Shown here: one piece after another, positions 1 to 64,000 of the stretch | How the letters are laid out: each line of letters begins with the position of its first letter | Numbering within the stretch: the first letter of the stretch is position 1 | From: an uncultured Sphingomonadaceae bacterium | Lineage (GTDB): Bacteria > Pseudomonadota > Alphaproteobacteria > Sphingomonadales > Sphingomonadaceae | DNA length: 64,000 nucleotides | NCBI GenBank assembly: GCA_947258815.1 | Contig: CAMYJW010000014.1 | Location: 62,001-126,000, forward strand | Direction of reading: 5' to 3' | The notes under the pieces: generated by a model | Told to the model about the DNA's origin: nothing | Database searches by the model: none | What the model saw: the letters and a program-made list of their open reading frames with translations, nothing else | Program-made: the position numbers and the translations under genes

Positions 1-1
1 G

Positions 2-1024
2 ACGAGCGGCTCGGTCGGCTGGTACCAGTCCTGGGAAGCGGGTGAATGGAAAAGCGATGACCCGGTTTCCCTGTTTGCCGTGTTCATGGACAATGCGCAG
101 TCGCTTGGCGCGGTCGGCAGATCGCAGGGGCCATGGCGCTGGCTCGCGCGTGGATTGCATCGGCTTCATCGCAACACGCGCAGCGGATCGCGGCGCAACA
201 TCCATGCGCACTATGATCTAGGCAACGATTTCTACGCAAGCTGGCTTGACCCGACGATGAGCTACTCAAGCGCCCTGTTCGCGTCGCCCGATGATGATCT
301 GGAAACGGCGCAAATCAACAAGATCGGTGCAATTGCCGAGCGCCTTGACGTTGCGCGGAGCGTGCTTGAAATCGGCTGCGGATGGGGCGCACTGGCGCGC
401 AATCTGGCGGAACGGGGCAGTGAGGTGACTGCGATCAGTCTTTCCGATGAACAGCTCGAATGGGCGCATCGGCATCACGGTGATGTCGGGATCGACTTTC
501 GCAAACAGGACTATCGCGACATTGATGGCCAGTTTGATGGCATTGCCAGCGTCGAAATGGTCGAAGCAGTGGGGCGGCGGTATTGGCCGGCGTTTCTTGA
601 CACAATCGCGCGTTGTCTGAAACCGGGCGGGCGCGCGGCGATTCAGTTTATTTCCATTCGCGATGAGATATTTGAAAGCTATGCGCGCGGTGCGGATTTT
701 ATCCAGACCTACATCTTTCCCGGTGGCATGCTGATCCGTGAGGCCGAGTTTCGCCAGCTTGCCGAACAACGTTCGCTTCGCTGGCATGGCCGCAAGGGGT
801 TTGGCTGCGACTATGCGCGGACGCTGAAACGGTGGCGCGAGACATTCGATGCCGCGGTGGACGAGGGACGTCTGCCACAAGGGTTTGACAACAGGTTTGT
901 GCGCTTGTGGCGCTATTACCTGATGTATTGTGAAGGTGGCTTTCGCAGCGGCGGAATTGATGTTGCGCAGGTTACGCTGGAAAAACCGGCTTTATCCCGC
1001 CTTCTCGGGGACGAAACGCCCTAG
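2..1024 (+). CDS. Cyclopropane-fatty-acyl-phospholipid synthase-like SAM methyltransferase (5' partial)
   Basis: The C-terminal 340 residues of a CFA-synthase-family methyltransferase, which transfers a methyl(ene) group from S-adenosylmethionine to unsaturated membrane phospholipid acyl chains. The ORF track starts at an internal Met, but the frame is open to the window edge and the extra residues (GSVGWYQSWEAGEW) match the family's N-terminal domain, so the real start lies upstream. Motif I for SAM is VLEIGCGWGAL, and HYDLGNDFY is the usual entry to the catalytic domain. The family is usually about 400 residues, so little is missing. Its TAG stop overlaps the stop of the convergent PilZ gene. 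Whether the product is a cyclopropane or another modified lipid cannot be told. Confidence 0.88.
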   Translation, partial: TSGSVGWYQSWEAGEWKSDDPVSLFAVFMDNAQSLGAVGRSQGPWRWLARGLHRLHRNTRSGSRRNIHAHYDLGNDFYASWLDPTMSYSSALFASPDDDLETAQINKIGAIAERLDVARSVLEIGCGWGALARNLAERGSEVTAISLSDEQLEWAHRHHGDVGIDFRKQDYRDIDGQFDGIASVEMVEAVGRRYWPAFLDTIARCLKPGGRAAIQFISIRDEIFESYARGADFIQTYIFPGGMLIREAEFRQLAEQRSLRWHGRKGFGCDYARTLKRWRETFDAAVDEGRLPQGFDNRFVRLWRYYLMYCEGGFRSGGIDVAQVTLEKPALSRLLGDETP

Positions 1025-1371
1025 CGATAATACGTCCCGTCACCGTGCCAGCGGGCCAGAACATTGTCATGGACAATCGGGCTGAGCAGTTGATGGAACG
1101 CGCAGCCCACCATGCCCTCTTCCCACCAGACAACTTCGGCCTGCATCGATTCAAGGCCCGGAATGGTCAGCCAGCACAGCGTGCCGACGTGCAGGCGATT
1201 GAGCGACATTGCCGAAAACCCGGAAAGCGAGAGATCGTTTACAACCGTCTGGTATCCCTTTGAACCGGACGGGCGCAACGCGGCCGGTATCGACACTTTC
1301 GTGCGCGGCGCACTGCGATCTTCCTGTGAAGCGATGGCATAGCCTTCGCCCGAATCCTGTATCATCGACAT
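1021..1371 (-). CDS. PilZ domain protein
   Basis: A 116-residue single-domain PilZ protein, a family that binds the second messenger cyclic di-GMP. The binding signature is visible as RSAPR near the N-terminus followed by the NDLSLSGFSA turn, matching RxxxR and (D/N)xSxxG. No output domain is attached, so it would act by binding a partner. The track starts at a TTG; I prefer the ATG at 1371, which follows GAGAGG by a few bases. Another ATG lies two codons inside. The neighbours (lipid methyltransferase, SDR) give no hint of the partner. The stop codon interlocks with that of the convergent gene. Confidence 0.85.
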   Translation of the reverse strand: MSMIQDSGEGYAIASQEDRSAPRTKVSIPAALRPSGSKGYQTVVNDLSLSGFSAMSLNRLHVGTLCWLTIPGLESMQAEVVWWEEGMVGCAFHQLLSPIVHDNVLARWHGDGTYYR

Positions 1372-1449
1372 ACGACCTCTCAATCGTGAACGGGGTTCAC
1401 CTTGAACGAGAATGTCACATTACCACGGGAATCCCTTACCAATTCCTAC

Positions 1450-2166
1450 TCAGGCGCGGTTAATCGTTTCTTTATGGCCGCTTGGAAAATCCTCGCCAAG
1501 AAGCGCGATCAGACGGCTGGCGACAGCTTCTGGCGGTTTGACCGAATCCGGGTCTTCGCCGGGGTAGGCGCGCGCGCGCATCGTCGTTCGGGTGGCGCCG
1601 GGATTGACAATTGCGACGCGGATTTTCGTTATGTTTTCAGTTTCTTGTGCGTAGCATTCAAGAAGGTTTGTGAAGGCGGCCTTGCTTGATGCATAGGCGC
1701 CCCAGAAAGCGCGCGGGCTGGCTGAAACACTGCTTGTCAGGCCGATAACGCGTGCGTCGCGGCTTTTTTTCAAAAGCGGATTGAAGCTTGCCAGCAACGC
1801 CTGTGTCGCCAGAACATTTACAGTGAGCGCGCGGTTAAACTCCTGTGGGTCGATATCCGTAACCGGGCCGAGCTGAGGAAGCACTGCGGCGTTTATCACC
1901 AGAATGTCCAACCGGTCCCAGCGTTGTGCGATTGCCGCTCCCAGGCGGGCAATTCCATCGGGCTCGGTAAGATCGACCGGCGCGATCGTTGCCGTTCCGC
2001 CTGCCTCATGGATCGCCTGTTCAATGGATTCCAGCGCTTCCGCATCGCGCGCTGTCAGGATCACATGCGCGCCTGCTTTCGCCAGCGCCTGTGCTGTCGC
2101 CGCGCCAATGCCGCGACTTGCGCCCGTGACGAGGGCGACCTGATCACTGAAAGGCGTGTCGGTCAC
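1450..2166 (-). CDS. SDR family NAD(P)-dependent oxidoreductase
   Basis: A 238-residue classical short-chain dehydrogenase/reductase. It has the cofactor motif TGASRGIG (residues 14-21), NAA (92-94), the structural Asn117, catalytic Ser in LTSS (about 145), and Tyr158/Lys162 in YASSK. The substrate cannot be assigned. It starts with GTG inside the purF stop (GTGA overlap, 4 bases), so it is translated with purF; this reflects gene order rather than a proven purine role. The gap to the PilZ gene downstream is short and shows no clear terminator. Confidence 0.88.
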   Translation of the reverse strand: MTDTPFSDQVALVTGASRGIGAATAQALAKAGAHVILTARDAEALESIEQAIHEAGGTATIAPVDLTEPDGIARLGAAIAQRWDRLDILVINAAVLPQLGPVTDIDPQEFNRALTVNVLATQALLASFNPLLKKSRDARVIGLTSSVSASPRAFWGAYASSKAAFTNLLECYAQETENITKIRVAIVNPGATRTTMRARAYPGEDPDSVKPPEAVASRLIALLGEDFPSGHKETINRA

Positions 2167-3632
2167 GCGACCTGATCGACGGGCAATGACAGCAGATCGG
2201 GCGTCTCGCGTTCAGCCAGGTCGGTCAGGCGGGTCGGATAGTCGCCCGTGAAGCACGCATCGCAAAACTGCGGGCAGCTGTTGTCGCGCCCGGCAGCGCC
2301 CACTGCGCGGTAAAGGCCGTCAATCGAAACGAAAGCCAGGCTGTCTGCCTTGATGAAATCGGCCATCGCTTCGGCTTCCATTTTCGCCGCGAGGAGCTTG
2401 GAGCGTTCGGGCGTATCCACGCCATAGAAGCAACTGTGCCCGGTGGGCGGGCTTGCGATCCGCATATGCACTTCGGCGGCGCCGGCATCGCGCATCATCT
2501 CGATAATTTTCAGCGAGGTTGTCCCGCGCACGATCGAATCGTCGATCAGGATGATCTTGCGCCCTTCGACAATCGCGCGGTTGGCGTTGTGCTTGCGTTT
2601 GACACCGGCATGACGCGCACCGTCCGACGGCTGAATGAACGTGCGCCCGACATAGTGCGAACGCACGATGCCCAGTTCGAATGGCAGCCCCGATTCCTGC
2701 GCATAGCCGATGGCGGCTGGCACGCCGCTATCGGGCACGGGGATCACAAGATCGGCCGGCGCGGGCGATTCCTTGGCCAGTTCGGCACCGATCTGCTTGC
2801 GCACGGCATAGACCGAGCGGCCATCCATGACCGAATCGGGTCTGCTGAAATAGACATGCTCGAAAATGCAGGGGCGCGGGCTGGGATTGCCGAACGGGCG
2901 GTGGCTGGAAATTTTACCCTTGTGATCAACCTGCACCAGCTCGCCCGGCTCAATCGAACGAATCAGTTCGCCGCCGATAACATCGAACGCAACCGTTTCG
3001 CTGGAAAACATGATGGCATCGCCAATCTTGCCCATCACCAGCGGCCTGATGCCCAGCGGATCGCGGCAGGCAATCATGCCCTCACTGGTCATGCAGATCA
3101 GCGAATAGGCGCCCTCGACCAGTCGCAGCGCATCGACGAACCGGTCGAGCACGGTGCGATAGCGGCTCGTGGCGACAAGATGGATGATGACTTCGGTATC
3201 CGAGGTCGACTGGAAGATCGCGCCGCGTTCAACCAGTTCGCGCCGCAGCGCCGTGGCGTTGGAAATATTGCCGTTGTGCGCGATCGAAAATCCGCCTGAC
3301 GCCAGATCGGCATAAAGCGGCTGCACGTTGCGCAGGCCCGATCCGCCGGTTGTCGAATAACGGACATGGCCCGAAGCCATTTCTCCGGGCAGTTCGCCCA
3401 GCGATTCGTCGGTGCCAAACACCTGCGCAACATGGCCAAGGCCGCGCCGTGAGTAAAACTCATCGCCATCATAGCTGGTTATGCCGACAGCTTCCTGCCC
3501 GCGATGCTGAAGCGAATGCAGCCCCAGTGCGGCCATCGCGCTGGCGTCCTTGGCACCGATCACGCCGAAAACGCCGCACTCCTCGCGCAGCTTGTCACCG
3601 TTATCGTCCAGAAAGGGATTGGTCAGGTTCAT
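2163..3632 (-). CDS. purF: Amidophosphoribosyltransferase
   Basis: Glutamine PRPP amidotransferase, the first committed step of purine synthesis (PRPP + Gln to phosphoribosylamine). The 489-residue protein has an 18-residue propeptide ending EE before Cys19 of ECGVFGV, which becomes the N-terminal nucleophile. The PRPP loop is VILIDDSIVRGTTS. Cysteines in PCIFEHVYF, SCFYGVD and the C-terminal CPQFCDACF match the [4Fe-4S] ligands of the Bacillus-type enzyme, so this is the iron-sulfur, propeptide-processed subclass. It heads a two-gene unit with the SDR and is divergent from lolC across a 197-base gap. Confidence 0.97.
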   Translation of the reverse strand: MNLTNPFLDDNGDKLREECGVFGVIGAKDASAMAALGLHSLQHRGQEAVGITSYDGDEFYSRRGLGHVAQVFGTDESLGELPGEMASGHVRYSTTGGSGLRNVQPLYADLASGGFSIAHNGNISNATALRRELVERGAIFQSTSDTEVIIHLVATSRYRTVLDRFVDALRLVEGAYSLICMTSEGMIACRDPLGIRPLVMGKIGDAIMFSSETVAFDVIGGELIRSIEPGELVQVDHKGKISSHRPFGNPSPRPCIFEHVYFSRPDSVMDGRSVYAVRKQIGAELAKESPAPADLVIPVPDSGVPAAIGYAQESGLPFELGIVRSHYVGRTFIQPSDGARHAGVKRKHNANRAIVEGRKIILIDDSIVRGTTSLKIIEMMRDAGAAEVHMRIASPPTGHSCFYGVDTPERSKLLAAKMEAEAMADFIKADSLAFVSIDGLYRAVGAAGRDNSCPQFCDACFTGDYPTRLTDLAERETPDLLSLPVDQVA

Positions 3633-3829
3633 TCAGTCGTTCGGTCCCGTGAGCGCACCCGTTGGCCCGCATTTGGAAGGTCATCGCGCGAAAAGCAAGG
3701 GGCGTTCCTGTCGATTGTGATTGTGGAAGGTGGATTCGCGCTTGATCAGGGGGCGTTCGCATCGCTTGCCAGCGCCGGGCGCACCGCCTACATCCCGCGC
3801 CATTGCACCACTGATTACAGGCCGGACGC
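3633..3829. other. Divergent intergenic region purF/lolC
   Basis: 197 bases between the purF start and the lolC TTG start. It should hold promoters for both directions, but I see no convincing -35/-10 pair and no credible short gene. ORFs that cross it lack any family resemblance. Confidence 0.5.
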
Positions 3830-5071
3830 TTGATCCTCTCTCCTTTCGAATGGACCATTGCCAAGCGCTATATGCTTCCCGGAAAGGGTGAGGCATTCAT
3901 TGCGATGGTGGCGGGCATCAGCCTTGTCGCGGTGATGCTGGGCGTTGCCGCGCTGGTTATCGTGATGAGCGTGATGAACGGCTTTCGCGCTGAATTATTT
4001 GATAAAATTGTCGGCCTGAACGGCCATGCGATCATTCAGGCCTATGGCGGGCGGCTGGATAACTGGCAGGATGTTCTGAAGGATGTGCGCCAAACCGAAG
4101 GCGTGACCGAGGCGTCTCCGCTGATAGAGCAGCCGCTGCTGGGCAGCTTCAATGGCCGGGTGGAAGCGGTGCTGGTGCGCGGCAATACCGATGCGGACAT
4201 CAAGGCAATTGCGCCCAAGGTTACGGCGGGAATACTTTCAGACCTGAAATCCGGGGCAAGCAATGTCGCCATCGGGTCGCGGCTGGCTGAAAATCTGGGC
4301 GCGCGGGTTGGCGATTCGATCACGATCATCAATCCGCAGGGCCGTTCAACCCCGTTCGGCACTGTGCCACGCCAGATTGCCTATAATGTCTCGGCAATTT
4401 TCGAGATCGGGATTTACGATTACGATCAGGCGTTCGTCGTCATGCCGATGCAGGACGCGCAAACGCTGTTGCTGACCGGCAACACCATCGGCATGATCGA
4501 AGTGACGACCACCGATCCCGACAATGTTTCACAGATTCTCGCGCCGCTTTCCGAAAAGCTGGCGGGGCAGGCAATCGTGACCGACTGGAAGACGATCAAC
4601 GCATCCCTGTTCGAAGCGCTGGCGGTGGAGCGGGTGGCGATGTTCGTTGTGCTTTCGATCATCGTGCTGGTGGCGGTGTTCAATATCCTGTCTTCGCTGA
4701 TCATGCTGGTGCGCGCCAAGACGCGCGATATCGCGATCCTGCGCACGATGGGGGCAACCCGGCGATCGCTGATGAAGATTTTCGTCACCACCGGCTTTCT
4801 GATCGGCGCGCTCGGCACTGTAGCCGGGCTGGTTCTGGGGTTTGTGTTTCTCTATTTTCGCCAGCCGATCGTGCGCGGGATCGAAATGATCAGTGGGCAG
4901 AATTTGTGGGATCCCTCGATCCGGTTTCTGACCGAGCTGCCAAGCCGCACCGATCCTTTCGAAGTCGCCGCGATCAGCGTGATGGCGCTGGTTTTCAGTT
5001 TTCTGGCGACGCTTTATCCGGCTTACAAGGCGGCGAGCACCGATCCCGTGCAGGTGCTGCGTTATGAATGA
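3830..5071 (+). CDS. lolC: Lipoprotein-releasing ABC transporter permease (LolC/LolE family)
   Basis: Inner-membrane permease of the Lol system that extracts mature lipoproteins from the inner membrane and hands them to LolA. The 413-residue protein has the FtsX/MacB layout: one N-terminal TM helix (about 20-45), a large periplasmic domain (about 50-265) and three C-terminal TM helices, ending in [20 protein letters not shown] near the start is typical of LolC/E. The start is TTG: an in-frame stop lies just upstream and no ATG or GTG falls between. Only one permease gene is present; this can serve as a homodimer in alphaproteobacteria (inference). Its last 8 bases overlap lolD. Confidence 0.93.
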
Positions 5072-5759
5072 GCCGGTGGTGGACATCGTTGGCCTGACCC
5101 GCAGCTTTGAGCAGGGCGGGGTGCGCATTGATGTGCTGCGCGGCGTTGATCTGGCGGTGATGCCGGGGGAAATCGTGGCGCTTCTTGGCCCATCGGGATC
5201 GGGCAAATCAACATTGCTGCAGGCAACCGGGCTTCTGGAAGGCGGGTTTGGCGGCAAGATCGGCATTGCCGGGCACAATGCCTCGCAACAGGGCAAGGAC
5301 GGCAGAGCGGCGCTGCGGCGCGATCATCTGGGCTTTGTCTATCAGTTTCACCATCTGTTGCCCGATTTCAATGCGCTGGAGAATGTCGTCCTGCCGCAAA
5401 TGATTGCTGGCAAATCGCAGGCCGAAGCCGAAGAGCGCGCGCGCGAACTGCTGAGCGCGCTGGGGCTGGGCGAACGGCTGGAGCATCGGCCCAGCAGCCT
5501 ATCGGGCGGCGAACAACAGCGCGTTGCGGTTGCCCGCGCGCTTGCCAATCGTCCGCAGATCGTGCTCGCCGATGAGCCGACCGGCAATCTGGACGAGTCA
5601 ACGGCGGATACGGTTCTGGACCAGTTTCTTGAACTGGTGCGTGGCGAAGGCAGCGCCGCACTTGTCGCCACGCATAACGAGCGGCTGGCACAGTCCATGG
5701 ATCGGGTGGTGCGGCTTCATGATGGCAAGCTTGAAGAGGTGCAAAAGCATGGCGATTGA
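5064..5759 (+). CDS. lolD: Lipoprotein-releasing ABC transporter ATP-binding protein
   Basis: Cytoplasmic ATPase that powers the LolC/E permease encoded just upstream. The 231 residues carry all ABC motifs: Walker [11 protein letters not shown]-loop [12 protein letters not shown], signature [15 protein letters not shown], Walker [13 protein letters not shown] and switch His in [14 protein letters not shown] is characteristic of LolD/MacB-type ATPases. ATG overlaps the lolC end by 8 bases (ATGAATGA), so the two are translationally coupled. Its own end overlaps the glutathione peroxidase gene by 11 bases. Confidence 0.96.
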
Positions 5760-6240
5760 ACCTTCGACAATCGGTGATTTCACCGCGGCATTGCCCAATG
5801 GCGAGACGCTGGACCTTTCCGAAAAGGCGGGAAAAGTCCTGCTTGTCGTCAACACGGCAAGCAAATGCGGATTCACCCCGCAGTATGAAGGGCTGGAGGC
5901 GCTGTGGCGCGCATATCGCGATCGCGGTTTCGAAGTGATCGCGTTCCCGTGCAATCAGTTTGGCGGGCAGGAGCCGGGCAGCGCGGATGAAATCGCCAGC
6001 TTTTGTGATCTCAACTTTGGCGTCAGCTTTCCGCTGATGGCAAAGATCGATGTTAATGGCGCGGATGCCGATCCGCTTTATAACTGGTTGAAATCAGAGG
6101 CGCCCGGCCTGCTGGGCAGCAAGCGCATCAAGTGGAATTTCACCAAGTTCCTGATTGATCGCGAAGGGCGCGTGGTACGCCGCTATGCGCCGACCGACAA
6201 ACCGGAAAAGCTCGCCAAAGATATCGAAGCACTGCTTTAA
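5749..6240 (+). CDS. Glutathione peroxidase family protein (Cys type)
   Basis: A 163-residue thiol peroxidase of the glutathione peroxidase family, which reduces hydroperoxides with glutathione or thioredoxin. The peroxidatic residue is the Cys of [11 protein letters not shown] (Cys, not selenocysteine). The Gln in [12 protein letters not shown] and Trp/Asn in IKWNFTKF complete the catalytic tetrad. Many bacterial members prefer thioredoxin despite the name. No signal peptide, so cytoplasmic. The track ORF starts far upstream inside lolD; the true ATG is 5749, preceded by AGAGG. It forms the end of the lolC-lolD operon, and a glutathione reductase gene lies at 45.8 kb. Confidence 0.92.
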
Positions 6241-6313
6241 GCGGCAGCCGGAACGCGGGGATCGGCAGCGCAACGCGAGGCTGTTGGCGCGAATGATCCG
6301 GGGTGTTTGGGGG

Positions 6314-7474
6314 TTATTCGGCCAGGTCTTCCAGATCGTCTTCATCGATCGCGGCAACAGCGGCTTTCAGAACGTCGATGCTTTCGACATGGCCGCTCGC
6401 CTCCACCTGAAAACGTTCCGCCATAATCACGCCATAACGGCCCCGGCTGCCCGAAATATCCCATTTTTCATTGCGCCATTCGCCGTCGTGCACGCCGACA
6501 CGCTCATAGCCGTTTTCGTCTTCCTCGGTGCGTTCGCCGCCCAGAGCAGCCGCAATACCGCCCAGACCGGCCATGCCGATTATGCCGGGCATATCGCGCA
6601 CTTCGAGTTCGAACTGATAGTCACCGGCTTTGTATGCCCCTTCGGCCATCGCACCCATCGGGCCCAGAGTCTGGGTTGAAACGCCGGTGCGTTCGAAGCT
6701 GCCGATGGCGGGCGGCAGCATCCCTTTCAGCGTTTCTAAGGGCACGGGCTTGATCTCTCCGCGCTGGACCTTTTCCATGCGCTCGGCCGCTTCTTCCATC
6801 TTGTCGGTATCGATCGAACCGACGCCAGGGATCGTCAGTGTGCCTGAATCGGAGCGCGATTCGCTGATGATGCCCGCCCCCGGAGGGCCAACAACCTTGC
6901 TGGCAACAAGCCCCACAACCATGAACAGCACGATCGCGCACAGGAACGTAACCACCGTATATCCCAAGGTTTTTTCCTGGGGCACTTTCATAAGCGGGGT
7001 TGCGCCGGTGTAGAACAGGTAAATGCTGTAGAGGCCGAGCAGGCTGAAAAATCCAAGCGAAGGGATCAGGCCGAAAATGCCGGCAAGGAACCCTGCGGTC
7101 GATCCATAGGCGACAAGCTTGAAAGCGCTGAGTGAATTGCTCTGCCCGCCAAACTTTTCCGCCAGAAAATTCGCGATCCACGCCAGCGCGAAGATCGAGA
7201 CGATGGTGAGAACAAAACTGACGATGCCCTGCGAGAGTGCAGACATGAAGCTGGGGCGCCAGGAAATGCCGAGAACGCCATAGCCGAAGATCTGGCCGCC
7301 GATGAATGCGGCGATCGGGCCGATTGCGGCCAGCGGCAGGACATAGTTCTTGAGTATGTCGATCTGACTGGATGTTTCCGCCTCGACACGCGGCCATTCT
7401 TCGTTCGGTTTCAGAATTATCGCCTTGGCGCGCTCGATCAGTGACGCACCTGCGGACACGGAGTCGTTATCCAC
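6314..7474 (-). CDS. Yip1 domain membrane protein
   Basis: A membrane protein of about 386 residues. The N-terminal half has around five hydrophobic helices (about residues 40-195) typical of the Yip1/YIP1-like family. The C-terminal half is soluble, with an alternating helical segment (METDKMEEAAERM-like) and a domain ending in an acidic tail EDDLEDLAE. Function is unknown in bacteria. The track gives an ATG at 7498, but GAGGAG sits seven bases before the GTG at 7474, which I take as the start. It is convergent with gpx and divergent from dnaE. Confidence 0.75.
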   Translation of the reverse strand: MDNDSVSAGASLIERAKAIILKPNEEWPRVEAETSSQIDILKNYVLPLAAIGPIAAFIGGQIFGYGVLGISWRPSFMSALSQGIVSFVLTIVSIFALAWIANFLAEKFGGQSNSLSAFKLVAYGSTAGFLAGIFGLIPSLGFFSLLGLYSIYLFYTGATPLMKVPQEKTLGYTVVTFLCAIVLFMVVGLVASKVVGPPGAGIISESRSDSGTLTIPGVGSIDTDKMEEAAERMEKVQRGEIKPVPLETLKGMLPPAIGSFERTGVSTQTLGPMGAMAEGAYKAGDYQFELEVRDMPGIIGMAGLGGIAAALGGERTEEDENGYERVGVHDGEWRNEKWDISGSRGRYGVIMAERFQVEASGHVESIDVLKAAVAAIDEDDLEDLAE

Positions 7475-7569
7475 GGTCAAGCTCCTCAAATCCCCCATCG
7501 ACCGGGCCTGTATAGCAAGGAAATATGGGAAGTATAACCATGCTATCCCCAGCTCCCGATTTACGTCGC

Positions 7570-7598
7570 TTGATCGCTGAACCGTGTGCGGGCTAGCA
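7570..7598 (+). promoter_or_regulatory. Putative sigma-70-type promoter of dnaE
   Basis: TTGATC is followed after 17 bases by CTAGCA (or after 18 by TAGCAA). The ATG of dnaE begins only eight bases after this -10 candidate and has no Shine-Dalgarno sequence, so the transcript could start at or next to the start codon. Pattern match only. Confidence 0.35.
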
Positions 7599-7605
7599 AT
7601 CGGTT

Positions 7606-10600
7606 ATGGCATACGCTCCCTTCGTTCCGCTTCGGGTGTTTTCCAGCTACACCATGCTTGATGGCGCGATCGAGCCGGACGCATTCGCCAAGCTGGCCAA
7701 GGATCGTGCGGCACCGGCGATTGCCATTTGTGATCGCAATGGCCTTTATGGGTCTGTCGCATTTTCTGCGGCCTGTCGCGCGAATGGTATTCAACCGATC
7801 ATCGGAACTTTGCTGGCGGTATCGCGCGATCCTGCAACGGAAGGGCAGGACCCGCAGATTGACTGGCTGGCGCTCTACGCCAAGGACGAGGCGGGGTGGG
7901 ATAATCTGTGCCACCTTGTCAGCCGCGCGCATCTCGATCGTCCGCTGGAATTCGATCCGCATGTGCCGCTGGCGGACCTTGAAGGCCATACAGACGGCCT
8001 GATCGCGCTGACCGCCGCATCGGATGGCGCGCTTGCCCGGATGTTCGCCGATGGCAAGGCGGATGCCGCGCAGTCCTATTGCGACCGGCTTCAGGCGCTG
8101 TTCGCTGACCGGCTTTATGTTGAGATCGCGCGCACCGGCAACAGGATCGAAGCGATGTCGGAAGAAGCGCTGATCGAACTGGCACTGGCGCGCCGCATTC
8201 CGATGGTGGCGACCAATCCGGCGCACTATGCCGATCCCCATTTCTATCCCGCGCACGATGCGATGCTATGCATTGCCAATTCGACTCACATCGACGCGGC
8301 AGACCGGCCACGATCGTCGCAAACCGCGTTCGTCAAATCCGCGCCAATGATGGACGAACTGTTCGTCGATGTGCCCGAGGCGCTTTCGAACACACTGGTG
8401 ATCGCGCAGCGCTGCGCATTTGCGCCGCCCGAAAGAAAACCGATTTTGCCCAGCCTTGCCGGCGATCTTGAGGGCGAAGAGCGGATGCTGGCCGAAGATG
8501 CACGCGCCGGTCTTGCGCAGCGGCTTGCGCCTTATGACGACCTGACCGACCAGGAACGCAAGGTTTATGAAGAGCGGCTTGAGTTCGAGATAGACATCAT
8601 CAAGGGCATGGGTTTTCCCGGCTATTTCCTGATCGTTGCCGATTTCATCAAGTGGGCGAAGGAAAACGGCATTCCCGTGGGGCCGGGGCGCGGTTCGGGC
8701 GCGGGTTCGCTGGTTGCCTGGGCGCTGACGATCACCGATCTCGATCCTATTAAACTCGGCTTGCTGTTCGAACGGTTTCTGAACCCCGAACGCGTTTCGA
8801 TGCCGGATTTCGATATCGATTTCTGCGAAACGCGGCGCGGCGAAGTGATCCGCTATGTCCAGCAGAAGTACGGCCACGATCACGTCGCCCAGATTATCAC
8901 TTTCGGAAAGATGAAAGCGCGAGCGGTTTTGCGCGATTGCGGGCGTATTTTGCAGATGGGCTATGGCCGGGTGGACAGCTTGTGCAAAATGGTGCCCAAC
9001 CATCCCACCGATCCGTGGACTCTCGATCAGGCGCTCCACGGAAAGTCCGAAAAGAACGGCCACCGTTCGCCGCCGGTTGCCGAATTTCGCCGCGAATACG
9101 ATCGCGATCCCGAAGTGAAGCGGCTGGTCGATCTTTCGCTTCAGCTTGAAGGGCTGCCGCGTAACAGCTCCACCCATGCTGCCGGGGTGGTGATCGGTGA
9201 CAGGCCGCTTTCGCAGCTCGTGCCGCTCTATCGCGATCCGCGTTCGGATATGCCGGTGACGCAGTTCGACATGAAACATGTCGAGGACTCGGGGCTTGTG
9301 AAGTTCGATTTTCTCGGGCTGAAAACGCTGTCCGTGTTGCGCAAGGCTGTCGATCTGCTGGAAACACGCGGGATCGCGGTCGATCTCGATGCGCTGGCAT
9401 GGGATGATCCGCAGGTTTATGAATTGCTCCAGCGCGGCGATACAGTGGGTGTTTTCCAGCTGGAATCGGAAGGCATGCGACGCACGCTTGCCGCGGTCAA
9501 ACCCACTGCATTTGGCGATATCATCGCGCTGGTATCGCTTTATCGACCCGGCCCGATGGATAATATTCCGTTGTTTGGTCGCCGCAAGAATGGTGCGGAG
9601 GCAATCGAATATCCGCATCCCAAGCTGGAAGGCATCCTGTCTGAAACCTATGGCATTTTCGTCTATCAGGAACAGGTCATGCAGGCCGCGCAGATCCTTG
9701 CGGGCTATTCGCTGGGCGATGCCGATCTGCTGCGGCGCGCGATGGGCAAGAAAAAACAGTCAGAGATGGACAAGCAGCGCGCCCGCTTCGTCGAAGGCTG
9801 CAAACAGGTTTCGCAGATAGACAAGGACAAGGCGAACGAACTGTTCGATTTGATCGACAAGTTTGCCGGATATGGCTTCAACAAATCGCACGCGGCTGCC
9901 TATGCGCTGCTTGCCTATCAGACGGCCTGGCTCAAAACCCACTATCCGCATGAATTTTATGCCGCGTCGATGTGTTTTGACATGCACCAGTCGGAAAAGC
10001 TGTCAATCTTTGTCGATGATATGCGCAAGAACGGGATCGCGATTGCCGGGCCGAACATAAACGCATCGGAGTCCGAATTTTCGGTCGAGCAGACTGACGA
10101 GGGTTATGCCGTGCGTTATGCGCTGGCAGGTATCCGCAATGTCGGTGGCAAGGCGATGGATGCCATCGTGGCAGAGCGCAAGGCCAATGGCCCGTTCGCC
10201 GATCTGGAAGACCTGTTTTCGCGCGCACCGGCCGGTTCCATGAACCGCCGCCAGATAGAGGGGCTGGCAGGCGCGGGCGCGTTTGATCTGCTTGAGCCGA
10301 ACCGGGCCAGAGTGCTGGCCAACGCCGATATGTTGCTGGCCGTTGCCGATGAGGCAGAGCGAAGCCGGACCAGCGGGCAGGGCGGCCTGTTTGGCGGAGA
10401 CGATCACGCAGAACCCTCGTTGCGGCTGGCCGATACCGATCCGTGGGACCGTGCCGAACAGATGGCAAAGGAACGCGAGAACTTTGGCTTTTATTTCGCC
10501 GCCCACCCGGTTGAGCAGTTTCGCACGATCGCTTCGGCCAATGGTGCGCGCAGCCATGCCAGCATTATTGCGGCAGGTGTGTCCAACGGCAGCGGCCGGC

Positions 10601-11127
10601 AAGGCGCGGTTCTCGCCGCGCTGGTGGAGAACGTGCAGAAGCGTAAGACCCGCAAGGGCAAGGATTTCGTAATGGCCGACTTTTCCGATTCAAGCGGCCA
10701 GTTCACCGCCAGCTGTTTCGAGGAAGGGCTGGTCGAAAGTTTCCAGAAATGGGCGGCGGAAGGCACCTGCGTTCTGCTGAATGTTGAGCTGGACAGCCCG
10801 AACCCCGAAGAGCCGCCGCGCGTGACAGTGCGCAGCGCCCGCCCGCTGGCGGACGTTACCAGCAGTGCGCGCATGTTGCTCCAGTTCGATATAGAGCGCG
10901 AGGATGCGGTGCGCGAACTCGCGCTGCTGCTGTCCCCCGCCGACGATGCCACCGGCGAAGTGATCGCGCGCCTGCATCTTGATGACGGGCAGGTTCAGGC
11001 GGTGCGGCTTGGTCGCAACTTTACACTGGACGGCGAACTGGTGGATCAGCTTGCCACTGTCGGTGGAATCGGCAATGTTTCATTGACGGCGCGGCGCGGA
11101 GGAGATCACCTGCGGCTGGTGGCCTGA
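7606..11127 (+). CDS. dnaE: DNA polymerase III subunit alpha
   Basis: Catalytic subunit of the replicative polymerase, 1173 residues as expected for DnaE1. An N-terminal PHP domain (about 1-280) is followed by the polymerase core with catalytic aspartates in PDFDIDF (Asp401, Asp403), GPGRGSGAGS, the fingers, a helix-hairpin-helix region and a C-terminal OB fold (about 965-1060). In the PHP domain the usual metal ligands of HSDYS are replaced (FSSYT), so a PHP nuclease is unlikely. It lies alone except for the acyl-CoA synthetase gene 11 bases downstream. The ATG lacks a ribosome binding site, but the N-terminus matches the family. Confidence 0.97.
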   Translation: MAYAPFVPLRVFSSYTMLDGAIEPDAFAKLAKDRAAPAIAICDRNGLYGSVAFSAACRANGIQPIIGTLLAVSRDPATEGQDPQIDWLALYAKDEAGWDNLCHLVSRAHLDRPLEFDPHVPLADLEGHTDGLIALTAASDGALARMFADGKADAAQSYCDRLQALFADRLYVEIARTGNRIEAMSEEALIELALARRIPMVATNPAHYADPHFYPAHDAMLCIANSTHIDAADRPRSSQTAFVKSAPMMDELFVDVPEALSNTLVIAQRCAFAPPERKPILPSLAGDLEGEERMLAEDARAGLAQRLAPYDDLTDQERKVYEERLEFEIDIIKGMGFPGYFLIVADFIKWAKENGIPVGPGRGSGAGSLVAWALTITDLDPIKLGLLFERFLNPERVSMPDFDIDFCETRRGEVIRYVQQKYGHDHVAQIITFGKMKARAVLRDCGRILQMGYGRVDSLCKMVPNHPTDPWTLDQALHGKSEKNGHRSPPVAEFRREYDRDPEVKRLVDLSLQLEGLPRNSSTHAAGVVIGDRPLSQLVPLYRDPRSDMPVTQFDMKHVEDSGLVKFDFLGLKTLSVLRKAVDLLETRGIAVDLDALAWDDPQVYELLQRGDTVGVFQLESEGMRRTLAAVKPTAFGDIIALVSLYRPGPMDNIPLFGRRKNGAEAIEYPHPKLEGILSETYGIFVYQEQVMQAAQILAGYSLGDADLLRRAMGKKKQSEMDKQRARFVEGCKQVSQIDKDKANELFDLIDKFAGYGFNKSHAAAYALLAYQTAWLKTHYPHEFYAASMCFDMHQSEKLSIFVDDMRKNGIAIAGPNINASESEFSVEQTDEGYAVRYALAGIRNVGGKAMDAIVAERKANGPFADLEDLFSRAPAGSMNRRQIEGLAGAGAFDLLEPNRARVLANADMLLAVADEAERSRTSGQGGLFGGDDHAEPSLRLADTDPWDRAEQMAKERENFGFYFAAHPVEQFRTIASANGARSHASIIAAGVSNGSGRQGAVLAALVENVQKRKTRKGKDFVMADFSDSSGQFTASCFEEGLVESFQKWAAEGTCVLLNVELDSPNPEEPPRVTVRSARPLADVTSSARMLLQFDIEREDAVRELALLLSPADDATGEVIARLHLDDGQVQAVRLGRNFTLDGELVDQLATVGGIGNVSLTARRGGDHLRLVA

Positions 11128-11138
11128 CGGGAGAGAGC

Positions 11139-12752
11139 ATGGCTGGCATGATGCAGCACTGGGAATTGCGTGTTTCCGGCTTGATAGATTTTGCCGCGCG
11201 CGAACATGGCGCGCAAGAGATTGTCAGCCGCGTGGCCGATGGAACGGTGGTTCGCACCAACTGGGCAGGCGTGCGCAACGATGCGCTCAGGATGGTTCAG
11301 GCCTTGCGCAGGCTGGGGCTGGCGCCGGGCGATCGCGTGGCGACGCTGGCGATGAACCATGCCCGGCATCTGGTTTCCTGGTATGGCGCAACCGGGGCGG
11401 GGTGTGTTCTCCACACGATCAATCCGCGGCTGTTCGATGATCAGCTGGAGTTTATCGTTAACCACGCTGAAGATCGCGTTATGCTTTATGATCGCGCGTT
11501 CCAGCCGATTATCGATCGCATGAAGCCGCACTGGCCGACGATTGAACACTACATCTGTTTCGATGCCGAAACCGCAGCGCAGGAAAGCGCATTCGATCAG
11601 TGCCTTGGCGCGGAAGATGGCGATGCCACATGGACCAGCGGCGATGAGCGCGATCCATGCATGTTGTGTTACACCAGCGGGACAACGGGCGATCCCAAGG
11701 GCGTGCTTTATGAACATCGCTCAACCATGCTGCACACGCTGGCGGTGGTCGCGCCTTCGGCGCTCAATCTGGAAGCGCGCTCGGTTATGCTGCCGGTCGT
11801 GCCGATGTTTCATGCCAACAGCTGGGGCATACCTTTCGCCTGCGCGGCAACGGGTGCGAAACTGGTGTTTTCGCAGGTTAACGATCCGGCATGGTGGGTT
11901 GGCCTGAGCAATGCCGAGAATGTCACGCACTTTGCAGGCGTGCCAACGATCTGGTTCGGACTGCTCAAGTATCTTGACGAAACCGGCGAGAAAATGTCCG
12001 GCGTCAGGCATGGTTTCACCGGCGGAGCGGCGATGCCGCGCTCAATCGTCGAACGGCTGATGCGCGAAGGCATGCGGGTTGTGCATGCCTGGGGGATGAC
12101 CGAAACGTCTCCGTTCGGCACCAGCAACTATGAAAAGCCGGGATGGGACGATCTGAGCTTCGATGAGCAGGTCTCATTGCGCACGATGCAGGGTTACGGG
12201 ATTTACGGATCAGAAGTGCGCATCGTCGATCTTGACGATCCCGCAACAGTGCTGCCGCGCGATGGCACATCGGCTGGTGCTTTGCAGGTGCGCGGCCACT
12301 GGACGGTGAACCGCTATCTCAAGGCCGATGCCGATGCCACCGATGCGGACGGCTGGTTTGCAACCGGGGATGTGGCGGTGATGCATCCCGATGGCGCAAT
12401 GCAACTGACAGACCGGACCAAGGACGTGATCAAGTCAGGCGGCGAGTGGATCAGTTCGGTGGAGCTGGAAAATGCCGCCGTCGGCCACCCGGCGGTCGCC
12501 GAAGCCGCAGCCATCGGCGTGCCCCATCCGCGCTGGGATGAACGGCCACTTCTGGTGGTTGTCTGCGAAACCGGGCAGGCCGTTGCGGCAGAGGAACTGC
12601 GCGCGTTTCTGGCCGACAAGGTGGCGAAATGGTGGCTGCCCGATGCCATCGAGTTTGTTGACGAAATTCCGCATACTGGCACCGGCAAGATCAGCAAGAA
12701 AGACCTGCGCAAACAGTTTGCCGATTATCGCCTGCCTGATGCGGCAACCTGA
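11139..12752 (+). CDS. Medium/long-chain acyl-CoA synthetase (AMP-binding)
   Basis: A 537-residue ANL-superfamily enzyme that activates a fatty acid to acyl-AMP and then acyl-CoA. It shows the P-loop [11 protein letters not shown] (from residue 178), the A5 motif [10 protein letters not shown], the A7/A8 region [15 protein letters not shown] and [15 protein letters not shown], and the catalytic Lys in [12 protein letters not shown]. The pattern fits the medium/long-chain FadD-like subgroup found in alphaproteobacteria. It starts 11 bases after dnaE, with GGGAGAG in front of the ATG. Product acyl-CoA would feed beta-oxidation, whose electrons reach quinone through the ETF oxidoreductase at 17.7 kb. 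Confidence 0.93.
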
Positions 12753-12764
12753 AGTTCGCGCCGC

Positions 12765-13216
12765 TTAGGCAGCGCCAGCTTGGGCAAGCGCTTCGAAATC
12801 GTCCAGCGTCATGGTTCCGGTTGACTGGAACTGATCGTCAAGCATTTCAAACAGATCGCCATTGTCGCTGCGCACACTGTACATCAGAACGCAGCCATTC
12901 GGGCCGCCGCCTTCGCTGTGAATATCGTCTGATGCAGGGGTGACTGTGTAAATTCCGGCTGCGCGCGAGACGCGCATCGAATTGTCAGGCTCATAGATCA
13001 CATGATCGCCTTCGATCACAAACGTATGCGTTTCGGCCAGATGGCGGTGAAACAGAACGACTGAATTGGGCGCAAACCGGGCAATGAAATCGACGCTGTT
13101 TTCGCCTTGTCGACACTGCAGATAGACATCACGAAGTCATCAATGCCGGGCAGCGGCTGCCAGTTGATGTTGCTGTCATCGAATTGTCCGGCAGTTGCAG
13201 CAGTAGTGGACGCCAT
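12765..13216 (-). pseudogene. Cupin-domain protein disrupted by a 1-base frameshift
   Basis: Two track ORFs (12765-13019 and 13016-13312) are halves of one cupin gene of about 150 residues. From ATG 13216 (GGAAGG upstream) the frame reads MASTTAATAGQFDDSNINWQ up to VDKAK, then runs out of frame at an AAAA run (TTTT at 13099-13102 on the plus strand). Adding one A restores VDFIARFAPNSVVLFHRHLA and then THTFVIEGDHVIYEP, the metal-binding cupin motif, and leads into the downstream ORF. The region is 452 bases, one short of 151 codons. The intact protein resembles ChrR-like/dioxygenase-like single cupins. Either a real mutation or a homopolymer sequencing error. Confidence 0.85.
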
Positions 13217-13449
13217 CGTGTGTTTCCTTCCCGGTTGGCTGCCGGTTGTGGATATGGAAGGCAGCCTGATCAGATGGTGAAGGCAACACAGCGTTCCCGA
13301 CGTGTCAAGCAAACGGCAACAAATCCGAAGCCTATTCGAGCGCGTTGCCTTGTGCCTGGCGCGAAAGTTGTAATTGCCTGCTAAAATTCCCTGCTAAGGG
13401 GCGGTGAACTGAACATTAGGCCGGGAAAGAGGCCAGGGGAGAATGCGGC
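13217..13449. other. Divergent intergenic region, cupin/ACT genes
   Basis: 233 bases between the broken cupin gene and the ACT-domain gene. It contains a short direct repeat CCTGCTAA spaced by five bases near 13377-13397 and a strong AGGGGAG ribosome binding site before the ACT gene. No hidden gene is supported. Confidence 0.45.
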
Positions 13450-13953
13450 ATGGCGGTAATTCTGACAGCAGTGGGTGAAGACCGTCCGGGCCTGACACAA
13501 TCGCTTGCAGCCGCGATCGAAATGGCAGGCGGCAACTGGCTGGAAAGCCATTTCGCGCGGCTGGGCGGCCAGTATGTCGGTTCGGTGCTGGTCGAGCTTC
13601 CGTCAGACCGGCTGGGCACGCTTGAAGCGGCAGTGGCGGACGCTGAAAGCGCGGGTTTCAAAGTCAGCATTCTGCCTGCGACGACGGGCGATCCCTTGCC
13701 CGGTCAGCCGCTGGCATTCGAGCTGGTGGGAGAAGACCGGCCCGGCATCGTGCGCGAAGTTGCAACCGCGCTGGCCGCGCTTGATGTCAATATCGTCGAT
13801 CTGCAAACCAGCGCCGAAGATGGCCCGATGTTCGGCGATAAACTGTTCCGCGCCCGCGCCCGCGTGTTGATCCCCGCCACCACGCCGACCGATCGCGTGC
13901 GTGAAGCGCTGGAACGGATTTCCGGCGATATCATGGTGGATTTTGAAGAGTAG
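13450..13953 (+). CDS. Double ACT-domain protein (GcvR-like)
   Basis: A 167-residue protein made of two ACT domains (about 3-75 and 85-165), each starting with the pattern GEDRPGL/I. This is the architecture of GcvR, the glycine-cleavage-system repressor partner in enterobacteria. ACT domains bind amino acids. There is no DNA-binding domain, and no gcv genes are nearby, so the regulated target is unknown. ATG with AGGGGAG nine bases upstream. Convergent with the excalibur gene, with a stem-loop between them. Confidence 0.85.
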   Translation: MAVILTAVGEDRPGLTQSLAAAIEMAGGNWLESHFARLGGQYVGSVLVELPSDRLGTLEAAVADAESAGFKVSILPATTGDPLPGQPLAFELVGEDRPGIVREVATALAALDVNIVDLQTSAEDGPMFGDKLFRARARVLIPATTPTDRVREALERISGDIMVDFEE

Positions 13954-13977
13954 GGATTGATGAGTTTCGGCTCTCGT

Positions 13978-14002
13978 GAAGCCAAGGTATAAACTTGGTT
14001 TC
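13978..14002. terminator. Stem-loop between convergent genes
   Basis: GAAGCCAAG and CTTGGTTTC can form a nine-pair stem (one G-U) around the loop GTATAAA. On the plus strand it is followed by a short T run (GGTTTTG). It lies between the ACT gene and the convergent excalibur gene, where it could end transcription of the ACT gene. The stem is not GC-rich, so this is tentative. Confidence 0.4.
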
Positions 14003-14020
14003 TAGCGGTTTTGATCTCGA

Positions 14021-14329
14021 TCACTCGCAAGCGCGCCCATCGCCGTCGCGATCGAGTGCAGGCCGATAGCCTTCTTCGCCGCGGCGAAGCGGAGCCACAC
14101 CCGCCGCACGCGCCGATGCGCAGTTCGGATAGTATATTTTGCCACTCGTGGAGCGATGCGGCTTGGGCGCAGGGGCACGACGAATGGCAGCCTTCTGGTT
14201 ATGGCAATGCCGAACACCGGTTTTGCGATTCATGTGGCAACCATCTGCCGCCAGCCCGCCAGGGTGGGCAACAAGCGATTGCGGCGTGACTGTGATCACG
14301 AGCGCGAGAGCTGCAAGAACCGTTCTCAT
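14021..14329 (-). CDS. Secreted excalibur calcium-binding domain protein
   Basis: A 102-residue exported protein. A signal peptide (about 1-21, ending in LVAH) is followed by a Cys/His-rich stretch HPGGLAADGCHMNRKTGVRH, a Pro/Lys/Arg linker and a C-terminal excalibur domain (YYPNCASARAAG then DRDGDGRACE). The DxDxDGxxCE ending is the excalibur hallmark, thought to bind calcium extracellularly. The first part resembles the YHYH/CHMNxxTGxxHCH element often found beside it. Role unknown, possibly cell-surface or nuclease-associated. Stands alone between stem-loop and moaB. Confidence 0.82.
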   Translation of the reverse strand: MRTVLAALALVITVTPQSLVAHPGGLAADGCHMNRKTGVRHCHNQKAAIRRAPAPKPHRSTSGKIYYPNCASARAAGVAPLRRGEEGYRPALDRDGDGRACE

Positions 14330-14445
14330 CGCCGCTTAGATTAGCACGTATTAAACTTAATGAGGAATCCTGCTCCGTTGAGCGCAATAGCCCCGTTCAG
14401 GCCAATAAAATTCACGCCTCGTTACATCTTCGTTTAAAGCAACAC

Positions 14446-14973
14446 TCAGCTTTCGCGAAGCCTCGGCATCAGTTCAACGAAATTGCAGGGGCGGTTGCGG
14501 CTGTCGAGCTGTTCGGCAAGAAGGCCGTCCCAGCCGTCTTTCACCGCGCCGTTTGAGCCGGGCAGGGCAAAGATATAGGTTCCGCGCGCCACCACGGCGC
14601 AGGCGCGCGATTGCACCGTTGATGTGCCGATGGTGTTGTAGCTGATCAGCCTGAAGATTTCGCCAAAGCCGGGAATGTCTTTTTCCTTCACACGGTCAAG
14701 TGCTTCGGGAGTAACATCGCGGCCGGTCAGCCCGGTGCCGCCGGTTGAAATGATCGCGTCGATTCCGCGATCGTCGATCCAGTTGTTCAGGCGGCTGGCG
14801 ATGCGCTGGGCGTCGTCTGTTTCAATTGCGCGGGCGGCCAGTTTGTGTCCGGCGGTTTTGATACGCTCGGCCAGAATATCGCCCGAGGTATCGTCTTCGG
14901 GGCCGCGCGTGTCGGAAACGGTAAGCAGCGCAATGTTGATCGGCTTGAATGTGCGGTCGGTATCAATGCCCAT
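14446..14973 (-). CDS. moaB: Molybdenum cofactor biosynthesis protein B
   Basis: A 175-residue MoaB/MogA-type protein that binds molybdopterin and adenylates it on the way to molybdenum cofactor. The family's STGGTGLTGRD and LPGSNGAVKD loops are present. The track start is too early; the ATG at 14973 has GGAG upstream and gives the usual MoaB N-terminus. It overlaps the end of the transglycosylase gene by 11 bases, so they share a transcript. No other moa/moe gene is in the window. Confidence 0.92.
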   Translation of the reverse strand: MGIDTDRTFKPINIALLTVSDTRGPEDDTSGDILAERIKTAGHKLAARAIETDDAQRIASRLNNWIDDRGIDAIISTGGTGLTGRDVTPEALDRVKEKDIPGFGEIFRLISYNTIGTSTVQSRACAVVARGTYIFALPGSNGAVKDGWDGLLAEQLDSRNRPCNFVELMPRLRES

Positions 14974-16747
14974 GGGAAAGCGCTCCGTTCGTTGCCATGC
15001 GCACGCCCTGCGACCCGGAAAGCCCCGGAAATGTGGGCCACATGCCTTGCGCGATGGCCAGCCGGCTTTCCGATGGGCCGCCCGCCTGGCGTTCATACAT
15101 CCAGTAATTGCGCATCACGATATTCACGTAGCCGCGCGTTTCCCAATAAGGGATGGATTCCATCCACAGCAGCGGATCGCCCTGATCGTTGATTTCGGTG
15201 TTCCAGCGGGTGATCGGCGTAAGCCCGGCGTTGTAAGCGGCCATAACCTTGGGAAGCAGGCCCTGCGTGCCGCCTGCATTTTTCAGCATCTGCATATGGC
15301 GCTGCCCGAAGGCGAGGTTGATTTCCGGCTTGTTGAGATCGCGCGCCGAACCGGAAACGCCGATTGCTGAGGCATGATCCTTGGCAGCGGCAGGCATGAT
15401 CTGCATCAGCCCTCGTGCGCCTGCCGGACTGACAACCGAGGCGCGAAACCGCGATTCCTGCAAGGCATGGGCATAGACCAGTGCGGGATCCACGCTCCAT
15501 CCGCCAACCGGGGTCCACTTGGGCGTGGGGAACCGGGTGGCCGGTTCGGGGCGGGCGCCATAGGGCGCGTTGTATGACATCCACAGCTGCGTGGAAGGCA
15601 GTCCAAGATCGCGTGCCAGCCTGGTAAGCGGTTCATAGTGCGATGCATCGCCGATCCGCGCCTGATGCCGCAGCACTTCATCCGCCGCGCTGTCTTCGCC
15701 GATTTCGGCAAGGCCGACAGCAACGCGAACGTTGCTGACATGGCGAAGCTGTTGCCAGTCCTTTTTGGTGAAATCAGCGCCTGCGTGTTGTTTGGAAAGC
15801 TGCTGGCCAAGCTGTTCGGCCGCGAGCATGCCATAAAGCGTTTCGTCACGCTGAGCAGCGCCGCGCAATGCTTCGGCGGCTTTTTCGGGCTTGCGGCAAC
15901 GCACCAGCGCGCGCGATTGCCAGTAATATCCGGCAGCGGAAAGTTCGGGGTTTTGCGCAAGCCCCGCGGTGCGGTTGAAGGCATCGGCAGCGCCATCGCA
16001 ATCGCCCAGACGCCACGCCGCCAGCCCGGCTGTCCACCAGCCTTCGGCAACCCATGGGCCAGAACCAGCAGTGGCCTGTTGCGCCAGCCGATAGGCGGCT
16101 GCGTCCTGATTTTCGATAAAATAGCTCCACGCAACGCGCGTGCGCCATTCGGCCCGGGCGGGCTGGCTCAGCGTTGCATCAACACCATCGAGCAGCGTTT
16201 GCGCGCCGACGGGGTTGTCATTCTTGATGTGATTGACGATGCCGTTGGCGATGCTGTTCGGCATTGTGCCGTCTCTGGTTTTCGCGGGCCGGATGCGTTT
16301 GGGCATTGAGGACAGCCTCTGCAGACGCTGCGGCGAAGGCATCGCGGGCAGGGTTTCCGCGCCGCGCTTGATTGCCAGATTGCCGATTTTCGGCGCAGTT
16401 GGCAGATCGGTGCCTTTGTCCAGCCAGCCTTGCAGATCGCCCAGTTCGATTTTGGGAGATGTCGGTGCCAGATAGTATTCCGCGCTTACATGCTGATGCA
16501 GCAAGCCATCGTTGCGCTGTGAAAGTAGTTTCTGAACCTGCGACCAGTCCTTGCGGTCAATCGCATCGTGGACCTCCCGATAATAGCCGCGATCGTCCTG
16601 TGAAAGCAGCGATGGCACCTCGGTCCGGTCCGCGCGTTTGCGAAAATAATCAACCGCCGCGCTGTTGGCAAAGGCCGTGCCGACGCTGAATACAGAGCTG
16701 CCGATCATGGCAAGGCCGATGGCGCACAGGCTGGTTCTGGAGGACAT
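14963..16747 (-). CDS. slt: Soluble lytic murein transglycosylase
   Basis: A periplasmic peptidoglycan lytic transglycosylase of 594 residues that cleaves the MurNAc-GlcNAc bond forming 1,6-anhydroMurNAc. A signal peptide (about 1-26, ending AFA) precedes a long helical superhelix (about 30-400) and a C-terminal SLT domain. The catalytic Glu lies in ALQESRFRASVVS, followed by GARGLMQIMP and AAYNAG, the canonical SLT motifs. The ATG at 16747 is chosen because it opens the signal peptide; the track adds 27 residues with none. It ends inside moaB and starts 26 bases after the UDG-like gene. Confidence 0.93.
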   Translation of the reverse strand: MSSRTSLCAIGLAMIGSSVFSVGTAFANSAAVDYFRKRADRTEVPSLLSQDDRGYYREVHDAIDRKDWSQVQKLLSQRNDGLLHQHVSAEYYLAPTSPKIELGDLQGWLDKGTDLPTAPKIGNLAIKRGAETLPAMPSPQRLQRLSSMPKRIRPAKTRDGTMPNSIANGIVNHIKNDNPVGAQTLLDGVDATLSQPARAEWRTRVAWSYFIENQDAAAYRLAQQATAGSGPWVAEGWWTAGLAAWRLGDCDGAADAFNRTAGLAQNPELSAAGYYWQSRALVRCRKPEKAAEALRGAAQRDETLYGMLAAEQLGQQLSKQHAGADFTKKDWQQLRHVSNVRVAVGLAEIGEDSAADEVLRHQARIGDASHYEPLTRLARDLGLPSTQLWMSYNAPYGARPEPATRFPTPKWTPVGGWSVDPALVYAHALQESRFRASVVSPAGARGLMQIMPAAAKDHASAIGVSGSARDLNKPEINLAFGQRHMQMLKNAGGTQGLLPKVMAAYNAGLTPITRWNTEINDQGDPLLWMESIPYWETRGYVNIVMRNYWMYERQAGGPSESRLAIAQGMWPTFPGLSGSQGVRMATNGALSHGH

Positions 16748-16773
16748 CTTCAAGGCTTTTCGATCCCGTTCTT

Positions 16774-17604
16774 TTATCCACGATGGCTTGCCGGTTCCTG
16801 AGACGCCCAATCGAGCCATGACTGCCATATCCGGCCTTTCCAGCGCGGTTGTTCAAGCAGGGCTGCCAGACTTCGGCAGGCAAGCAAAGGAATGCTTGAC
16901 CCTTCATGGTTAAAAATACGTAAATCGGCAGGGCCTTGAGGTGGAGCGTTTCCTATAAGCGGCAGGATATTGGCGCCGAACACGGCAAGCCGTTCCGGCT
17001 TTGCCAAACTGACATGGTGGGCCAGCACATCGCCGATGCCCGCAGCGCCGATCGCCTGCCAGTCAGCTCCCGGCAAATGGCGCGGCAGGACGCTGGCGCG
17101 ATAGACGTGCGCATCGTCCAGTTCCATCGCCGCCAGCATTGCATCGAGCAGCTTGCCTTGCGGGCCGCTTAGCAGACTGTCGCGGTCTTCGCGTTCGGGT
17201 TCGGGCACGATCACCATCAGTTTCGTGCCTTCCTGCCCGCGCGGCGCAATGCGCGATGTAACGGGTCCTTCGGCAAGCGCTGCTTCAGAAAGCCACCATC
17301 GGGTAAACCCGGCAAGATCAGCAGGTAAGGCACCGCGATCGAATTTCGGCGCTGGGGCGGGTGGGGGCGATGGTTCCTGCGCCTTCTTTCCTGCCCTGGC
17401 CGGTTCCTGAGCGGTGGCCTGCGCATTTGCGGGGGCTTCTTCAGGCTGGGGAGAGGCAGGCTGCACGGGCTGCACGGGCTGCGCCCAGCGCACCGGATCG
17501 TCGCTATAATCGTGATCGACGCCCGCCTCGCGCCACCAGTCAAGCGCGCCGGTAAGCGCATCGGAAAGGGTGCTGGAAAGGGCAGGGGCAGGGCGATTGT
17601 CCAT
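16774..17604 (-). CDS. Uracil-DNA glycosylase-like protein, catalytic motifs altered
   Basis: A 276-residue protein with a Pro/Gln/Ala-rich N-terminal linker (about 40-95, including QPVQPVQP) and a C-terminal UDG-superfamily domain (about 120-270). The middle of the fold is recognisable (GPQGKLLDAMLAAM, YRASVLPRHLPGADW, AVFGANILPLIGN). The family's catalytic GE(A/G)PG motif is replaced by VPEPE, the HPS-type motif is absent (NHEGSSIPLL), and the iron-sulfur cysteines of type 4 enzymes are missing. It may be an inactive or repurposed member. The ATG at 17604 lies 90 bases from the divergent ETF oxidoreductase; the track start would leave almost no promoter. Confidence 0.72.
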   Translation of the reverse strand: MDNRPAPALSSTLSDALTGALDWWREAGVDHDYSDDPVRWAQPVQPVQPASPQPEEAPANAQATAQEPARAGKKAQEPSPPPAPAPKFDRGALPADLAGFTRWWLSEAALAEGPVTSRIAPRGQEGTKLMVIVPEPEREDRDSLLSGPQGKLLDAMLAAMELDDAHVYRASVLPRHLPGADWQAIGAAGIGDVLAHHVSLAKPERLAVFGANILPLIGNAPPQGPADLRIFNHEGSSIPLLACRSLAALLEQPRWKGRIWQSWLDWASQEPASHRG

Positions 17605-17649
17605 CGTGCGGTCTTGACCTGTGGCCCGCCACCAATCAAGGCTGAACAA

Positions 17650-17660
17650 CACAAATTGTG
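17650..17660. promoter_or_regulatory. Palindrome CACAA-A-TTGTG in divergent promoter region
   Basis: An 11-base dyad with perfect five-base arms, in AT-richer sequence midway between the divergent UDG-like and ETF:quinone oxidoreductase genes. The position suits an operator acting on both genes. No regulator can be named. Confidence 0.3.
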
Positions 17661-17694
17661 AATACAGGACAAAATTGCAGGACCGGGGCAAACC

Positions 17695-19347
17695 ATGAGT
17701 GAACGCGAATCAATGCCGTATGACGTCGTTATCGTTGGAGGCGGCCCAGCTGGCCTTGCCACTGCGATAAGGCTGAAACAGATCAATTCCGAACTGGCGG
17801 TCTGCGTGCTTGAAAAAGGCTCGGAGATCGGCGCGCATATTCTCTCGGGCGCAACGATCGATCCCAAGGCATTGGATGAGCTTCTGCCGGACTGGCGCGA
17901 TCAGGATTGCCCGCTTGCCGAAACCCCGGTGACGGATAACTGGCACTGGCATCTCACCAAAAAGAGCAGCTTTTCGATCCCGCACATCATCCAGCCGCCG
18001 TTTATGTCAAACCACGGCAACTATACCGGATCGCTGGGCAATTTGTGCCGCTGGCTGGGCGAACGGGCAGAGGAACTGGAAGTCGAAATCTTCCCCGGCT
18101 TCCCGGCTGCCGAAGTGCTGTATGATGAAAACGGCGCGGTTTACGGCGTGGCGACGGGCGATATGGGCGTTGCCGCCGATGGCAGCCACAAGGCCGATTA
18201 TCAGCCCGGCATGGAACTGCACGGTAAATACACCGTGTTCTGCGAAGGCGCACGCGGCCACCTGACCAAGCAGCTCAAGGCAAAGTTCGATCTTGAGGCC
18301 GATTGCGAGCCGCAGGTATATGGCCTTGGCACCAAGGAACTGTGGGACATCGATCCCGACAAACACGTTCCGGGCCGGGTGATCCACACCCAGGGCTGGC
18401 CGCTTTCGGAAAGTGACAGCTGGGGCGGCGGTTTCCTTTATCATCAGGCGAACAATCAGGTTGCGCTCGGCTTTGTAACGGCGCTTGATTACAAAAATCC
18501 GCACGTTTTCCCGTTTGAAGAGTTTCAGCGCTGGAAACAGCACCCTGAAATCCGGGCAATTCTGGAAGGCGGCAAGCGCGTTGCATATGGCGCGCGGGTC
18601 ATCAACGAAGGTGGCTGGCAATCGGTTCCGCAGCTCTGTTTCCCCGGCGGCGTGCTGGCGGGCTGCTCGGCCGGGTTCGTCAACGTGCCGCGCATCAAGG
18701 GCACGCATACCGCGATGAAAAGCGGGATGCTGGCAGCAGATTCCATCGCCGCCGCCATCGCTGCGGATCGCGAAAAGGACGTACTGAGCGAATACGATGC
18801 CGCCGTGCGCGATAGCTGGATCGCCACGGAACTGAAGCTCGTTCAGAATGCAGAGCCGATGGTCGCCAAATGGGGAGGCGAACTGGGCACATTGCTTGCG
18901 GGCGCGGATATGTGGCTGCGCATGCTGTTTGGCTTTGGCATCGCCAAGCCGATGAAGCACCACGCCGATTACACCGCGCTTCAGCGGGCCGATCTTTATA
19001 AGCCGATTGCCTATCCCAAGCCCGATAATGAGATCAGTTTTGACCGGCTGACCTCCGTCTCATTTTCGTTCACCAATCACGCCGAGGATCAGCCATGCCA
19101 TCTTCAGCTGAAAGACCCGGAATATCCCACCAAAGTCGAACTGCCGGTCTATGGCGGGCCATCGACCCGGTATTGTCCGGCAGGTGTGTACGAATACATC
19201 ACCAACGATGATACCGGTGAAGTCAGTTTCCAGATCAATTCGCAAAACTGCGTTCACTGCAAAACCTGCGACATCAAGGATCCGGGACAGCAGATAAACT
19301 GGGTTTCGCCCGAAGGTGGCGGCGGTCCGAACTATCCGAATATGTAA
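17695..19347 (+). CDS. Electron-transfer flavoprotein:ubiquinone oxidoreductase
   Basis: A 550-residue membrane-associated flavo-iron-sulfur enzyme that passes electrons from reduced ETF (filled by acyl-CoA dehydrogenases) to ubiquinone. The FAD motif is VIVGGGPAGLATA near the N-terminus. The C-terminal 4Fe-4S site shows CPAGVYEY, then NCVHCKTCDIKDPGQQINW, which is diagnostic. PHIIQPPFMSNHGNY is also conserved. The ATG at 17695 is used; another at 17713 would shorten it by six residues. It sits before ispE but is functionally linked to fatty acid and branched-chain oxidation, including the acyl-CoA synthetase at 11.1 kb. Confidence 0.96.
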   Translation: MSERESMPYDVVIVGGGPAGLATAIRLKQINSELAVCVLEKGSEIGAHILSGATIDPKALDELLPDWRDQDCPLAETPVTDNWHWHLTKKSSFSIPHIIQPPFMSNHGNYTGSLGNLCRWLGERAEELEVEIFPGFPAAEVLYDENGAVYGVATGDMGVAADGSHKADYQPGMELHGKYTVFCEGARGHLTKQLKAKFDLEADCEPQVYGLGTKELWDIDPDKHVPGRVIHTQGWPLSESDSWGGGFLYHQANNQVALGFVTALDYKNPHVFPFEEFQRWKQHPEIRAILEGGKRVAYGARVINEGGWQSVPQLCFPGGVLAGCSAGFVNVPRIKGTHTAMKSGMLAADSIAAAIAADREKDVLSEYDAAVRDSWIATELKLVQNAEPMVAKWGGELGTLLAGADMWLRMLFGFGIAKPMKHHADYTALQRADLYKPIAYPKPDNEISFDRLTSVSFSFTNHAEDQPCHLQLKDPEYPTKVELPVYGGPSTRYCPAGVYEYITNDDTGEVSFQINSQNCVHCKTCDIKDPGQQINWVSPEGGGGPNYPNM

Positions 19348-19359
19348 CTGGCTGGCTCC

Positions 19360-20172
19360 GTGCCGCTGAGCGAAACTGCCTTTGCCAAGATCAACCTGGC
19401 GTTGCATGTCCGTGCGCGGCGGGACGATGGCTATCATCAGCTTGAAACGCTGTTTGCGTTTGTCGATGAAGGGGATCGGCTGGATGCTTCGCCTGCCGCA
19501 CAGGACGAATTAAGAACGGTTGGCGAGTTTGCTTCGCAAATTGATGATCCTTTCGGAAATATTGCGGCAAAGGCGCTGTCTTTGTTGCCGCATGGCGACG
19601 GCTGGAACCTGACGCTGGAAAAGCGGCTTCCGGTGGCTGCCGGGCTGGGCGGTGGCTCCGCCGATGCAGGCGCGGTTTTCCGCATGGTGGAACGCGCGCA
19701 GGGCCTGCCGGATGACTGGCGGGATCGCGCGGCAAAGCTGGGCGCGGATGTGCCTGCCTGCGTGCTCAGCGAAACCTGCATCGGCACCGGAACCGGCACA
19801 GATCTTAAACCCGTTGCAAACGATCTGGCGGGAATGCCCGTGCTGCTGGTCAATCCGCGCGTGGCCATGCCAACGGGGCCGGTGTTTGGCGCATGGGACG
19901 GGCGTGATCGCGGCGCGCTTCCCGCAGGAAACGTGCGCGAAATCGCGCTGGCGGGGCGCAACGATCTGGAAGCGCCTGCAATCAGCCAACAGCCTGCTAT
20001 CGCGCAGGTGCTCGATGATCTGCGCGCCGCCGATCCGCTGCTGGCGCGCATGTCGGGTTCGGGCGCGACGTGCTTTGCGTTGTTCGAAACGCATGATGCG
20101 ATGCTTGATGCGATGGAGCGTTTGCGCTTTTCCCGGCCGGAGTGGTGGATGATGGGCGGGCTGTTGCGGTGA
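19360..20172 (+). CDS. ispE: 4-diphosphocytidyl-2-C-methyl-D-erythritol kinase
   Basis: GHMP kinase of the MEP isoprenoid pathway, phosphorylating CDP-methylerythritol on the 2-hydroxyl. The 270 residues show the substrate motif AFAKINLALHV, the ATP loop PVAAGLGGGSADAG and motif 3 MSGSGATCFALF. It starts at GTG 12 bases after the ETF oxidoreductase stop with only a weak ribosome binding site. The next gene starts inside its stop (GTGA). Confidence 0.95.
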   Translation: MPLSETAFAKINLALHVRARRDDGYHQLETLFAFVDEGDRLDASPAAQDELRTVGEFASQIDDPFGNIAAKALSLLPHGDGWNLTLEKRLPVAAGLGGGSADAGAVFRMVERAQGLPDDWRDRAAKLGADVPACVLSETCIGTGTGTDLKPVANDLAGMPVLLVNPRVAMPTGPVFGAWDGRDRGALPAGNVREIALAGRNDLEAPAISQQPAIAQVLDDLRAADPLLARMSGSGATCFALFETHDAMLDAMERLRFSRPEWWMMGGLLR

Positions 20173-20906
20173 ACACGGTTGCCGAGACAAACGAAGCTTA
20201 CCGGCTTGTCGGCACCCCGCGCTTTGGCGGTATCGTGATCGTTGCCGATCATGCCTCCAACCGGGTGCCCGATGATATTGAACTGGGGATCGATCCCGCG
20301 CTGATGGATGAACATATCGCGATTGACATCGGCGTTGCCGGGATCGCTGAAATGATGGCCGCACGCGATGGCACGGCGGCGCTGCTTGGCAATGTCAGCC
20401 GCCTTGTGTGCGATACCAACCGCACAGAGGCGGACCCGGCCTCCATCCCCGAACATAGCGACGGGCAAACAATTTCCGGCAATCAGAACATTGATCGCGA
20501 GGCCCGGCTGGCGCGTTTCCACCGCCCGTTTCATGCGCGGCTGACGCAGCTGTTGAACGACACGCCGCCCGCGCTGACTCTGATCCTGCACAGCTACACG
20601 CCTTGCCTTGCCAGCGCGCCCGATGAGAAGCGCCCGTGGCACTGCGGCCTTCTATACGACAACGACGATCGCGGCGCCCGCGCGGCTTTGCCGTTGCTGG
20701 AAGCCGATGGCCTGATTGTTGGCGATCAACTGCCCTATTCGGGCAAAATCTATAACGCCGCGATTGAGCGGCACGTTGAAAATGAAGGCCGCCCCTATCT
20801 TTATATCGAAATCCGGCAGGATCTGATCGCGCACAAAGCCGGGCAGGGCGAGTGGGCCGACCGGCTGCACCGGATATGCAATCAGATTGCGGTTTCGGTG
20901 AATTAG
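20169..20906 (+). CDS. N-formylglutamate amidohydrolase
   Basis: A 245-residue member of the N-formylglutamate amidohydrolase family, zinc enzymes that release formate from N-formyl-L-glutamate or related N-formyl/amide substrates. Family features are VADHASNRVP, the conserved RLVCDTNR, LILHSYTP and a C-terminal EIRQDLI. The track begins nine codons earlier, but the GTG at 20169 overlaps the ispE stop by four bases and gives a natural N-terminus. No other histidine-degradation gene is near, so the physiological substrate is uncertain. Confidence 0.85.
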   Translation: MNTVAETNEAYRLVGTPRFGGIVIVADHASNRVPDDIELGIDPALMDEHIAIDIGVAGIAEMMAARDGTAALLGNVSRLVCDTNRTEADPASIPEHSDGQTISGNQNIDREARLARFHRPFHARLTQLLNDTPPALTLILHSYTPCLASAPDEKRPWHCGLLYDNDDRGARAALPLLEADGLIVGDQLPYSGKIYNAAIERHVENEGRPYLYIEIRQDLIAHKAGQGEWADRLHRICNQIAVSVN

Positions 20907-20970
20907 GCCACGCAGCTGAGGCGGTTTATACCGGGCCCGGCCTGAACGCAGCCTCGCAGCGCGCCGCTTT

Positions 20971-20999
20971 TTGCTTCGACTAGCGAGACGGCGTAGGAT
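20971..20999 (+). promoter_or_regulatory. Putative promoter of ilvD
   Basis: TTGCTT and TAGGAT are separated by 17 bases, leaving a 5' leader of roughly 40 bases and a CGGAG ribosome binding site before the ilvD ATG. The intergenic region also holds a perfect CCGGGCCCGG palindrome upstream (about 20929-20940). Pattern match only. Confidence 0.4.
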
Positions 21000-21046
21000 A
21001 AGGGCGCATTCCAGACAGTTTCAGAATTTTTCGTTCGGAGTTTCCC

Positions 21047-22900
21047 ATGCCAGCCTATCGTTCCCGCACCACCACTCATGGCCGCAACATGGCCGGCGCG
21101 CGCGGATTGTGGCGGGCGACGGGGATGAAAGACTCTGATTTCGGCAAACCGATTATCGCGGTGGTCAATTCTTTCACCCAGTTCGTACCCGGCCATGTTC
21201 ACCTGAAAGACCTTGGCCAGATGGTCGCGCGTGAGATTGAGGCGGCGGGGGGCGTCGCCAAGGAGTTTAACACTATCGCCGTCGATGACGGGATCGCGAT
21301 GGGGCATGATGGCATGCTCTACAGTTTGCCCAGCCGCGATCTGATCGCCGATTCGGTTGAATACATGGTCAACGCCCATTGCGCCGATGCGATGGTGTGC
21401 ATTTCCAATTGCGACAAGATTACACCGGGCATGCTGATGGCGGCGATGCGGATCAATATCCCGGTTGTGTTCGTTTCGGGCGGCCCGATGGAAGCGGGCA
21501 AGGTTGTGCTTAAAGGCAAGGAAGTCGCGCTCGATCTGGTCGATGCGATGGTTGCCGCGGCGGACGAATCGGTTTCCGATGAGGATGTGAAGGCGATTGA
21601 GCGCTCAGCCTGTCCGACATGCGGATCGTGCTCTGGCATGTTCACAGCCAATTCGATGAACTGCCTGACAGAGGCTCTGGGCCTGTCGCTGCCGGGCAAT
21701 GGCTCGATGCTGGCCACGCATGCCGATCGCAAGAAGCTGTTTCTTGAAGCAGGGCGGCTGATCGTCGATCTGTGCAAACGTTATTACGAGGAAGACGACG
21801 AAAGCGTTTTGCCGCGCACGATTGCCAGCTTTGGCGCGTTCGAAAATGCCATGTCGCTTGATATTGCGATGGGTGGATCGACCAACACCGTGCTGCATCT
21901 GCTGGCCGCCGCGCACGAGGCAGAGCTTGATTTCACGATGACCGATATTGACCGGCTTTCGCGTCATGTTCCGGTTCTTTCCAAAGTCGCGCCGTCCAAG
22001 GCCGATGTGCACATGGAAGATGTGCACCGCGCGGGCGGGATCATGGCGTTGCTTGGTGAGCTGGACCGTGCCGGTCTGCTGAAATCCGATCTGCCCACGG
22101 TGCACAGCAAGACCATGGCCGATGCGCTTGAACGCTGGGATATCGCGCGCGATCCGGGTGAGAAGGTTCTGGAATTTTATGGCGCGGCGCCCGGCGGCGT
22201 TCCCACGCAGACCGCGTTCAGTCAGGATCGCCGGTGGGAACCGGATCGCGACCGCGAAAACGGCGTGATCCGCAGCGCGGAGCACGCATTCAGCAAGGAT
22301 GGCGGACTGGCGGTGCTTTCAGGCAACATCGCGCTTGATGGCTGCATTGTGAAAACGGCGGGCGTTGACGAATCGATCCTGAAATTCACCGGGCCAGCGC
22401 GTGTCTATGAAAGTCAGGATGCGGCGGTCGCGGGCATTCTGGGTGGCGAAGTGAACGCGGGCGATGTGGTTGTCATCCGCTATGAAGGGCCGCGCGGCGG
22501 GCCGGGGATGCAGGAAATGCTTTACCCGACCAGTTATCTCAAATCGAAAGGTCTGGGCGCGGCCTGTGCGCTGATCACCGATGGCCGGTTTTCGGGCGGA
22601 ACATCGGGGCTTTCGATCGGCCATGCCTCGCCCGAAGCGGCGGAAGGCGGCGCGATCGGTCTGGTCGAAAACGGCGATACGATCGAGATCAACATACCCG
22701 ATCGCACGATCAATCTGGCCATTTCGGACGCAGACCTTGCAGCGCGGCGCGCGGCGATGGACGCAAAAGGCGATGCCGCATGGGCGCCTGTCCATCCGCG
22801 CCCGCGCAAGGTTTCTACCGCGCTCAAGGCTTATGCCGCGATGGCAACCAGCGCGGCGCGCGGCGCGGTGCGTGATCTCGATCTGCTGAAGCGCGGCTAG
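21047..22900 (+). CDS. ilvD: Dihydroxy-acid dehydratase
   Basis: Iron-sulfur dehydratase of valine, leucine and isoleucine synthesis, converting 2,3-dihydroxy-isovalerate/methylvalerate to the 2-oxo acids; also needed for pantothenate. Length 617 matches the long IlvD class. The cluster cysteines are visible in [11 protein letters not shown] and [18 protein letters not shown], with Asp in [16 protein letters not shown] with CGGAG seven bases upstream. It starts a run of genes to 25975 but is functionally unlinked to them. Confidence 0.97.
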
Positions 22901-22910
22901 GGCAATCGCG

Positions 22911-23345
22911 ATGTCTGCGCGCATCCCCGGATTGATTGCGCTATGCGCGGTTCTGGCGGCCTGCCAGTCAGAGGCCGAAGCGCCGGCGGGGGCCGCTGGT
23001 GATGTGGCGGCTGGCGAACTGGCGGCAGCCGAAGCGGCGGTTGAAACCGGGCCGGTGGCGCCGGGGCGCGATCGCATCGCGTGCGCGCTGAACGGTGCTG
23101 ATGCATTCAGCACCGCATGCGAAGTTACCCGGTCTAAAAGCGATGGCGCGCTGGAATTGACCGTTATGCACCCTGACGGCGGTTTTCGGCGTTTCGCGGT
23201 GTTGCCCGATGGGCGCGGGATTGCGGTTGCCGATGGCGCGCAACCGGCGCAATCGCGTTTTGAAGACGGCATCGCCGAAGTGGCCGTTGGCAATGATCGC
23301 TATCGTTTCCCCGCAACACAGATCGGCGATGATGCAGGCTCCTGA
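22911..23345 (+). CDS. Putative lipoprotein of unknown function
   Basis: A 144-residue protein with a lipoprotein signal: hydrophobic stretch and lipobox LAAC with Cys18. An Ala/Glu-rich linker (about 22-50) is followed by a small domain with two cysteines (IACAL, TACEV) and a beta-rich pattern. I recognise no named family. It lies 10 bases after ilvD and its last 17 bases overlap the NAD(P)HX repair gene. Confidence 0.75.
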   Translation: MSARIPGLIALCAVLAACQSEAEAPAGAAGDVAAGELAAAEAAVETGPVAPGRDRIACALNGADAFSTACEVTRSKSDGALELTVMHPDGGFRRFAVLPDGRGIAVADGAQPAQSRFEDGIAEVAVGNDRYRFPATQIGDDAGS

Positions 23346-24738
23346 CCAGATATTGACTGTTGCGCAGATGGTGGCTGCCGAAGGCGCGCTGATCGAAGCG
23401 GGCAGCAGTGTCGATGATCTGATGCAGATTGCCGGGCGTGGTGCGGCGCAATGGGTGTGGCGGATGTCTGGCGGGCATAAGGTCACCGTTTTGTGCGGTC
23501 CGGGCAACAATGGCGGCGATGGCTATGTGATTGCTGAGGCAATCCGCGCGCAAGGCGGTGAGGTTGTTGTTGTCGCCGCAGTCGAAGCCGGAACCGATGC
23601 GGCCAGGAATGCACGCGCGGCGTTTGGTGGAACGGTCTGCGATATGTCCGCGGGCGCGGGGCTGCACGGTGAAGTGCTGGTCGATTGCCTGTTCGGCAGC
23701 GGCCTTGCGCGCCCGCTGGAAGCCGATCATCATGCCTTGTTGATGCGTCTGGCTGGTCAGCACCGGCATCGTATCGCAATTGATGTGCCCAGCGGGGTTC
23801 AGTCCGATTCAGGCATGCTGCTCAATTCCGAACTGCCACGATACGATCTGACTGTTTGCCTTGGCGCATGGAAATTTGCCCATGTGCTGATGCCCGCTTC
23901 GGCGATCATTGGAGAAATGCGGCTGGTCGATATCGGCGTTGCCCCCGTGGGTGGCGCGGCGCGGATGATTGCGCGCCCGAACATTGCCGCGCCAGCTGCT
24001 GCCGCGCACAAATATACGCGCGGTCTGCTCGCGGTTGTCGGCGGCGCGATGCCCGGCGCATCGCTTCTGGCGTGCGAGGCCGCGCAGCGGGCAGGGGCGG
24101 GCTATATCAGGCTGTTTTCCGATGAACGCCCCGCCAATGCGCCGTTCGATCTGGTGGTCGATACCGGTCACCTGTCAGACGTGCTGACCGACGATCGCAA
24201 TACCGCCATTCTTGTCGGGCCGGGGCTTGGTCGCAACGCTGCAGCGAGAGAGCGGCTGGCAATCGCGCTGGCCGATCCGGTGCCAGCGGTGCTTGATGCC
24301 GATGCGCTGGTTCTGCTGGGCGCGCGGCAACTGGCGGAGCGCGAAGCGCCGGTTATCGCCACCCCGCATGAAGGCGAACTGCATGCGCTGGAGCGTGCTT
24401 TTGACTGTGATGGCGCGGGCACAAAAGTCGATCGCACGGTGCAGTTGGCGCGTGTCAGCCGCATGGTGATCGTTGCCAAAGGGCCGGACACGGTGATCGC
24501 CGCGCCGGACGGCCGGATTGCCTGCTCGGCGCGCGCTTCAAGCTGGCTCTCCACTGCCGGAACCGGCGATGTTCTTGCCGGAACCATCGCCAGCCGCGTT
24601 GCCACCGGCGTGCCCGCGTTTGAGGCCGCGTGCGAAGGCGTGTGGCTTCATGGCGAGGCGGCGCGCATGTGTTCTGCGGCATTCAGCGCGGCAGCACTGG
24701 CAAAGGCCATCCCGCAAGCGCTGGCGACCTGTTTGTGA
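23329..24738 (+). CDS. nnr: Bifunctional NAD(P)H-hydrate epimerase / ADP-dependent dehydratase
   Basis: A metabolite-repair enzyme that converts hydrated, inactive NAD(P)HX back to NAD(P)H. In the 469 residues the N-terminal epimerase domain (about 1-215) shows GPGNNGGDGYV. The C-terminal dehydratase domain (about 220-465), ribokinase-like, shows VGPGLGR and STAGTGDVLAGTI. The track ORF begins 40 codons earlier; I use the first of two consecutive ATGs at 23329, inside the preceding lipoprotein gene. Followed after 10 bases by an RNA methyltransferase. Confidence 0.94.
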   Translation: MMQAPDQILTVAQMVAAEGALIEAGSSVDDLMQIAGRGAAQWVWRMSGGHKVTVLCGPGNNGGDGYVIAEAIRAQGGEVVVVAAVEAGTDAARNARAAFGGTVCDMSAGAGLHGEVLVDCLFGSGLARPLEADHHALLMRLAGQHRHRIAIDVPSGVQSDSGMLLNSELPRYDLTVCLGAWKFAHVLMPASAIIGEMRLVDIGVAPVGGAARMIARPNIAAPAAAAHKYTRGLLAVVGGAMPGASLLACEAAQRAGAGYIRLFSDERPANAPFDLVVDTGHLSDVLTDDRNTAILVGPGLGRNAAARERLAIALADPVPAVLDADALVLLGARQLAEREAPVIATPHEGELHALERAFDCDGAGTKVDRTVQLARVSRMVIVAKGPDTVIAAPDGRIACSARASSWLSTAGTGDVLAGTIASRVATGVPAFEAACEGVWLHGEAARMCSAAFSAAALAKAIPQALATCL

Positions 24739-24748
24739 TCCAACCAAA

Positions 24749-25975
24749 ATGACCGACACTGACACGATCCTTCGGATCGCCGCCAAAGGCGATGGCGTAA
24801 CGGCGGACAACCGCCATGTCGCGGGCGCGGCTCCGGGCGATATCGTGCGCGCGGATGGCTCGCTCGAACATGGTCCGCATCATGTCGATCCGCCATGCGA
24901 GCACTTTGGCAGATGCGGGGGGTGCCAGCTTCAGCATTGCGATGAAGAAACGCTGGCGGATTTCGTGACATCGCGCGTGGTCAATGCCGCGTCCGGGCAG
25001 GATATAACGCCCGACATTCTGGCACCGCCGCATGTTTCGCCGCCGCGCAGCCGCCGCCGGGCGTCGCTCCATGCAATGCGCGTCGGCGGCAAGCCGGTGA
25101 TCGGCTTTCGAGAGGCGCGTTCGCACAAGGTTGTCGATCTGGTGGAATGCCCGGTGCTGCTGCCAGACCTGTTTGCCCTGATCGCGCCGTTGCGCAAATT
25201 GCTTGCACGCCAGAAAGGCAAGTTTGCTGCCGATATTGATCTGGTGATGACCCGGCAGGGTGTCGATCTGGGGTTGAAAGACGTCTCTTTTGATGGGCTG
25301 GAAGCGACCGAGGCGGTGCTTGAATTTGCCGGTGCAAACGGTCTGGCGCGGCTGGTTGTCGATCAGGGATATGGCCCCGAAGCCTTGTGGGAGCCGGAGC
25401 CTGTCACAGTCTCTCCCGGCGGCGTGGACGTGGCTTATCCAACGGGTGCATTCCTGCAGGCAACGGCGGATGGCGAAGCCGCGCTGATTGCCGCCGCGCG
25501 CGACTGGCTTGCAAGCGCAGAAGGAGCGCCCCGCTCAGGTGCGGTGGCCGATCTGTTTTCCGGCCTTGGCACGTTTGCTTTTGCGCTGGCCGGGCCTTCC
25601 ACGAAAGTTCTTGCGGTGGAAGCCGCGCGCGATGCGCACCTTGCCTGCAAGACGGCGGCGGGGCGCGCGCAGCTTCCCGTTCATGCGCTGCACCGCGATC
25701 TGTTTCGCAATCCGCTTCAGGCCGATGAACTGAACCGGTTCGATGCAGTCGTCCTTGATCCGCCGCGAGCCGGCGCGAAAGAGCAGGTCCGCCATCTGGC
25801 TCAAAGCACGGTGCCGCGCATTGTCTATATCAGCTGCAATCCATCAAGCTGGGCGCGCGATGCCAGAACGCTGGTGGACGCGGGATACCGCTTGGCTGAA
25901 CTGCGCCCCGTTGGCCAGTTTCGCTGGTCCACCCATGTTGAACTGGCCAGCCTGTTTGTGTCAGAACATCGCTAG
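24749..25975 (+). CDS. Class I SAM-dependent RNA methyltransferase (RlmD/TrmA family)
   Basis: A 408-residue 5-methyluridine RNA methyltransferase of the TrmA/RlmC/RlmD group. Near the N-terminus lies an iron-sulfur cysteine set, CEHFGRCGGCQLQHC. The C-terminal domain has the SAM motif VADLFSGLGTFAFALA, LDPPRAGA and the nucleophile Cys in YISCNPSSWARDA. Whether it acts on 23S rRNA or tRNA cannot be told. The start at ATG 24749 gives a usual TRAM-like beginning; the track ORF runs back into nnr. Its stop overlaps the convergent MAPEG gene by 15 bases. Confidence 0.92.
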   Translation: MTDTDTILRIAAKGDGVTADNRHVAGAAPGDIVRADGSLEHGPHHVDPPCEHFGRCGGCQLQHCDEETLADFVTSRVVNAASGQDITPDILAPPHVSPPRSRRRASLHAMRVGGKPVIGFREARSHKVVDLVECPVLLPDLFALIAPLRKLLARQKGKFAADIDLVMTRQGVDLGLKDVSFDGLEATEAVLEFAGANGLARLVVDQGYGPEALWEPEPVTVSPGGVDVAYPTGAFLQATADGEAALIAAARDWLASAEGAPRSGAVADLFSGLGTFAFALAGPSTKVLAVEAARDAHLACKTAAGRAQLPVHALHRDLFRNPLQADELNRFDAVVLDPPRAGAKEQVRHLAQSTVPRIVYISCNPSSWARDARTLVDAGYRLAELRPVGQFRWSTHVELASLFVSEHR

Positions 25976-26389
25976 CGCCGCGCGGGCGACCAGAAACATC
26001 AGGCAAAAGCTTGAGAGTGCAAAAATCTGAAAGCGCAGCATGACCTTGTTGATCAGCACCTGTATCAGCGAATGGATAACCCGCAGCGCAACATAGGCCC
26101 ATGCGAAATAGGCGTTCAGCCCATCGCCTTCACCGATGATCGCCAGCGTGATCGCCACTGCATAGAACACCGTGGGCGCTTCATGCAGATGATTGTAATT
26201 ATGGGCTTTCCACTGGACTTGCGGGGGCAGGATCGTGTCCAGATTCTTGGTGGGATCGCGCGCCAGATCATCCGGATCGATCTTCGCCGCGCTCAGCGCC
26301 GGAACCCGCGTGCCATAAAGCCAGAACCACATCACCATCGTCCACACTGTCAGTGCGACAACCGGCTGCAGGATTGCCATTCCAATCAT
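25961..26389 (-). CDS. MAPEG family membrane protein
   Basis: A 142-residue protein with four hydrophobic segments and the MAPEG signature around HEAPTVFYAVAI and RVIHSLIQVL. MAPEG proteins (membrane-associated proteins in eicosanoid and glutathione metabolism) include membrane glutathione transferases and peroxidases. Bacterial members are mostly of unknown substrate. Its end overlaps the end of the convergent RNA methyltransferase gene. Confidence 0.88.
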   Translation of the reverse strand: MIGMAILQPVVALTVWTMVMWFWLYGTRVPALSAAKIDPDDLARDPTKNLDTILPPQVQWKAHNYNHLHEAPTVFYAVAITLAIIGEGDGLNAYFAWAYVALRVIHSLIQVLINKVMLRFQIFALSSFCLMFLVARAALAMF

Positions 26390-26576
26390 GGTATTCCCCC
26401 TTGTTCTTGATTGTGGATCAAAACGTGCGCCGCGCGCCCGGCAATGTCAAACGCGGGCGTGGAGGCATTTTCTGAAACGGCCTTTTTCAAAAACAGCGCA
26501 ATGCACACGCTGGCTGGTTGAGATGTTATAAGGGCGGCTTATATCCGCATGATCGGGTGTGACGAGGAGCAAGGTA
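26390..26576. other. Divergent intergenic region, MAPEG/polyamine operon
   Basis: 187 bases that should contain promoters for the MAPEG gene and the polyamine operon. TTATAA near 26527 is the only AT-rich -10-like element seen; no good -35 pairs with it. GAGGAG seven bases before the TTG at 26577 is a strong ribosome binding site and fixes the operon's first start. Confidence 0.5.
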
Positions 26577-27788
26577 TTGAGCAAGGTTCTGGTGATCGGC
26601 GCGGGCGGCGTCGGTTCGGTGGCGGTTCACAAGATGGCGGCCAACCCGGATATCTTTTCGGAAATTCACCTTGCCAGCCGCACCAGAGCCAAGTGCGATG
26701 CCATTGCCGCTTCGGTGAAACAGCGCACCGGGGTAAACGTGCCCACATACGCGCTTGATGCGGAAGATATTCCCGCGCTGGTTGCGCTGATCGAACAGAT
26801 CGGGCCGCAGCTCGTCGTCAATCTGGCGCTGCCTTATCAGGATCTGGCGATCATGGATGGCTGTCTGCGCACCGGCGTCGATTATCTCGATACCGCCAAT
26901 TATGAGCCCAAGGATGTCGCGAAGTTTGAATATAAGTGGCAGTGGGATCTGCACGATCGGTTTCGTGAAAAGGGCCTGATGGCGCTGCTTGGTTCGGGCT
27001 TCGATCCGGGTGTGACCAGCGTGTTTGCCATGTGGCTGAAGAAACATCGGCTCAAAACGATCCGCACGCTCGATATTCTAGATTGCAACGGCGGCGATCA
27101 CGGGCAGGCGTTTGCCACCAATTTCAACCCCGAAATCAACATTCGCGAAGTTACCGCGCCCGCGCGGCACTGGGAAAACAACCAGTGGATCGAAACACCT
27201 GCGATGAGCGTGAAGCAGGCCTTCGATTTTGAAGCGGTCGGCACGCGCAACATGTATCTGATGTATCATGAAGAGCTGGAAAGCCTTGCGAAGTTCGTCC
27301 CCGAGCTGGAGCGCGCGCGCTTCTGGATGACGTTCGGCGAGGAGTACATCAAACACCTCACCGTGCTCCAGAATGTCGGCATGACGCGGATCGATCCGGT
27401 GATCTACGAAGGGCGCGAAATCATCCCGCTGCAATTCCTGAAAGTCGTGCTGCCTGAGCCGTCCACACTTGGCCCGACGACCAAGGGCAAGACCAACATC
27501 GGCGTGATCGCGACCGGTGAGGCTTTGGATGGGAGCGGCGAAAAGACGTTCTACATCAAGAATATCTGCGATCACGAAGAGGCCTACGCGGAAACCGGAA
27601 ACCAGGCGGTGAGCTATACCACCGGCGTCCCGGCGATGATCGGATCGGCAATGATGCTGGGCGGCCAATGGCGAGGAAAGGGCGTTTTCAACATGGAAGA
27701 ATTCGATCCCGACCCGTTCATGGACATGCTGAATCAGCACGGCCTGCCGTGGACGGTTGAAGAACTGGACGGGCCGCTGGGGTTTTGA
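26577..27788 (+). CDS. Carboxynorspermidine/carboxyspermidine dehydrogenase (saccharopine dehydrogenase family)
   Basis: A 403-residue NADPH-dependent enzyme that condenses aspartate semialdehyde with a diamine (putrescine or diaminopropane) to carboxy(nor)spermidine. The N-terminal Rossmann motif is VLVIGAGGVGSVAVHKM; the rest follows the saccharopine dehydrogenase family (GVDYLDTANYEP, GSGFDPGVTSVFA). Assignment to the polyamine branch rests on the neighbouring decarboxylase. The track starts at GTG 26559, but GAGGAG and the usual MSKVLVIG beginning point to TTG 26577. It ends in a TTGA overlap with the GNAT gene. Confidence 0.92.
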   Translation: MSKVLVIGAGGVGSVAVHKMAANPDIFSEIHLASRTRAKCDAIAASVKQRTGVNVPTYALDAEDIPALVALIEQIGPQLVVNLALPYQDLAIMDGCLRTGVDYLDTANYEPKDVAKFEYKWQWDLHDRFREKGLMALLGSGFDPGVTSVFAMWLKKHRLKTIRTLDILDCNGGDHGQAFATNFNPEINIREVTAPARHWENNQWIETPAMSVKQAFDFEAVGTRNMYLMYHEELESLAKFVPELERARFWMTFGEEYIKHLTVLQNVGMTRIDPVIYEGREIIPLQFLKVVLPEPSTLGPTTKGKTNIGVIATGEALDGSGEKTFYIKNICDHEEAYAETGNQAVSYTTGVPAMIGSAMMLGGQWRGKGVFNMEEFDPDPFMDMLNQHGLPWTVEELDGPLGF

Positions 27789-28264
27789 TCCGGTCGGCAA
27801 CCCAGGCAGACAGGGCGTCGGTCTGGCGCATTCTGGAACCGGTGATCCGCGAGGGTGAGACTTATGCGCTTGATTCAGATATGGGCGAAGAAGATGCGCT
27901 CACTTACTGGATGAAGTCTCCCGATGCCTGCTTCGTTGCCGAGGACGACGGCCAGGTTGTGGGCACATATTATCTGCGCCCGAATCAGGGCGGTGGCGGC
28001 AGTCATATATGCAATTGTGGTTACATGGTTTCACCCGAAGCGCGCGGCCGCGGTACGGCGCGCGCCATGTGCGAGCATTCCCTCGCGCAGGCTCGCGAGT
28101 TCGGGTTTCGCGCGATGCAATTTAATTTCGTCGTCGCCTCGAATGCCGGTGCAATTGGGTTATGGCAGCGCTTGGGGTTCGAGGTCGTTGGTCGTATCCC
28201 CGATGCATTTGAGCACCCGAGGCTGGGCATGATTGACGCTTTGGTGATGCACAGGACACTTTGA
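27785..28264 (+). CDS. GNAT family N-acetyltransferase within the polyamine operon
   Basis: A 159-residue acetyl-CoA-dependent acetyltransferase. The acetyl-CoA loop is ARGRGTARAMCEH (about 85), followed by the typical motif B region NAGAIGLWQRLGFEVVGRIPDAF. It starts with TTG inside the stop of the dehydrogenase gene (TTGA) and ends in another TTGA with the decarboxylase gene. No other start is possible without losing the first beta strand. The embedding suggests a polyamine or intermediate as substrate, but this is inference; a RimI/PhnO-like function is also possible. Confidence 0.88.
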   Translation: MIRSATQADRASVWRILEPVIREGETYALDSDMGEEDALTYWMKSPDACFVAEDDGQVVGTYYLRPNQGGGGSHICNCGYMVSPEARGRGTARAMCEHSLAQAREFGFRAMQFNFVVASNAGAIGLWQRLGFEVVGRIPDAFEHPRLGMIDALVMHRTL

Positions 28265-29481
28265 CAGGTATGCAAACCAGAGCCGGCGATCCGGGCGCAT
28301 TCGCCCAATTCGATCTCAATCGCGTCGATTCCCCCGCGTTCGTTGTCGATGCCGCGAAGTTGCGGGAAAATTGCCGGATGCTGGCCGAAGTGGGCGAGGC
28401 TTCGGGCGCGAAAGTGCTGGCCGCGCTCAAGGCGTTTTCGATGTGGTCCACTGCGCCCACGATTGGCGAATATCTGGATGGCGTGTGCACATCCGGCCTG
28501 TGGGAAGCGCGGCTGGCGAGCGAGTTTTACGATGGCGAAATCTCAACCTACTGCCCGGCCTACAAGCCCGACGAGCTGGAAGAAATTTGCCGCCTTTCCG
28601 ATCATGTGATTTTCAATTCACCCGCCCAGATCGTGCGCGCAACCCAGATACTCGATCAGGCGCGGGCAACGGGCGGCGATATCGATATCGGCCTGCGGCT
28701 CAACCCGCTTCACGCCGAAGGCGAAGTGCCGCGGTATGATCCGGCAGCGCCGCATTCGCGCCTTGGCTTTCCCGTCGATCAGCTGGAGGATGAACACTTC
28801 GCGCTGATTGATGGCATTCACATCCATACGCTGTGCGAGCAGGATTTCCCCCCGCTTGAGCGTACGTGGGACAAGCTGTTCGATTATCTGGAGCCCTATT
28901 TCGGGCAGTTCAAATGGATCAACTTTGGCGGCGGGCATCACATCACCCGCGCGGATTATCAGCGCGACGATCTGATCCGGTTTATTGCCGATGTTGCCGA
29001 AGATACCGGCGCGCAGGTTTATATCGAGCCGGGAGAGGCCGTGGCGCTCGATGCCGGGATACTGGTGGGCACCGTGCTCGATACGCACTGGAACGGCATG
29101 CCGATCGCGATCACCGACGTTTCAGCAACCTGCCACATGCCCGATGTGCTGGAAGCACCCTATCGCCCCGCGATGCTGGGCGAGGTGCCGGTTGATGCCG
29201 AAATGCGCGATGCCAGCGATGACGATCCGCGCGGCGGAACGGTGCGGCTGGGCGGGCCATCATGTCTGGCGGGTGATGTGATCGGCGATTATCGCCTGCC
29301 GGTGGCGTGTGAGCCGGGCGCGCGGTTCGCATTTCTTGATCAGGCGCATTATTCGATGGTCAAGACAACCACGTTCAACGGTATGGCGCTGCCTTCGATC
29401 TGGCTGTGGGATTCAGAAACCGATGCGCTCGAATGCGTGAAGCGGTTTGACTATGCCGATTTCCGCGATCGGCTTGGCTGA
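28261..29481 (+). CDS. nspC: Carboxynorspermidine decarboxylase
   Basis: A PLP enzyme of the alanine-racemase fold (406 residues) that decarboxylates carboxy(nor)spermidine to (nor)spermidine. The PLP lysine is in VLAALKAFSMWS, with the phosphate-binding region NFGGGHHITR and the C-terminal active-site stretch RLGGPSCLAGDVIGDY. It follows the dehydrogenase and GNAT genes with a TTGA overlap; an ATG three codons later is an alternative start. Together with the decarboxylase at 31.3 kb it completes a putrescine to spermidine route. Confidence 0.94.
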   Translation: MTGMQTRAGDPGAFAQFDLNRVDSPAFVVDAAKLRENCRMLAEVGEASGAKVLAALKAFSMWSTAPTIGEYLDGVCTSGLWEARLASEFYDGEISTYCPAYKPDELEEICRLSDHVIFNSPAQIVRATQILDQARATGGDIDIGLRLNPLHAEGEVPRYDPAAPHSRLGFPVDQLEDEHFALIDGIHIHTLCEQDFPPLERTWDKLFDYLEPYFGQFKWINFGGGHHITRADYQRDDLIRFIADVAEDTGAQVYIEPGEAVALDAGILVGTVLDTHWNGMPIAITDVSATCHMPDVLEAPYRPAMLGEVPVDAEMRDASDDDPRGGTVRLGGPSCLAGDVIGDYRLPVACEPGARFAFLDQAHYSMVKTTTFNGMALPSIWLWDSETDALECVKRFDYADFRDRLG

Positions 29482-29505
29482 GGGGCGGAGCAGGCGCTCA
29501 GAACA

Positions 29506-30468
29506 TCAGGCCGTCTGAAACCCGCGCTCCGGCTCGTTCAGCGTGTGCGCAAGGCTGGCGAGCGAGGCGAATTGTTCAACCGTGCGCTCGATGCGGGAGC
29601 GATCGTCCGCCGCGTTGAGAGAGCCGCTTTCAAACATGTTTTCGGTTTCGACCACGATCACCAGTTCGCCTGCGGTGAACAGCGCGCGGATATCCTTGCC
29701 CGCGAAGGCTTTTTGCACCGCGATCAGCCGTTCGACATATTCCGGGTGAACGATATAGCGCGCTTCCACCTGATCGTCTGAAAAGACATCGAACGCATCT
29801 TCGAAATCGGGATGGACCAGATCGACATAATCGAGCTGATGCCCATCGAACCTGACCGAATCCTTGCGCCCGCCAAGGCCCAGAAGCTTGCGATGGCGGC
29901 CTTCGCGTTCGATCAGTGTGGTGCCGTGAAACCGGCGGGTGAAGCCGATGGTCAGGATCGCGCCGCGAAAAACGGTAACGTATCGGCGGTTCTTGCCGCT
30001 GCCGCGCCGTTCCTTGAGGTGTGCTTCATGCAGCGAAAATGCGTGGCCTGCGATATCGCCATGCCACAGATCCTCAAAGCGTGAACGATCATAGCTTGGC
30101 AACAGTTCGTATCGGCGGGAGACTTCAAATCCGGCCCCCGGCTCAACCTCCAGCTGATATTCAAGTTCCAGCGCGCGGGCGATGGCCTGATTGATGCCGA
30201 CTTTGACATCCTTGATCGCCTTTGTGCGCGGCATCTGGCCCCATGCAAACGCGCCTGCGGCAGCCGCCATCGTGATGAAGCCGTTGAACTGAAACCATGC
30301 GGGCACCACAATCCACAAGAATGCCAGCAGTGGCCCGGCGATGATCGCGGCTTTCCACCAGCGGCTGTGCGACAGTTCGCGCGCCCGTTCACGCACCAGC
30401 GCCTGTTCGTCCAGCCATTGCCCCAGCGGGCCGGAGATCAGCGTGTCGATGTCGGGTCTGGCAATCAT
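29506..30468 (-). CDS. DUF3137 domain protein
   Basis: A 320-residue membrane protein. Two close hydrophobic segments (about 38-80, WWKAAIIAGPLLAFLWIVVP and FITMAAAAGAFAW) are followed by a cytoplasmic DUF3137 domain with FRGAILTIGF and ENMFESGSL. Function unknown. It is divergent from lemA across 67 bases; DUF3137 and LemA genes are commonly adjacent, so they may act together at the membrane. Confidence 0.85.
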   Translation of the reverse strand: MIARPDIDTLISGPLGQWLDEQALVRERARELSHSRWWKAAIIAGPLLAFLWIVVPAWFQFNGFITMAAAAGAFAWGQMPRTKAIKDVKVGINQAIARALELEYQLEVEPGAGFEVSRRYELLPSYDRSRFEDLWHGDIAGHAFSLHEAHLKERRGSGKNRRYVTVFRGAILTIGFTRRFHGTTLIEREGRHRKLLGLGGRKDSVRFDGHQLDYVDLVHPDFEDAFDVFSDDQVEARYIVHPEYVERLIAVQKAFAGKDIRALFTAGELVIVVETENMFESGSLNAADDRSRIERTVEQFASLASLAHTLNEPERGFQTA

Positions 30469-30499
30469 TGCCCTTGCGGATTCCTTAACATTTCGTGTC

Positions 30500-30505
30500 T
30501 ATAAT
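30500..30505 (+). promoter_or_regulatory. Consensus -10 element TATAAT upstream of lemA
   Basis: A perfect TATAAT 31 bases before the lemA ATG, notable in this GC-rich sequence. No well-spaced -35 is visible (TTGCGG lies 20 bases upstream). The transcript would include AGGAAGGA, the probable ribosome binding site. Confidence 0.4.
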
Positions 30506-30535
30506 GGCGCAGCAACAGGAAGGATCGGGTTAACG

Positions 30536-31084
30536 ATGACAATGATAATCGCAGGTGTGGTGCTGCTGGCACTGATCGTGATGGTCATCGGCATTTATAA
30601 CCGGCTGGTGGCGTTGCGCCAGAATTGCCGTCAGGGGGTTGCCGATATTGATGCGCAGCTTCGCCAGCGGCACGATCTGATCCCCAATCTGGTCAACACG
30701 GTGAAGGGCTATGCCGAGCATGAGAAAGACACGCTCGACAGTGTGATTGCCGCGCGCAATGCGGCAGAGGCAAGCCCTTCTTCGGAATCGGAAGCCAGGC
30801 TGAAACTCTCGCTCGATCGCCTGCTGGCGTTGGGCGAGGCCTATCCCGATCTCAAGGCCAGCGCCAATTTTCAGTCTTTGCAGGGCGAACTGGCCAATGT
30901 GGAAGACAAGCTGGCAGCTGCGCGCCGCGCGCTTAACGCCGCAGTTGCCCGGTTCAACACCGCGATAGAGGCGTTTCCCGCCGTGCTGTTCGCCGGGATG
31001 CTGGGCTTTGCAACGGAAGATTTTCACCGCCTCGATTCGAGTGAAAAAGGCGTTGTCGATCAGGTTCCTGACGTTCAGTTCTGA
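30536..31084 (+). CDS. lemA: LemA family protein
   Basis: A 182-residue LemA-type protein: one N-terminal TM helix (about 2-21) and a helical cytoplasmic or periplasmic body. Family motifs are YNRLVALRQNCRQGVADIDAQ, QRHDLIPNLVNTVKGYAEHE and the C-terminal AVARFNTAIEAFPAVLFAGMLGF. Function is poorly defined. The track ORF begins far upstream on sequence antisense to DUF3137; ATG 30536 gives the true TM start. Divergent partner of the DUF3137 gene. Confidence 0.93.
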   Translation: MTMIIAGVVLLALIVMVIGIYNRLVALRQNCRQGVADIDAQLRQRHDLIPNLVNTVKGYAEHEKDTLDSVIAARNAAEASPSSESEARLKLSLDRLLALGEAYPDLKASANFQSLQGELANVEDKLAAARRALNAAVARFNTAIEAFPAVLFAGMLGFATEDFHRLDSSEKGVVDQVPDVQF

Positions 31085-31158
31085 TCGCGCTCAGGCTGTC
31101 AGAATCCGCGGAACTACGCGGTTCAGGCGAATACGAGGCCGCAAGTGCGTGATTTTTC

Positions 31159-31186
31159 TTGCAGTTCGCGGCTGAAAAACTATATC
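31159..31186 (+). promoter_or_regulatory. Putative promoter of the ornithine decarboxylase leader
   Basis: TTGCAG and TATATC separated by 16 bases. Transcription would begin near 31193, producing a leader of about 77 bases that starts just before the GCTGCC stem described next. A small inverted repeat (CCGCG-GAACTA-CGCGG) upstream at about 31106-31121 may mark the end of lemA. Confidence 0.45.
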
Positions 31187-31192
31187 CCGCCC

Positions 31193-31269
31193 TCCGCTGC
31201 CCCAAGGGGACTTCCAAACCGTAAGGCAGCCTTTGCGTTGAACTGAGAAATTCCTGGGGGTCCCTTGAG
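31193..31269 (+). ncRNA. Structured 5' leader of ornithine decarboxylase (speF-type cis-regulatory RNA candidate)
   Basis: The leader contains GCTGCC (31196-31201) that pairs perfectly with GGCAGC (31225-31230). Inside that loop CAAGGGGAC (31203-31211) can instead pair, with one bulge, with GTCCCTTG (31260-31267), which lies between the GGGGG ribosome binding site and the TTG start. Two exclusive structures are therefore possible, one masking the start region. A leader RNA called speF is known upstream of ornithine decarboxylase genes in alphaproteobacteria; I infer a relation from gene, clade and position and have not matched it to the Rfam model. Confidence 0.5.
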
Positions 31270-32472
31270 TTGCACACATATCTTGATGCCCCGGCTGTAG
31301 TCCGCGCCACCGCGCCCGACGAACCCGTTATCCTCAATCGCCCGCACGCCGCCGCGCGCGCTGCCCGCTTCTTTGTAGAGAAGTTTCCGGGCCGCTCGCT
31401 CTATGCGGTAAAGGCCAACCCGTCGCCTGAACTTCTCCGCATTTTGTGGGATAGCGGGATCACCCATTTCGATGTGGCCTCGATAGCGGAGGTGCGGCTG
31501 GTGCGCGCGCTGCTGCCTGAAGCGACGCTGTGTTTCATGCATCCGGTGAAGACAGCCAGCGCGATTGGCGAGGCGTATCACGTTCATGGCGTGCGCACGT
31601 TCAGCCTCGATACGATTGAGGAACTGGACAAGATCGTTGCCGCGACATCGGATGCTTCGGGCAATCCGGCGCAGGATTTGCGCCTGTGTGTCCGGCTGCG
31701 CGTGTCATCGGAATATGCGGAGCTGAGCCTTGCTTCCAAGTTTGGCGTCGATCTGGCCGATGCCGCGCCGCTGCTTCAGGCGACCCGGCAGGTGGCAGAC
31801 TGGCTGGGCGTCTGTTTCCATGTCGGCAGTCAGGCGATGACGCCATTTGCCTATGTTCAGGCGATCGAACGGGTGCGCGCGGCGATTGTTGGTGCATCGG
31901 TTACGATCGATATCATCAATGTTGGTGGCGGGTTTCCATCGGTCTATCCCGGCATGGAGCCGCCACCGCTTGAAGACTATTTCGCCAGCATTTTCCGGGC
32001 ATCTGAATCGCTGCCGATTTCCTATTCTTCAGAGCTGTGGTGCGAGCCGGGCCGGGCGCTTTGCGCGGAATACAGCTCGCTTCTTGTTCGCGTTGAAAAG
32101 CGGCGCGGCAACGAGCTGTTCATCAACGATGGTGCCTATGGCGCGCTTTACGATGCCGCGCATGTTGGCTGGAACTATCCGTTGCGGTGCCTGAATGAGG
32201 GCCGCAGCGCCGAAGAAGAAGCGTTCGTCTTCTATGGACCGACGTGTGACGATGCCGATTACATGGAAGGTCCGTTTCTTCTGCCGGCCGACATTGCGCC
32301 GGGCGACTATATCGAGATCGGCATGCTGGGCGCCTATGGCGCGGCGATGCGCACGGCGTTCAATGGCTTTGGTGAAGGCGACGTGGCGATTGTCGGCGAT
32401 GAACCGATGGCCAGCCTGTTTACCGGCAGCCGGGAAATTCCGGCAAGCGACAACGTGGTAAGTCTGCGATAA
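31270..32472 (+). CDS. Ornithine decarboxylase-like PLP enzyme (fold III)
   Basis: A 400-residue alanine-racemase-fold decarboxylase forming putrescine from ornithine (lysine to cadaverine is a possible second activity). The PLP lysine is in SLYAVKANPSPELL, the phosphate loop in NVGGGFPSVYPG, and the C-terminal catalytic Cys/Asp region in YGPTCDDADYMEGPFLLP, as in eukaryote-type ODC. The start is TTG: the frame is open upstream only to a TAA at 31222 and contains no ATG or GTG. GGGGG precedes the start. Product putrescine would feed the 26.6-29.5 kb operon. Confidence 0.92.
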   Translation: MHTYLDAPAVVRATAPDEPVILNRPHAAARAARFFVEKFPGRSLYAVKANPSPELLRILWDSGITHFDVASIAEVRLVRALLPEATLCFMHPVKTASAIGEAYHVHGVRTFSLDTIEELDKIVAATSDASGNPAQDLRLCVRLRVSSEYAELSLASKFGVDLADAAPLLQATRQVADWLGVCFHVGSQAMTPFAYVQAIERVRAAIVGASVTIDIINVGGGFPSVYPGMEPPPLEDYFASIFRASESLPISYSSELWCEPGRALCAEYSSLLVRVEKRRGNELFINDGAYGALYDAAHVGWNYPLRCLNEGRSAEEEAFVFYGPTCDDADYMEGPFLLPADIAPGDYIEIGMLGAYGAAMRTAFNGFGEGDVAIVGDEPMASLFTGSREIPASDNVVSLR

Positions 32473-32521
32473 ATGCGGCGCGGTTTGCTGCCGGGCCTTT
32501 GCGTTCGGGCCTGATGCAGAC

Positions 32522-32692
32522 CTAGTGCGATTCGTCGACAGCTTGCGAGGCGGTGTTGAACGAACTCTTGAGCTGGTCGCCCATGCCCTGAATTGTGGTG
32601 AGTGCGGCCAGCGAGATCAGCGTGATGATCAGACCCAGCTCTATTGTGCTGACGCCTTCGCGATTGCGCAACAATCTGAAACTGAATTTCAT
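32522..32692 (-). CDS. Flp family type IVb pilin (short, not in ORF track)
   Basis: A 56-residue protein read from ATG 32692 (GGGGACC upstream) to TAG. A basic leader MKFSFRLLRNREG precedes VSTIELGLIITLISLAALTTI, so cleavage after Gly13 would leave Glu at mature position 5, the prepilin-peptidase signature. The hydrophobic helix and a short polar tail complete a Flp/Fap pilin. No tad/cpa assembly gene is in the window, so it is an orphan here. It lies 128 bases downstream of hemA on the same strand. Confidence 0.85.
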   Translation of the reverse strand: MKFSFRLLRNREGVSTIELGLIITLISLAALTTIQGMGDQLKSSFNTASQAVDESH

Positions 32693-32820
32693 GCCGGTCC
32701 CCGTGGTCAGTGCGCGCCGGAACGCACCGTTGAAATAGTCAACGAGCCGACAATCGATTCTAAACCTTAAGATTTCGCTAATTCGGTGAGGTTCGATGGG
32801 CTGATCAGGTGGCTTTCCGG
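32693..32820. other. Intergenic region hemA/Flp pilin
   Basis: 128 bases between the end of hemA and the pilin start, both on the minus strand. Relatively AT-rich just after hemA. No clear terminator or promoter seen. Confidence 0.4.
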
Positions 32821-34035
32821 TCAGGCAGCCTTGCGCAGTTCAAGCCGCTCCCAGATCTCAACCAGTGCCACGGTCAGTTCGCGCATCATTGCTTCGGTGT
32901 GCATGGGGCCGGGCGTAAAGCGCAGGCGTTCGGTTCCGCGCGGCACGGTCGGGAAGTTGATCGGCTGCACGTAAACGCCATATTCGGCGAGCAGAATGTC
33001 GCTGATCTTTTTGGCGCGCACCGGATCGCCAACCATCAGTGGCACGATGTGCGTGGTTGATTCCATCACCGGCAATCCGGCATCGGCAAACATCGTTTTG
33101 AGCATCGCCGCAGCGGCCTGCTGGCCTTCGCGCTCTTCGCTTGAGGCCTTGAGGTGTTTGACAGACGCAAGCGCACCCGCGGCCAGAACCGGCGAAAGAC
33201 TCGTCGTAAAGATGAACCCGGGCGCATATGACCGGATACAATCGACGATCCGCGTATCGGCGGTGATATAACCACCCATCACGCCAAATGCCTTGCCAAG
33301 TGTGCCTTCGATGATGGTGATGCGGTCTGCCGCGCCATCGCGATCGGAAATGCCGCCGCCTTTTTCGCCGTACATGCCAACTGCGTGAACCTCATCAATG
33401 TAGGTCAGCGCGTTGTATGTGTCTGCAAGGTCGCAGATTTCGTGGATCGGGGCGACATCGCCGTCCATCGAATAGACCGATTCAAACGCGATCAGTTTGG
33501 GCAGCTCGGGATCGGTTTCGGCAAGAAGCTGTTCGAGGTGTTCCAGATCGTTGTGGCGGAAAACCTTCTTTTCGCAGCCTGAATTGCGAATGCCCGCGAT
33601 CATGCTGGCGTGGTTGAGTTGATCGGAAAAAATCACACAGCCGGGCAGCAATTTTGCCAGCGTGGAAAGCGTGGCATCGTTCGAAACATAGCCGGAGGTG
33701 AACAGCAGGGCTGACTGTTTGCCGTGCAGATCGGCCAGTTCGCTTTCCAGCGAAACATGATAGTGCGTGTTGCCGCCGATATTGCGCGTGCCGCCCGATC
33801 CCGCGCCAACATCGTGGAGCGCGTCTTCCATCGCTTCGATCACTTTGGGGTGCTGGCCCATCGCGAGATAATCGTTGGAGCACCACACAGTGATCGGCTT
33901 CGGGCCGTTGTGGCCGGCAAAACACCGCGCATTGGGATAGGCACCCTTGTTGCGCAGGATATCGATGAAAACCCGATATCGGCCCTCGGAATGGAGCCGA
34001 TCAATCGCCTGGTCGAAAATCTGGTCGTAGTTCAC
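32821..34035 (-). CDS. hemA: 5-aminolevulinate synthase
   Basis: PLP enzyme condensing glycine and succinyl-CoA to 5-aminolevulinate, first step of haem/B12 synthesis by the C4 route. The 404 residues match the usual alphaproteobacterial length. Key features: [28 protein letters not shown], the PLP Asp/His in [12 protein letters not shown] and lysine in [14 protein letters not shown]. The start ATG is 30 bases after the MBL-like gene, which follows murI; a hairpin lies over the upstream stop. Succinyl-CoA for it can also come from the propionate pathway at 47-57 kb. Confidence 0.97.
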
Positions 34036-34059
34036 ACGGTATCCGTATCGCAGCTTTTT

Positions 34060-34075
34060 GGCCCGTCACCGGGCC
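34060..34075 (-). promoter_or_regulatory. Hairpin over the stop codon upstream of hemA
   Basis: GGCCCG-TCAC-CGGGCC forms a six-pair GC stem with a four-base loop. It contains the stop codon of the MBL-like gene and ends 25 bases before the hemA start. In the minus-strand transcript it is flanked by A runs, not U runs, so it is not a standard terminator. It could tune hemA translation or mRNA stability. Confidence 0.4.
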
Positions 34076-34971
34076 TTTGGAGAGCCACTTAGCGCAGATA
34101 TCGCATGATTTCCACCCGCTTGTTTGCGCGCGCGGGCCTTCGCAAAACCGTGTCTTAGCCCGCGGTCAGCCGGTATCCTGTTGCCGCTGACGATGGTCAG
34201 GGGGGGCGCCTGCGCTTTCAGTAGCCGCACCGTGTGCAACCAGTCGAAAACGGCTTGCCGGTCTTCCCTGATGGAAAAGCGCGTTGCCAGCCGGGCCGGC
34301 GCGCGCATCTCATCGATGTTCCAGCGGGTGGGCGAGAGATCGCCTGCAAACACGAATTCCGCGCCATCGGCTCGTCGGACATAAACCAGAGTCGTGCCGC
34401 GAAGGCGATCGGGTGTGGGGATCACGACAACGCCCGGCGCGATCGCGTATGGCCCGGAGGATGCATTTTTGCGCGTTGCCGATGCAAGCGCGTGTGCCTG
34501 TTCAGGAGCGATATGGCTGAGCAGTCTCAGTCCGCCTGTATGATTGCCTCCCGGACCGAGCGTGACGACGTTGCTTGCATCAAGCAGCGCGGAGACAACA
34601 CGTGCCTGTGCCTGCTGATCGTACCAGCCGAACTCAAGGTCATCGGCGCGCTTCCGGGTGATGCCGGTGTCGATCACGATCGGCGGTTTGCCGGGACGCT
34701 CAAGTCTGTAGGCGAAAATGTAGTAGCGGTCCGGCCGCAAACCGCGCCCTGCGGCGGAAAGCGCACGAACGCGTTGTTTCCATGCCACCGCTTCAAATGC
34801 GATGCGCGAAGGCGGCTCGCCCGGTATTGAGGCCGCAAGCGTGCGCAATTGCACGATCGTGACCGGCCTGGCTTCCGGGTTGCCCGGGCGATTATCAATC
34901 ATCAGCCAATAGAACGGCAGGCCGATCAGCATGGCGATAACAAGCAACGAGACATTGAGGCGCGGTGTCAT
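34066..34971 (-). CDS. Membrane-anchored MBL-fold-like protein lacking metal ligands
   Basis: A 301-residue protein with an N-terminal TM anchor (about 7-26, SLLVIAMLIGLPFYWLMI) and a metallo-beta-lactamase-like domain. The usual strand PPIVIDTGI is present, but the HxHxDH metal motif reads GPGGNHTGGL, the PGHTPG motif reads PTPDRLRG, and only the Asp of FAGDLSPT remains. Hydrolase activity is therefore doubtful. ATG 34971 lies two bases after the murI stop, so the track's longer start is rejected. It sits between murI and hemA. Confidence 0.68.
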   Translation of the reverse strand: MTPRLNVSLLVIAMLIGLPFYWLMIDNRPGNPEARPVTIVQLRTLAASIPGEPPSRIAFEAVAWKQRVRALSAAGRGLRPDRYYIFAYRLERPGKPPIVIDTGITRKRADDLEFGWYDQQAQARVVSALLDASNVVTLGPGGNHTGGLRLLSHIAPEQAHALASATRKNASSGPYAIAPGVVVIPTPDRLRGTTLVYVRRADGAEFVFAGDLSPTRWNIDEMRAPARLATRFSIREDRQAVFDWLHTVRLLKAQAPPLTIVSGNRIPADRGLRHGFAKARARKQAGGNHAISALSGSPKAR

Positions 34972-34973
34972 TT

Positions 34974-35780
34974 TCAAAACACATCCATCCGCATCAGGCC
35001 ATTGCGTGCCAGAGCGGAAGCGAGAGTGCCGCAAGACGCTTCGTCGCGTGTGAACAGTGCGAAATCAGGACCGGCGCGTTCGAACATTTGCCCGCTCGTG
35101 AGACTGGCGATGCGCCGGGCGATCCCTTGTGCGCCGTGAACGAACCGCACATCGGCGCCGAACGCTTCGCCCAGTTCGTTTTCGAGCAGCGGAAAATGCG
35201 TGCAGGCAAGGACCACAGTGTCGATTTTTTCGCCACCCGGCATGCCGCGCAGTTTTTGCGCAGCATCGGCGATGATTGCGCGATTGACCGGGTTGCCGCG
35301 CAGCAAACTTTCCGCGGCTTCGACAAGTTCGGGCGCGGCGGCGCGCAACAGGTGCTTGTCGCTGGCAAATTCGCGCTCCAGCCGGTCGACGTATGCCTGC
35401 CGGATCGTCGCTTCGGTGCCGAGCAATCCGATTGTCCCCGTCCGGGTGAATGTCGCGGCGGGCTTTATGGCCGGCACTGTTCCGACAACCGGAATTTCCA
35501 GCACATCGCGCACCATGCCGAGCGCGATGGTCGATGCCGTGTTGCAGGCAATGCAGACGAGGCGGGGGGCAAACCGTTCTGTCATCCGCCCGAGAAGCCC
35601 GGAAACCCGCGCGGCGATCTGTGCTTCGGATTTGGTGCCATAGGGCAGGCCGGCATTGTCCGCCGCATAGATTACGGGCGCGTCGGGCAACAGTTTGCGG
35701 ATCTCCGCGAGCACGGAAAGTCCGCCAACGCCCGAATCGAACAGCAGGATCGGCGAGGATGGATCAGAGCTCACAGCCAC
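34974..35780 (-). CDS. murI: Glutamate racemase
   Basis: Cofactor-independent racemase providing D-glutamate for peptidoglycan. In the 268 residues the two catalytic cysteines are in CIACNTAST (Cys79) and VLACTHFPLL, with FDSGVGGLSV at the N-terminus and YAADNAGLPYG. Start is GTG at 35780; a second GTG two codons in is possible. Its stop is two bases before the next gene's ATG. No other mur gene is nearby. Confidence 0.96.
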   Translation of the reverse strand: MAVSSDPSSPILLFDSGVGGLSVLAEIRKLLPDAPVIYAADNAGLPYGTKSEAQIAARVSGLLGRMTERFAPRLVCIACNTASTIALGMVRDVLEIPVVGTVPAIKPAATFTRTGTIGLLGTEATIRQAYVDRLEREFASDKHLLRAAAPELVEAAESLLRGNPVNRAIIADAAQKLRGMPGGEKIDTVVLACTHFPLLENELGEAFGADVRFVHGAQGIARRIASLTSGQMFERAGPDFALFTRDEASCGTLASALARNGLMRMDVF

Positions 35781-35791
35781 TCACGAACGCC

Positions 35792-35917
35792 TTGCCTGAA
35801 CCGGAGGGCGCGCTGCTGAAGCGGGCCGGGGGCGGAGATGTCCTTCATGATTTCAAGCTCCCCCGATGCCCGTGTTGCGGTAACGTCATGCGTATGCGCC
35901 GCCTGGCGGACGACTGA
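35792..35917 (+). CDS. Possible 41-residue zinc-knuckle micro-protein
   Basis: In the 229-base gap between murI and plsY, a plus-strand frame ends LPRCPCCGNVMRMRRLADD before TGA. The CPCCGNxMRM ending looks like a small zinc-ribbon tail. Only a TTG is available as a start and there is no ribosome binding site, so this may be chance. Included for completeness. Confidence 0.2.
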   Translation: MPEPEGALLKRAGGGDVLHDFKLPRCPCCGNVMRMRRLADD

Positions 35918-36009
35918 TAATCCATGCGAATCGGGGCCTTGATACCGTTATGGACGCAAAACTGCCAACGGGGGTTCGCCTTTAGCGGGCGAGGGGCTAA
36001 GGAAATGGC

Positions 36010-36591
36010 ATGAATTGGTTGTTTTCTCTGCTTCTGGGATATGTTCTGGGCTCCATCCCGTTTGGGTTGCTGCTGACGAAGCTGACCGGCGCGGGCGATC
36101 TGCGCGCGATCGGATCGGGCAATATCGGCGCAACCAACGTCTTGCGTACGGGCCGCAAGGGGCTGGCTGCGGCCACTTTGCTGCTCGATATGGCAAAAGG
36201 CTTCATTGCGGTTTTCCTTGCCGGAAACTGGTTTCCCGAATGGCAGGCGGCTGTCGCTCTGGCGGTTGTTGTCGGGCACTGTTTTCCCGTCTGGCTGAAA
36301 TTCAGGGGCGGCAAGGGCGTGGCGACCATGGCAGGTGTCTGCTTCGGGCTCGCATGGCCGATCGGCGCGATTTATGCGGTGGTCTGGCTGGGCATGCTGG
36401 CGGTGGTGCGGATCAGTTCTGTTTCCGGGCTGAGCGCGGCTCTTTCGGCGCCGGTGAGCGCGGCGGTGCTTGGCTATACCGGCTTCGTGCCATGGCTGGC
36501 AGCGATCTTCGTGTTGGTGCTGGTGCTGCACCGTGAAAATGTGAAACGGCTGATCGCGGGGGCTGAACCGAAAGTGGGGGGGGCATCCTGA
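36010..36591 (+). CDS. plsY: Glycerol-3-phosphate acyltransferase PlsY
   Basis: Inner-membrane enzyme that transfers acyl groups from acyl-phosphate to glycerol-3-phosphate, first step of phospholipid synthesis. The 193 residues form about five TM helices with the motifs GSIPFGLL, IGSGNIGATNVLR, FRGGKGVAT and HRENVKRL. ATG with AAGGA six bases upstream. The stop overlaps the dprA ATG by one base (TGATG). Confidence 0.96.
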   Translation: MNWLFSLLLGYVLGSIPFGLLLTKLTGAGDLRAIGSGNIGATNVLRTGRKGLAAATLLLDMAKGFIAVFLAGNWFPEWQAAVALAVVVGHCFPVWLKFRGGKGVATMAGVCFGLAWPIGAIYAVVWLGMLAVVRISSVSGLSAALSAPVSAAVLGYTGFVPWLAAIFVLVLVLHRENVKRLIAGAEPKVGGAS

Positions 36592-37733
36592 TGGCCGGGG
36601 TAGCCGCGCCGCATGCGCCGTCTCAGGCGGAAGCATTTGCCCGGATACGCCTGTTGCGCTCACCCAATGTCGGGCCGGTCACGTTTGCACATCTGATCGC
36701 GCGGTTTGGCGATGCGTCCAGCGCGCTCGATGCCTTGCCCGATCTTGCTGCGCGTGGGGGCAAGCCCTACCGCGCGATATCCACCGGCCGGATAGAGGAC
36801 GAGATCGCGGCGACCAGATCGGCCGGGGCCCGCTATCTGTTCTGGGATTCGCCTGACTATCCTGCGCTGCTTGGTCAGCTTGAAAGCGCGCCGCCCGTGC
36901 TGACGTATCGCGGATCGCCCGAGGTTGCGCGCAAGCCATGTGTGGCGATTGTCGGCGCGCGCAATTGTTCGGCGGCGGCTGTCAAACTGGCGCGCGAATT
37001 TGCGCAGGCGCTGTCGGAAAGCGGATACGCGGTGGTGTCCGGGCTGGCGCGCGGCATAGATGGGGCGGCGCATGAAGGCGCTCTCTCCGCCGGGGCAGGC
37101 GGCGCGGGCACGATTGGCGTGATCGCCAGCGGGATAGACATTGTCTATCCGCCCGAACATGCCGATCTGCAGGAGCGAATCGCCAGCGAGGCGCTGCTTC
37201 TGGCCGAACAGCCACCCGGAACAGAGCCGCTCGCCCGTCATTTCCCTTCGCGCAACCGGATCATCGCCGGGCTGGCGGCAGGCACGATCGTGGTTGAGGC
37301 AGCGCCAAAATCCGGCTCGCTCATCACCGCGCGGCTGGCCGGGGAGGCAGGCCGCGAAGTGATGGCGATACCCGGCTCGCCGCTCGATGCGCGCAGTCAG
37401 GGTTGCAATCAGCTTATCCGCGATGGCGCGATGCTGGTGCAAAGCGCGGAAGATGCGATCGAACTGATTGCGGGCTTTGACGGCCAGCCCCGGTCCGCGT
37501 TTCATGAAATCACGGCTGACTATGTGGTCGATGCCGAAGGCGTTGAGTGCGAATCGCCTGCGCAGAGCCCGGCTGACATCGCCGGGTTGCTTACCACCGC
37601 GCCGGTTCTGGTCGATGAACTGATCCGCCAGTCTGGCGAATCCGCCGCCGCTGTTCAACTGGCTTTGCTGGAACTGGAACTGGCCGGTCAACTTGTGCGT
37701 CACGCGGGCGGAAGGGTCAGTCTTTCGGGATAG
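36591..37733 (+). CDS. dprA: DNA-processing protein DprA
   Basis: Single-strand DNA-binding protein that loads RecA on DNA taken up in natural transformation; found also in non-competent species. The 380 residues comprise an N-terminal SAM-like region, the Rossmann core (VAIVGARNCS, VVSGLARGIDGAAHEGAL, FPSRNRIIAGLA, SGSLITARLAGE, IPGSPLDARSQGCNQLI) and a C-terminal winged helix (about 315-375). Coupled to plsY and followed by topA, a common order in alphaproteobacteria. Confidence 0.95.
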   Translation: MAGVAAPHAPSQAEAFARIRLLRSPNVGPVTFAHLIARFGDASSALDALPDLAARGGKPYRAISTGRIEDEIAATRSAGARYLFWDSPDYPALLGQLESAPPVLTYRGSPEVARKPCVAIVGARNCSAAAVKLAREFAQALSESGYAVVSGLARGIDGAAHEGALSAGAGGAGTIGVIASGIDIVYPPEHADLQERIASEALLLAEQPPGTEPLARHFPSRNRIIAGLAAGTIVVEAAPKSGSLITARLAGEAGREVMAIPGSPLDARSQGCNQLIRDGAMLVQSAEDAIELIAGFDGQPRSAFHEITADYVVDAEGVECESPAQSPADIAGLLTTAPVLVDELIRQSGESAAAVQLALLELELAGQLVRHAGGRVSLSG

Positions 37734-37853
37734 CAGGCGCCGTCTGGCCTGATTGCCGGTAAAGTAAAACGATACATTCTCCGACGGTTTCGCAACAATC
37801 GCGATTGCATCAACACGCCTCTTGACGCATTGGCGCTTTGTTTCCCACCCTCG

Positions 37854-37869
37854 CGCGTACGTACACGCG
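37854..37869 (+). promoter_or_regulatory. Short dyad in the topA leader
   Basis: CGCGT-ACGTAC-ACGCG, five-base arms around a self-complementary centre, 21 bases before the topA ATG. The ATG has no good Shine-Dalgarno sequence. TTGACG at 37822 is a -35 candidate, but no -10 is found at the right distance. Confidence 0.3.
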
Positions 37870-37890
37870 TAAGAAAGCCCCTGATTACTC

Positions 37891-40482
37891 ATGCAACTTG
37901 TTATCGTTGAATCGCCGGCAAAGGCGAAGACCATCGAGAAGTATCTCGGTTCGGACTACAAGGTTCTCGCCTCCTATGGCCATGTTCGCGATTTGCCACC
38001 CAAGGATGGCTCCGTCCGGCCCGACGAGGGGTTTGCGATGGACTGGGATCTGTATGGCGACAAACAGAAACAGGTGAAGGCGATTTCGGACGCCGCAAAG
38101 CAGGCTGACCGATTGATCCTGGCGACTGACCCTGACCGCGAAGGTGAGGCGATTTCATGGCATGTGCAAGAGCTGCTGGCCAAGCGCAAGGCATTGCCCG
38201 CCAATGTCCAGCGCGTAACATTCAACGCCATCACCAAGAAAGCCGTCACCGATGCGATGGCGGCCCCGCGTGAGCTCGATCAGGATCTTATAGACGCTTA
38301 TCTGGCGCGCCGTGCGCTCGACTATCTGTTCGGTTTCACGCTCTCTCCGGTGCTGTGGCGCAAGCTGCCCGGCGCGAAAAGCGCAGGCCGGGTGCAATCC
38401 GTCGCGCTGCGGCTGGTTGTCGATCGTGAGCGCGAGATCGAGGCGTTCAAGCCTGATGAATACTGGTCGGTCGTTGCGAAGATGGAGCAGGACGGAACCG
38501 GGTTCGAAGCGCGGCTGGTCGTGTTCGAAGGTGAAAAGCTCGCCAAGCTCAGCCTTGGCGATGAAGGCGCCGCGATGCGCGCCAAAGCGGCGGTTGAGGC
38601 AGGCGCCTTCAAGGTTGAAGTGGTGGAGACAAAGCCGCTCAAGCGCCATCCCAGCCCGCCGTTCACCACGTCAACGCTGCAACAGGAAGCCGCGCGCAAG
38701 CTGGGCTTTGCCGCCAGCCAGACAATGCGCGTGGCGCAAAAGCTTTATGAAGCAGGCGCGATAACCTACATGCGGACAGACGGTGTGCAGATGGATGGCT
38801 CCGCCATTTCGGCCGCGCGCCATGCGATCAGCGATCGGTATGACGGGCACTATCTGCCCGAAAAGCCGCGCCACTATTCCACCAAGGCCAAAAACGCGCA
38901 GGAAGCCCACGAAGCGATCCGGCCGACCGATTTCAACAAGGATACTTTTGGTGGCGGCGATGAAGGCAGGCTTTATGCGCTGATCTACAAGCGCGCGATG
39001 GCCAGCCAGATGGCATCTGCCAGCCTTGAACGCACCACCGTTACGCTGCGCGACGGCACCGGCAAAACAGAACTTCGCGCGACCGGCCAGGTCGTGAAGT
39101 TCCCCGGTTTTCTTGCGGTCTATGAAGAAGGCCGCGACAACCGCGATGACGATGAAGACAGCGGCCTGCTGCCGATGATGCGCGAAGGCGATGCGCCGGC
39201 CAAAAAGGCCGTTGAAGCGACCCAGCATTTCACTCAGCCACCGCCGCGTTATTCAGAGGCGAGCCTTGTCAAACGGCTTGAGGAACTGGGCATCGGACGG
39301 CCTTCAACTTATGCGGCGACGTTGCAGGTGATAAAGGATCGGATGTATGTTCGGACCGAGAAAAACCGTTTCTTTGCAGAAGAATCGGGCAGGCTCTTAA
39401 CAGCATTTCTGGAACGTTTCTTCCCGCGCTATGTGGCTTATGAATTTACCGCCGGGATGGAAGACGAGCTTGACGATGTGTCGGGCGGTCGCGCGGCGTG
39501 GAAAGACATTCTGAGCGCGTTCTGGCGCGATTTCAAACCCAAGACCCAAGAGGTCATGGAATTCAAACCGTCCGAAGTCAGCGAGAAGCTGGACGAATTC
39601 CTGTCGGACTATCTGTTTCCGCCGACCGAAGATGGCGCCGATCCGCGGCTGTGCCCCAAGTGTGGCAAAGGGCGTCTGGCTCTGCGCGGCGGACGTTATG
39701 GCGCGTTTATCGCATGTTCGGAATATCCCGAGTGCAAGTTCACCCGCAAGTTCGCGCAGCCCGGCGGGCCGGGCGAGCAGGGCGACGATCAGGAACTGGG
39801 CGCCCATCCCGAAACGGGTGAGATGATCGTGCGCAAGTCGGGGCGGTTCGGTCCTTATTTCCAGATGGGCGAGGGCAAGGAAGCGAAACGCGCTTCGCTG
39901 CCCAAGGATCTGGAAGATCCCGATCTGGACTGGGCGGTAAAGCTGCTGGGGCTGCCGCGCATCGTGGGTGAGCATCCCGAAACGGGCAAGGAAATCGAAG
40001 CGGCGATCGGGCGCTATGGCCCTTATCTGCGCCACGATGGCAAATATGCGAAGCTGCAATCCACGCGCGACGTGTTTGAAACGGGCATGAACGCCGCGGT
40101 TTCGCTGCTTGCCGAAGCGGCGAAGAATGGCGGGCGGGGCAGGGCCAAGGCCGAGCCGATCAAGACTTTTGGCAAACACCCGGAAAGCGAAGGCGAAATG
40201 AAAGTGCTGGCCGGGCGCTATGGGCCATACGTTACCGACGGGACGACCAACGCCACACTGCCGCGCAACATGAAGCCGGAGGATGTGAGCGAGGAAGACG
40301 CGATCCGCCTGATCTCCGAAAAGGCGGCGAAAGGCCCGGCCAGGAAAAAGCGCAAGGCGCCAGCCAAGAAGAAGGCCGCCGCGAAGAAGAAACCTGCGGC
40401 AAAAAAGAAAGCCGCCCCCAAGAAGGCTGCACCCAAGAAAGCCGCTCCAAAGGAAGACGGCGCGGATGAGGCCGCCTCGTGA
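37891..40482 (+). CDS. topA: DNA topoisomerase I
   Basis: Type IA topoisomerase that relaxes negative supercoils. The 863 residues contain the TOPRIM domain (LVIVESPAKAKTI, DPDREGEAISWH), the catalytic Tyr293 in AITYMRTDG, GIGRPSTYA, one C-terminal zinc ribbon (CPKCGKGRLALRGGRYG then CSEYPECKFTRK) and further repeat domains (GRFGPYFQ, GRYGPYLR, GRYGPYVT). A lysine/alanine-rich tail (AKKKPAAKKKA-type, about 810-855) likely binds DNA non-specifically and is usual in alphaproteobacteria. The stop overlaps a small gene by GTGA. Confidence 0.97.
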   Translation: MQLVIVESPAKAKTIEKYLGSDYKVLASYGHVRDLPPKDGSVRPDEGFAMDWDLYGDKQKQVKAISDAAKQADRLILATDPDREGEAISWHVQELLAKRKALPANVQRVTFNAITKKAVTDAMAAPRELDQDLIDAYLARRALDYLFGFTLSPVLWRKLPGAKSAGRVQSVALRLVVDREREIEAFKPDEYWSVVAKMEQDGTGFEARLVVFEGEKLAKLSLGDEGAAMRAKAAVEAGAFKVEVVETKPLKRHPSPPFTTSTLQQEAARKLGFAASQTMRVAQKLYEAGAITYMRTDGVQMDGSAISAARHAISDRYDGHYLPEKPRHYSTKAKNAQEAHEAIRPTDFNKDTFGGGDEGRLYALIYKRAMASQMASASLERTTVTLRDGTGKTELRATGQVVKFPGFLAVYEEGRDNRDDDEDSGLLPMMREGDAPAKKAVEATQHFTQPPPRYSEASLVKRLEELGIGRPSTYAATLQVIKDRMYVRTEKNRFFAEESGRLLTAFLERFFPRYVAYEFTAGMEDELDDVSGGRAAWKDILSAFWRDFKPKTQEVMEFKPSEVSEKLDEFLSDYLFPPTEDGADPRLCPKCGKGRLALRGGRYGAFIACSEYPECKFTRKFAQPGGPGEQGDDQELGAHPETGEMIVRKSGRFGPYFQMGEGKEAKRASLPKDLEDPDLDWAVKLLGLPRIVGEHPETGKEIEAAIGRYGPYLRHDGKYAKLQSTRDVFETGMNAAVSLLAEAAKNGGRGRAKAEPIKTFGKHPESEGEMKVLAGRYGPYVTDGTTNATLPRNMKPEDVSEEDAIRLISEKAAKGPARKKRKAPAKKKAAAKKKPAAKKKAAPKKAAPKKAAPKEDGADEAAS

Positions 40483-40658
40483 GCGAGCGTTTTGTTAAAC
40501 ACAAACAGCCGTGGAATGCGGATGAGGTGCACAAGCTGCGCACGTTGGCGGGTAAGGGCAAAGGCTTGAAAAGTATCGCAAAAGCGCTCAACCGCAGCGA
40601 GGAATCGACCAAATCCCGAGCCAAGACGGAATCGATCGCCATCGCCAAGCTGCGTTAA
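40479..40658 (+). CDS. Small SANT/Myb-like helical protein coupled to topA (not in ORF track)
   Basis: A 59-residue ORF starting with GTG inside the topA stop (GTGA) and ending TAA. The sequence WNADEVHKLRTLAGKGKGLKS followed by IAKALNRSEESTKSRA resembles a single SANT/Myb or helix-turn-helix repeat (PW..EEV..L..LA..G.s..sIA..L.Rse.s...rA). It is basic and could bind DNA. A terminator follows 47 bases later, so it is the last gene of the dprA-topA transcript. Confidence 0.78.
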   Translation: MSERFVKHKQPWNADEVHKLRTLAGKGKGLKSIAKALNRSEESTKSRAKTESIAIAKLR

Positions 40659-40704
40659 TGCGTTTGGCGTCCAGGCGGGCGCGAACGGAAAAGCAATGCT
40701 GATG

Positions 40705-40730
40705 CGCCGCGCGGGATTGCGGCGATTTTT
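40705..40730 (+). terminator. Rho-independent terminator after topA and its small partner
   Basis: CGCCGC (40705-40710) and GCGGCG (40719-40724) form a six-pair GC stem around GCGGGATT, followed directly by ATTTTT. It lies after the small coupled gene and before the convergent SGNH gene, as expected for an intrinsic terminator. Confidence 0.8.
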
Positions 40731-40770
40731 GATCCCGAATGTTCGAAAATCGCGCTGGCGCGCGCCCGGC

Positions 40771-41625
40771 CTATTCGCGCAGCATCTGTTCCGCCCAGTT
40801 CGCCACCGCGATCATACCGGCGGAATTGGGATGCCAGATCATCCCGTCCGACTGATCGTAACCAGCCGGGTTTGCATTGGTGTAGGGTGTTTCGTCGCAT
40901 GGCGTATGCGATGCGGAACGATTGTGGACGGGAAGCAGCAGCGCACCGTGGCGTTGCGCGGTGTTCGCCGTAATTTCGGCAAGGCGATTGGCAATCGCGC
41001 GGGCTGAGGCTGCGTGTTCGCTGGTGATCGGCGTCGCCGCGCACAGGGTTTCGGGGATCAGTTGCAGATACTCAACGAACATCAGTGTTGCGCCCGGCGC
41101 CCGCTTTTTTACCTGCAGCGCAATCTCATCCAGATTTTTTGCAACGTTGGCGAAATCGTCTTCATCCGGCGCGCGCGCGGACGGGCAATCGACTGACTGG
41201 CCCTGATAGGTGAACTTGCCGTTCTCGTCGCAGCCCGCTGCCACAAGCGCGCCGACATAGTTCAGATCGTTGCCGCCGATGGTTATAGTGACAAGGCGGG
41301 TATCCGGCGTAACCGCGTCAATCTGGGCGGGCAGTTCGTTCCATGGGCCAAGCACATGTTCGGTTTTCGCCCCGCCGCAGGTAACGTCGATCAGGGTTAG
41401 CCGGAGCTTTTCGGCCAGCAGTGTCGGATAGTTGGCAAATGTGCGCCAGCATCGCCCGGGTGTTCCCGGTTTGGGCGGCCCGAGCGCCGGTCCGGCGGCC
41501 ATTGAACTGCCGATCGCGACATAGCGGCCATGCTCAAGCGCGGCAGAGCCGGATGTGCCGCCCATCGTGGTGCAGCCTGTAAGTGCAAGCGCCGCCATGA
41601 CGATTGCCGCAAGCGATTTGCTCAT
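40771..41625 (-). CDS. SGNH/GDSL-type hydrolase lipoprotein
   Basis: A 284-residue predicted lipoprotein (lipobox LTGC, Cys18) with an SGNH esterase/lipase domain. The Ser block reads VAIGSSMAAGPALG, the Asn block ITIGGNDLNYVG and the Asp/His block DGMIWHPNSAG. Conserved cysteine pairs suggest disulfides, as in secreted SGNH lipases. Starts with ATG overlapping the era stop (ATGA). Likely anchored in the envelope and acting on a lipid or glycan ester; substrate unknown. Confidence 0.86.
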   Translation of the reverse strand: MSKSLAAIVMAALALTGCTTMGGTSGSAALEHGRYVAIGSSMAAGPALGPPKPGTPGRCWRTFANYPTLLAEKLRLTLIDVTCGGAKTEHVLGPWNELPAQIDAVTPDTRLVTITIGGNDLNYVGALVAAGCDENGKFTYQGQSVDCPSARAPDEDDFANVAKNLDEIALQVKKRAPGATLMFVEYLQLIPETLCAATPITSEHAASARAIANRLAEITANTAQRHGALLLPVHNRSASHTPCDETPYTNANPAGYDQSDGMIWHPNSAGMIAVANWAEQMLRE

Positions 41626-42563
41626 TTCACCCAATCCAGACCGATATCCTGATAGATATCGCGCGCTTCGGCCCAGTTTTCCTCAACCTTCACATGCAGG
41701 AAAAGGTGGACTTTCTGGCCCAGAAGTTCCGTCAGTTCGCGCCGCGCAGCCTCTCCGATGGCCTTGATCCGGCTGCCGCCTTTGCCCAGCACGATGGCCT
41801 TCTGGCTATCGCGCGCAATCACGATCTGCTGGCGGATTTCAACCGAGCCGTCCTTACGCTGGGTATAGGATTCGGCGCGCACCGCGCTGTCATACGGCAG
41901 TTCGTTGTGGAGCTGCGCATAAAGCTGTTCGCGCGTGATTTCGCAGGCCAGCAAACGCTCGCTGGCATCGGACACCTGATCTTCGGGGTAGAGCCAGTGG
42001 CCGGCGGGCATCAGTCCGGCCAGATGATCCTTGAGATCGGCAACGCCATCACCGGTGAGCGCCGAAACGAAGAATACCTCGGAAAATTCCGCAATAGCGG
42101 TCAATTCCTGTGCCAGCGCCAGCAGCGGCTCTTTCGCGCTGGCATCAACCTTGTTGAGCACCAGCAGCTTTTTCTCCGGTCGGTTCCTGAGCGCCTCGAC
42201 GATTGGCATCAGTTCATGTTTGCGCTGTTTCACGGCATCGACGACCAGCAGGATCGCATCGGCTTCCTGCGCGCCTTCCCACGCGGCGGCGACCATCGCG
42301 CGATCAAGCCTGCGGCGCGGTTCGAATATGCCGGGGGTGTCGGCAAGAATGATCTGCGTGTTCGCCGCGTCGGACTGGTGCAGCGCAACGCCCATCAGCC
42401 GTGCGCGCGTGGTTTGTGCCTTTGCCGATGTGATCGCGACTTTCTGGCCGACCAGCGCGTTCACCAGCGTTGATTTGCCCGCATTGGGCGCACCCAGAAC
42501 GGCGACGAGGCCGCAATGTTCGGGCGTGTTCGCCGCCGGTGGGGCATCGTTTGCATCGGTCAT
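41622..42563 (-). CDS. era: GTPase Era
   Basis: Ras-like GTPase with a KH domain that binds 16S rRNA and helps 30S maturation. In the 313 residues G1 is GAPNAGKST, G3 DTPG, G4 NKVD, and the C-terminal KH domain shows AIVLGKGGSRIKAIGEAARREL. ATG 42563 overlaps the rnc stop (ATGA); the track's 395-residue version adds unrelated sequence. Part of lepB-rnc-era, a classic bacterial operon. Confidence 0.97.
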   Translation of the reverse strand: MTDANDAPPAANTPEHCGLVAVLGAPNAGKSTLVNALVGQKVAITSAKAQTTRARLMGVALHQSDAANTQIILADTPGIFEPRRRLDRAMVAAAWEGAQEADAILLVVDAVKQRKHELMPIVEALRNRPEKKLLVLNKVDASAKEPLLALAQELTAIAEFSEVFFVSALTGDGVADLKDHLAGLMPAGHWLYPEDQVSDASERLLACEITREQLYAQLHNELPYDSAVRAESYTQRKDGSVEIRQQIVIARDSQKAIVLGKGGSRIKAIGEAARRELTELLGQKVHLFLHVKVEENWAEARDIYQDIGLDWVK

Positions 42564-43231
42564 GCGAATTGCCTCATGAATTCCTGTGCGGCCTGCGTTT
42601 CGGCCTCCTGCTTGCTGTTCGCGGTTGCCTGCGCTTCGCCAACGCCTTTGATCGCAACTTCGACCGTGAAGCGAGAGGCATGATCCGGGCCGGACCGCTC
42701 CACCAGCCGATATTCGGGCATCTTGCGCTTGTTGCCCGCCGCCCATTCCTGGAGCGCGGACTTGGGATGTTTGGTGCTGCCGGCCTTGCCTTCGACGAGC
42801 GGTCCCCAAAGTGCGCGGATCATCGCGTTGGCAGGTTCAAACCCGCGTTCGATGAAACAGGCGCCGATCAGCGATTCCATCACATCGCCCAGAATGTTGT
42901 CGCTTTCCTGCCCGCCGTCCTCACGCGCCTGTTTGCCAAGGACGATGTGCGGGCCGAGCGCGATCGAGCGAGCGATTTGCGCGCATGTTGCGCCGCTGAC
43001 CAGCGTGTTTAGCCGCTGCGAAAGCTTGCCTTCCGCGGCATCTGTGATCTCATAAAGCCATTGCGCGATCGCGAGGCCCAGCACCCGGTCTCCCAGAAAC
43101 TCAAGCCGCTCATAATCGCGTTTCGCCCCGGTGCTGCCGTGAGTCAGCGCTTCGAGCCAGAGCGCCTCATCGGCTGGTTCCTGGCCCGTATGGCGGGCAA
43201 TGAACGCACGGGTATCGTCGGTCAGCTGCAA
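42560..43231 (-). CDS. rnc: Ribonuclease III
   Basis: Double-strand-specific RNase processing rRNA and mRNAs. About 223 residues: RNase III domain with signature YERLEFLGDRVLGL and acidic DVMESLIGA, then a dsRNA-binding domain with SKQEAETQAAQEFM. I choose TTG 43231, one base after the lepB stop, which yields the normal length; upstream in-frame codons lie inside lepB and would add a low-complexity tail. The start is less certain than the rest. Confidence 0.93.
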   Translation of the reverse strand: MQLTDDTRAFIARHTGQEPADEALWLEALTHGSTGAKRDYERLEFLGDRVLGLAIAQWLYEITDAAEGKLSQRLNTLVSGATCAQIARSIALGPHIVLGKQAREDGGQESDNILGDVMESLIGACFIERGFEPANAMIRALWGPLVEGKAGSTKHPKSALQEWAAGNKRKMPEYRLVERSGPDHASRFTVEVAIKGVGEAQATANSKQEAETQAAQEFMRQFA

Positions 43232-43232
43232 C

Positions 43233-44072
43233 TCAGAACGTCCCGCCGATCCGGTTCCAGCGTGCCGCGGTGAACCATGTCCATGGCTTGTGCCATTGCG
43301 CACCGCCATTGGTGGAGAACATCATCACGCTGGCACGGCCGACCAGATTTTCCTGAGGTACGATGCCGATCCCCTGACCGGGCACTGCGGGAAAGCGGCT
43401 GTCGAGCGAGTTATCGCGGTTGTCGCCCATCAGGAACAGCGAATCCTTCGGCACCACGAACACCTGCGTATCATCCTGGGGTGTTTCTTCCAGATCGATC
43501 ACGGCATAGCTGCGCCCGCCCGGCAGCGTTTCGCGGTATTGCGGATAGCGGCATATGCGGGTGCCATCGTCCATCCGCGCTTCGTATTCCTGAAAATAGC
43601 ACCGGGTATTGTCGCTCACTTCGATGACAAAATCGTCCAACCGTTTGCGCGGAACGGGTTTGCCGTTGAGAATGAGCCGACCCTCGGTGATCTGCACCTG
43701 ATCGCCGGGCAAGCCGATTACCCGTTTGATATAATCGGTATCGTTGCGTGGCGGTGCCTTGAAGATCACCACGTCGCCGCGCTCCGGCTCGCTGGGGAAC
43801 AGCCGTCCGGGGATAAGCGGCAGGCTGAAGGGCAGTGAATATTTCGAGTAACCATAGGGCCACTTCGCGGCGAGCAGATAATCGCCGTTAAGCAGCCGGG
43901 GCAGCATCGATTCGCTGGGAATGTTGAACGGAGAGAAGAAAAAACTTCTGAAAACCGCGACGATAAGCACCAGTTTGATCAGGAAGACGAAAAAGCTCTC
44001 CTGCTTTTCGGCAGGCTCTTCGACGGAATCTTCGGGTGCCGGGTCGGCGGATGCGGGGGCGCTGTCTGTCAT
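43233..44072 (-). CDS. lepB: Signal peptidase I
   Basis: Membrane serine protease that removes signal peptides. In the 279 residues a TM helix (about 26-46) precedes the catalytic Ser55 in PSESMLPRL; Lys116 is in DYIKRVIGLPGD; box E is MGDNRDNSLDSR. An acidic N-terminal extension (1-24) is unusual but not rare. First gene of the lepB-rnc-era-SGNH operon, divergent from pgi. Confidence 0.97.
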   Translation of the reverse strand: MTDSAPASADPAPEDSVEEPAEKQESFFVFLIKLVLIVAVFRSFFFSPFNIPSESMLPRLLNGDYLLAAKWPYGYSKYSLPFSLPLIPGRLFPSEPERGDVVIFKAPPRNDTDYIKRVIGLPGDQVQITEGRLILNGKPVPRKRLDDFVIEVSDNTRCYFQEYEARMDDGTRICRYPQYRETLPGGRSYAVIDLEETPQDDTQVFVVPKDSLFLMGDNRDNSLDSRFPAVPGQGIGIVPQENLVGRASVMMFSTNGGAQWHKPWTWFTAARWNRIGGTF

Positions 44073-44212
44073 CTCGGGTTTCCATGTGTGGCGCTTTCGT
44101 CCGCGTCAAGTCCGCAGGTCCGATCGCCATCAAACTGAAACGATCATCTGCCTTGGTGTTCGGGCTTTTCGAGTGCTACGCGCTCGACAACAGCGGATTG
44201 AAAGGACAGGCA

Positions 44213-45733
44213 ATGGACGATTCGGTCAAGTCGGCTTGGGAAGGTTTGCGCGGGTTGCCCAAACCGACGCTTAAAGACCTGTTCGCCGCCGATCCCGAAA
44301 GGGCCGGTAAGCTTTCAACCAGCGTTGCGCTTGCTGAAGACGCGATCCTGTTCGACTGGTCCAAAACCCATCTCGACGATGCGCATCTCGAAACGTTCAC
44401 CGCACTTGCCGATGCCGCCGGATTTGCCCGTCACCGTCAGGCGTTGCTGACCGGTGAAATCGTCAACCCCACGGAAAACCGCGCGGCAGAGCACACCGCC
44501 CAGCGCGGGATCGGAAAAGAGGAAAGCGTGGCGCAGGCGCAAGCTTTCCATGCGCGGATGGCATCGCTGGTGGAAGCGATCCACAAGGGCGTGCTGGGCG
44601 ACGTGCGGCACCTTATCCATGTCGGGATCGGTGGTTCGGCGCTGGGCCCGGCGCTGGCGATTGATGCGCTGGCCCGCGATGGCGCGATGGTTGATGTCCA
44701 TGTTGTCTCCAATATTGATGGTTGTGCGATGGAACAGGCGATGGAAGCCTGCGATCCGGCAACCACGATGCTGGCGGTGGCATCCAAGACATTCACGACC
44801 ATCGAAACGATGACCAATGCACAAAGCGCGCTGGACTGGCTGAAATCCAGCGGGGTGGACGATCCTTTCGGGCGTGTCGTCGCGCTGACGGCTTCGCCGG
44901 ACAAGGCGCTTGAGTGGGGCGTTGATGAAACGCGCATCCTGCCGTTTTCGGAAAGCGTGGGCGGGCGCTATTCGCTGTGGTCCTCCATCGGGTTTCCGGT
45001 GGCGATTGCGCTTGGCTGGCCGGGCTTTGCCGAAATGCTGGAAGGTGCGGGCGCGATGGACCGCCATTTCGCCGAGACGGACGGGGCAGATAACGTCGCG
45101 CTGCGCGCCGCTTTTGCCGATCAGTATTACACCCGGCTGCGCGGGTGCCAGACCCGCGCCGTGTTCGCCTATGACGAGCGGCTGGCAATGCTGCCTTCCT
45201 ATCTGCAACAGCTTGAAATGGAATCGAACGGCAAGTCCGTTACCGCCGATGGTGCGCCGGTTGGCGCGCCGACCGCGCCGATCACCTGGGGCGGTGTGGG
45301 CACCGATGCGCAGCATGCTGTGTTTCAGTTGCTTCACCAGGGAACGAATCTTGTGCCCGTCGATTTTATCGCCGCGATTGAGCCCGGCCATGAGCTTGGC
45401 GAGGCGCATCATCGCATTTTGCTATCAAATTGTTTTGCGCAAGGCGCGGCATTGATGGCGGGCCAGAGCGATGACGATCCGGCGCGTGTCTATCCGGGAG
45501 ACAGGCCCTCGGCGACAATCCTGCTCGATGCCCTCACGCCTGCCACATTCGGCGCGCTGGTTGCGTTTCATGAACACCGCACGTTCGCCAATGCGGTGCT
45601 GATGGGGATCAATCCGTTCGATCAGTTCGGCGTGGAACTGGGCAAACAGATCGCCAACCAGATCGAGGCGGGCGACGTGCGCTTTGATTCAAGCACCGAA
45701 GCGCTGCTGGCGAAGGCCGGTATTTCGAAGTGA
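44213..45733 (+). CDS. pgi: Glucose-6-phosphate isomerase
   Basis: Interconverts glucose-6-phosphate and fructose-6-phosphate. The 506 residues show HVGIGGSALGP, VVSNIDG, ASKTFTTIET, the signature VGGRYSLWSSIGFP, the catalytic His region LLHQGTNLVPVDF and GINPFDQFGVELGK. ATG 44213 has AAGGACAGG upstream; the track ORF extends into lepB antisense sequence and is wrong. Glycolysis/gluconeogenesis or Entner-Doudoroff recycling. Confidence 0.96.
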   Translation: MDDSVKSAWEGLRGLPKPTLKDLFAADPERAGKLSTSVALAEDAILFDWSKTHLDDAHLETFTALADAAGFARHRQALLTGEIVNPTENRAAEHTAQRGIGKEESVAQAQAFHARMASLVEAIHKGVLGDVRHLIHVGIGGSALGPALAIDALARDGAMVDVHVVSNIDGCAMEQAMEACDPATTMLAVASKTFTTIETMTNAQSALDWLKSSGVDDPFGRVVALTASPDKALEWGVDETRILPFSESVGGRYSLWSSIGFPVAIALGWPGFAEMLEGAGAMDRHFAETDGADNVALRAAFADQYYTRLRGCQTRAVFAYDERLAMLPSYLQQLEMESNGKSVTADGAPVGAPTAPITWGGVGTDAQHAVFQLLHQGTNLVPVDFIAAIEPGHELGEAHHRILLSNCFAQGAALMAGQSDDDPARVYPGDRPSATILLDALTPATFGALVAFHEHRTFANAVLMGINPFDQFGVELGKQIANQIEAGDVRFDSSTEALLAKAGISK

Positions 45734-45839
45734 GCCGCAGGCCGGTTCGGGCCATGACAATTTCTGTGATCTGAGAAAGCGATTGGCAACGCCGGGGTGC
45801 AGGGGCCATATCGCCGCCAGCCAGCAACAGGAGCACATC

Positions 45840-47186
45840 ATGCCGGAATATGACTATGACTTGTTCACCATCGGCGCCGGATCGGGCGGTGTGCGCGCCA
45901 GCCGGATTGCCGCTTCGCATGGTGCCAAAGTTGCGGTGGCCGAAGAGCATCGCGTGGGCGGAACATGCGTTATTCGTGGCTGCGTGCCCAAGAAGCTCCT
46001 GGTCTACGGATCGCACTTTGCTCACGATCTGCAGGACGCCGCCAACTATGGCTGGACGATCGAAGGCGCGCGGTTCGATTGGGCGACGATGCGCGATCAT
46101 GTGCTGGGCGATGTCGATCGGCTTGAATCGGCCTATACTAACACGCTGGAGAGCAATGGCGTGGAAAGGTTTCTGGAACGCGCTACCATAACGGGGCCGC
46201 ATACGGTGCGTCTGGCCAGCGGGCGGGAAATCTCGGCGAAATATATCCTTGTTGCGGTTGGCGCCTGGCCGGTGATGCCCGCGTTTGAAGGTTCGGAGCA
46301 CTGCATCACTTCGAACGAAGTGTTCCATCTGCCCGAATTTCCCAGGCGCGTGATGATCCAGGGCGCGGGCTATATCGCAATGGAATTTGCCGGAATATTT
46401 AACGCACTTGGTGCGCAGGTTACAGTGGTGAACCGCAGCGACGTTATTTTGCGCGGCTATGATGAAAGCCTGCGGGATCGTCTGCTGCAGGCAACGCTGG
46501 CAAAGGGAATTGAGTATCGCTTCAACAGCCCGATCGAAAAAGTGGTAAAGCAGGCTGACGGCAGCTTTGAAGTTACCACGAAAGACCATGAGCCGGTCCC
46601 TGTCGATGCGGTGATGATTGCGACAGGACGCCAGCCCAAGACGGACGGGCTTGGCCTTGAGAGCGCGGGCATTGAGCTGGGTGCGAAAGGCGAAATCCCG
46701 GTCGATGACTACAGCAAAACCGCGTGCGACAGCATTTACGCAGTCGGCGATGTGACCAACCGCGTTCAGCTTACGCCGATTGCGATCCGCGAAGGGCAGG
46801 CATTCGCCGACACGGTGTTTGGTGGCAAGCCGGCAACGGTGGATTACAAGGCCATCCCCAGCGCTGTTTTCTCGCAACCCGCGATTGCGTCGGTCGGGTT
46901 GACCGAGGTGCAGGCGCGTCAGGAATGCTCTGACGTGCGGATTTATTCATCGGATTTTCGGCCGATGAAGAACATCTATTCCGATCATGTGGAACGCGGC
47001 CTCTACAAGATGATTGTCGATAATGAGACGGGCCGAATTCTTGGCCTGCACATGATCGGTCCGGAAGCGCCGGAGATTCTGCAGGCGGCGGCGGTTGCCG
47101 TCAAAGCGGGGCTTACGAAGGACGATTTCGACGCCACCGTAGCGCTTCACCCGTCTATGGCGGAAGAACTCGTGCTGATGCGCTGA
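45840..47186 (+). CDS. gor: Glutathione-disulfide reductase
   Basis: FAD/NADPH disulfide reductase regenerating glutathione. In the 448 residues the redox pair is GGTCVIRGCVPKKLL (two Cys five apart), FAD motif TIGAGSGGVRAS, NADPH motif GAGYIAMEFAGIF, and C-terminal catalytic His/Glu in HPSMAEE. It fits the plant/bacterial type Gor. ATG 45840 with AGGAG seven bases upstream. It works with the glutathione peroxidase at 5.7 kb. Confidence 0.95.
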   Translation: MPEYDYDLFTIGAGSGGVRASRIAASHGAKVAVAEEHRVGGTCVIRGCVPKKLLVYGSHFAHDLQDAANYGWTIEGARFDWATMRDHVLGDVDRLESAYTNTLESNGVERFLERATITGPHTVRLASGREISAKYILVAVGAWPVMPAFEGSEHCITSNEVFHLPEFPRRVMIQGAGYIAMEFAGIFNALGAQVTVVNRSDVILRGYDESLRDRLLQATLAKGIEYRFNSPIEKVVKQADGSFEVTTKDHEPVPVDAVMIATGRQPKTDGLGLESAGIELGAKGEIPVDDYSKTACDSIYAVGDVTNRVQLTPIAIREGQAFADTVFGGKPATVDYKAIPSAVFSQPAIASVGLTEVQARQECSDVRIYSSDFRPMKNIYSDHVERGLYKMIVDNETGRILGLHMIGPEAPEILQAAAVAVKAGLTKDDFDATVALHPSMAEELVLMR

Positions 47187-47333
47187 TCCATCAACTTATG
47201 GGATTAATTTGTTGATTTTATAGAATTTCCTCTATCGGAACGGGCAACGTGGGCGCTTAAGCCTATTGACGCTGGCGCTTCAACCTGCCTTAGGCGTCAA
47301 CACATTTTTCCCGACGATGGAGGATTCCCGCGC
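47187..47333. promoter_or_regulatory. Upstream region of the propionate island with two dyads
   Basis: 147 bases, AT-rich at the start. Contains ATAGA-ATTTCC-TCTAT (about 47219-47234) and TTGACGC (47266-47272) facing GCGTCAA (47294-47300). TTGACG is also a good -35 but the -10 at 17 bases (CTTAGG) is poor. GGAGG precedes the pccB ATG. These are candidate operator or promoter elements for the operon; no TTTGCAAA (the PccR site of Rhodobacter) is present. Confidence 0.4.
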
Positions 47334-48866
47334 ATGTCAGCAAATATCGCCGAAATGGAAAAGCGCCGTGACGCCGCGCATATGGGTGGCGGTCAGAAAA
47401 AGATAGATGCGCAGCACAGCAAAGGCAAACTGACCGCGCGCGAACGGCTTGATATCCTGCTTGACGAGGGAAGCTTTGAAGAACTCGACGTCTATGTCGA
47501 GCATAACTGCAACGATTTCGGGATGCAGGATCAGCGCATCTCCGGCGATGGCGTTGTTACCGGATCGGGCACGATCAATGGCCGGCTGGTCTATGTGTAC
47601 AGCCAGGATTTCACCGTGTTCGGCGGCTCGCTTTCCGAACGGCACGCGCAGAAGATCTGCAAGGTTCTCGACAACGCGATGAAAGTTGGCGCGCCGGTTA
47701 TCGGCCTTAACGATTCAGGCGGCGCGCGTATTCAGGAAGGCGTTGCCTCGCTCGCCGGGTTTGCCGAAGTGTTCCAGCGCAATGTGCTGGCAAGCGGCGT
47801 TATTCCGCAGCTCAGCATGATCATGGGGCCCTGCGCGGGTGGCGCGGTTTATTCACCCGCAATGACCGATTTCATCTTCATGGTGAAAGACAGCTCATAC
47901 ATGTTCGTAACCGGGCCGGACGTGGTCAAGACGGTGACGAACGAAGTGGTCACGCAGGAAGAGCTGGGCGGCGCGATCACACATACCAGCAAGACGTCGG
48001 TTTCCGATCTTGCGCTTGAAAACGATATCGATGCGCTTCTCACCGCGCGCGACTTCTTCGATTATCTGCCGCTTTCCAATCGCGAAGAAGTGCCCGAGCG
48101 GCCAAGTGCCGATCCGTGGGACCGCGTTGAGGAAAGCCTCGACACGATCATCCCGCCCAATGCCAACCAGCCTTATGACATGCACGAAGTCATCGCCAAG
48201 ACGGTGGACGAAGGCGAATTTTTCGAACTGCAGCCGACATATGCCGCCAACATCATCATCGGATTTGGCCGGATCGAAGGCCGCACGGTGGGCATTGTTG
48301 CCAATCAGCCGATGGTGCTGGCGGGTGTTCTTGATATCGATTCATCGCGCAAGGCCGCGCGGTTTGTGCGCTTCTGCGATGCGTTCAACATCCCGATTGT
48401 CACGCTTGTCGATGTGCCCGGCTTCCTGCCCGGCACCGATCAGGAGCACAAAGGCATCATCAAGCACGGCGCCAAGCTGTTGTTTGCCTATGCCGAGGCG
48501 ACTGTTCCCAAAATCACGGTTATCACCCGCAAGGCTTATGGCGGCGCATATGACGTGATGGCGCCCAAGCATCTGCGCGGCGATCTCAACTATGCATGGC
48601 CCACTGCGGAAATTGCAGTGATGGGTGCAAAAGGCGCGGTTGAAATCATTTTCCGCAAGGATATGGACAATCCCGAAGCGATCGCCGCGCGCACGCAGGA
48701 ATATGAAGATGCGTTTGCCAACCCGTTCGTCGCCGCCAGCCGCGGCTATATCGACGAGGTGATCTACCCGCATTCCACCCGCCGCCGGATCGCGCTGGGC
48801 CTGCGCAAGCTGCGCAACAAGCAGCTCGAAAACCCATGGAAGAAGCACGATAACATTCCGCTTTAA
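47334..48866 (+). CDS. pccB: Propionyl-CoA carboxylase beta subunit
   Basis: Carboxyltransferase subunit moving CO2 from biotin to propionyl-CoA to form methylmalonyl-CoA. The 510 residues include two crotonase-like halves with [52 protein letters not shown] and [11 protein letters not shown]. It begins the propionate island; the biotin-carrying partner pccA lies at its far end, 6.6 kb downstream. Confidence 0.96.
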
Positions 48867-48884
48867 GCGTTGAAGGATTTGAAG

Positions 48885-50075
48885 ATGAGTACCCTTGAAG
48901 AGATTTACATCGTCAGCGGCGCGCGCACTGCGGTTGCCGATTTCGGCGGCTCGCTGAAAAGTTTCACACCCGCTCAGCTGGGCGCCATCGTTTATGCCGA
49001 AGCGATCAAGCGCGCGGGCGTAACGGTTGATGATGTTGAGCATGTCGTGCTTGGCCAGGTGATGGTCAACGGCCCGGAAGACGAAGGCACCAGCCGCGTT
49101 GCCGCGCTGCTGGCTGGCATTCCCGATTCCGTGCCTGCACTTTCGCTGAACCGCCTTTGCGGATCGGGCGCGCAGGCGATCGTTTCCGCCGCGCAGATGA
49201 TGATGCTGGGCGAATGCTCGATCACGCTGGCAGGCGGCACCGAATCGATGAGCAACGTGCCCTATTACGACAAGCATTCGCGCTGGGGACAGCGCATGGG
49301 CAACGCCACGCTGGTTGATGGCCTGTCGATGGGCCTGTCCGATCCCAAGGATGGCTATCACATGGGCATTACGGCTGAAAACGTGGCGGAACGCCACTGC
49401 ATCAGCCGTGAAGACATGGATTCGCTGGCCGTTACCAGCCACCAGCGCGCCACGCATGCGATTGCCGAAGGCCGCTTCAAGGAACAGATCGTTCCGGTTG
49501 AAGTCAAAACCCGCAAAGGCTCATTCGTGTTCGACACGGACGAGCATCCGCGCGCCGATACCTCGATGGAAACGCTTGGCGGAATGCGCGCCGCTTTCAA
49601 GAAAGACGGTTTGATCACCGCGGGCAATGCATCGGGCATCAACGATGGCGCTGCTGCCGTGTTGCTGGCCACAGGCAGCGAAGTTGAAAAACGCGGGCTT
49701 AAGCCGATGGCGAAAATTGTCGCCTGGGGTCACGCCGGGGTTGAGCCTGAATATATGGGCGAAGGCCCGATCAAGGCCGTGCCGATCGCGATGAAGCGTG
49801 CCGGCCTTTCGCTCGATCAGATGGATGTGATTGAATCGAACGAAGCATTTGCCGCGCAGGCAGCCGCCGTTGCCAAATCACTGGGTTTCGATCCCGAAAA
49901 GGTAAACCCCAACGGCTCTGGCGTGTCGCTGGGCCACCCGGTTGGCGCGACAGGGTGCATTCTCACCATCAAATGCGCTTATGAACTGAAACGCATCGGC
50001 GGCAAATATGGCCTGATCACGATGTGCATCGGCGGCGGACAGGGCATCGCGCTGATTATCGAGAACTGCCAATGA
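48885..50075 (+). CDS. Acetyl-CoA C-acyltransferase (thiolase)
   Basis: A 396-residue biosynthetic-type thiolase. The acyl-accepting Cys is in LNRLCGSGAQA, with catalytic NEAFAAQ, GHPVGATG and the second Cys in CIGGGQG. The ATG 48885 has GAAGGA upstream; the track's TTG start adds five residues. It could condense acetyl-CoA (acetoacetyl-CoA for PHB) or propionyl-CoA, which would suit the surrounding genes. The stop overlaps the epimerase gene (ATGA). Confidence 0.92.
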   Translation: MSTLEEIYIVSGARTAVADFGGSLKSFTPAQLGAIVYAEAIKRAGVTVDDVEHVVLGQVMVNGPEDEGTSRVAALLAGIPDSVPALSLNRLCGSGAQAIVSAAQMMMLGECSITLAGGTESMSNVPYYDKHSRWGQRMGNATLVDGLSMGLSDPKDGYHMGITAENVAERHCISREDMDSLAVTSHQRATHAIAEGRFKEQIVPVEVKTRKGSFVFDTDEHPRADTSMETLGGMRAAFKKDGLITAGNASGINDGAAAVLLATGSEVEKRGLKPMAKIVAWGHAGVEPEYMGEGPIKAVPIAMKRAGLSLDQMDVIESNEAFAAQAAAVAKSLGFDPEKVNPNGSGVSLGHPVGATGCILTIKCAYELKRIGGKYGLITMCIGGGQGIALIIENCQ

Positions 50076-50509
50076 AGCTAGGCCGGATGAACCATATCGG
50101 CGTCGCCACGCCCGATCTTGATGCCTCGATCGCGTTTTATCGCGATGTGATGGGGGCGAGCGACATTACCGAGCCGTTCGTGCTCGATAGCCAGAAAGTG
50201 CGGGTCTGCTTCGTCAATACGCCCGGCGAAAACGGCACAGCGGGCACACAGGTTGAGCTGTTGCAGCCAACCGAGGCAGACTCTGCCGTGGGCAAGTGGC
50301 TGGAGAAAAACCCACTCGGTGGCCAGCATCACATCTGTTATGAAGTGCCCGATATTCAGGAAGCAAAGGCGTGGTTCGAAAGCCAGGGCAAGCGTGTTCT
50401 GGGTGAGCCGCGCATCGGTGCGCATGGCACGCTGATCTTTTTCGTGCACCCCAAGGACATGGGCGGCCAGCTGACCGAAATAATGGAAACGCCCAAAGAG
50501 GCGCATTGA
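50072..50509 (+). CDS. mce: Methylmalonyl-CoA epimerase
   Basis: Converts (S)- to (R)-methylmalonyl-CoA between carboxylase and mutase. The 145-residue VOC-fold protein shows NHIGVATPDLD, the metal ligands in VELLQP and GGQHHICYEV, and HPKDMGGQLTEI. ATG overlaps the thiolase stop; the track ORF adds 16 wrong residues. Context pccB-thiolase-mce-mutase supports the function. Confidence 0.94.
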   Translation: MKLGRMNHIGVATPDLDASIAFYRDVMGASDITEPFVLDSQKVRVCFVNTPGENGTAGTQVELLQPTEADSAVGKWLEKNPLGGQHHICYEVPDIQEAKAWFESQGKRVLGEPRIGAHGTLIFFVHPKDMGGQLTEIMETPKEAH

Positions 50510-50628
50510 TAGCCTTCGGGCCGTCACCCGATAACTGTTTTCGGGGAATTATCATGCCTTTTGGCAGGGAGCGGCGCCGCTGGCGAGATGTATGCTGAAA
50601 CCGATCAGCGTGACGAGACAATGAGAGT
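50510..50628. other. Intergenic region mce/mutase
   Basis: 119 bases. A hairpin CCCGA-TAACTGTTT-TCGGG (about 50528-50546) follows mce and may reduce read-through. I found no cobalamin riboswitch box, although the next enzyme needs B12. Confidence 0.4.
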
Positions 50629-52779
50629 ATGGCGATGACCGACAAACCGACGACTGACGACTGGAAAGCACTGGCCGAAAAGGAAGTGAAGGGCCGGGAT
50701 CTCACCTGGAACACGCCTGAAGGCTTTGCCATCAAGCCGCTTTACACCGGCGATGATGCCGGCGATCCGGGACTTCCGGGCTTTGCGCCGTTCACGCGCG
50801 GGGTGAAGGCCTCGATGTATGCGGGCCGCCCATGGACGATCCGCCAGTATGCCGGTTTTTCGACTGCTGAGGAATCCAATGCGTTTTACCGCCGCAACCT
50901 GAAAGCGGGCCAGAAAGGCCTTTCGGTCGCGTTCGATCTGGCGACGCATCGCGGCTACGATTCAGATCATCCGCGCGTTGTCGGCGATGTCGGTAAGGCG
51001 GGCGTGGCGATCGATTCGGTTGAGGATATGAAGATCCTGTTCGATGGCATTCCGCTGGATGAAATGTCTGTTTCGATGACGATGAACGGCGCGGTTATCC
51101 CCGTGATGGCGTTTTATATCGTCGCCGGTGAAGAGCAGGGCGTTTCGCAGGAAAAGCTTTCCGGCACCATTCAGAACGATATTCTCAAAGAATTCATGGT
51201 GCGCAACACCTATATCTATCCGCCCGAACCTTCGATGCGGATTATCTCTGATATTATCGGCTATACGTCCCGGAACATGCCGAAATTCAACAGCATCTCG
51301 ATTTCGGGCTATCACATGCACGAAGCCGGGGCGACCGCTGTTCAGGAGCTGGCGTTCACCATTGCCGATGGCAAGGAATATGTGAAACGCGCGATGGCGG
51401 CAGGCCTGGATATCGATGCGTTCGCCGGTCGGCTGTCGTTCTTCTTCGGCATTGGCATGAACTTCTTCATGGAAATCGCCAAGCTGCGCGCGGCGCGCAC
51501 GCTGTGGTGGCGCGTGATGGATGGTCTGGGTGCGCAAAAAGAACGTTCCAAGATGCTGCGCACGCACTGTCAGACCAGCGGTGTCTCGTTGCAGGAGCAG
51601 GACCCATACAACAACGTCATCCGCACCACGGTTGAGGCGATGGCCGCAACGCTGGGCGGCACCCAGTCGCTTCACACCAATGCGCTGGATGAAGCGATTG
51701 CGCTGCCCACCGATTTCTCGGCCCGGATCGCGCGCAACACGCAGCTTGTCCTTCAGGAAGAAAGCGGCATCTGCAATGTCGTCGATCCACTGGGCGGCTC
51801 CTATTATATCGAAGCGCTGACCACGCAGCTTGTCGATGATGCCTGGGCGCTGATCGAGCAGGTCGATGGCCTTGGCGGCATGACCAAAGCGGTTGACAGC
51901 GGCATGCCCAAATCGCGCATCGAAGAGGCTGCTGCCGCCAAACAGGCACGGGTTGACCGGGGCGAGGACGTGATCGTCGGGGTCAACAAGTATCGCAAGG
52001 ACGAAGAAGACCCGATCGAAACGCTCGAAGTGGATAACCACGCGGTGCGCGAAGCGCAGGTTGCGCGGATCCGGTCCACGCGTGAAAATCGCGATGAAGC
52101 CAAATGCCGCGCCGCGCTGGATGCGCTGGCTGCCGGTTCGAAAGGCGATGGCAACGTGCTGGAACTGGCTGTCGAAGCAGCCCGCCACCGCGCCACGCTG
52201 GGCGAAATTTCCGATGCGATGGAAACCGCGTTTGGCCGTTATGATACCAAGCCCAAGCCGGTCACCGGGATTTACGGCAAGGCTTATGCTGAAGATGCCC
52301 GTTATCGTCAGGTGATCGAAGGGGTGAAAGCCGTTGCCACGCGGCTTGGCCGTGCGCCGCGCCTGCTTGTCGCCAAGATGGGGCAGGACGGGCATGATCG
52401 GGGCGCGAATGTGATTGCCTCCGCGTTCACCGATATGGGCTTTGACGTCACCAGCGGCCCGTTGTTCCAGACACCGGAAGAAGCCTGCAAACTGGCACTG
52501 GAAAACGATGTTGATGCGGTTGGCGCGTCATCGCTTGCAGCCGGACACAAAACGCTGATCCCCGAGCTGATCGGCCATCTCAAGGATGCCGGGCGCGCGG
52601 ATATCAAGGTGGTTGCAGGCGGCGTGATCCCGCCGCAGGATTATGACTATCTGAAAAAAGCCGGTGTGCAGGGCATTTACGGCCCCGGTTCCAACGTGGT
52701 CGAAAGCGCGGCTGACATGTTGCGCCTGCTGGGCCATAACATGCCGCCCGCCGATGGAGAGCTTGAAGCGGCGGAATAA
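50629..52779 (+). CDS. scpA: Methylmalonyl-CoA mutase
   Basis: Adenosylcobalamin enzyme rearranging (R)-methylmalonyl-CoA to succinyl-CoA. The single 716-residue chain contains the TIM-barrel substrate domain ([34 protein letters not shown]) and the C-terminal B12 domain with [15 protein letters not shown] (the base-off His motif DxHxxG). It is the one-gene homodimer type; no small subunit or MeaB chaperone gene is adjacent. An ATG two codons in is an equal start candidate. Confidence 0.96.
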
Positions 52780-52828
52780 GCGTTTGCCGCGCGGGAGTGG
52801 CCGGGCCTGAGGTCAAAGGGGAAATCGG

Positions 52829-54103
52829 ATGAGTCAGAAGCTGGAAACACGCACGGTCCATGCCGGAACCGCGCCTGATCCTGTCAGCAAGGCGCGGATC
52901 ACGCCGATCAGCCAGACAGCTTCGTTCGTGTTCGACGATATGGATCACGCTTCGCGGCTGTTTAACCTTGAGGAATTCGGCAACATCTATTCGCGCATCG
53001 GCAATCCCACCAATGCCGTGCTTGAAGCGAAAGTCGCCGATCTTGAAGGCGGCGTCATGGGGCTTGGCGTCGGCTCGGGCCACGCCGCGCAACTGGTGGT
53101 GTTTCACACGCTGATGGAGCCGGGCTGCGAAATCGTTGCCGCGAACAAGCTGTATGGCGGATCGCTCAATCAGCTGAGCGAAGCGTTTCGCAAGATGAGC
53201 TGGACAACCCGGTTCGTCGATGCCGATGATCCGGCCAATGTTGCCGCAGCCATTACTGACAAGACGCGCGCTGTGTTTATCGAAAGCCTTGCCAATCCGG
53301 GCGGCGTGGTTCTGGATATCGCCGCGATTGCCAAAGTCGCGCATGATGCGGGCCTGCCGCTTATCGTCGATAACACGATGGCAACGCCCGCGCTGTGTCG
53401 CCCGATCGAACATGGTGCGGACATTGTCGTTCATTCCACCACCAAGTTTCTTAATGGCCACGGCAATTCCATTGGCGGTGTGATCGTCGATTCAGGCAAC
53501 ACCGACTGGGTCAGGACCGGCAAATACCCGACGCTGACCGAGCCCAATCCATCGTATCACGGCATGGTGTTTGCCGAAGCGCTGGGCGAACTGGGCTTTA
53601 TCGTTGCCTGCCGCGCGCTGGGTCTGCGCGATCTTGGTCCGGCGCTTGCGCCGATGAATGCGTTTCTGACACTCACCGGAATGGAAACGCTGGCGCTGCG
53701 GATGGAGCGGCATTGCGATAATGCACTGGCGCTTGCCAAATGGCTGAAATCCCATCCGAAAGTGTCATGGGTTTCCTATGCCGGGATGGCGGATGATCCC
53801 TATCACGGGCTTTGTCAGACGTATCTGGGCGGCAAAGGCGGCGGGGTTTTCACGTTTGGCCTCAAAGGCGGCTATGATGCGGGTGCAAAGCTTGTCTCAT
53901 CGGTTGAGCTGTTCAGCTTTCTGGCCAATATCGGTGACACACGCTCGCTGATTATTCATCCCGCCTCGTCGACCCACCGCCAGCTTGACGATGAAGCGCG
54001 CGCGGCGGCTGGTGCGGGGCCGGATGTGGTCCGGGTGTCGGTTGGCATTGAACACATTGACGACATCATCGCCGATTTGGCGCAAGCGCTGGACAAGGTC
54101 TGA
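52829..54103 (+). CDS. metY: O-acetylhomoserine sulfhydrylase-type PLP enzyme
   Basis: A 424-residue Cys/Met-metabolism PLP enzyme. The PLP lysine is in [12 protein letters not shown], with [12 protein letters not shown] and [11 protein letters not shown]. Length and the LYGGS loop (Gly where methionine gamma-lyase has its key Cys) favour O-acetylhomoserine aminocarboxypropyltransferase, making homocysteine from O-acetylhomoserine and sulfide. Downstream of the mutase by 49 bases and two bases before bioB. Its link to propionate may be indirect, via methionine/2-oxobutyrate metabolism (inference). Confidence 0.85.
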
Positions 54104-54105
54104 AA

Positions 54106-55128
54106 ATGACAGAAATTCGAACGGACATTCGTACCGACTGGACCCGCGAGGAAATCGCGGAACTGTTCGATCTGCCATTCCCTGAGCTGCTGTTTCGCGC
54201 GGCACAAGTGCACCGTAGCCATCACACGGCAGGTGAAGTGCAGCTGTGCACGTTGCTTTCGATCAAGACCGGCGGGTGCCCGGAAGACTGCGGTTATTGT
54301 TCACAATCGGTGCATGCCGACAGCGGCGTTGAAGCAACAAAGCTGATGGATGTGCGCCAGGTTTTGCAATCTGCGGCGCAGGCAAAAGATGCCGGATCGC
54401 AGCGGTTTTGCATGGGCGCGGCATGGCGCAACCCCAAGGATCGCGACATGCCCAAGATCGTTGAGATCGTGAACGGCGTGCGCGCGATGGGCATGGAAAC
54501 CTGCATGACGCTGGGCATGCTGACGCCCGAGCAGGCGACGATGCTGAGCGAAGCGGGCCTCGATTATTACAACCACAATATCGACAGCAGCCCGGAATAT
54601 TATGAACGCGCGATTTCCACGCGCACCATGGATGAACGGCTGGAAACGCTGGATCACGTGCGCGATGCCGGAATCAATGTGTGCTCTGGCGGGATTGTCG
54701 GCATGGGCGAAACGCGTGAGGACCGGGTGGGCTTCATTCAGACACTGGCAACGCTTGAGCGTCATCCCGAGTCGGTTCCGGTCAATGCGCTGGTCCCTGT
54801 CAAAGGCACTGTGCTGGGCGATATGCTGGCCGATACGCCGATGGCCAAGATCGACGATATCGAATTTGTCCGCACCATCGCCGTCGCGCGGATCACGATG
54901 CCGATGAGCATGGTGCGCCTGTCCGCCGGACGCGAAAGCATGAGCGAGGCAACACAGGCACTGTGTTTCATGGCGGGCGCCAACTCGATCTTCACCGGCG
55001 ACAAGCTGCTGACCGCCGATAACGCGGGCGATGATGCCGATGCCGCACTGTTTGCCAAACTGGGGCTGACCGCGCTCAAAGGCGAAGAGCCGATGCGCGC
55101 CTGCGCCGTGCAAGAGGCGGCTGAGTGA
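54106..55128 (+). CDS. bioB: Biotin synthase
   Basis: Radical SAM enzyme inserting sulfur into dethiobiotin. The 340 residues include the radical SAM cluster motif [43 protein letters not shown] and [13 protein letters not shown]. It lies directly before an LprI-like gene (GTGA overlap) and pccA, the biotin-dependent subunit, so cofactor and apo-enzyme are co-expressed. No other bio gene is in the window. Confidence 0.97.
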
Positions 55129-55514
55129 TCGCGCTTGCCATCCTGCTTTCCGGGGCCGCGTCTGCGGATCCTGACTGGAACTGTGCGGATCCGGGGCCGC
55201 AGCAGGAAATGAATTATTGCGCCGCGCAGGAATACCGCAAAGCGGACGTTGCGCTGAATGCCCAGTGGAAACGCACCGCTGCCCACATGAAACAGCGCGA
55301 CGCTGGCCAGGATTCGGGCGATGAAAATCCGCCTGAACATTTTGCCTCGCTGCTGGCTGCGCAGCGCGCTTGGATCACATATCGCGATGCCCACTGCCAG
55401 ACGGCCGGGCATCTGTTTTACGGTGGCACGATGGAGCCGCTGATCGTCAGCACCTGCAAGACCGGGCTGACACAAGAACGTACACATCAATTGAAACTTC
55501 TGATCGAACCATAG
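55125..55514 (+). CDS. LprI/DUF1311-like secreted protein
   Basis: A 129-residue protein with an N-terminal hydrophobic signal ([12 protein letters not shown]) and a lysozyme-inhibitor LprI-like (DUF1311) domain. Family pattern: [16 protein letters not shown], then [16 protein letters not shown], then a late Cys in [12 protein letters not shown]. LprI members bind lysozyme or act in the envelope; activity here is unproven. It starts with GTG inside the bioB stop and ends seven bases before pccA, an odd place for an exported protein. Confidence 0.83.
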
Positions 55515-55521
55515 GACCTGC

Positions 55522-57549
55522 ATGTTCAAGAAAATCCTGATTGCAAACCGGGGCGAAATTGCCTGTCGCGTTATCAAGACGGCTCGCCGGATGGGCATTG
55601 CCACCGTTGCCGTCTATTCCGATGCCGATGCGCGTGCGCCGTTCGTGCAGATGGCGGACGAGGCTGTGCACATCGGCCCGCCGCCTGCCGCTGAAAGCTA
55701 TCTGATCGCGGAAAAGATCATCGAGGCGGCCAAGCAGACCGGAGCCGAAGCGGTTCACCCCGGCTACGGTTTTCTGTCAGAGCGCACGTCCTTTGCCGAA
55801 GCGCTGGCCGACGCGGGAATCGCGTTTGTCGGCCCGCCGGTGAATGCAATCGCGGCGATGGGCGACAAGATCGAGTCCAAGAAGCTGGCCATGGAAGCCG
55901 GCGTCAATGTCGTTCCGGGTTTTGTCGGAGAGATTGAAGACACCGATCATGCGGTGAAGATTTCCAACGAAATCGGCTATCCGGTGATGATGAAGGCGTC
56001 TGCGGGCGGCGGCGGCAAGGGCATGCGCCTTGCCTATAGCGAAAAGGACGTGCGCGAAGGATTTGAAGCGACCAAGCGTGAAGGGCTGAACTCGTTTGGC
56101 GATGATCGCGTGTTCATCGAGAAATTCATCGAAAATCCGCGCCACATCGAAATCCAGATTCTGGGCGATAAACACGGCAATATTGTCTATCTCAACGAGC
56201 GCGAATGCTCGATCCAGCGCCGCCACCAGAAAGTGGTTGAAGAAGCGCCATCGCCGTTCGTCACGCCAAAAATGCGTAAAGCGATGGGTGAACAATGCGT
56301 CGCGCTGTCAAAAGCGGTGAATTATCACAGCGCCGGAACGGTCGAACTGATCGTGTCAGGCGCGGATAAGACAGGCGAGAGTTTCTATTTCCTCGAAATG
56401 AACACCCGCCTGCAGGTGGAACATCCCGTCACAGAAGCGATTACGGGCGTCGATCTGGTCGAACAGATGATCCGTGTTGCTGCCGGTGAAAAACTTGAGA
56501 TGACGCAGGACGATGTGAAGATTGACGGCTGGTCGATCGAAAACCGGGTCTATGCCGAAGATCCCTATCGCGGGTTTTTGCCTTCCACCGGGCGGCTTTC
56601 ACGCTATTTGCCGCCTGTCGAAGGCTGGAGCGATAACGATCCCGACGATGTCTATACCGGGCGCGGTGTTGATGGCATCCGCGTTGACGATGGCGTCATG
56701 GATGGCGGCGAAGTCTCAATGTTCTATGATCCGATGATCGCCAAGCTGATCACCTGGGGCGAAACCCGCGACGAAGCGGCTGACAAGCAGATCGCCGCGC
56801 TCGACGCGTTCGAGATTGACGGGCTGGGCCACAACATCGATTTCGTCTCTGCCATCATGCAACACCCGCGTTTCCGCTCGGGCGAGCTGACGACAGGGTT
56901 CATCGCCGAGGAATATCCCGAAGGCTTTGAAGGCGCGCCGCCATCGGCGGACCTGATCCGCAAACTTTCTGCCGTGGCCGGTTTCGTGGCAACGGCGCGG
57001 GCAGACAGGGCGCGCCGCGTCGATGGCCAGCTTGCCGAAACGCTTGACCCGCCATTTGACTGGAGCGTTACGCTGAACGGTGTCTCTCACCGCGTTGCGC
57101 TGGGCGATGAAGTGGTGATGGTCGATGGTGAACCGCTTGAACTGGCGATGGAATATGCACCCGGCGACCGGCTGATCGAAGCCGAAGTCGATGGCGAGAC
57201 ACTGCATGTCAAACTGGCACTGACGCGCACCGGGTTTGAAATGAATGCACGCGGCGCGATCCATGTGCTCGATGTGCTGCCAGCGCGCGTGGCGCATTTT
57301 GCCGATCATATGCTTGAAAAAATTCCGCCCGATCTTTCCAAATATCTCATTTGTCCGATGCCGGGTCTGCTCGTCTCTTTGAATGTGGAAGAAGGCGAGA
57401 AGGTCGAATCCGGTCAGCCGCTTGCCGTGGTTGAGGCGATGAAAATGGAAAATATCCTGCGCGCCGAAAAAGCCGGCGTGGTTGCCAAGATCAACGCTAA
57501 GGCAGGTGACAGTCTGGCGGTCGATGCGATCATTCTGGAAATGGAATAA
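55522..57549 (+). CDS. pccA: Propionyl-CoA carboxylase alpha subunit (biotin carboxylase/BCCP)
   Basis: Carboxylates its own biotin with ATP and bicarbonate. The 675 residues contain the biotin carboxylase N-domain (KILIANRGEIACRVIKTARRMG), ATP-grasp (MKASAGGGGKGMRLA, EMNTRLQVEHPVTE), a BT linker and the C-terminal biotinyl domain with the modified Lys in VVEAMKMENILRAEKAG. Pairs with pccB. A PccA of this length is normal for alphaproteobacteria. A hairpin follows the gene. Confidence 0.97.
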   Translation: MFKKILIANRGEIACRVIKTARRMGIATVAVYSDADARAPFVQMADEAVHIGPPPAAESYLIAEKIIEAAKQTGAEAVHPGYGFLSERTSFAEALADAGIAFVGPPVNAIAAMGDKIESKKLAMEAGVNVVPGFVGEIEDTDHAVKISNEIGYPVMMKASAGGGGKGMRLAYSEKDVREGFEATKREGLNSFGDDRVFIEKFIENPRHIEIQILGDKHGNIVYLNERECSIQRRHQKVVEEAPSPFVTPKMRKAMGEQCVALSKAVNYHSAGTVELIVSGADKTGESFYFLEMNTRLQVEHPVTEAITGVDLVEQMIRVAAGEKLEMTQDDVKIDGWSIENRVYAEDPYRGFLPSTGRLSRYLPPVEGWSDNDPDDVYTGRGVDGIRVDDGVMDGGEVSMFYDPMIAKLITWGETRDEAADKQIAALDAFEIDGLGHNIDFVSAIMQHPRFRSGELTTGFIAEEYPEGFEGAPPSADLIRKLSAVAGFVATARADRARRVDGQLAETLDPPFDWSVTLNGVSHRVALGDEVVMVDGEPLELAMEYAPGDRLIEAEVDGETLHVKLALTRTGFEMNARGAIHVLDVLPARVAHFADHMLEKIPPDLSKYLICPMPGLLVSLNVEEGEKVESGQPLAVVEAMKMENILRAEKAGVVAKINAKAGDSLAVDAIILEME

Positions 57550-57564
57550 CCGGAATAGTTTGCT

Positions 57565-57590
57565 GTCCCGCTGCCAGTTGGTGGCGGGAC
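57565..57590. terminator. GC stem-loop between convergent pccA and aroB
   Basis: GTCCCGC (57565-57571) and GCGGGAC (57584-57590) form a perfect seven-pair stem with a 12-base loop, in the 70-base gap between convergent genes. No U-tract follows on either strand, so termination may be factor-assisted or weak. Confidence 0.5.
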
Positions 57591-57619
57591 GCTGTTCCTC
57601 CGGCATCCCAGAGGCTATT

Positions 57620-58726
57620 TCAGCGGGCCAGTTCCTGATCGAGAAACGCGGCCACATCATCAAGTGAAACGTCGCGGTCCAGATAGGCTGCGCCGATGCC
57701 TTTCATCAGCACGAAGGGCAGGGTGCCTGCATCCATTTTCTTGTCGTGCAGCATGTGGCCGACAAGCGCCTTGCCGCTGCATGACAGGTTCAGTTCGGCA
57801 AGCCCGGAGCGCATTCCGACATCGGAAAAATGGGTGGCGATGTGATCGGCGCTGGCCATCGGCATCAGGCCTTTTCGGGCGGAATAACGCGCGGCCAGCA
57901 CCATTCCGATCGCCACAGCTTCGCCATGGAGCAAGTCTGCGCTATATCCGGTCTCGGCTTCGAGCGCGTGGCCGAATGTGTGTCCCAGATTAAGCAAAGC
58001 GCGGGTTCCGGTGGTTTCACGTTCGTCTTCGGCGACGATCCGCGCCTTGGCCGCAACGCTTTGGCTTACTGCATATTCGCGTTTGCCTGCGTCTCCGGCG
58101 ATCACGTTCTGGCCGTTCTCGTCGCACCACGCGAAGAATCCGGCATCGCCGATCAGCCCATATTTCACCACTTCGGCATACCCGGCCAGCAATTCGCGGC
58201 GGGGCAGCGTATCGAGCGCGGCCAGATCGGCAAGCACCAGCGAGGGCTGGTGAAACGCGCCGACAAGGTTCTTGCCCGCAGGCGTGTTGATCGCCGTTTT
58301 GCCGCCGACGCTGGAATCGACTTGCGCCAGAAGCGTGGTGGGAAGCTGGATGAAATGACACCCGCGCTTGACGATTGCGGCTGCAAAACCGGTAAGATCC
58401 CCGATCACGCCGCCGCCCAGCGCCAGGATATGATCGCCGCGTTCAACTTCGCGGGCAAGCAGCCAGTCCACCGTTTTTGACAGCTCTTCCCAGCTTTTGG
58501 TCTGTTCGCCCGGAGGCAGGATGCGCCATTGCGGCTCATGCCCGTTGGTGCGCAAAACCGCTTCGATGGTTTCGCCCCATGCCGCGTGGACATTGCTGTC
58601 AGTGATGATCGGCACTTCGCGTTTGCGCAGCATGCCGCGACATTCACGCACCAGTTCGGCAAGCAGACCGGTGCCGACGCGCACTTCATAAGGGCGGCCT
58701 GCAACGTCAACAGGAATTACAGCCAT
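57620..58726 (-). CDS. aroB: 3-dehydroquinate synthase
   Basis: Second enzyme of the shikimate pathway (DAHP to 3-dehydroquinate, NAD and zinc dependent). The 368 residues show ALGGGVIGDLTGFAAA, PTTLLAQVDSSVGGKTAIN, GYAEVVKYGLI and the zinc ligands in NLGHTFGHALE and LLHGEAVAIG. The ATG overlaps the aroK end by 10 bases; aroK-aroB is a widely conserved pair. Confidence 0.97.
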   Translation of the reverse strand: MAVIPVDVAGRPYEVRVGTGLLAELVRECRGMLRKREVPIITDSNVHAAWGETIEAVLRTNGHEPQWRILPPGEQTKSWEELSKTVDWLLAREVERGDHILALGGGVIGDLTGFAAAIVKRGCHFIQLPTTLLAQVDSSVGGKTAINTPAGKNLVGAFHQPSLVLADLAALDTLPRRELLAGYAEVVKYGLIGDAGFFAWCDENGQNVIAGDAGKREYAVSQSVAAKARIVAEDERETTGTRALLNLGHTFGHALEAETGYSADLLHGEAVAIGMVLAARYSARKGLMPMASADHIATHFSDVGMRSGLAELNLSCSGKALVGHMLHDKKMDAGTLPFVLMKGIGAAYLDRDVSLDDVAAFLDQELAR

Positions 58727-59292
58727 TTTTCGATGCCTTTCACAACCTTGGACACGACTTTGTCGTGCGGGCCTTCTCCGCTGATCACGTGAACGGGTGC
58801 CTGCGAATAGGCATCTTTTCGCGAATCGCGCAGCCGCTTGAGAATGGCGCGCGGATCACCTTGTTTGAGCAGCGGGCGATTGTCCTTGCGGGCCGTGCGT
58901 TCAACCAGCGTATCGATATCGGCATCAAGCCAGACGGCAATCGCCTTGTCCAGAATCAGTGATCGCGTCTGTTCGTCGCAAAATGCGCCGCCGCCCGTTG
59001 CGATCACTTTCCCGCCGCCGTCTTGCTCAAGCAGGCGCGCGATCACCCTGCGTTCTCCATCGCGAAAATAGTCTTCGCCAAACTGTTCGAATATTTCCGG
59101 AATTGCCATCCGCGCGGATTTCTCAATTTCGTCATCGGCATCCACGAACGAGAATCCGAGTGCGGCGGCCAGCCTTTTGCCAACACTCGATTTGCCGACT
59201 CCCATCATACCGACGAGCACAATCGGCCGGTCGATCCGCGCTGCCACCGCGGCAAGCGGTGGATCGGCGTGTTGAGTTTTTCCAACGTCCAT
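58717..59292 (-). CDS. aroK: Shikimate kinase
   Basis: Phosphorylates shikimate with ATP. About 191 residues; Walker A in VLVGMMGVGKSSVGKRLA, shikimate-binding Asp in DADDEIEK, GGGAF loop and the lid RPLLKQGDPR. ATG 59292 is used; the track's start adds 26 residues that overlap the divergent small gene. Leads the aroK-aroB operon. Confidence 0.95.
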   Translation of the reverse strand: MDVGKTQHADPPLAAVAARIDRPIVLVGMMGVGKSSVGKRLAAALGFSFVDADDEIEKSARMAIPEIFEQFGEDYFRDGERRVIARLLEQDGGGKVIATGGGAFCDEQTRSLILDKAIAVWLDADIDTLVERTARKDNRPLLKQGDPRAILKRLRDSRKDAYSQAPVHVISGEGPHDKVVSKVVKGIEKWL

Positions 59293-59344
59293 TGCAGCAC
59301 AGGCTATAGATGGGCTAACCGGCCATGCAAGTATCGGCGAAGGG

Positions 59345-59497
59345 ATGAGAGTGATAACTGACATGCGCATGAGCAGGGTATTGGCAATCCTTGGCGTGGT
59401 TTGCGTGCTGGTCGTGGCTTTCGCCTGGCTGGACGGCGGGCGCGAACCCGTGCGCGAAATTGTTCAGCCGATCGCTACGCCGGGGCAAACGCAATGA
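59345..59497 (+). CDS. One-TM small protein of unknown function (not in ORF track)
   Basis: A 50-residue ORF with one hydrophobic helix (SRVLAILGVVCVLVVAFAWL) and a short polar tail ending PGQTQ. ATGs at 59345, 59363 and 59369 are possible; none has a strong ribosome binding site. Its TGA overlaps the next gene's ATG (ATGA), which argues that it is translated. It lies between aroK (divergent) and a large secreted protein. Confidence 0.6.
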   Translation: MRVITDMRMSRVLAILGVVCVLVVAFAWLDGGREPVREIVQPIATPGQTQ

Positions 59498-61350
59498 GGT
59501 TGGCGGCGCTGCTGGGCGGAGCTGCTTTTGCGCTGACTTCGGTGTGGGCACTGGCGCAGGATGCGCCGGAATCGCTTCTGCCGCCCGGTTTTGATGATCC
59601 GGCGCCGGCACCAGCGCCCGCGCCGACACCCACGCCAGCTCCATCGCCCCCGCAGGATTCCGCGGGACCGGTTGCGTCTCCCGTTATTCAGCAGACCCCT
59701 GGAACCGGCGGAGCGCCCCCGGCGGCTTCCGCGCAAGCGCCGGATGAGGCGTTTCTCGCCAAATTGCCCTCGCTTGAAGAGCTTGAGGACATGACCCCGG
59801 AAGAGCTTGAGGAAGCGCTGGGCCTGAAGCCGGAGTTCGATATTCCCGCTGCGGCAAGGCGATCGCTCCGGCAGGTTGGCGTGATCGACCGGCGCGAAGG
59901 GGGTTTTGCCGCCAGATCGCTTGCCGGTCAGAATGCGTCGCTGGTCAAGGCTTTGCTGGCGGGAAATCGCGGAATGCTGGTGTCGCGGTGGGGGCATATC
60001 CTGTTGCGGCGGGTGCTGGCGTCGCGTCTGGATGCACCCGATGGCATGAACCCGGCGGACTTTGCCGCTTTGCGAGCGGCACTGCTGGTGCGCATGGGCG
60101 AAGCCGAAGCGGCGCGCGCGATCGTTCAGGATGTCGATCCGCGCAATTATACTCCAGAGCTGACCGATGCGGCGCTCGACGCCTATATCGCCAGCGCTGA
60201 TTTTACCGGCATTTGTCCGTCGGTGATGACCCGCGGAAGTGAGCGGGAAGACCCGCAGTGGGAAACGGCAAGGTTGATCTGCAGCGCTTTTCGCGGGGAC
60301 GGGAACTATGCGCTTCGCCGCATGGACCGGGCGATCAAGGACAAGACAATGCCCGGCATCGATCTGCGGCTGGCCCAGAAATACGCGGGCGCCGCAGGAA
60401 AGGCGCGTCGGGCAGTGGCGATCGAATGGGACGATGTCAAAGACATGAATCCCTGGCGATATGGCCTGACGATCGCGGTTGGTCTGGAACCGCCTGAGCG
60501 GCTGATGAAATCGGCTGGCAGGCGCTATGCGGCAACGGCGGCTCTCGCGCCGATGCTCGGTCTTGAAAGCCGCGCCAGGGCTGCCGATCGCGCGGCGGGA
60601 ATGGGCGTTCTATCAAGCACGGCGATGATAGACCTCTACAGCCAGATATATGTCACCGAAGGGATGTCTGACGAATGGTCGGGCAGGGCAGACAGCTTGC
60701 GCGATGCCTATACGCTTGCCGATCCTTCGGCGCGGCTTGTGGCAATGCAGGAACTGTGGTCCGAAGCGCCGGGCGCGCTCGAACGATATTCGCGCATGGT
60801 TCTTACCGCATTTGCCGCTGCGCGCATGCCGGTCGATGCGGGGCTGAGAGACAGCGCGCCCGGCCTTGTTGCTTCCATGTTGACAGCAGGGCTCGATCGC
60901 AACGCCATGCGCTGGAACGATGTTGCCGAACAGGGAAGCGAGACATGGGCCTTGCTTGCTCTTGCCGAGCCCAAACCGGCGGCTGTCGTTGATGAGGGGG
61001 CGCTGGATGCGTTCTTTGACGATGATGAAAGCATCGAACTGCGTAAATCCGCGTTTCTGCTGGCGGGACTGGCCGGGCTGGGGCGGCTCTCTCCCGAAAC
61101 GAAAACAGGGTTTGAAGAGCGGCTGGGGATCGATCTTGACGCGCCATCTCATTGGGCGTGGTTGATAAACAGGGCGGCGCAACAGCGTAATCCGGGGCTG
61201 GTGGCGTTGCTCGCCACGCTGGGCATGCAAGGCCCGGACTGGAGCAAAATGACGCCGCGCTACCTTTTCAACATTGTTTCGGCGCTGCGCCGGGCCGGGC
61301 TGGAGGCTGAGGCGCGAATGATTGCGGCAGAAGCCGTCGCGCGGGCCTGA
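59494..61350 (+). CDS. Large secreted helical protein of unknown function
   Basis: A 618-residue protein. A signal peptide (about 1-22, ending ALAQ) is followed by a Pro/Ala-rich linker (about 35-85) and then an almost wholly helical region with repeated Ala/Leu/Arg patterns like an alpha-solenoid (TPR/HEAT-like). Only two cysteines are obvious (GICPSV and LICSAF), close enough for a disulfide. I recognise no named family. ATG 59494 opens the signal peptide; the track start is wrong. Likely periplasmic; followed by xerD. Confidence 0.8.
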   Translation: MRLAALLGGAAFALTSVWALAQDAPESLLPPGFDDPAPAPAPAPTPTPAPSPPQDSAGPVASPVIQQTPGTGGAPPAASAQAPDEAFLAKLPSLEELEDMTPEELEEALGLKPEFDIPAAARRSLRQVGVIDRREGGFAARSLAGQNASLVKALLAGNRGMLVSRWGHILLRRVLASRLDAPDGMNPADFAALRAALLVRMGEAEAARAIVQDVDPRNYTPELTDAALDAYIASADFTGICPSVMTRGSEREDPQWETARLICSAFRGDGNYALRRMDRAIKDKTMPGIDLRLAQKYAGAAGKARRAVAIEWDDVKDMNPWRYGLTIAVGLEPPERLMKSAGRRYAATAALAPMLGLESRARAADRAAGMGVLSSTAMIDLYSQIYVTEGMSDEWSGRADSLRDAYTLADPSARLVAMQELWSEAPGALERYSRMVLTAFAAARMPVDAGLRDSAPGLVASMLTAGLDRNAMRWNDVAEQGSETWALLALAEPKPAAVVDEGALDAFFDDDESIELRKSAFLLAGLAGLGRLSPETKTGFEERLGIDLDAPSHWAWLINRAAQQRNPGLVALLATLGMQGPDWSKMTPRYLFNIVSALRRAGLEAEARMIAAEAVARA

Positions 61351-61392
61351 AAGTTTCGCGATGCAGGCAAACCCCGAACCGGGTGATGAGGG

Positions 61393-62277
61393 GTGAGCGC
61401 CGCCGGTGCGATTGACCGGTTTCTGAACATGCTCGCGGCGGAGCGGGGCGCAGCGGCAAACACGCTTGCCGCTTATCGTCGTGATCTGGAGTCCGCCGAA
61501 CAGGCGATCGGCAGCCTTGAAAACGCCGATGGCGATGCTCTGGCCGGGCTGGGCGGGCACTGGGCAGATCTTGCCGCGTCCAGTCTGGCGCGCAGATGCT
61601 CAGCCTTGCGACAGTTCTATGGTTTTCTGGTCGATGAAGGCGTGCGCGCCGACGATCCATCGCCTGCCCTGCCGCGCCCGCGCAGCCGCAGGCCATTGCC
61701 GCGCCTTCTTTCCCACGAAGAGGTCAAAACTTTTCTCGAACAGGCCGAAAACGAAGCGGCAGGCGGCTCGCCCCGTCCGGTGCGTCTGCTGACATTGCTT
61801 GAATTGCTTTATGGTTCCGGCCTTCGGGCGAGTGAGCTTGTTTCGCTTCCGCTCATGGCCGTCCCGCGTGACGCGCCGTTTCTGACGGTTACCGGCAAGG
61901 GCGGGCAAGAGCGTATGGTGCCGGTAAGCGGGCGGGCGAAAGCCGCGCTTTCCAGCTGGCTGGCGGTGCGCCAAAGCGATTCGCGGTTCCTGTTCCCGTC
62001 GCGCGGAAAAGCAGGCCACTTAACCCGCATCCGCCTGTTTCAGCTTTTGCGCGAGCTGGCCGCAAGGGCCGGAATTGCGCCGGAAAAAGTCTCGCCCCAT
62101 GTGCTTCGTCATGCCTTTGCCACGCATCTGCTTGAAGGCGGCGCCGATCTGCGCGTGCTGCAAAGCCTGCTTGGACACGCGGATATTGCGACGACCCAGA
62201 TTTATACGCACGTTGATAGCGCGCGGCTTGTCGCACTCGTCAATGCGCGCCATCCGCTTGGCGCGGGTGCGCGGTGA
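61393..62277 (+). CDS. xerD: Site-specific tyrosine recombinase XerD
   Basis: Resolves chromosome dimers at dif with XerC and FtsK. The 294 residues have an N-terminal SAM-like domain and the catalytic domain with Arg in LLYGSGLRASELV, KGGQERMVP, HVLRHAFATHLLEGG (His, Arg), LGHADIATTQIYTH (His, Tyr nucleophile). Start is GTG with a GGGG/GATGAGG context. Neighbouring genes are chromosomal housekeeping, so this is the cell's own Xer enzyme and not an integrase. Confidence 0.93.
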   Translation: MSAAGAIDRFLNMLAAERGAAANTLAAYRRDLESAEQAIGSLENADGDALAGLGGHWADLAASSLARRCSALRQFYGFLVDEGVRADDPSPALPRPRSRRPLPRLLSHEEVKTFLEQAENEAAGGSPRPVRLLTLLELLYGSGLRASELVSLPLMAVPRDAPFLTVTGKGGQERMVPVSGRAKAALSSWLAVRQSDSRFLFPSRGKAGHLTRIRLFQLLRELAARAGIAPEKVSPHVLRHAFATHLLEGGADLRVLQSLLGHADIATTQIYTHVDSARLVALVNARHPLGAGAR

Positions 62278-62331
62278 CATCGGGGGCGGACACAGACGAT
62301 GGCGGACGCGCATGCAGCCGGAGCCGGGGCG

Positions 62332-62360
62332 TTGAGTTGCAGCCCTGTCACGGCTAGGTA
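62332..62360 (+). promoter_or_regulatory. Putative promoter of the M48 peptidase gene
   Basis: TTGAGT and TAGGTA separated by 17 bases, 32 bases before the ATG and followed by AGGAG at the right distance. The -10 resembles that of ilvD (TAGGAT). Confidence 0.42.
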
Positions 62361-62392
62361 ACAGTTTGATAACCATCGCAGGAGTTCCCGCT

Positions 62393-63913
62393 ATGCCCAA
62401 GTTCATGTCGTCCCGGCCCATGACTGTGACGCGCAAGATTTTGGCGCTTTCCACAGTCGCGACAGGCGCGTTCGTGTTGCAGAGCTGCTCCACGCCAGGT
62501 GGTGGTTCCGAAGCGACCGCCGGTTTGCCAACGACGGTTGAATCGATCAGCGAGAAAGACAAGGCCCAGGGCGCGAAAGCGCATCCCCAGCTGCTTGCGG
62601 AGTTTGGCGGCAAGGTTGAAGGACCGCAGTTTTCCTATGTCGAAACGGTCGGAAAAAATATCGCGATCCAGTCTGGCATGAGCAATGCGACCGGTGATTT
62701 TACCGTCACGTTGCTCAATTCGCCGGTGAACAATGCGTTCGCGATTCCGGGTGGCTATGTTTACGTCACGCGCCAACTGGCCGCGCTGATGAACAACGAG
62801 GCCGAAATGGCTGGCGTGCTTGGCCATGAAGTCGGCCACGTCGCCGCGCGCCACTCGGCAAAGCGACAGAAGACGGCGACACGCAATTCGGTGATCGGTG
62901 TGGTCGGCACGATTCTTTCAGGCGTGTTGCTGGGCGATTCGGGGTTGGGTCGGCTTGGTCAGCAGGTTTTTTCACAAGGTTCGCAATTGCTTACCTTGTC
63001 CTATTCGCGTTCGCAGGAACTTGAGGCTGATAATCTGGGTATCGAATACCTGAAGCGCGCCGGATACGATCCGCGCGCAATGTCGACGGTTCTGGAAAGC
63101 CTTGCCCGGCAAAACCAGCTCGAAGCGAAAATGCGCGGAACCGCCAATCAGGCACCCGAATGGGCATCGACTCACCCCGCACCCGAAACACGGGTTCCCG
63201 CGGCGCTGAATCGCGCAGGCGCGAATGCCACGGGTATGACCAATCGCAACACTTATCTCACCCGGATCGACGGGATGACCTATGGAGATGATCCCAAGCA
63301 GGGAATCGTCAACGGACGAAACTTCACGCATCCCGAACTGTTGCTGAAATTTCAGGCGCCTGACGGGTTTTACATGATTAACGGCACGCGGGCTGTCTCG
63401 ATCAATGGTCAGTCCGGGAAGGCGCAGTTCTCGGGTGCGAAATATTCCGGTGATCTTGGCGCCTATGTCAGCGCCGCATTTGCCGCGCTGAGCAGCCAGG
63501 GACAGCAGAAGATTGCGCCCGCCGAAATCAACAGGAGAACGATCAACGGGCTGCCGGCAGCCTATGGCGTGGCGCGGGTCAACAATGGGAACGGACAGGT
63601 TGAAGTGGTCGTGATGGCTTATGAATTCGCCAAGGACCGGGCCTATCATTTCATGACAATCGCGCCGGTTGGAAAAAGCGCGGTGTTCAGCCCGATGTTC
63701 AGTTCGATGCGGCGAATCTCAAAAGCCGAAGCGGGTCAGGTCAAGGCGCGCAAGATCGATGTTGTCACGGTGAAATCCGGTGATTCGCTGCAATCACTCG
63801 CCGGAAAAATGGCGTTCGATGAAAACAGGCTCGATCGGTTTCTCGTGTTGAACGGCCTGAACGCAAGTTCAAAGCTGACGGCGGGCTCAAAAGTGAAGAT
63901 CGTTACGTACTGA
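62393..63913 (+). CDS. M48 family metalloprotease lipoprotein with C-terminal LysM-like domain
   Basis: A 506-residue predicted lipoprotein (lipobox LQSC) of the BepA/LoiP type of outer-membrane quality-control proteases. The zinc motif is LGHEVGHVAARHS with the third ligand in QELEADNLGIEY. A C-terminal segment (VVTVKSGDSLQSLAGKMAFD) resembles LysM and may bind peptidoglycan. ATG 62393 has AGGAG eight bases upstream; the track's TTG start is rejected. Confidence 0.92.
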   Translation: MPKFMSSRPMTVTRKILALSTVATGAFVLQSCSTPGGGSEATAGLPTTVESISEKDKAQGAKAHPQLLAEFGGKVEGPQFSYVETVGKNIAIQSGMSNATGDFTVTLLNSPVNNAFAIPGGYVYVTRQLAALMNNEAEMAGVLGHEVGHVAARHSAKRQKTATRNSVIGVVGTILSGVLLGDSGLGRLGQQVFSQGSQLLTLSYSRSQELEADNLGIEYLKRAGYDPRAMSTVLESLARQNQLEAKMRGTANQAPEWASTHPAPETRVPAALNRAGANATGMTNRNTYLTRIDGMTYGDDPKQGIVNGRNFTHPELLLKFQAPDGFYMINGTRAVSINGQSGKAQFSGAKYSGDLGAYVSAAFAALSSQGQQKIAPAEINRRTINGLPAAYGVARVNNGNGQVEVVVMAYEFAKDRAYHFMTIAPVGKSAVFSPMFSSMRRISKAEAGQVKARKIDVVTVKSGDSLQSLAGKMAFDENRLDRFLVLNGLNASSKLTAGSKVKIVTY

Positions 63914-63922
63914 TAAAACCGG

Positions 63923-64000
63923 ATGAGCGCCGAGCGCGAATCGCCTGACGCTCAAGTTGCGCACACAGGGCCGGTTTATGCAAAAGAAAGGGGCGGCAGG
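63923..64000 (+). CDS. Possible start of a further gene (3' partial)
   Basis: An ATG frame open for 26 codons to the window end (MSAERESPDAQVAHTGPVYA). Too short to identify, and there is no clear ribosome binding site; it may be chance. Confidence 0.3.
   Translation, partial: MSAERESPDAQVAHTGPVYAKERGGR

Follow-up and report, generated by a model that had tools for sequence, protein, structure and literature searches.

What controls the ornithine decarboxylase gene of an uncultured Sphingomonadaceae bacterium, and what is the RNA that precedes it? The question arises in the window, the whole 64,000-nucleotide stretch of DNA analysed here, in which the gene is a 400-codon ORF starting at the TTG 31270-31272. 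Its protein (31270-32472) matches the Pfam families Orn_Arg_deC_N and Orn_DAP_Arg_deC, and its best solved relative is the lysine/ornithine decarboxylase 5gjm (E 2.3e-41). A sequence-only reading had proposed a structured cis-regulatory leader for this gene, with plausible translational control at the UUG start, and conservation has borne this out. The segments named there all lie where they were placed (TTGCAG, TATATC, GCTGCC, CAAGGGGAC at 31203-31211, GGCAGC, GTCCCTTG at 31260-31267 and the TTG at 31270). The reading did not mention the further TTG at 31265-31267, the start of a short and conserved upstream ORF (uORF) that runs in a different frame and begins five bases before the decarboxylase start. 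The parts of the locus, with the ribosome-binding site abbreviated as RBS, are the following.

31159-31186, plus strand: probable promoter TTGCAG-N16-TATATC (TTGCAG 31159-31164, TATATC 31181-31186), transcription start predicted at about 31192-31194
31194-31269, plus strand: odc1-type leader RNA domain and spacer, matched by covariance model R1
31196-31201, plus strand: 5' arm GCUGCC (GCTGCC in DNA) of a 6-bp helix, by covariation; called the 'pseudoknot' helix in the published model
31207-31216, plus strand: anti-RBS strand GGGACUUCCA, 10 bp with 31255-31264
31217-31224, plus strand: strictly conserved loop AACCGUAA, by conservation among homologous leaders
31225-31230, plus strand: 3' arm GGCAGC of the 6-bp helix, by covariation
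31255-31264, plus strand: RBS strand UGGGGGUCCC, sequestered by 31207-31216; GGGGG or GGAGG in relatives
31265-31300, plus strand: overlapping uORF, 11 codons and stop, by conserved stop, randomisation, codon bias and changes on the tree
31270-32472, plus strand: ornithine decarboxylase, type III PLP fold, UUG start, by Pfam and solved relatives

The window on its own leaves room for chance, since shuffled sequences reach nested folds as good as that of 31190-31300 (z +1.2) and a generic consensus promoter scan found no promoter. With the shuffles equally good, nested fold stability was dropped as evidence. Chance complementarity is ruled out by conservation among homologues together with covariation. 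The decarboxylase gene is present in 34 of 36 other genomes of the genus, with proteins 75-81% identical, and the core is nearly identical, letter for letter, in all 29 congeneric leaders readable in full. Its consensus consists of a 5' block, CGCYGCCCCAWGGGGACUUCCA(AU)AACCGYAAGGCRGC, and a 3' block, UGGGGGUCCCUUG(A/C)(G/A)UUG, between which lies a variable spacer, often with a GGCC hairpin in it. In the putative promoter of these leaders, the TATA of the -10 element is invariant and kept in position, and TTGCAG or TTGCGA recurs upstream. The covariance model built from the 29 leaders (R1) matches contig C14 at 93194-93275 (E 8e-23), and finds the leader in 289 of 301 sampled family genomes and 94 of 96 genera, nearly always as a single copy. 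Five genomes of genus g172 (G211, G278, G331, G372 and G408) lack both the leader and the decarboxylase gene; without the enzyme, they must get putrescine by another route. A pattern scan of named genomes recovered the leader in Sphingomonas, Novosphingobium, Sphingopyxis, Sphingobium, Erythrobacter, Qipengyuania and others, the decarboxylase adjoining wherever the contig permitted checking. Matches of the scan outside the sphingomonads (e.g. Streptomyces, Planctomycetaceae), with no decarboxylase found downstream, were set aside as chance. Occurrence outside the order was likewise rejected, as a wider model (R2), searched over 385 genomes of the class, returned family members only, plus four marginal matches at chance expectation. 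As judged from this conservation, the leader is a real control element, almost universal in the sphingomonad family.

Structurally, the closing stem GCUGCC/GGCAGC, already proposed from the letters, shows clear covariation across orthologous leaders. Both sides are changed in 14 cells against 1.2 in shuffles, 97.5% of cells are paired, and its variants are GCCGCC/GGCGGC, GCAGCC/GGCUGC, GCUGCU/AGCAGU and GUUGCC/GGUGAC. This helix forms around the anti-RBS strand, which sits in its loop. The proposed pairing of a loop strand with the start region is also real, but its register had been misread: the strongest pairing is that of 31207-31216 with 31255-31264, and most relatives do not keep the outer CAA/UUG pairs of the earlier register (of about 172, 111 have CAU facing UUG and 44 have CAA). 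This RBS helix is paired in 96.2% of cells over 82 distinct leaders, and in 187 of 188 the predicted duplex is better than the one obtained after shuffling the 5' strand. Its changes (U-G to U-A in 27 cells, A-U to U-A in four) are mostly one-sided, because the RBS hardly varies. The two helices had been taken to be mutually exclusive, which is unsupported; they use different strands with no base in common, so a pseudoknot containing both is possible. In the divergent leaders L070, L072, L078, L079, L088, L090 and L094, the CCCC/GGGG hairpin that separates the two strands is lengthened.

The leader had been assigned to the speF family (RF00518), which likewise leads a COG0019-type ornithine decarboxylase gene in alphaproteobacteria (Corbino et al. 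2005, PMC1273637). The same kind of gene in the same bacterial class speaks for this assignment. However, covariance-model searches with RF00518 found nothing in the window, whatever the threshold, nor in the leader at E <=10 or the genome at E <=0.001. The leader differs from speF in sequence, size and architecture, and the blocks GAGGGCUUUUUUGGUCUC...GUCACUGAAGAGGC of true RF00518 loci do not occur in it. Membership is refuted on these grounds, and we consider it next to inconceivable. One true RF00518 locus, L034, carries GGGGGAGGUCCCGAUG at the gene start, an RBS string as in odc1, possibly by coincidence. By gene, taxon and architecture, the window leader is the odc1 (uORF-25-1) motif, already described in 2021 with 272 examples, twin UUG starts, an 11-residue peptide and the RBS within a stem (Brewer et al., PMC8632094). 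The window copy shows no essential difference from it. Both lie directly upstream of an ornithine decarboxylase gene in the same taxon, place the RBS on the 3' side (right shoulder) of the main stem (31207-31216/31255-31264), pair 5'-end bases with a loop as a pseudoknot (31196-31201/31225-31230), and have two UUG starts with two bases between them and a uORF of 11 amino acids. No family of Rfam release 15 matches the window leader, odc1 going undetected; in the other papers searched, the name 'odc1 motif' does not occur, and a 2024 survey of 50 genomes makes no reference to the element. SAM-II (metA, RF00521) is similar as a small pseudoknot directly after the transcription start in alphaproteobacteria, but it gives no Rfam match here, precedes a different gene, lacks a uORF and has a known ligand. 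The enterobacterial leader peptides speFL and mdtU are similar in that a short upstream ORF controls polyamine genes, whereas mdtU has 34 codons and does not overlap the main start, and RNA-level and Rho effects are involved.

The overlapping uORF reads UUG AGU UGC ACA CAU AUC UUG AUG CCC CGG CUG UAG. Across 190 non-identical homologues, an NTG stands in every one five bases before the decarboxylase start and again at that second start, and the uORF stops exactly at codon 12 in 188 (176 TAG, 8 TGA and 4 TAA). Randomisation of the synonymous codons of the decarboxylase gave 15.6 codon-12 stops on average and 26 at most, against the 188 seen, and led us to expect early uORF stops in 10.7 sequences, against 0 observed. 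Valine at the site of the uORF stop is encoded by GTA in 132 of 132 cases, compared with 3.8% elsewhere in the gene. On the enzyme tree, the stop changed type 5 times, the straddling codon changed 15 times and its amino acid 8 times, and no sequence counted had lost the stop. The alternative that a DNA word GTAG is conserved, rather than a stop codon, was rejected because TGA or TAA can stand in place of TAG at codon 12. Strong conservation of the peptide, as raw entropy indicated, is mostly explained by relatedness; a tree-based count leaves a moderate slow-down, and the peptide letters appear only moderately constrained. Peptide length was stated to be invariant in PMC8632094, which our wider sample contradicts with rare exceptions, the two sequences without a codon-12 stop having uORFs of 16 (L083) and 22 codons (L089).

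Relatives vary in ways that the main text of PMC8632094 does not report: some have uORFs of 6, 16 or 22 codons, some have AUG/AUG or GUG/UUG as their twin starts, and others have an extended inner hairpin or a leader without the RNA domain. In L082 and L091, both starts are AUG (AUGAGAUG) and not UUG, and the leader of L151, from Hankyongella ginsenosidimutans, is the same as that of L091. This joint change suggests that the strengths of the two starts are balanced. L240 and L241, from two genera of a sister family, have the same architecture in other letters, with UUGCCGA...UCGGCAA around GGGCCUUCGC and with GUGGAGGUCYCAUGAAUG. Their AUGAAUG opens a 6-codon uORF ending in UAG (MNGLLY, MNGLLP), in the other alternative frame. 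The anti-RBS strand is altered or lost in L067, L085 and L086, with RBS, twin starts and gene kept. In L085 its place is taken by UUGGGGGUCCCAA, which repeats the RBS sequence and can fold back on itself rather than pair with the RBS. Over the ~60-110 bases before the decarboxylase start, L089 and L092 have lost the RNA domain, although the twin UUG starts and the RBS string GGGGGUCYC remain; the codon-12 stop is retained in L092 and not in L089. As the gene is retained in all five of these leaders, the RNA domain is not indispensable.

The explanation that we regard as very probable is that this member of odc1 controls the translation of ornithine decarboxylase by hiding a shared RBS and by letting ribosomes begin at either of two starts, the uORF serving as a ribosome sink. 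The nascent leader would fold into a pseudoknot in which GCUGCC/GGCAGC encloses GGGACUUCCA, and this strand would pair with the RBS UGGGGGUCCC. A single RBS would feed both start codons. Initiation at the first UUG would yield an 11-residue dead-end peptide, and the ribosomes concerned would be lost to the enzyme because they terminate within the decarboxylase gene; initiation at the second UUG would yield the enzyme. The RNA fold would set how open the RBS is, and probably the choice of start too, and enzyme output would be lowered when product is plentiful. Conservation of the sequence, the helices, the twin starts and the uORF stop, together with the gene association, is the observed part of the model; we infer polyamine state as the signal, as well as which state is on and which is off. 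In an E. coli reporter with the Sphingomonas echinoides copy, both starts were used, the uORF about three times more (PMC8632094). In the same study, the main ORF was no longer expressed after mutation of conserved loop bases immediately ahead of the pseudoknot strand, in the loop that is 31217-31224 here, and mutating the start codon that corresponds to the decarboxylase start largely eliminated reporter expression. Reporter output also differed between rich and minimal medium, but its overall level was modest. This modest level, the mostly one-sided covariation of the RBS helix, and the relatives with an altered or lost anti-RBS strand or without the RNA domain count against the explanation.

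Two further readings are refinements of this main explanation and do not exclude it. The pseudoknot may be the aptamer of a metabolite-binding riboswitch, in which putrescine, spermidine, ornithine or a related compound would lock the RBS shut upon binding, a possibility also raised in PMC8632094. We entertain it tentatively. It is consistent with the compactness of the pseudoknot, with unpaired loop bases by the RBS that are strictly conserved, with an architecture like that of small translational riboswitches and with a committed biosynthetic step; on the other hand, a conserved uORF would be superfluous for a plain riboswitch, some relatives have lost the domain, and the single gene association offers no independent pointer to a ligand. 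The exact conservation of uORF length and stop fits with a nascent-peptide or termination sensor, in which the ribosome would pause on the uORF or at its stop when polyamine or ornithine is high. Paused at the stop, its P site would lie 25 nt past the decarboxylase start, and initiation there would be blocked. Third codon positions of the gene are slower inside the uORF (about 26 changes per site against 41 downstream, with counts this low in just 5 of 332 windows), rare codons are retained (CCT 69 times, for example, against 6% elsewhere), and speFL and mdtU are precedents (PMC7815308). However, the moderate constraint on the peptide letters and the relatives with 6, 16 or 22 codons count against it, and we judge it rather unlikely.

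The twin-start uORF, and not an aptamer, could also be the core of the device, with one RBS serving a choice between enzyme and decoy, slow termination in high polyamine blocking the enzyme start, a uORF length set for the slow-terminating ribosome to do so, and an RNA domain that would only tune; taken jointly, these claims strike us as doubtful. A zero-frame stop codon near the start of the gene recalls antizyme: ribosomes starting at the first UUG would translate the 11-codon ORF as the 5' part of the decarboxylase and shift frame to reach the rest. Such frameshifting was rejected and is very improbable, as no conserved slippery codon precedes the stop, the NTG of the second start is universal among the homologues, the starts become ATG jointly in two sequences, and the published start-codon mutation largely eliminated expression (PMC8632094).

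The main explanation, translational control by a shared RBS and two starts, concerns a locus with a polyamine gene neighbourhood. About 3 kb upstream lie a carboxynorspermidine synthase-like gene (26559-27788) and a carboxynorspermidine decarboxylase-like gene (28261-29481), both matches being under the curated cut-offs of their models. Genes of this type near that for ornithine decarboxylase suggest a carboxyspermidine route. The family assignment of the leader is corrected from speF to odc1, which nearly all sphingomonads keep and which is published but unexplained. Its natural variants, with AUG/AUG twins, changed uORF lengths or a lost RNA domain, distinguish between the aptamer and uORF models. 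In fact, the variants found among the homologues make testable a question that was left open in 2021.
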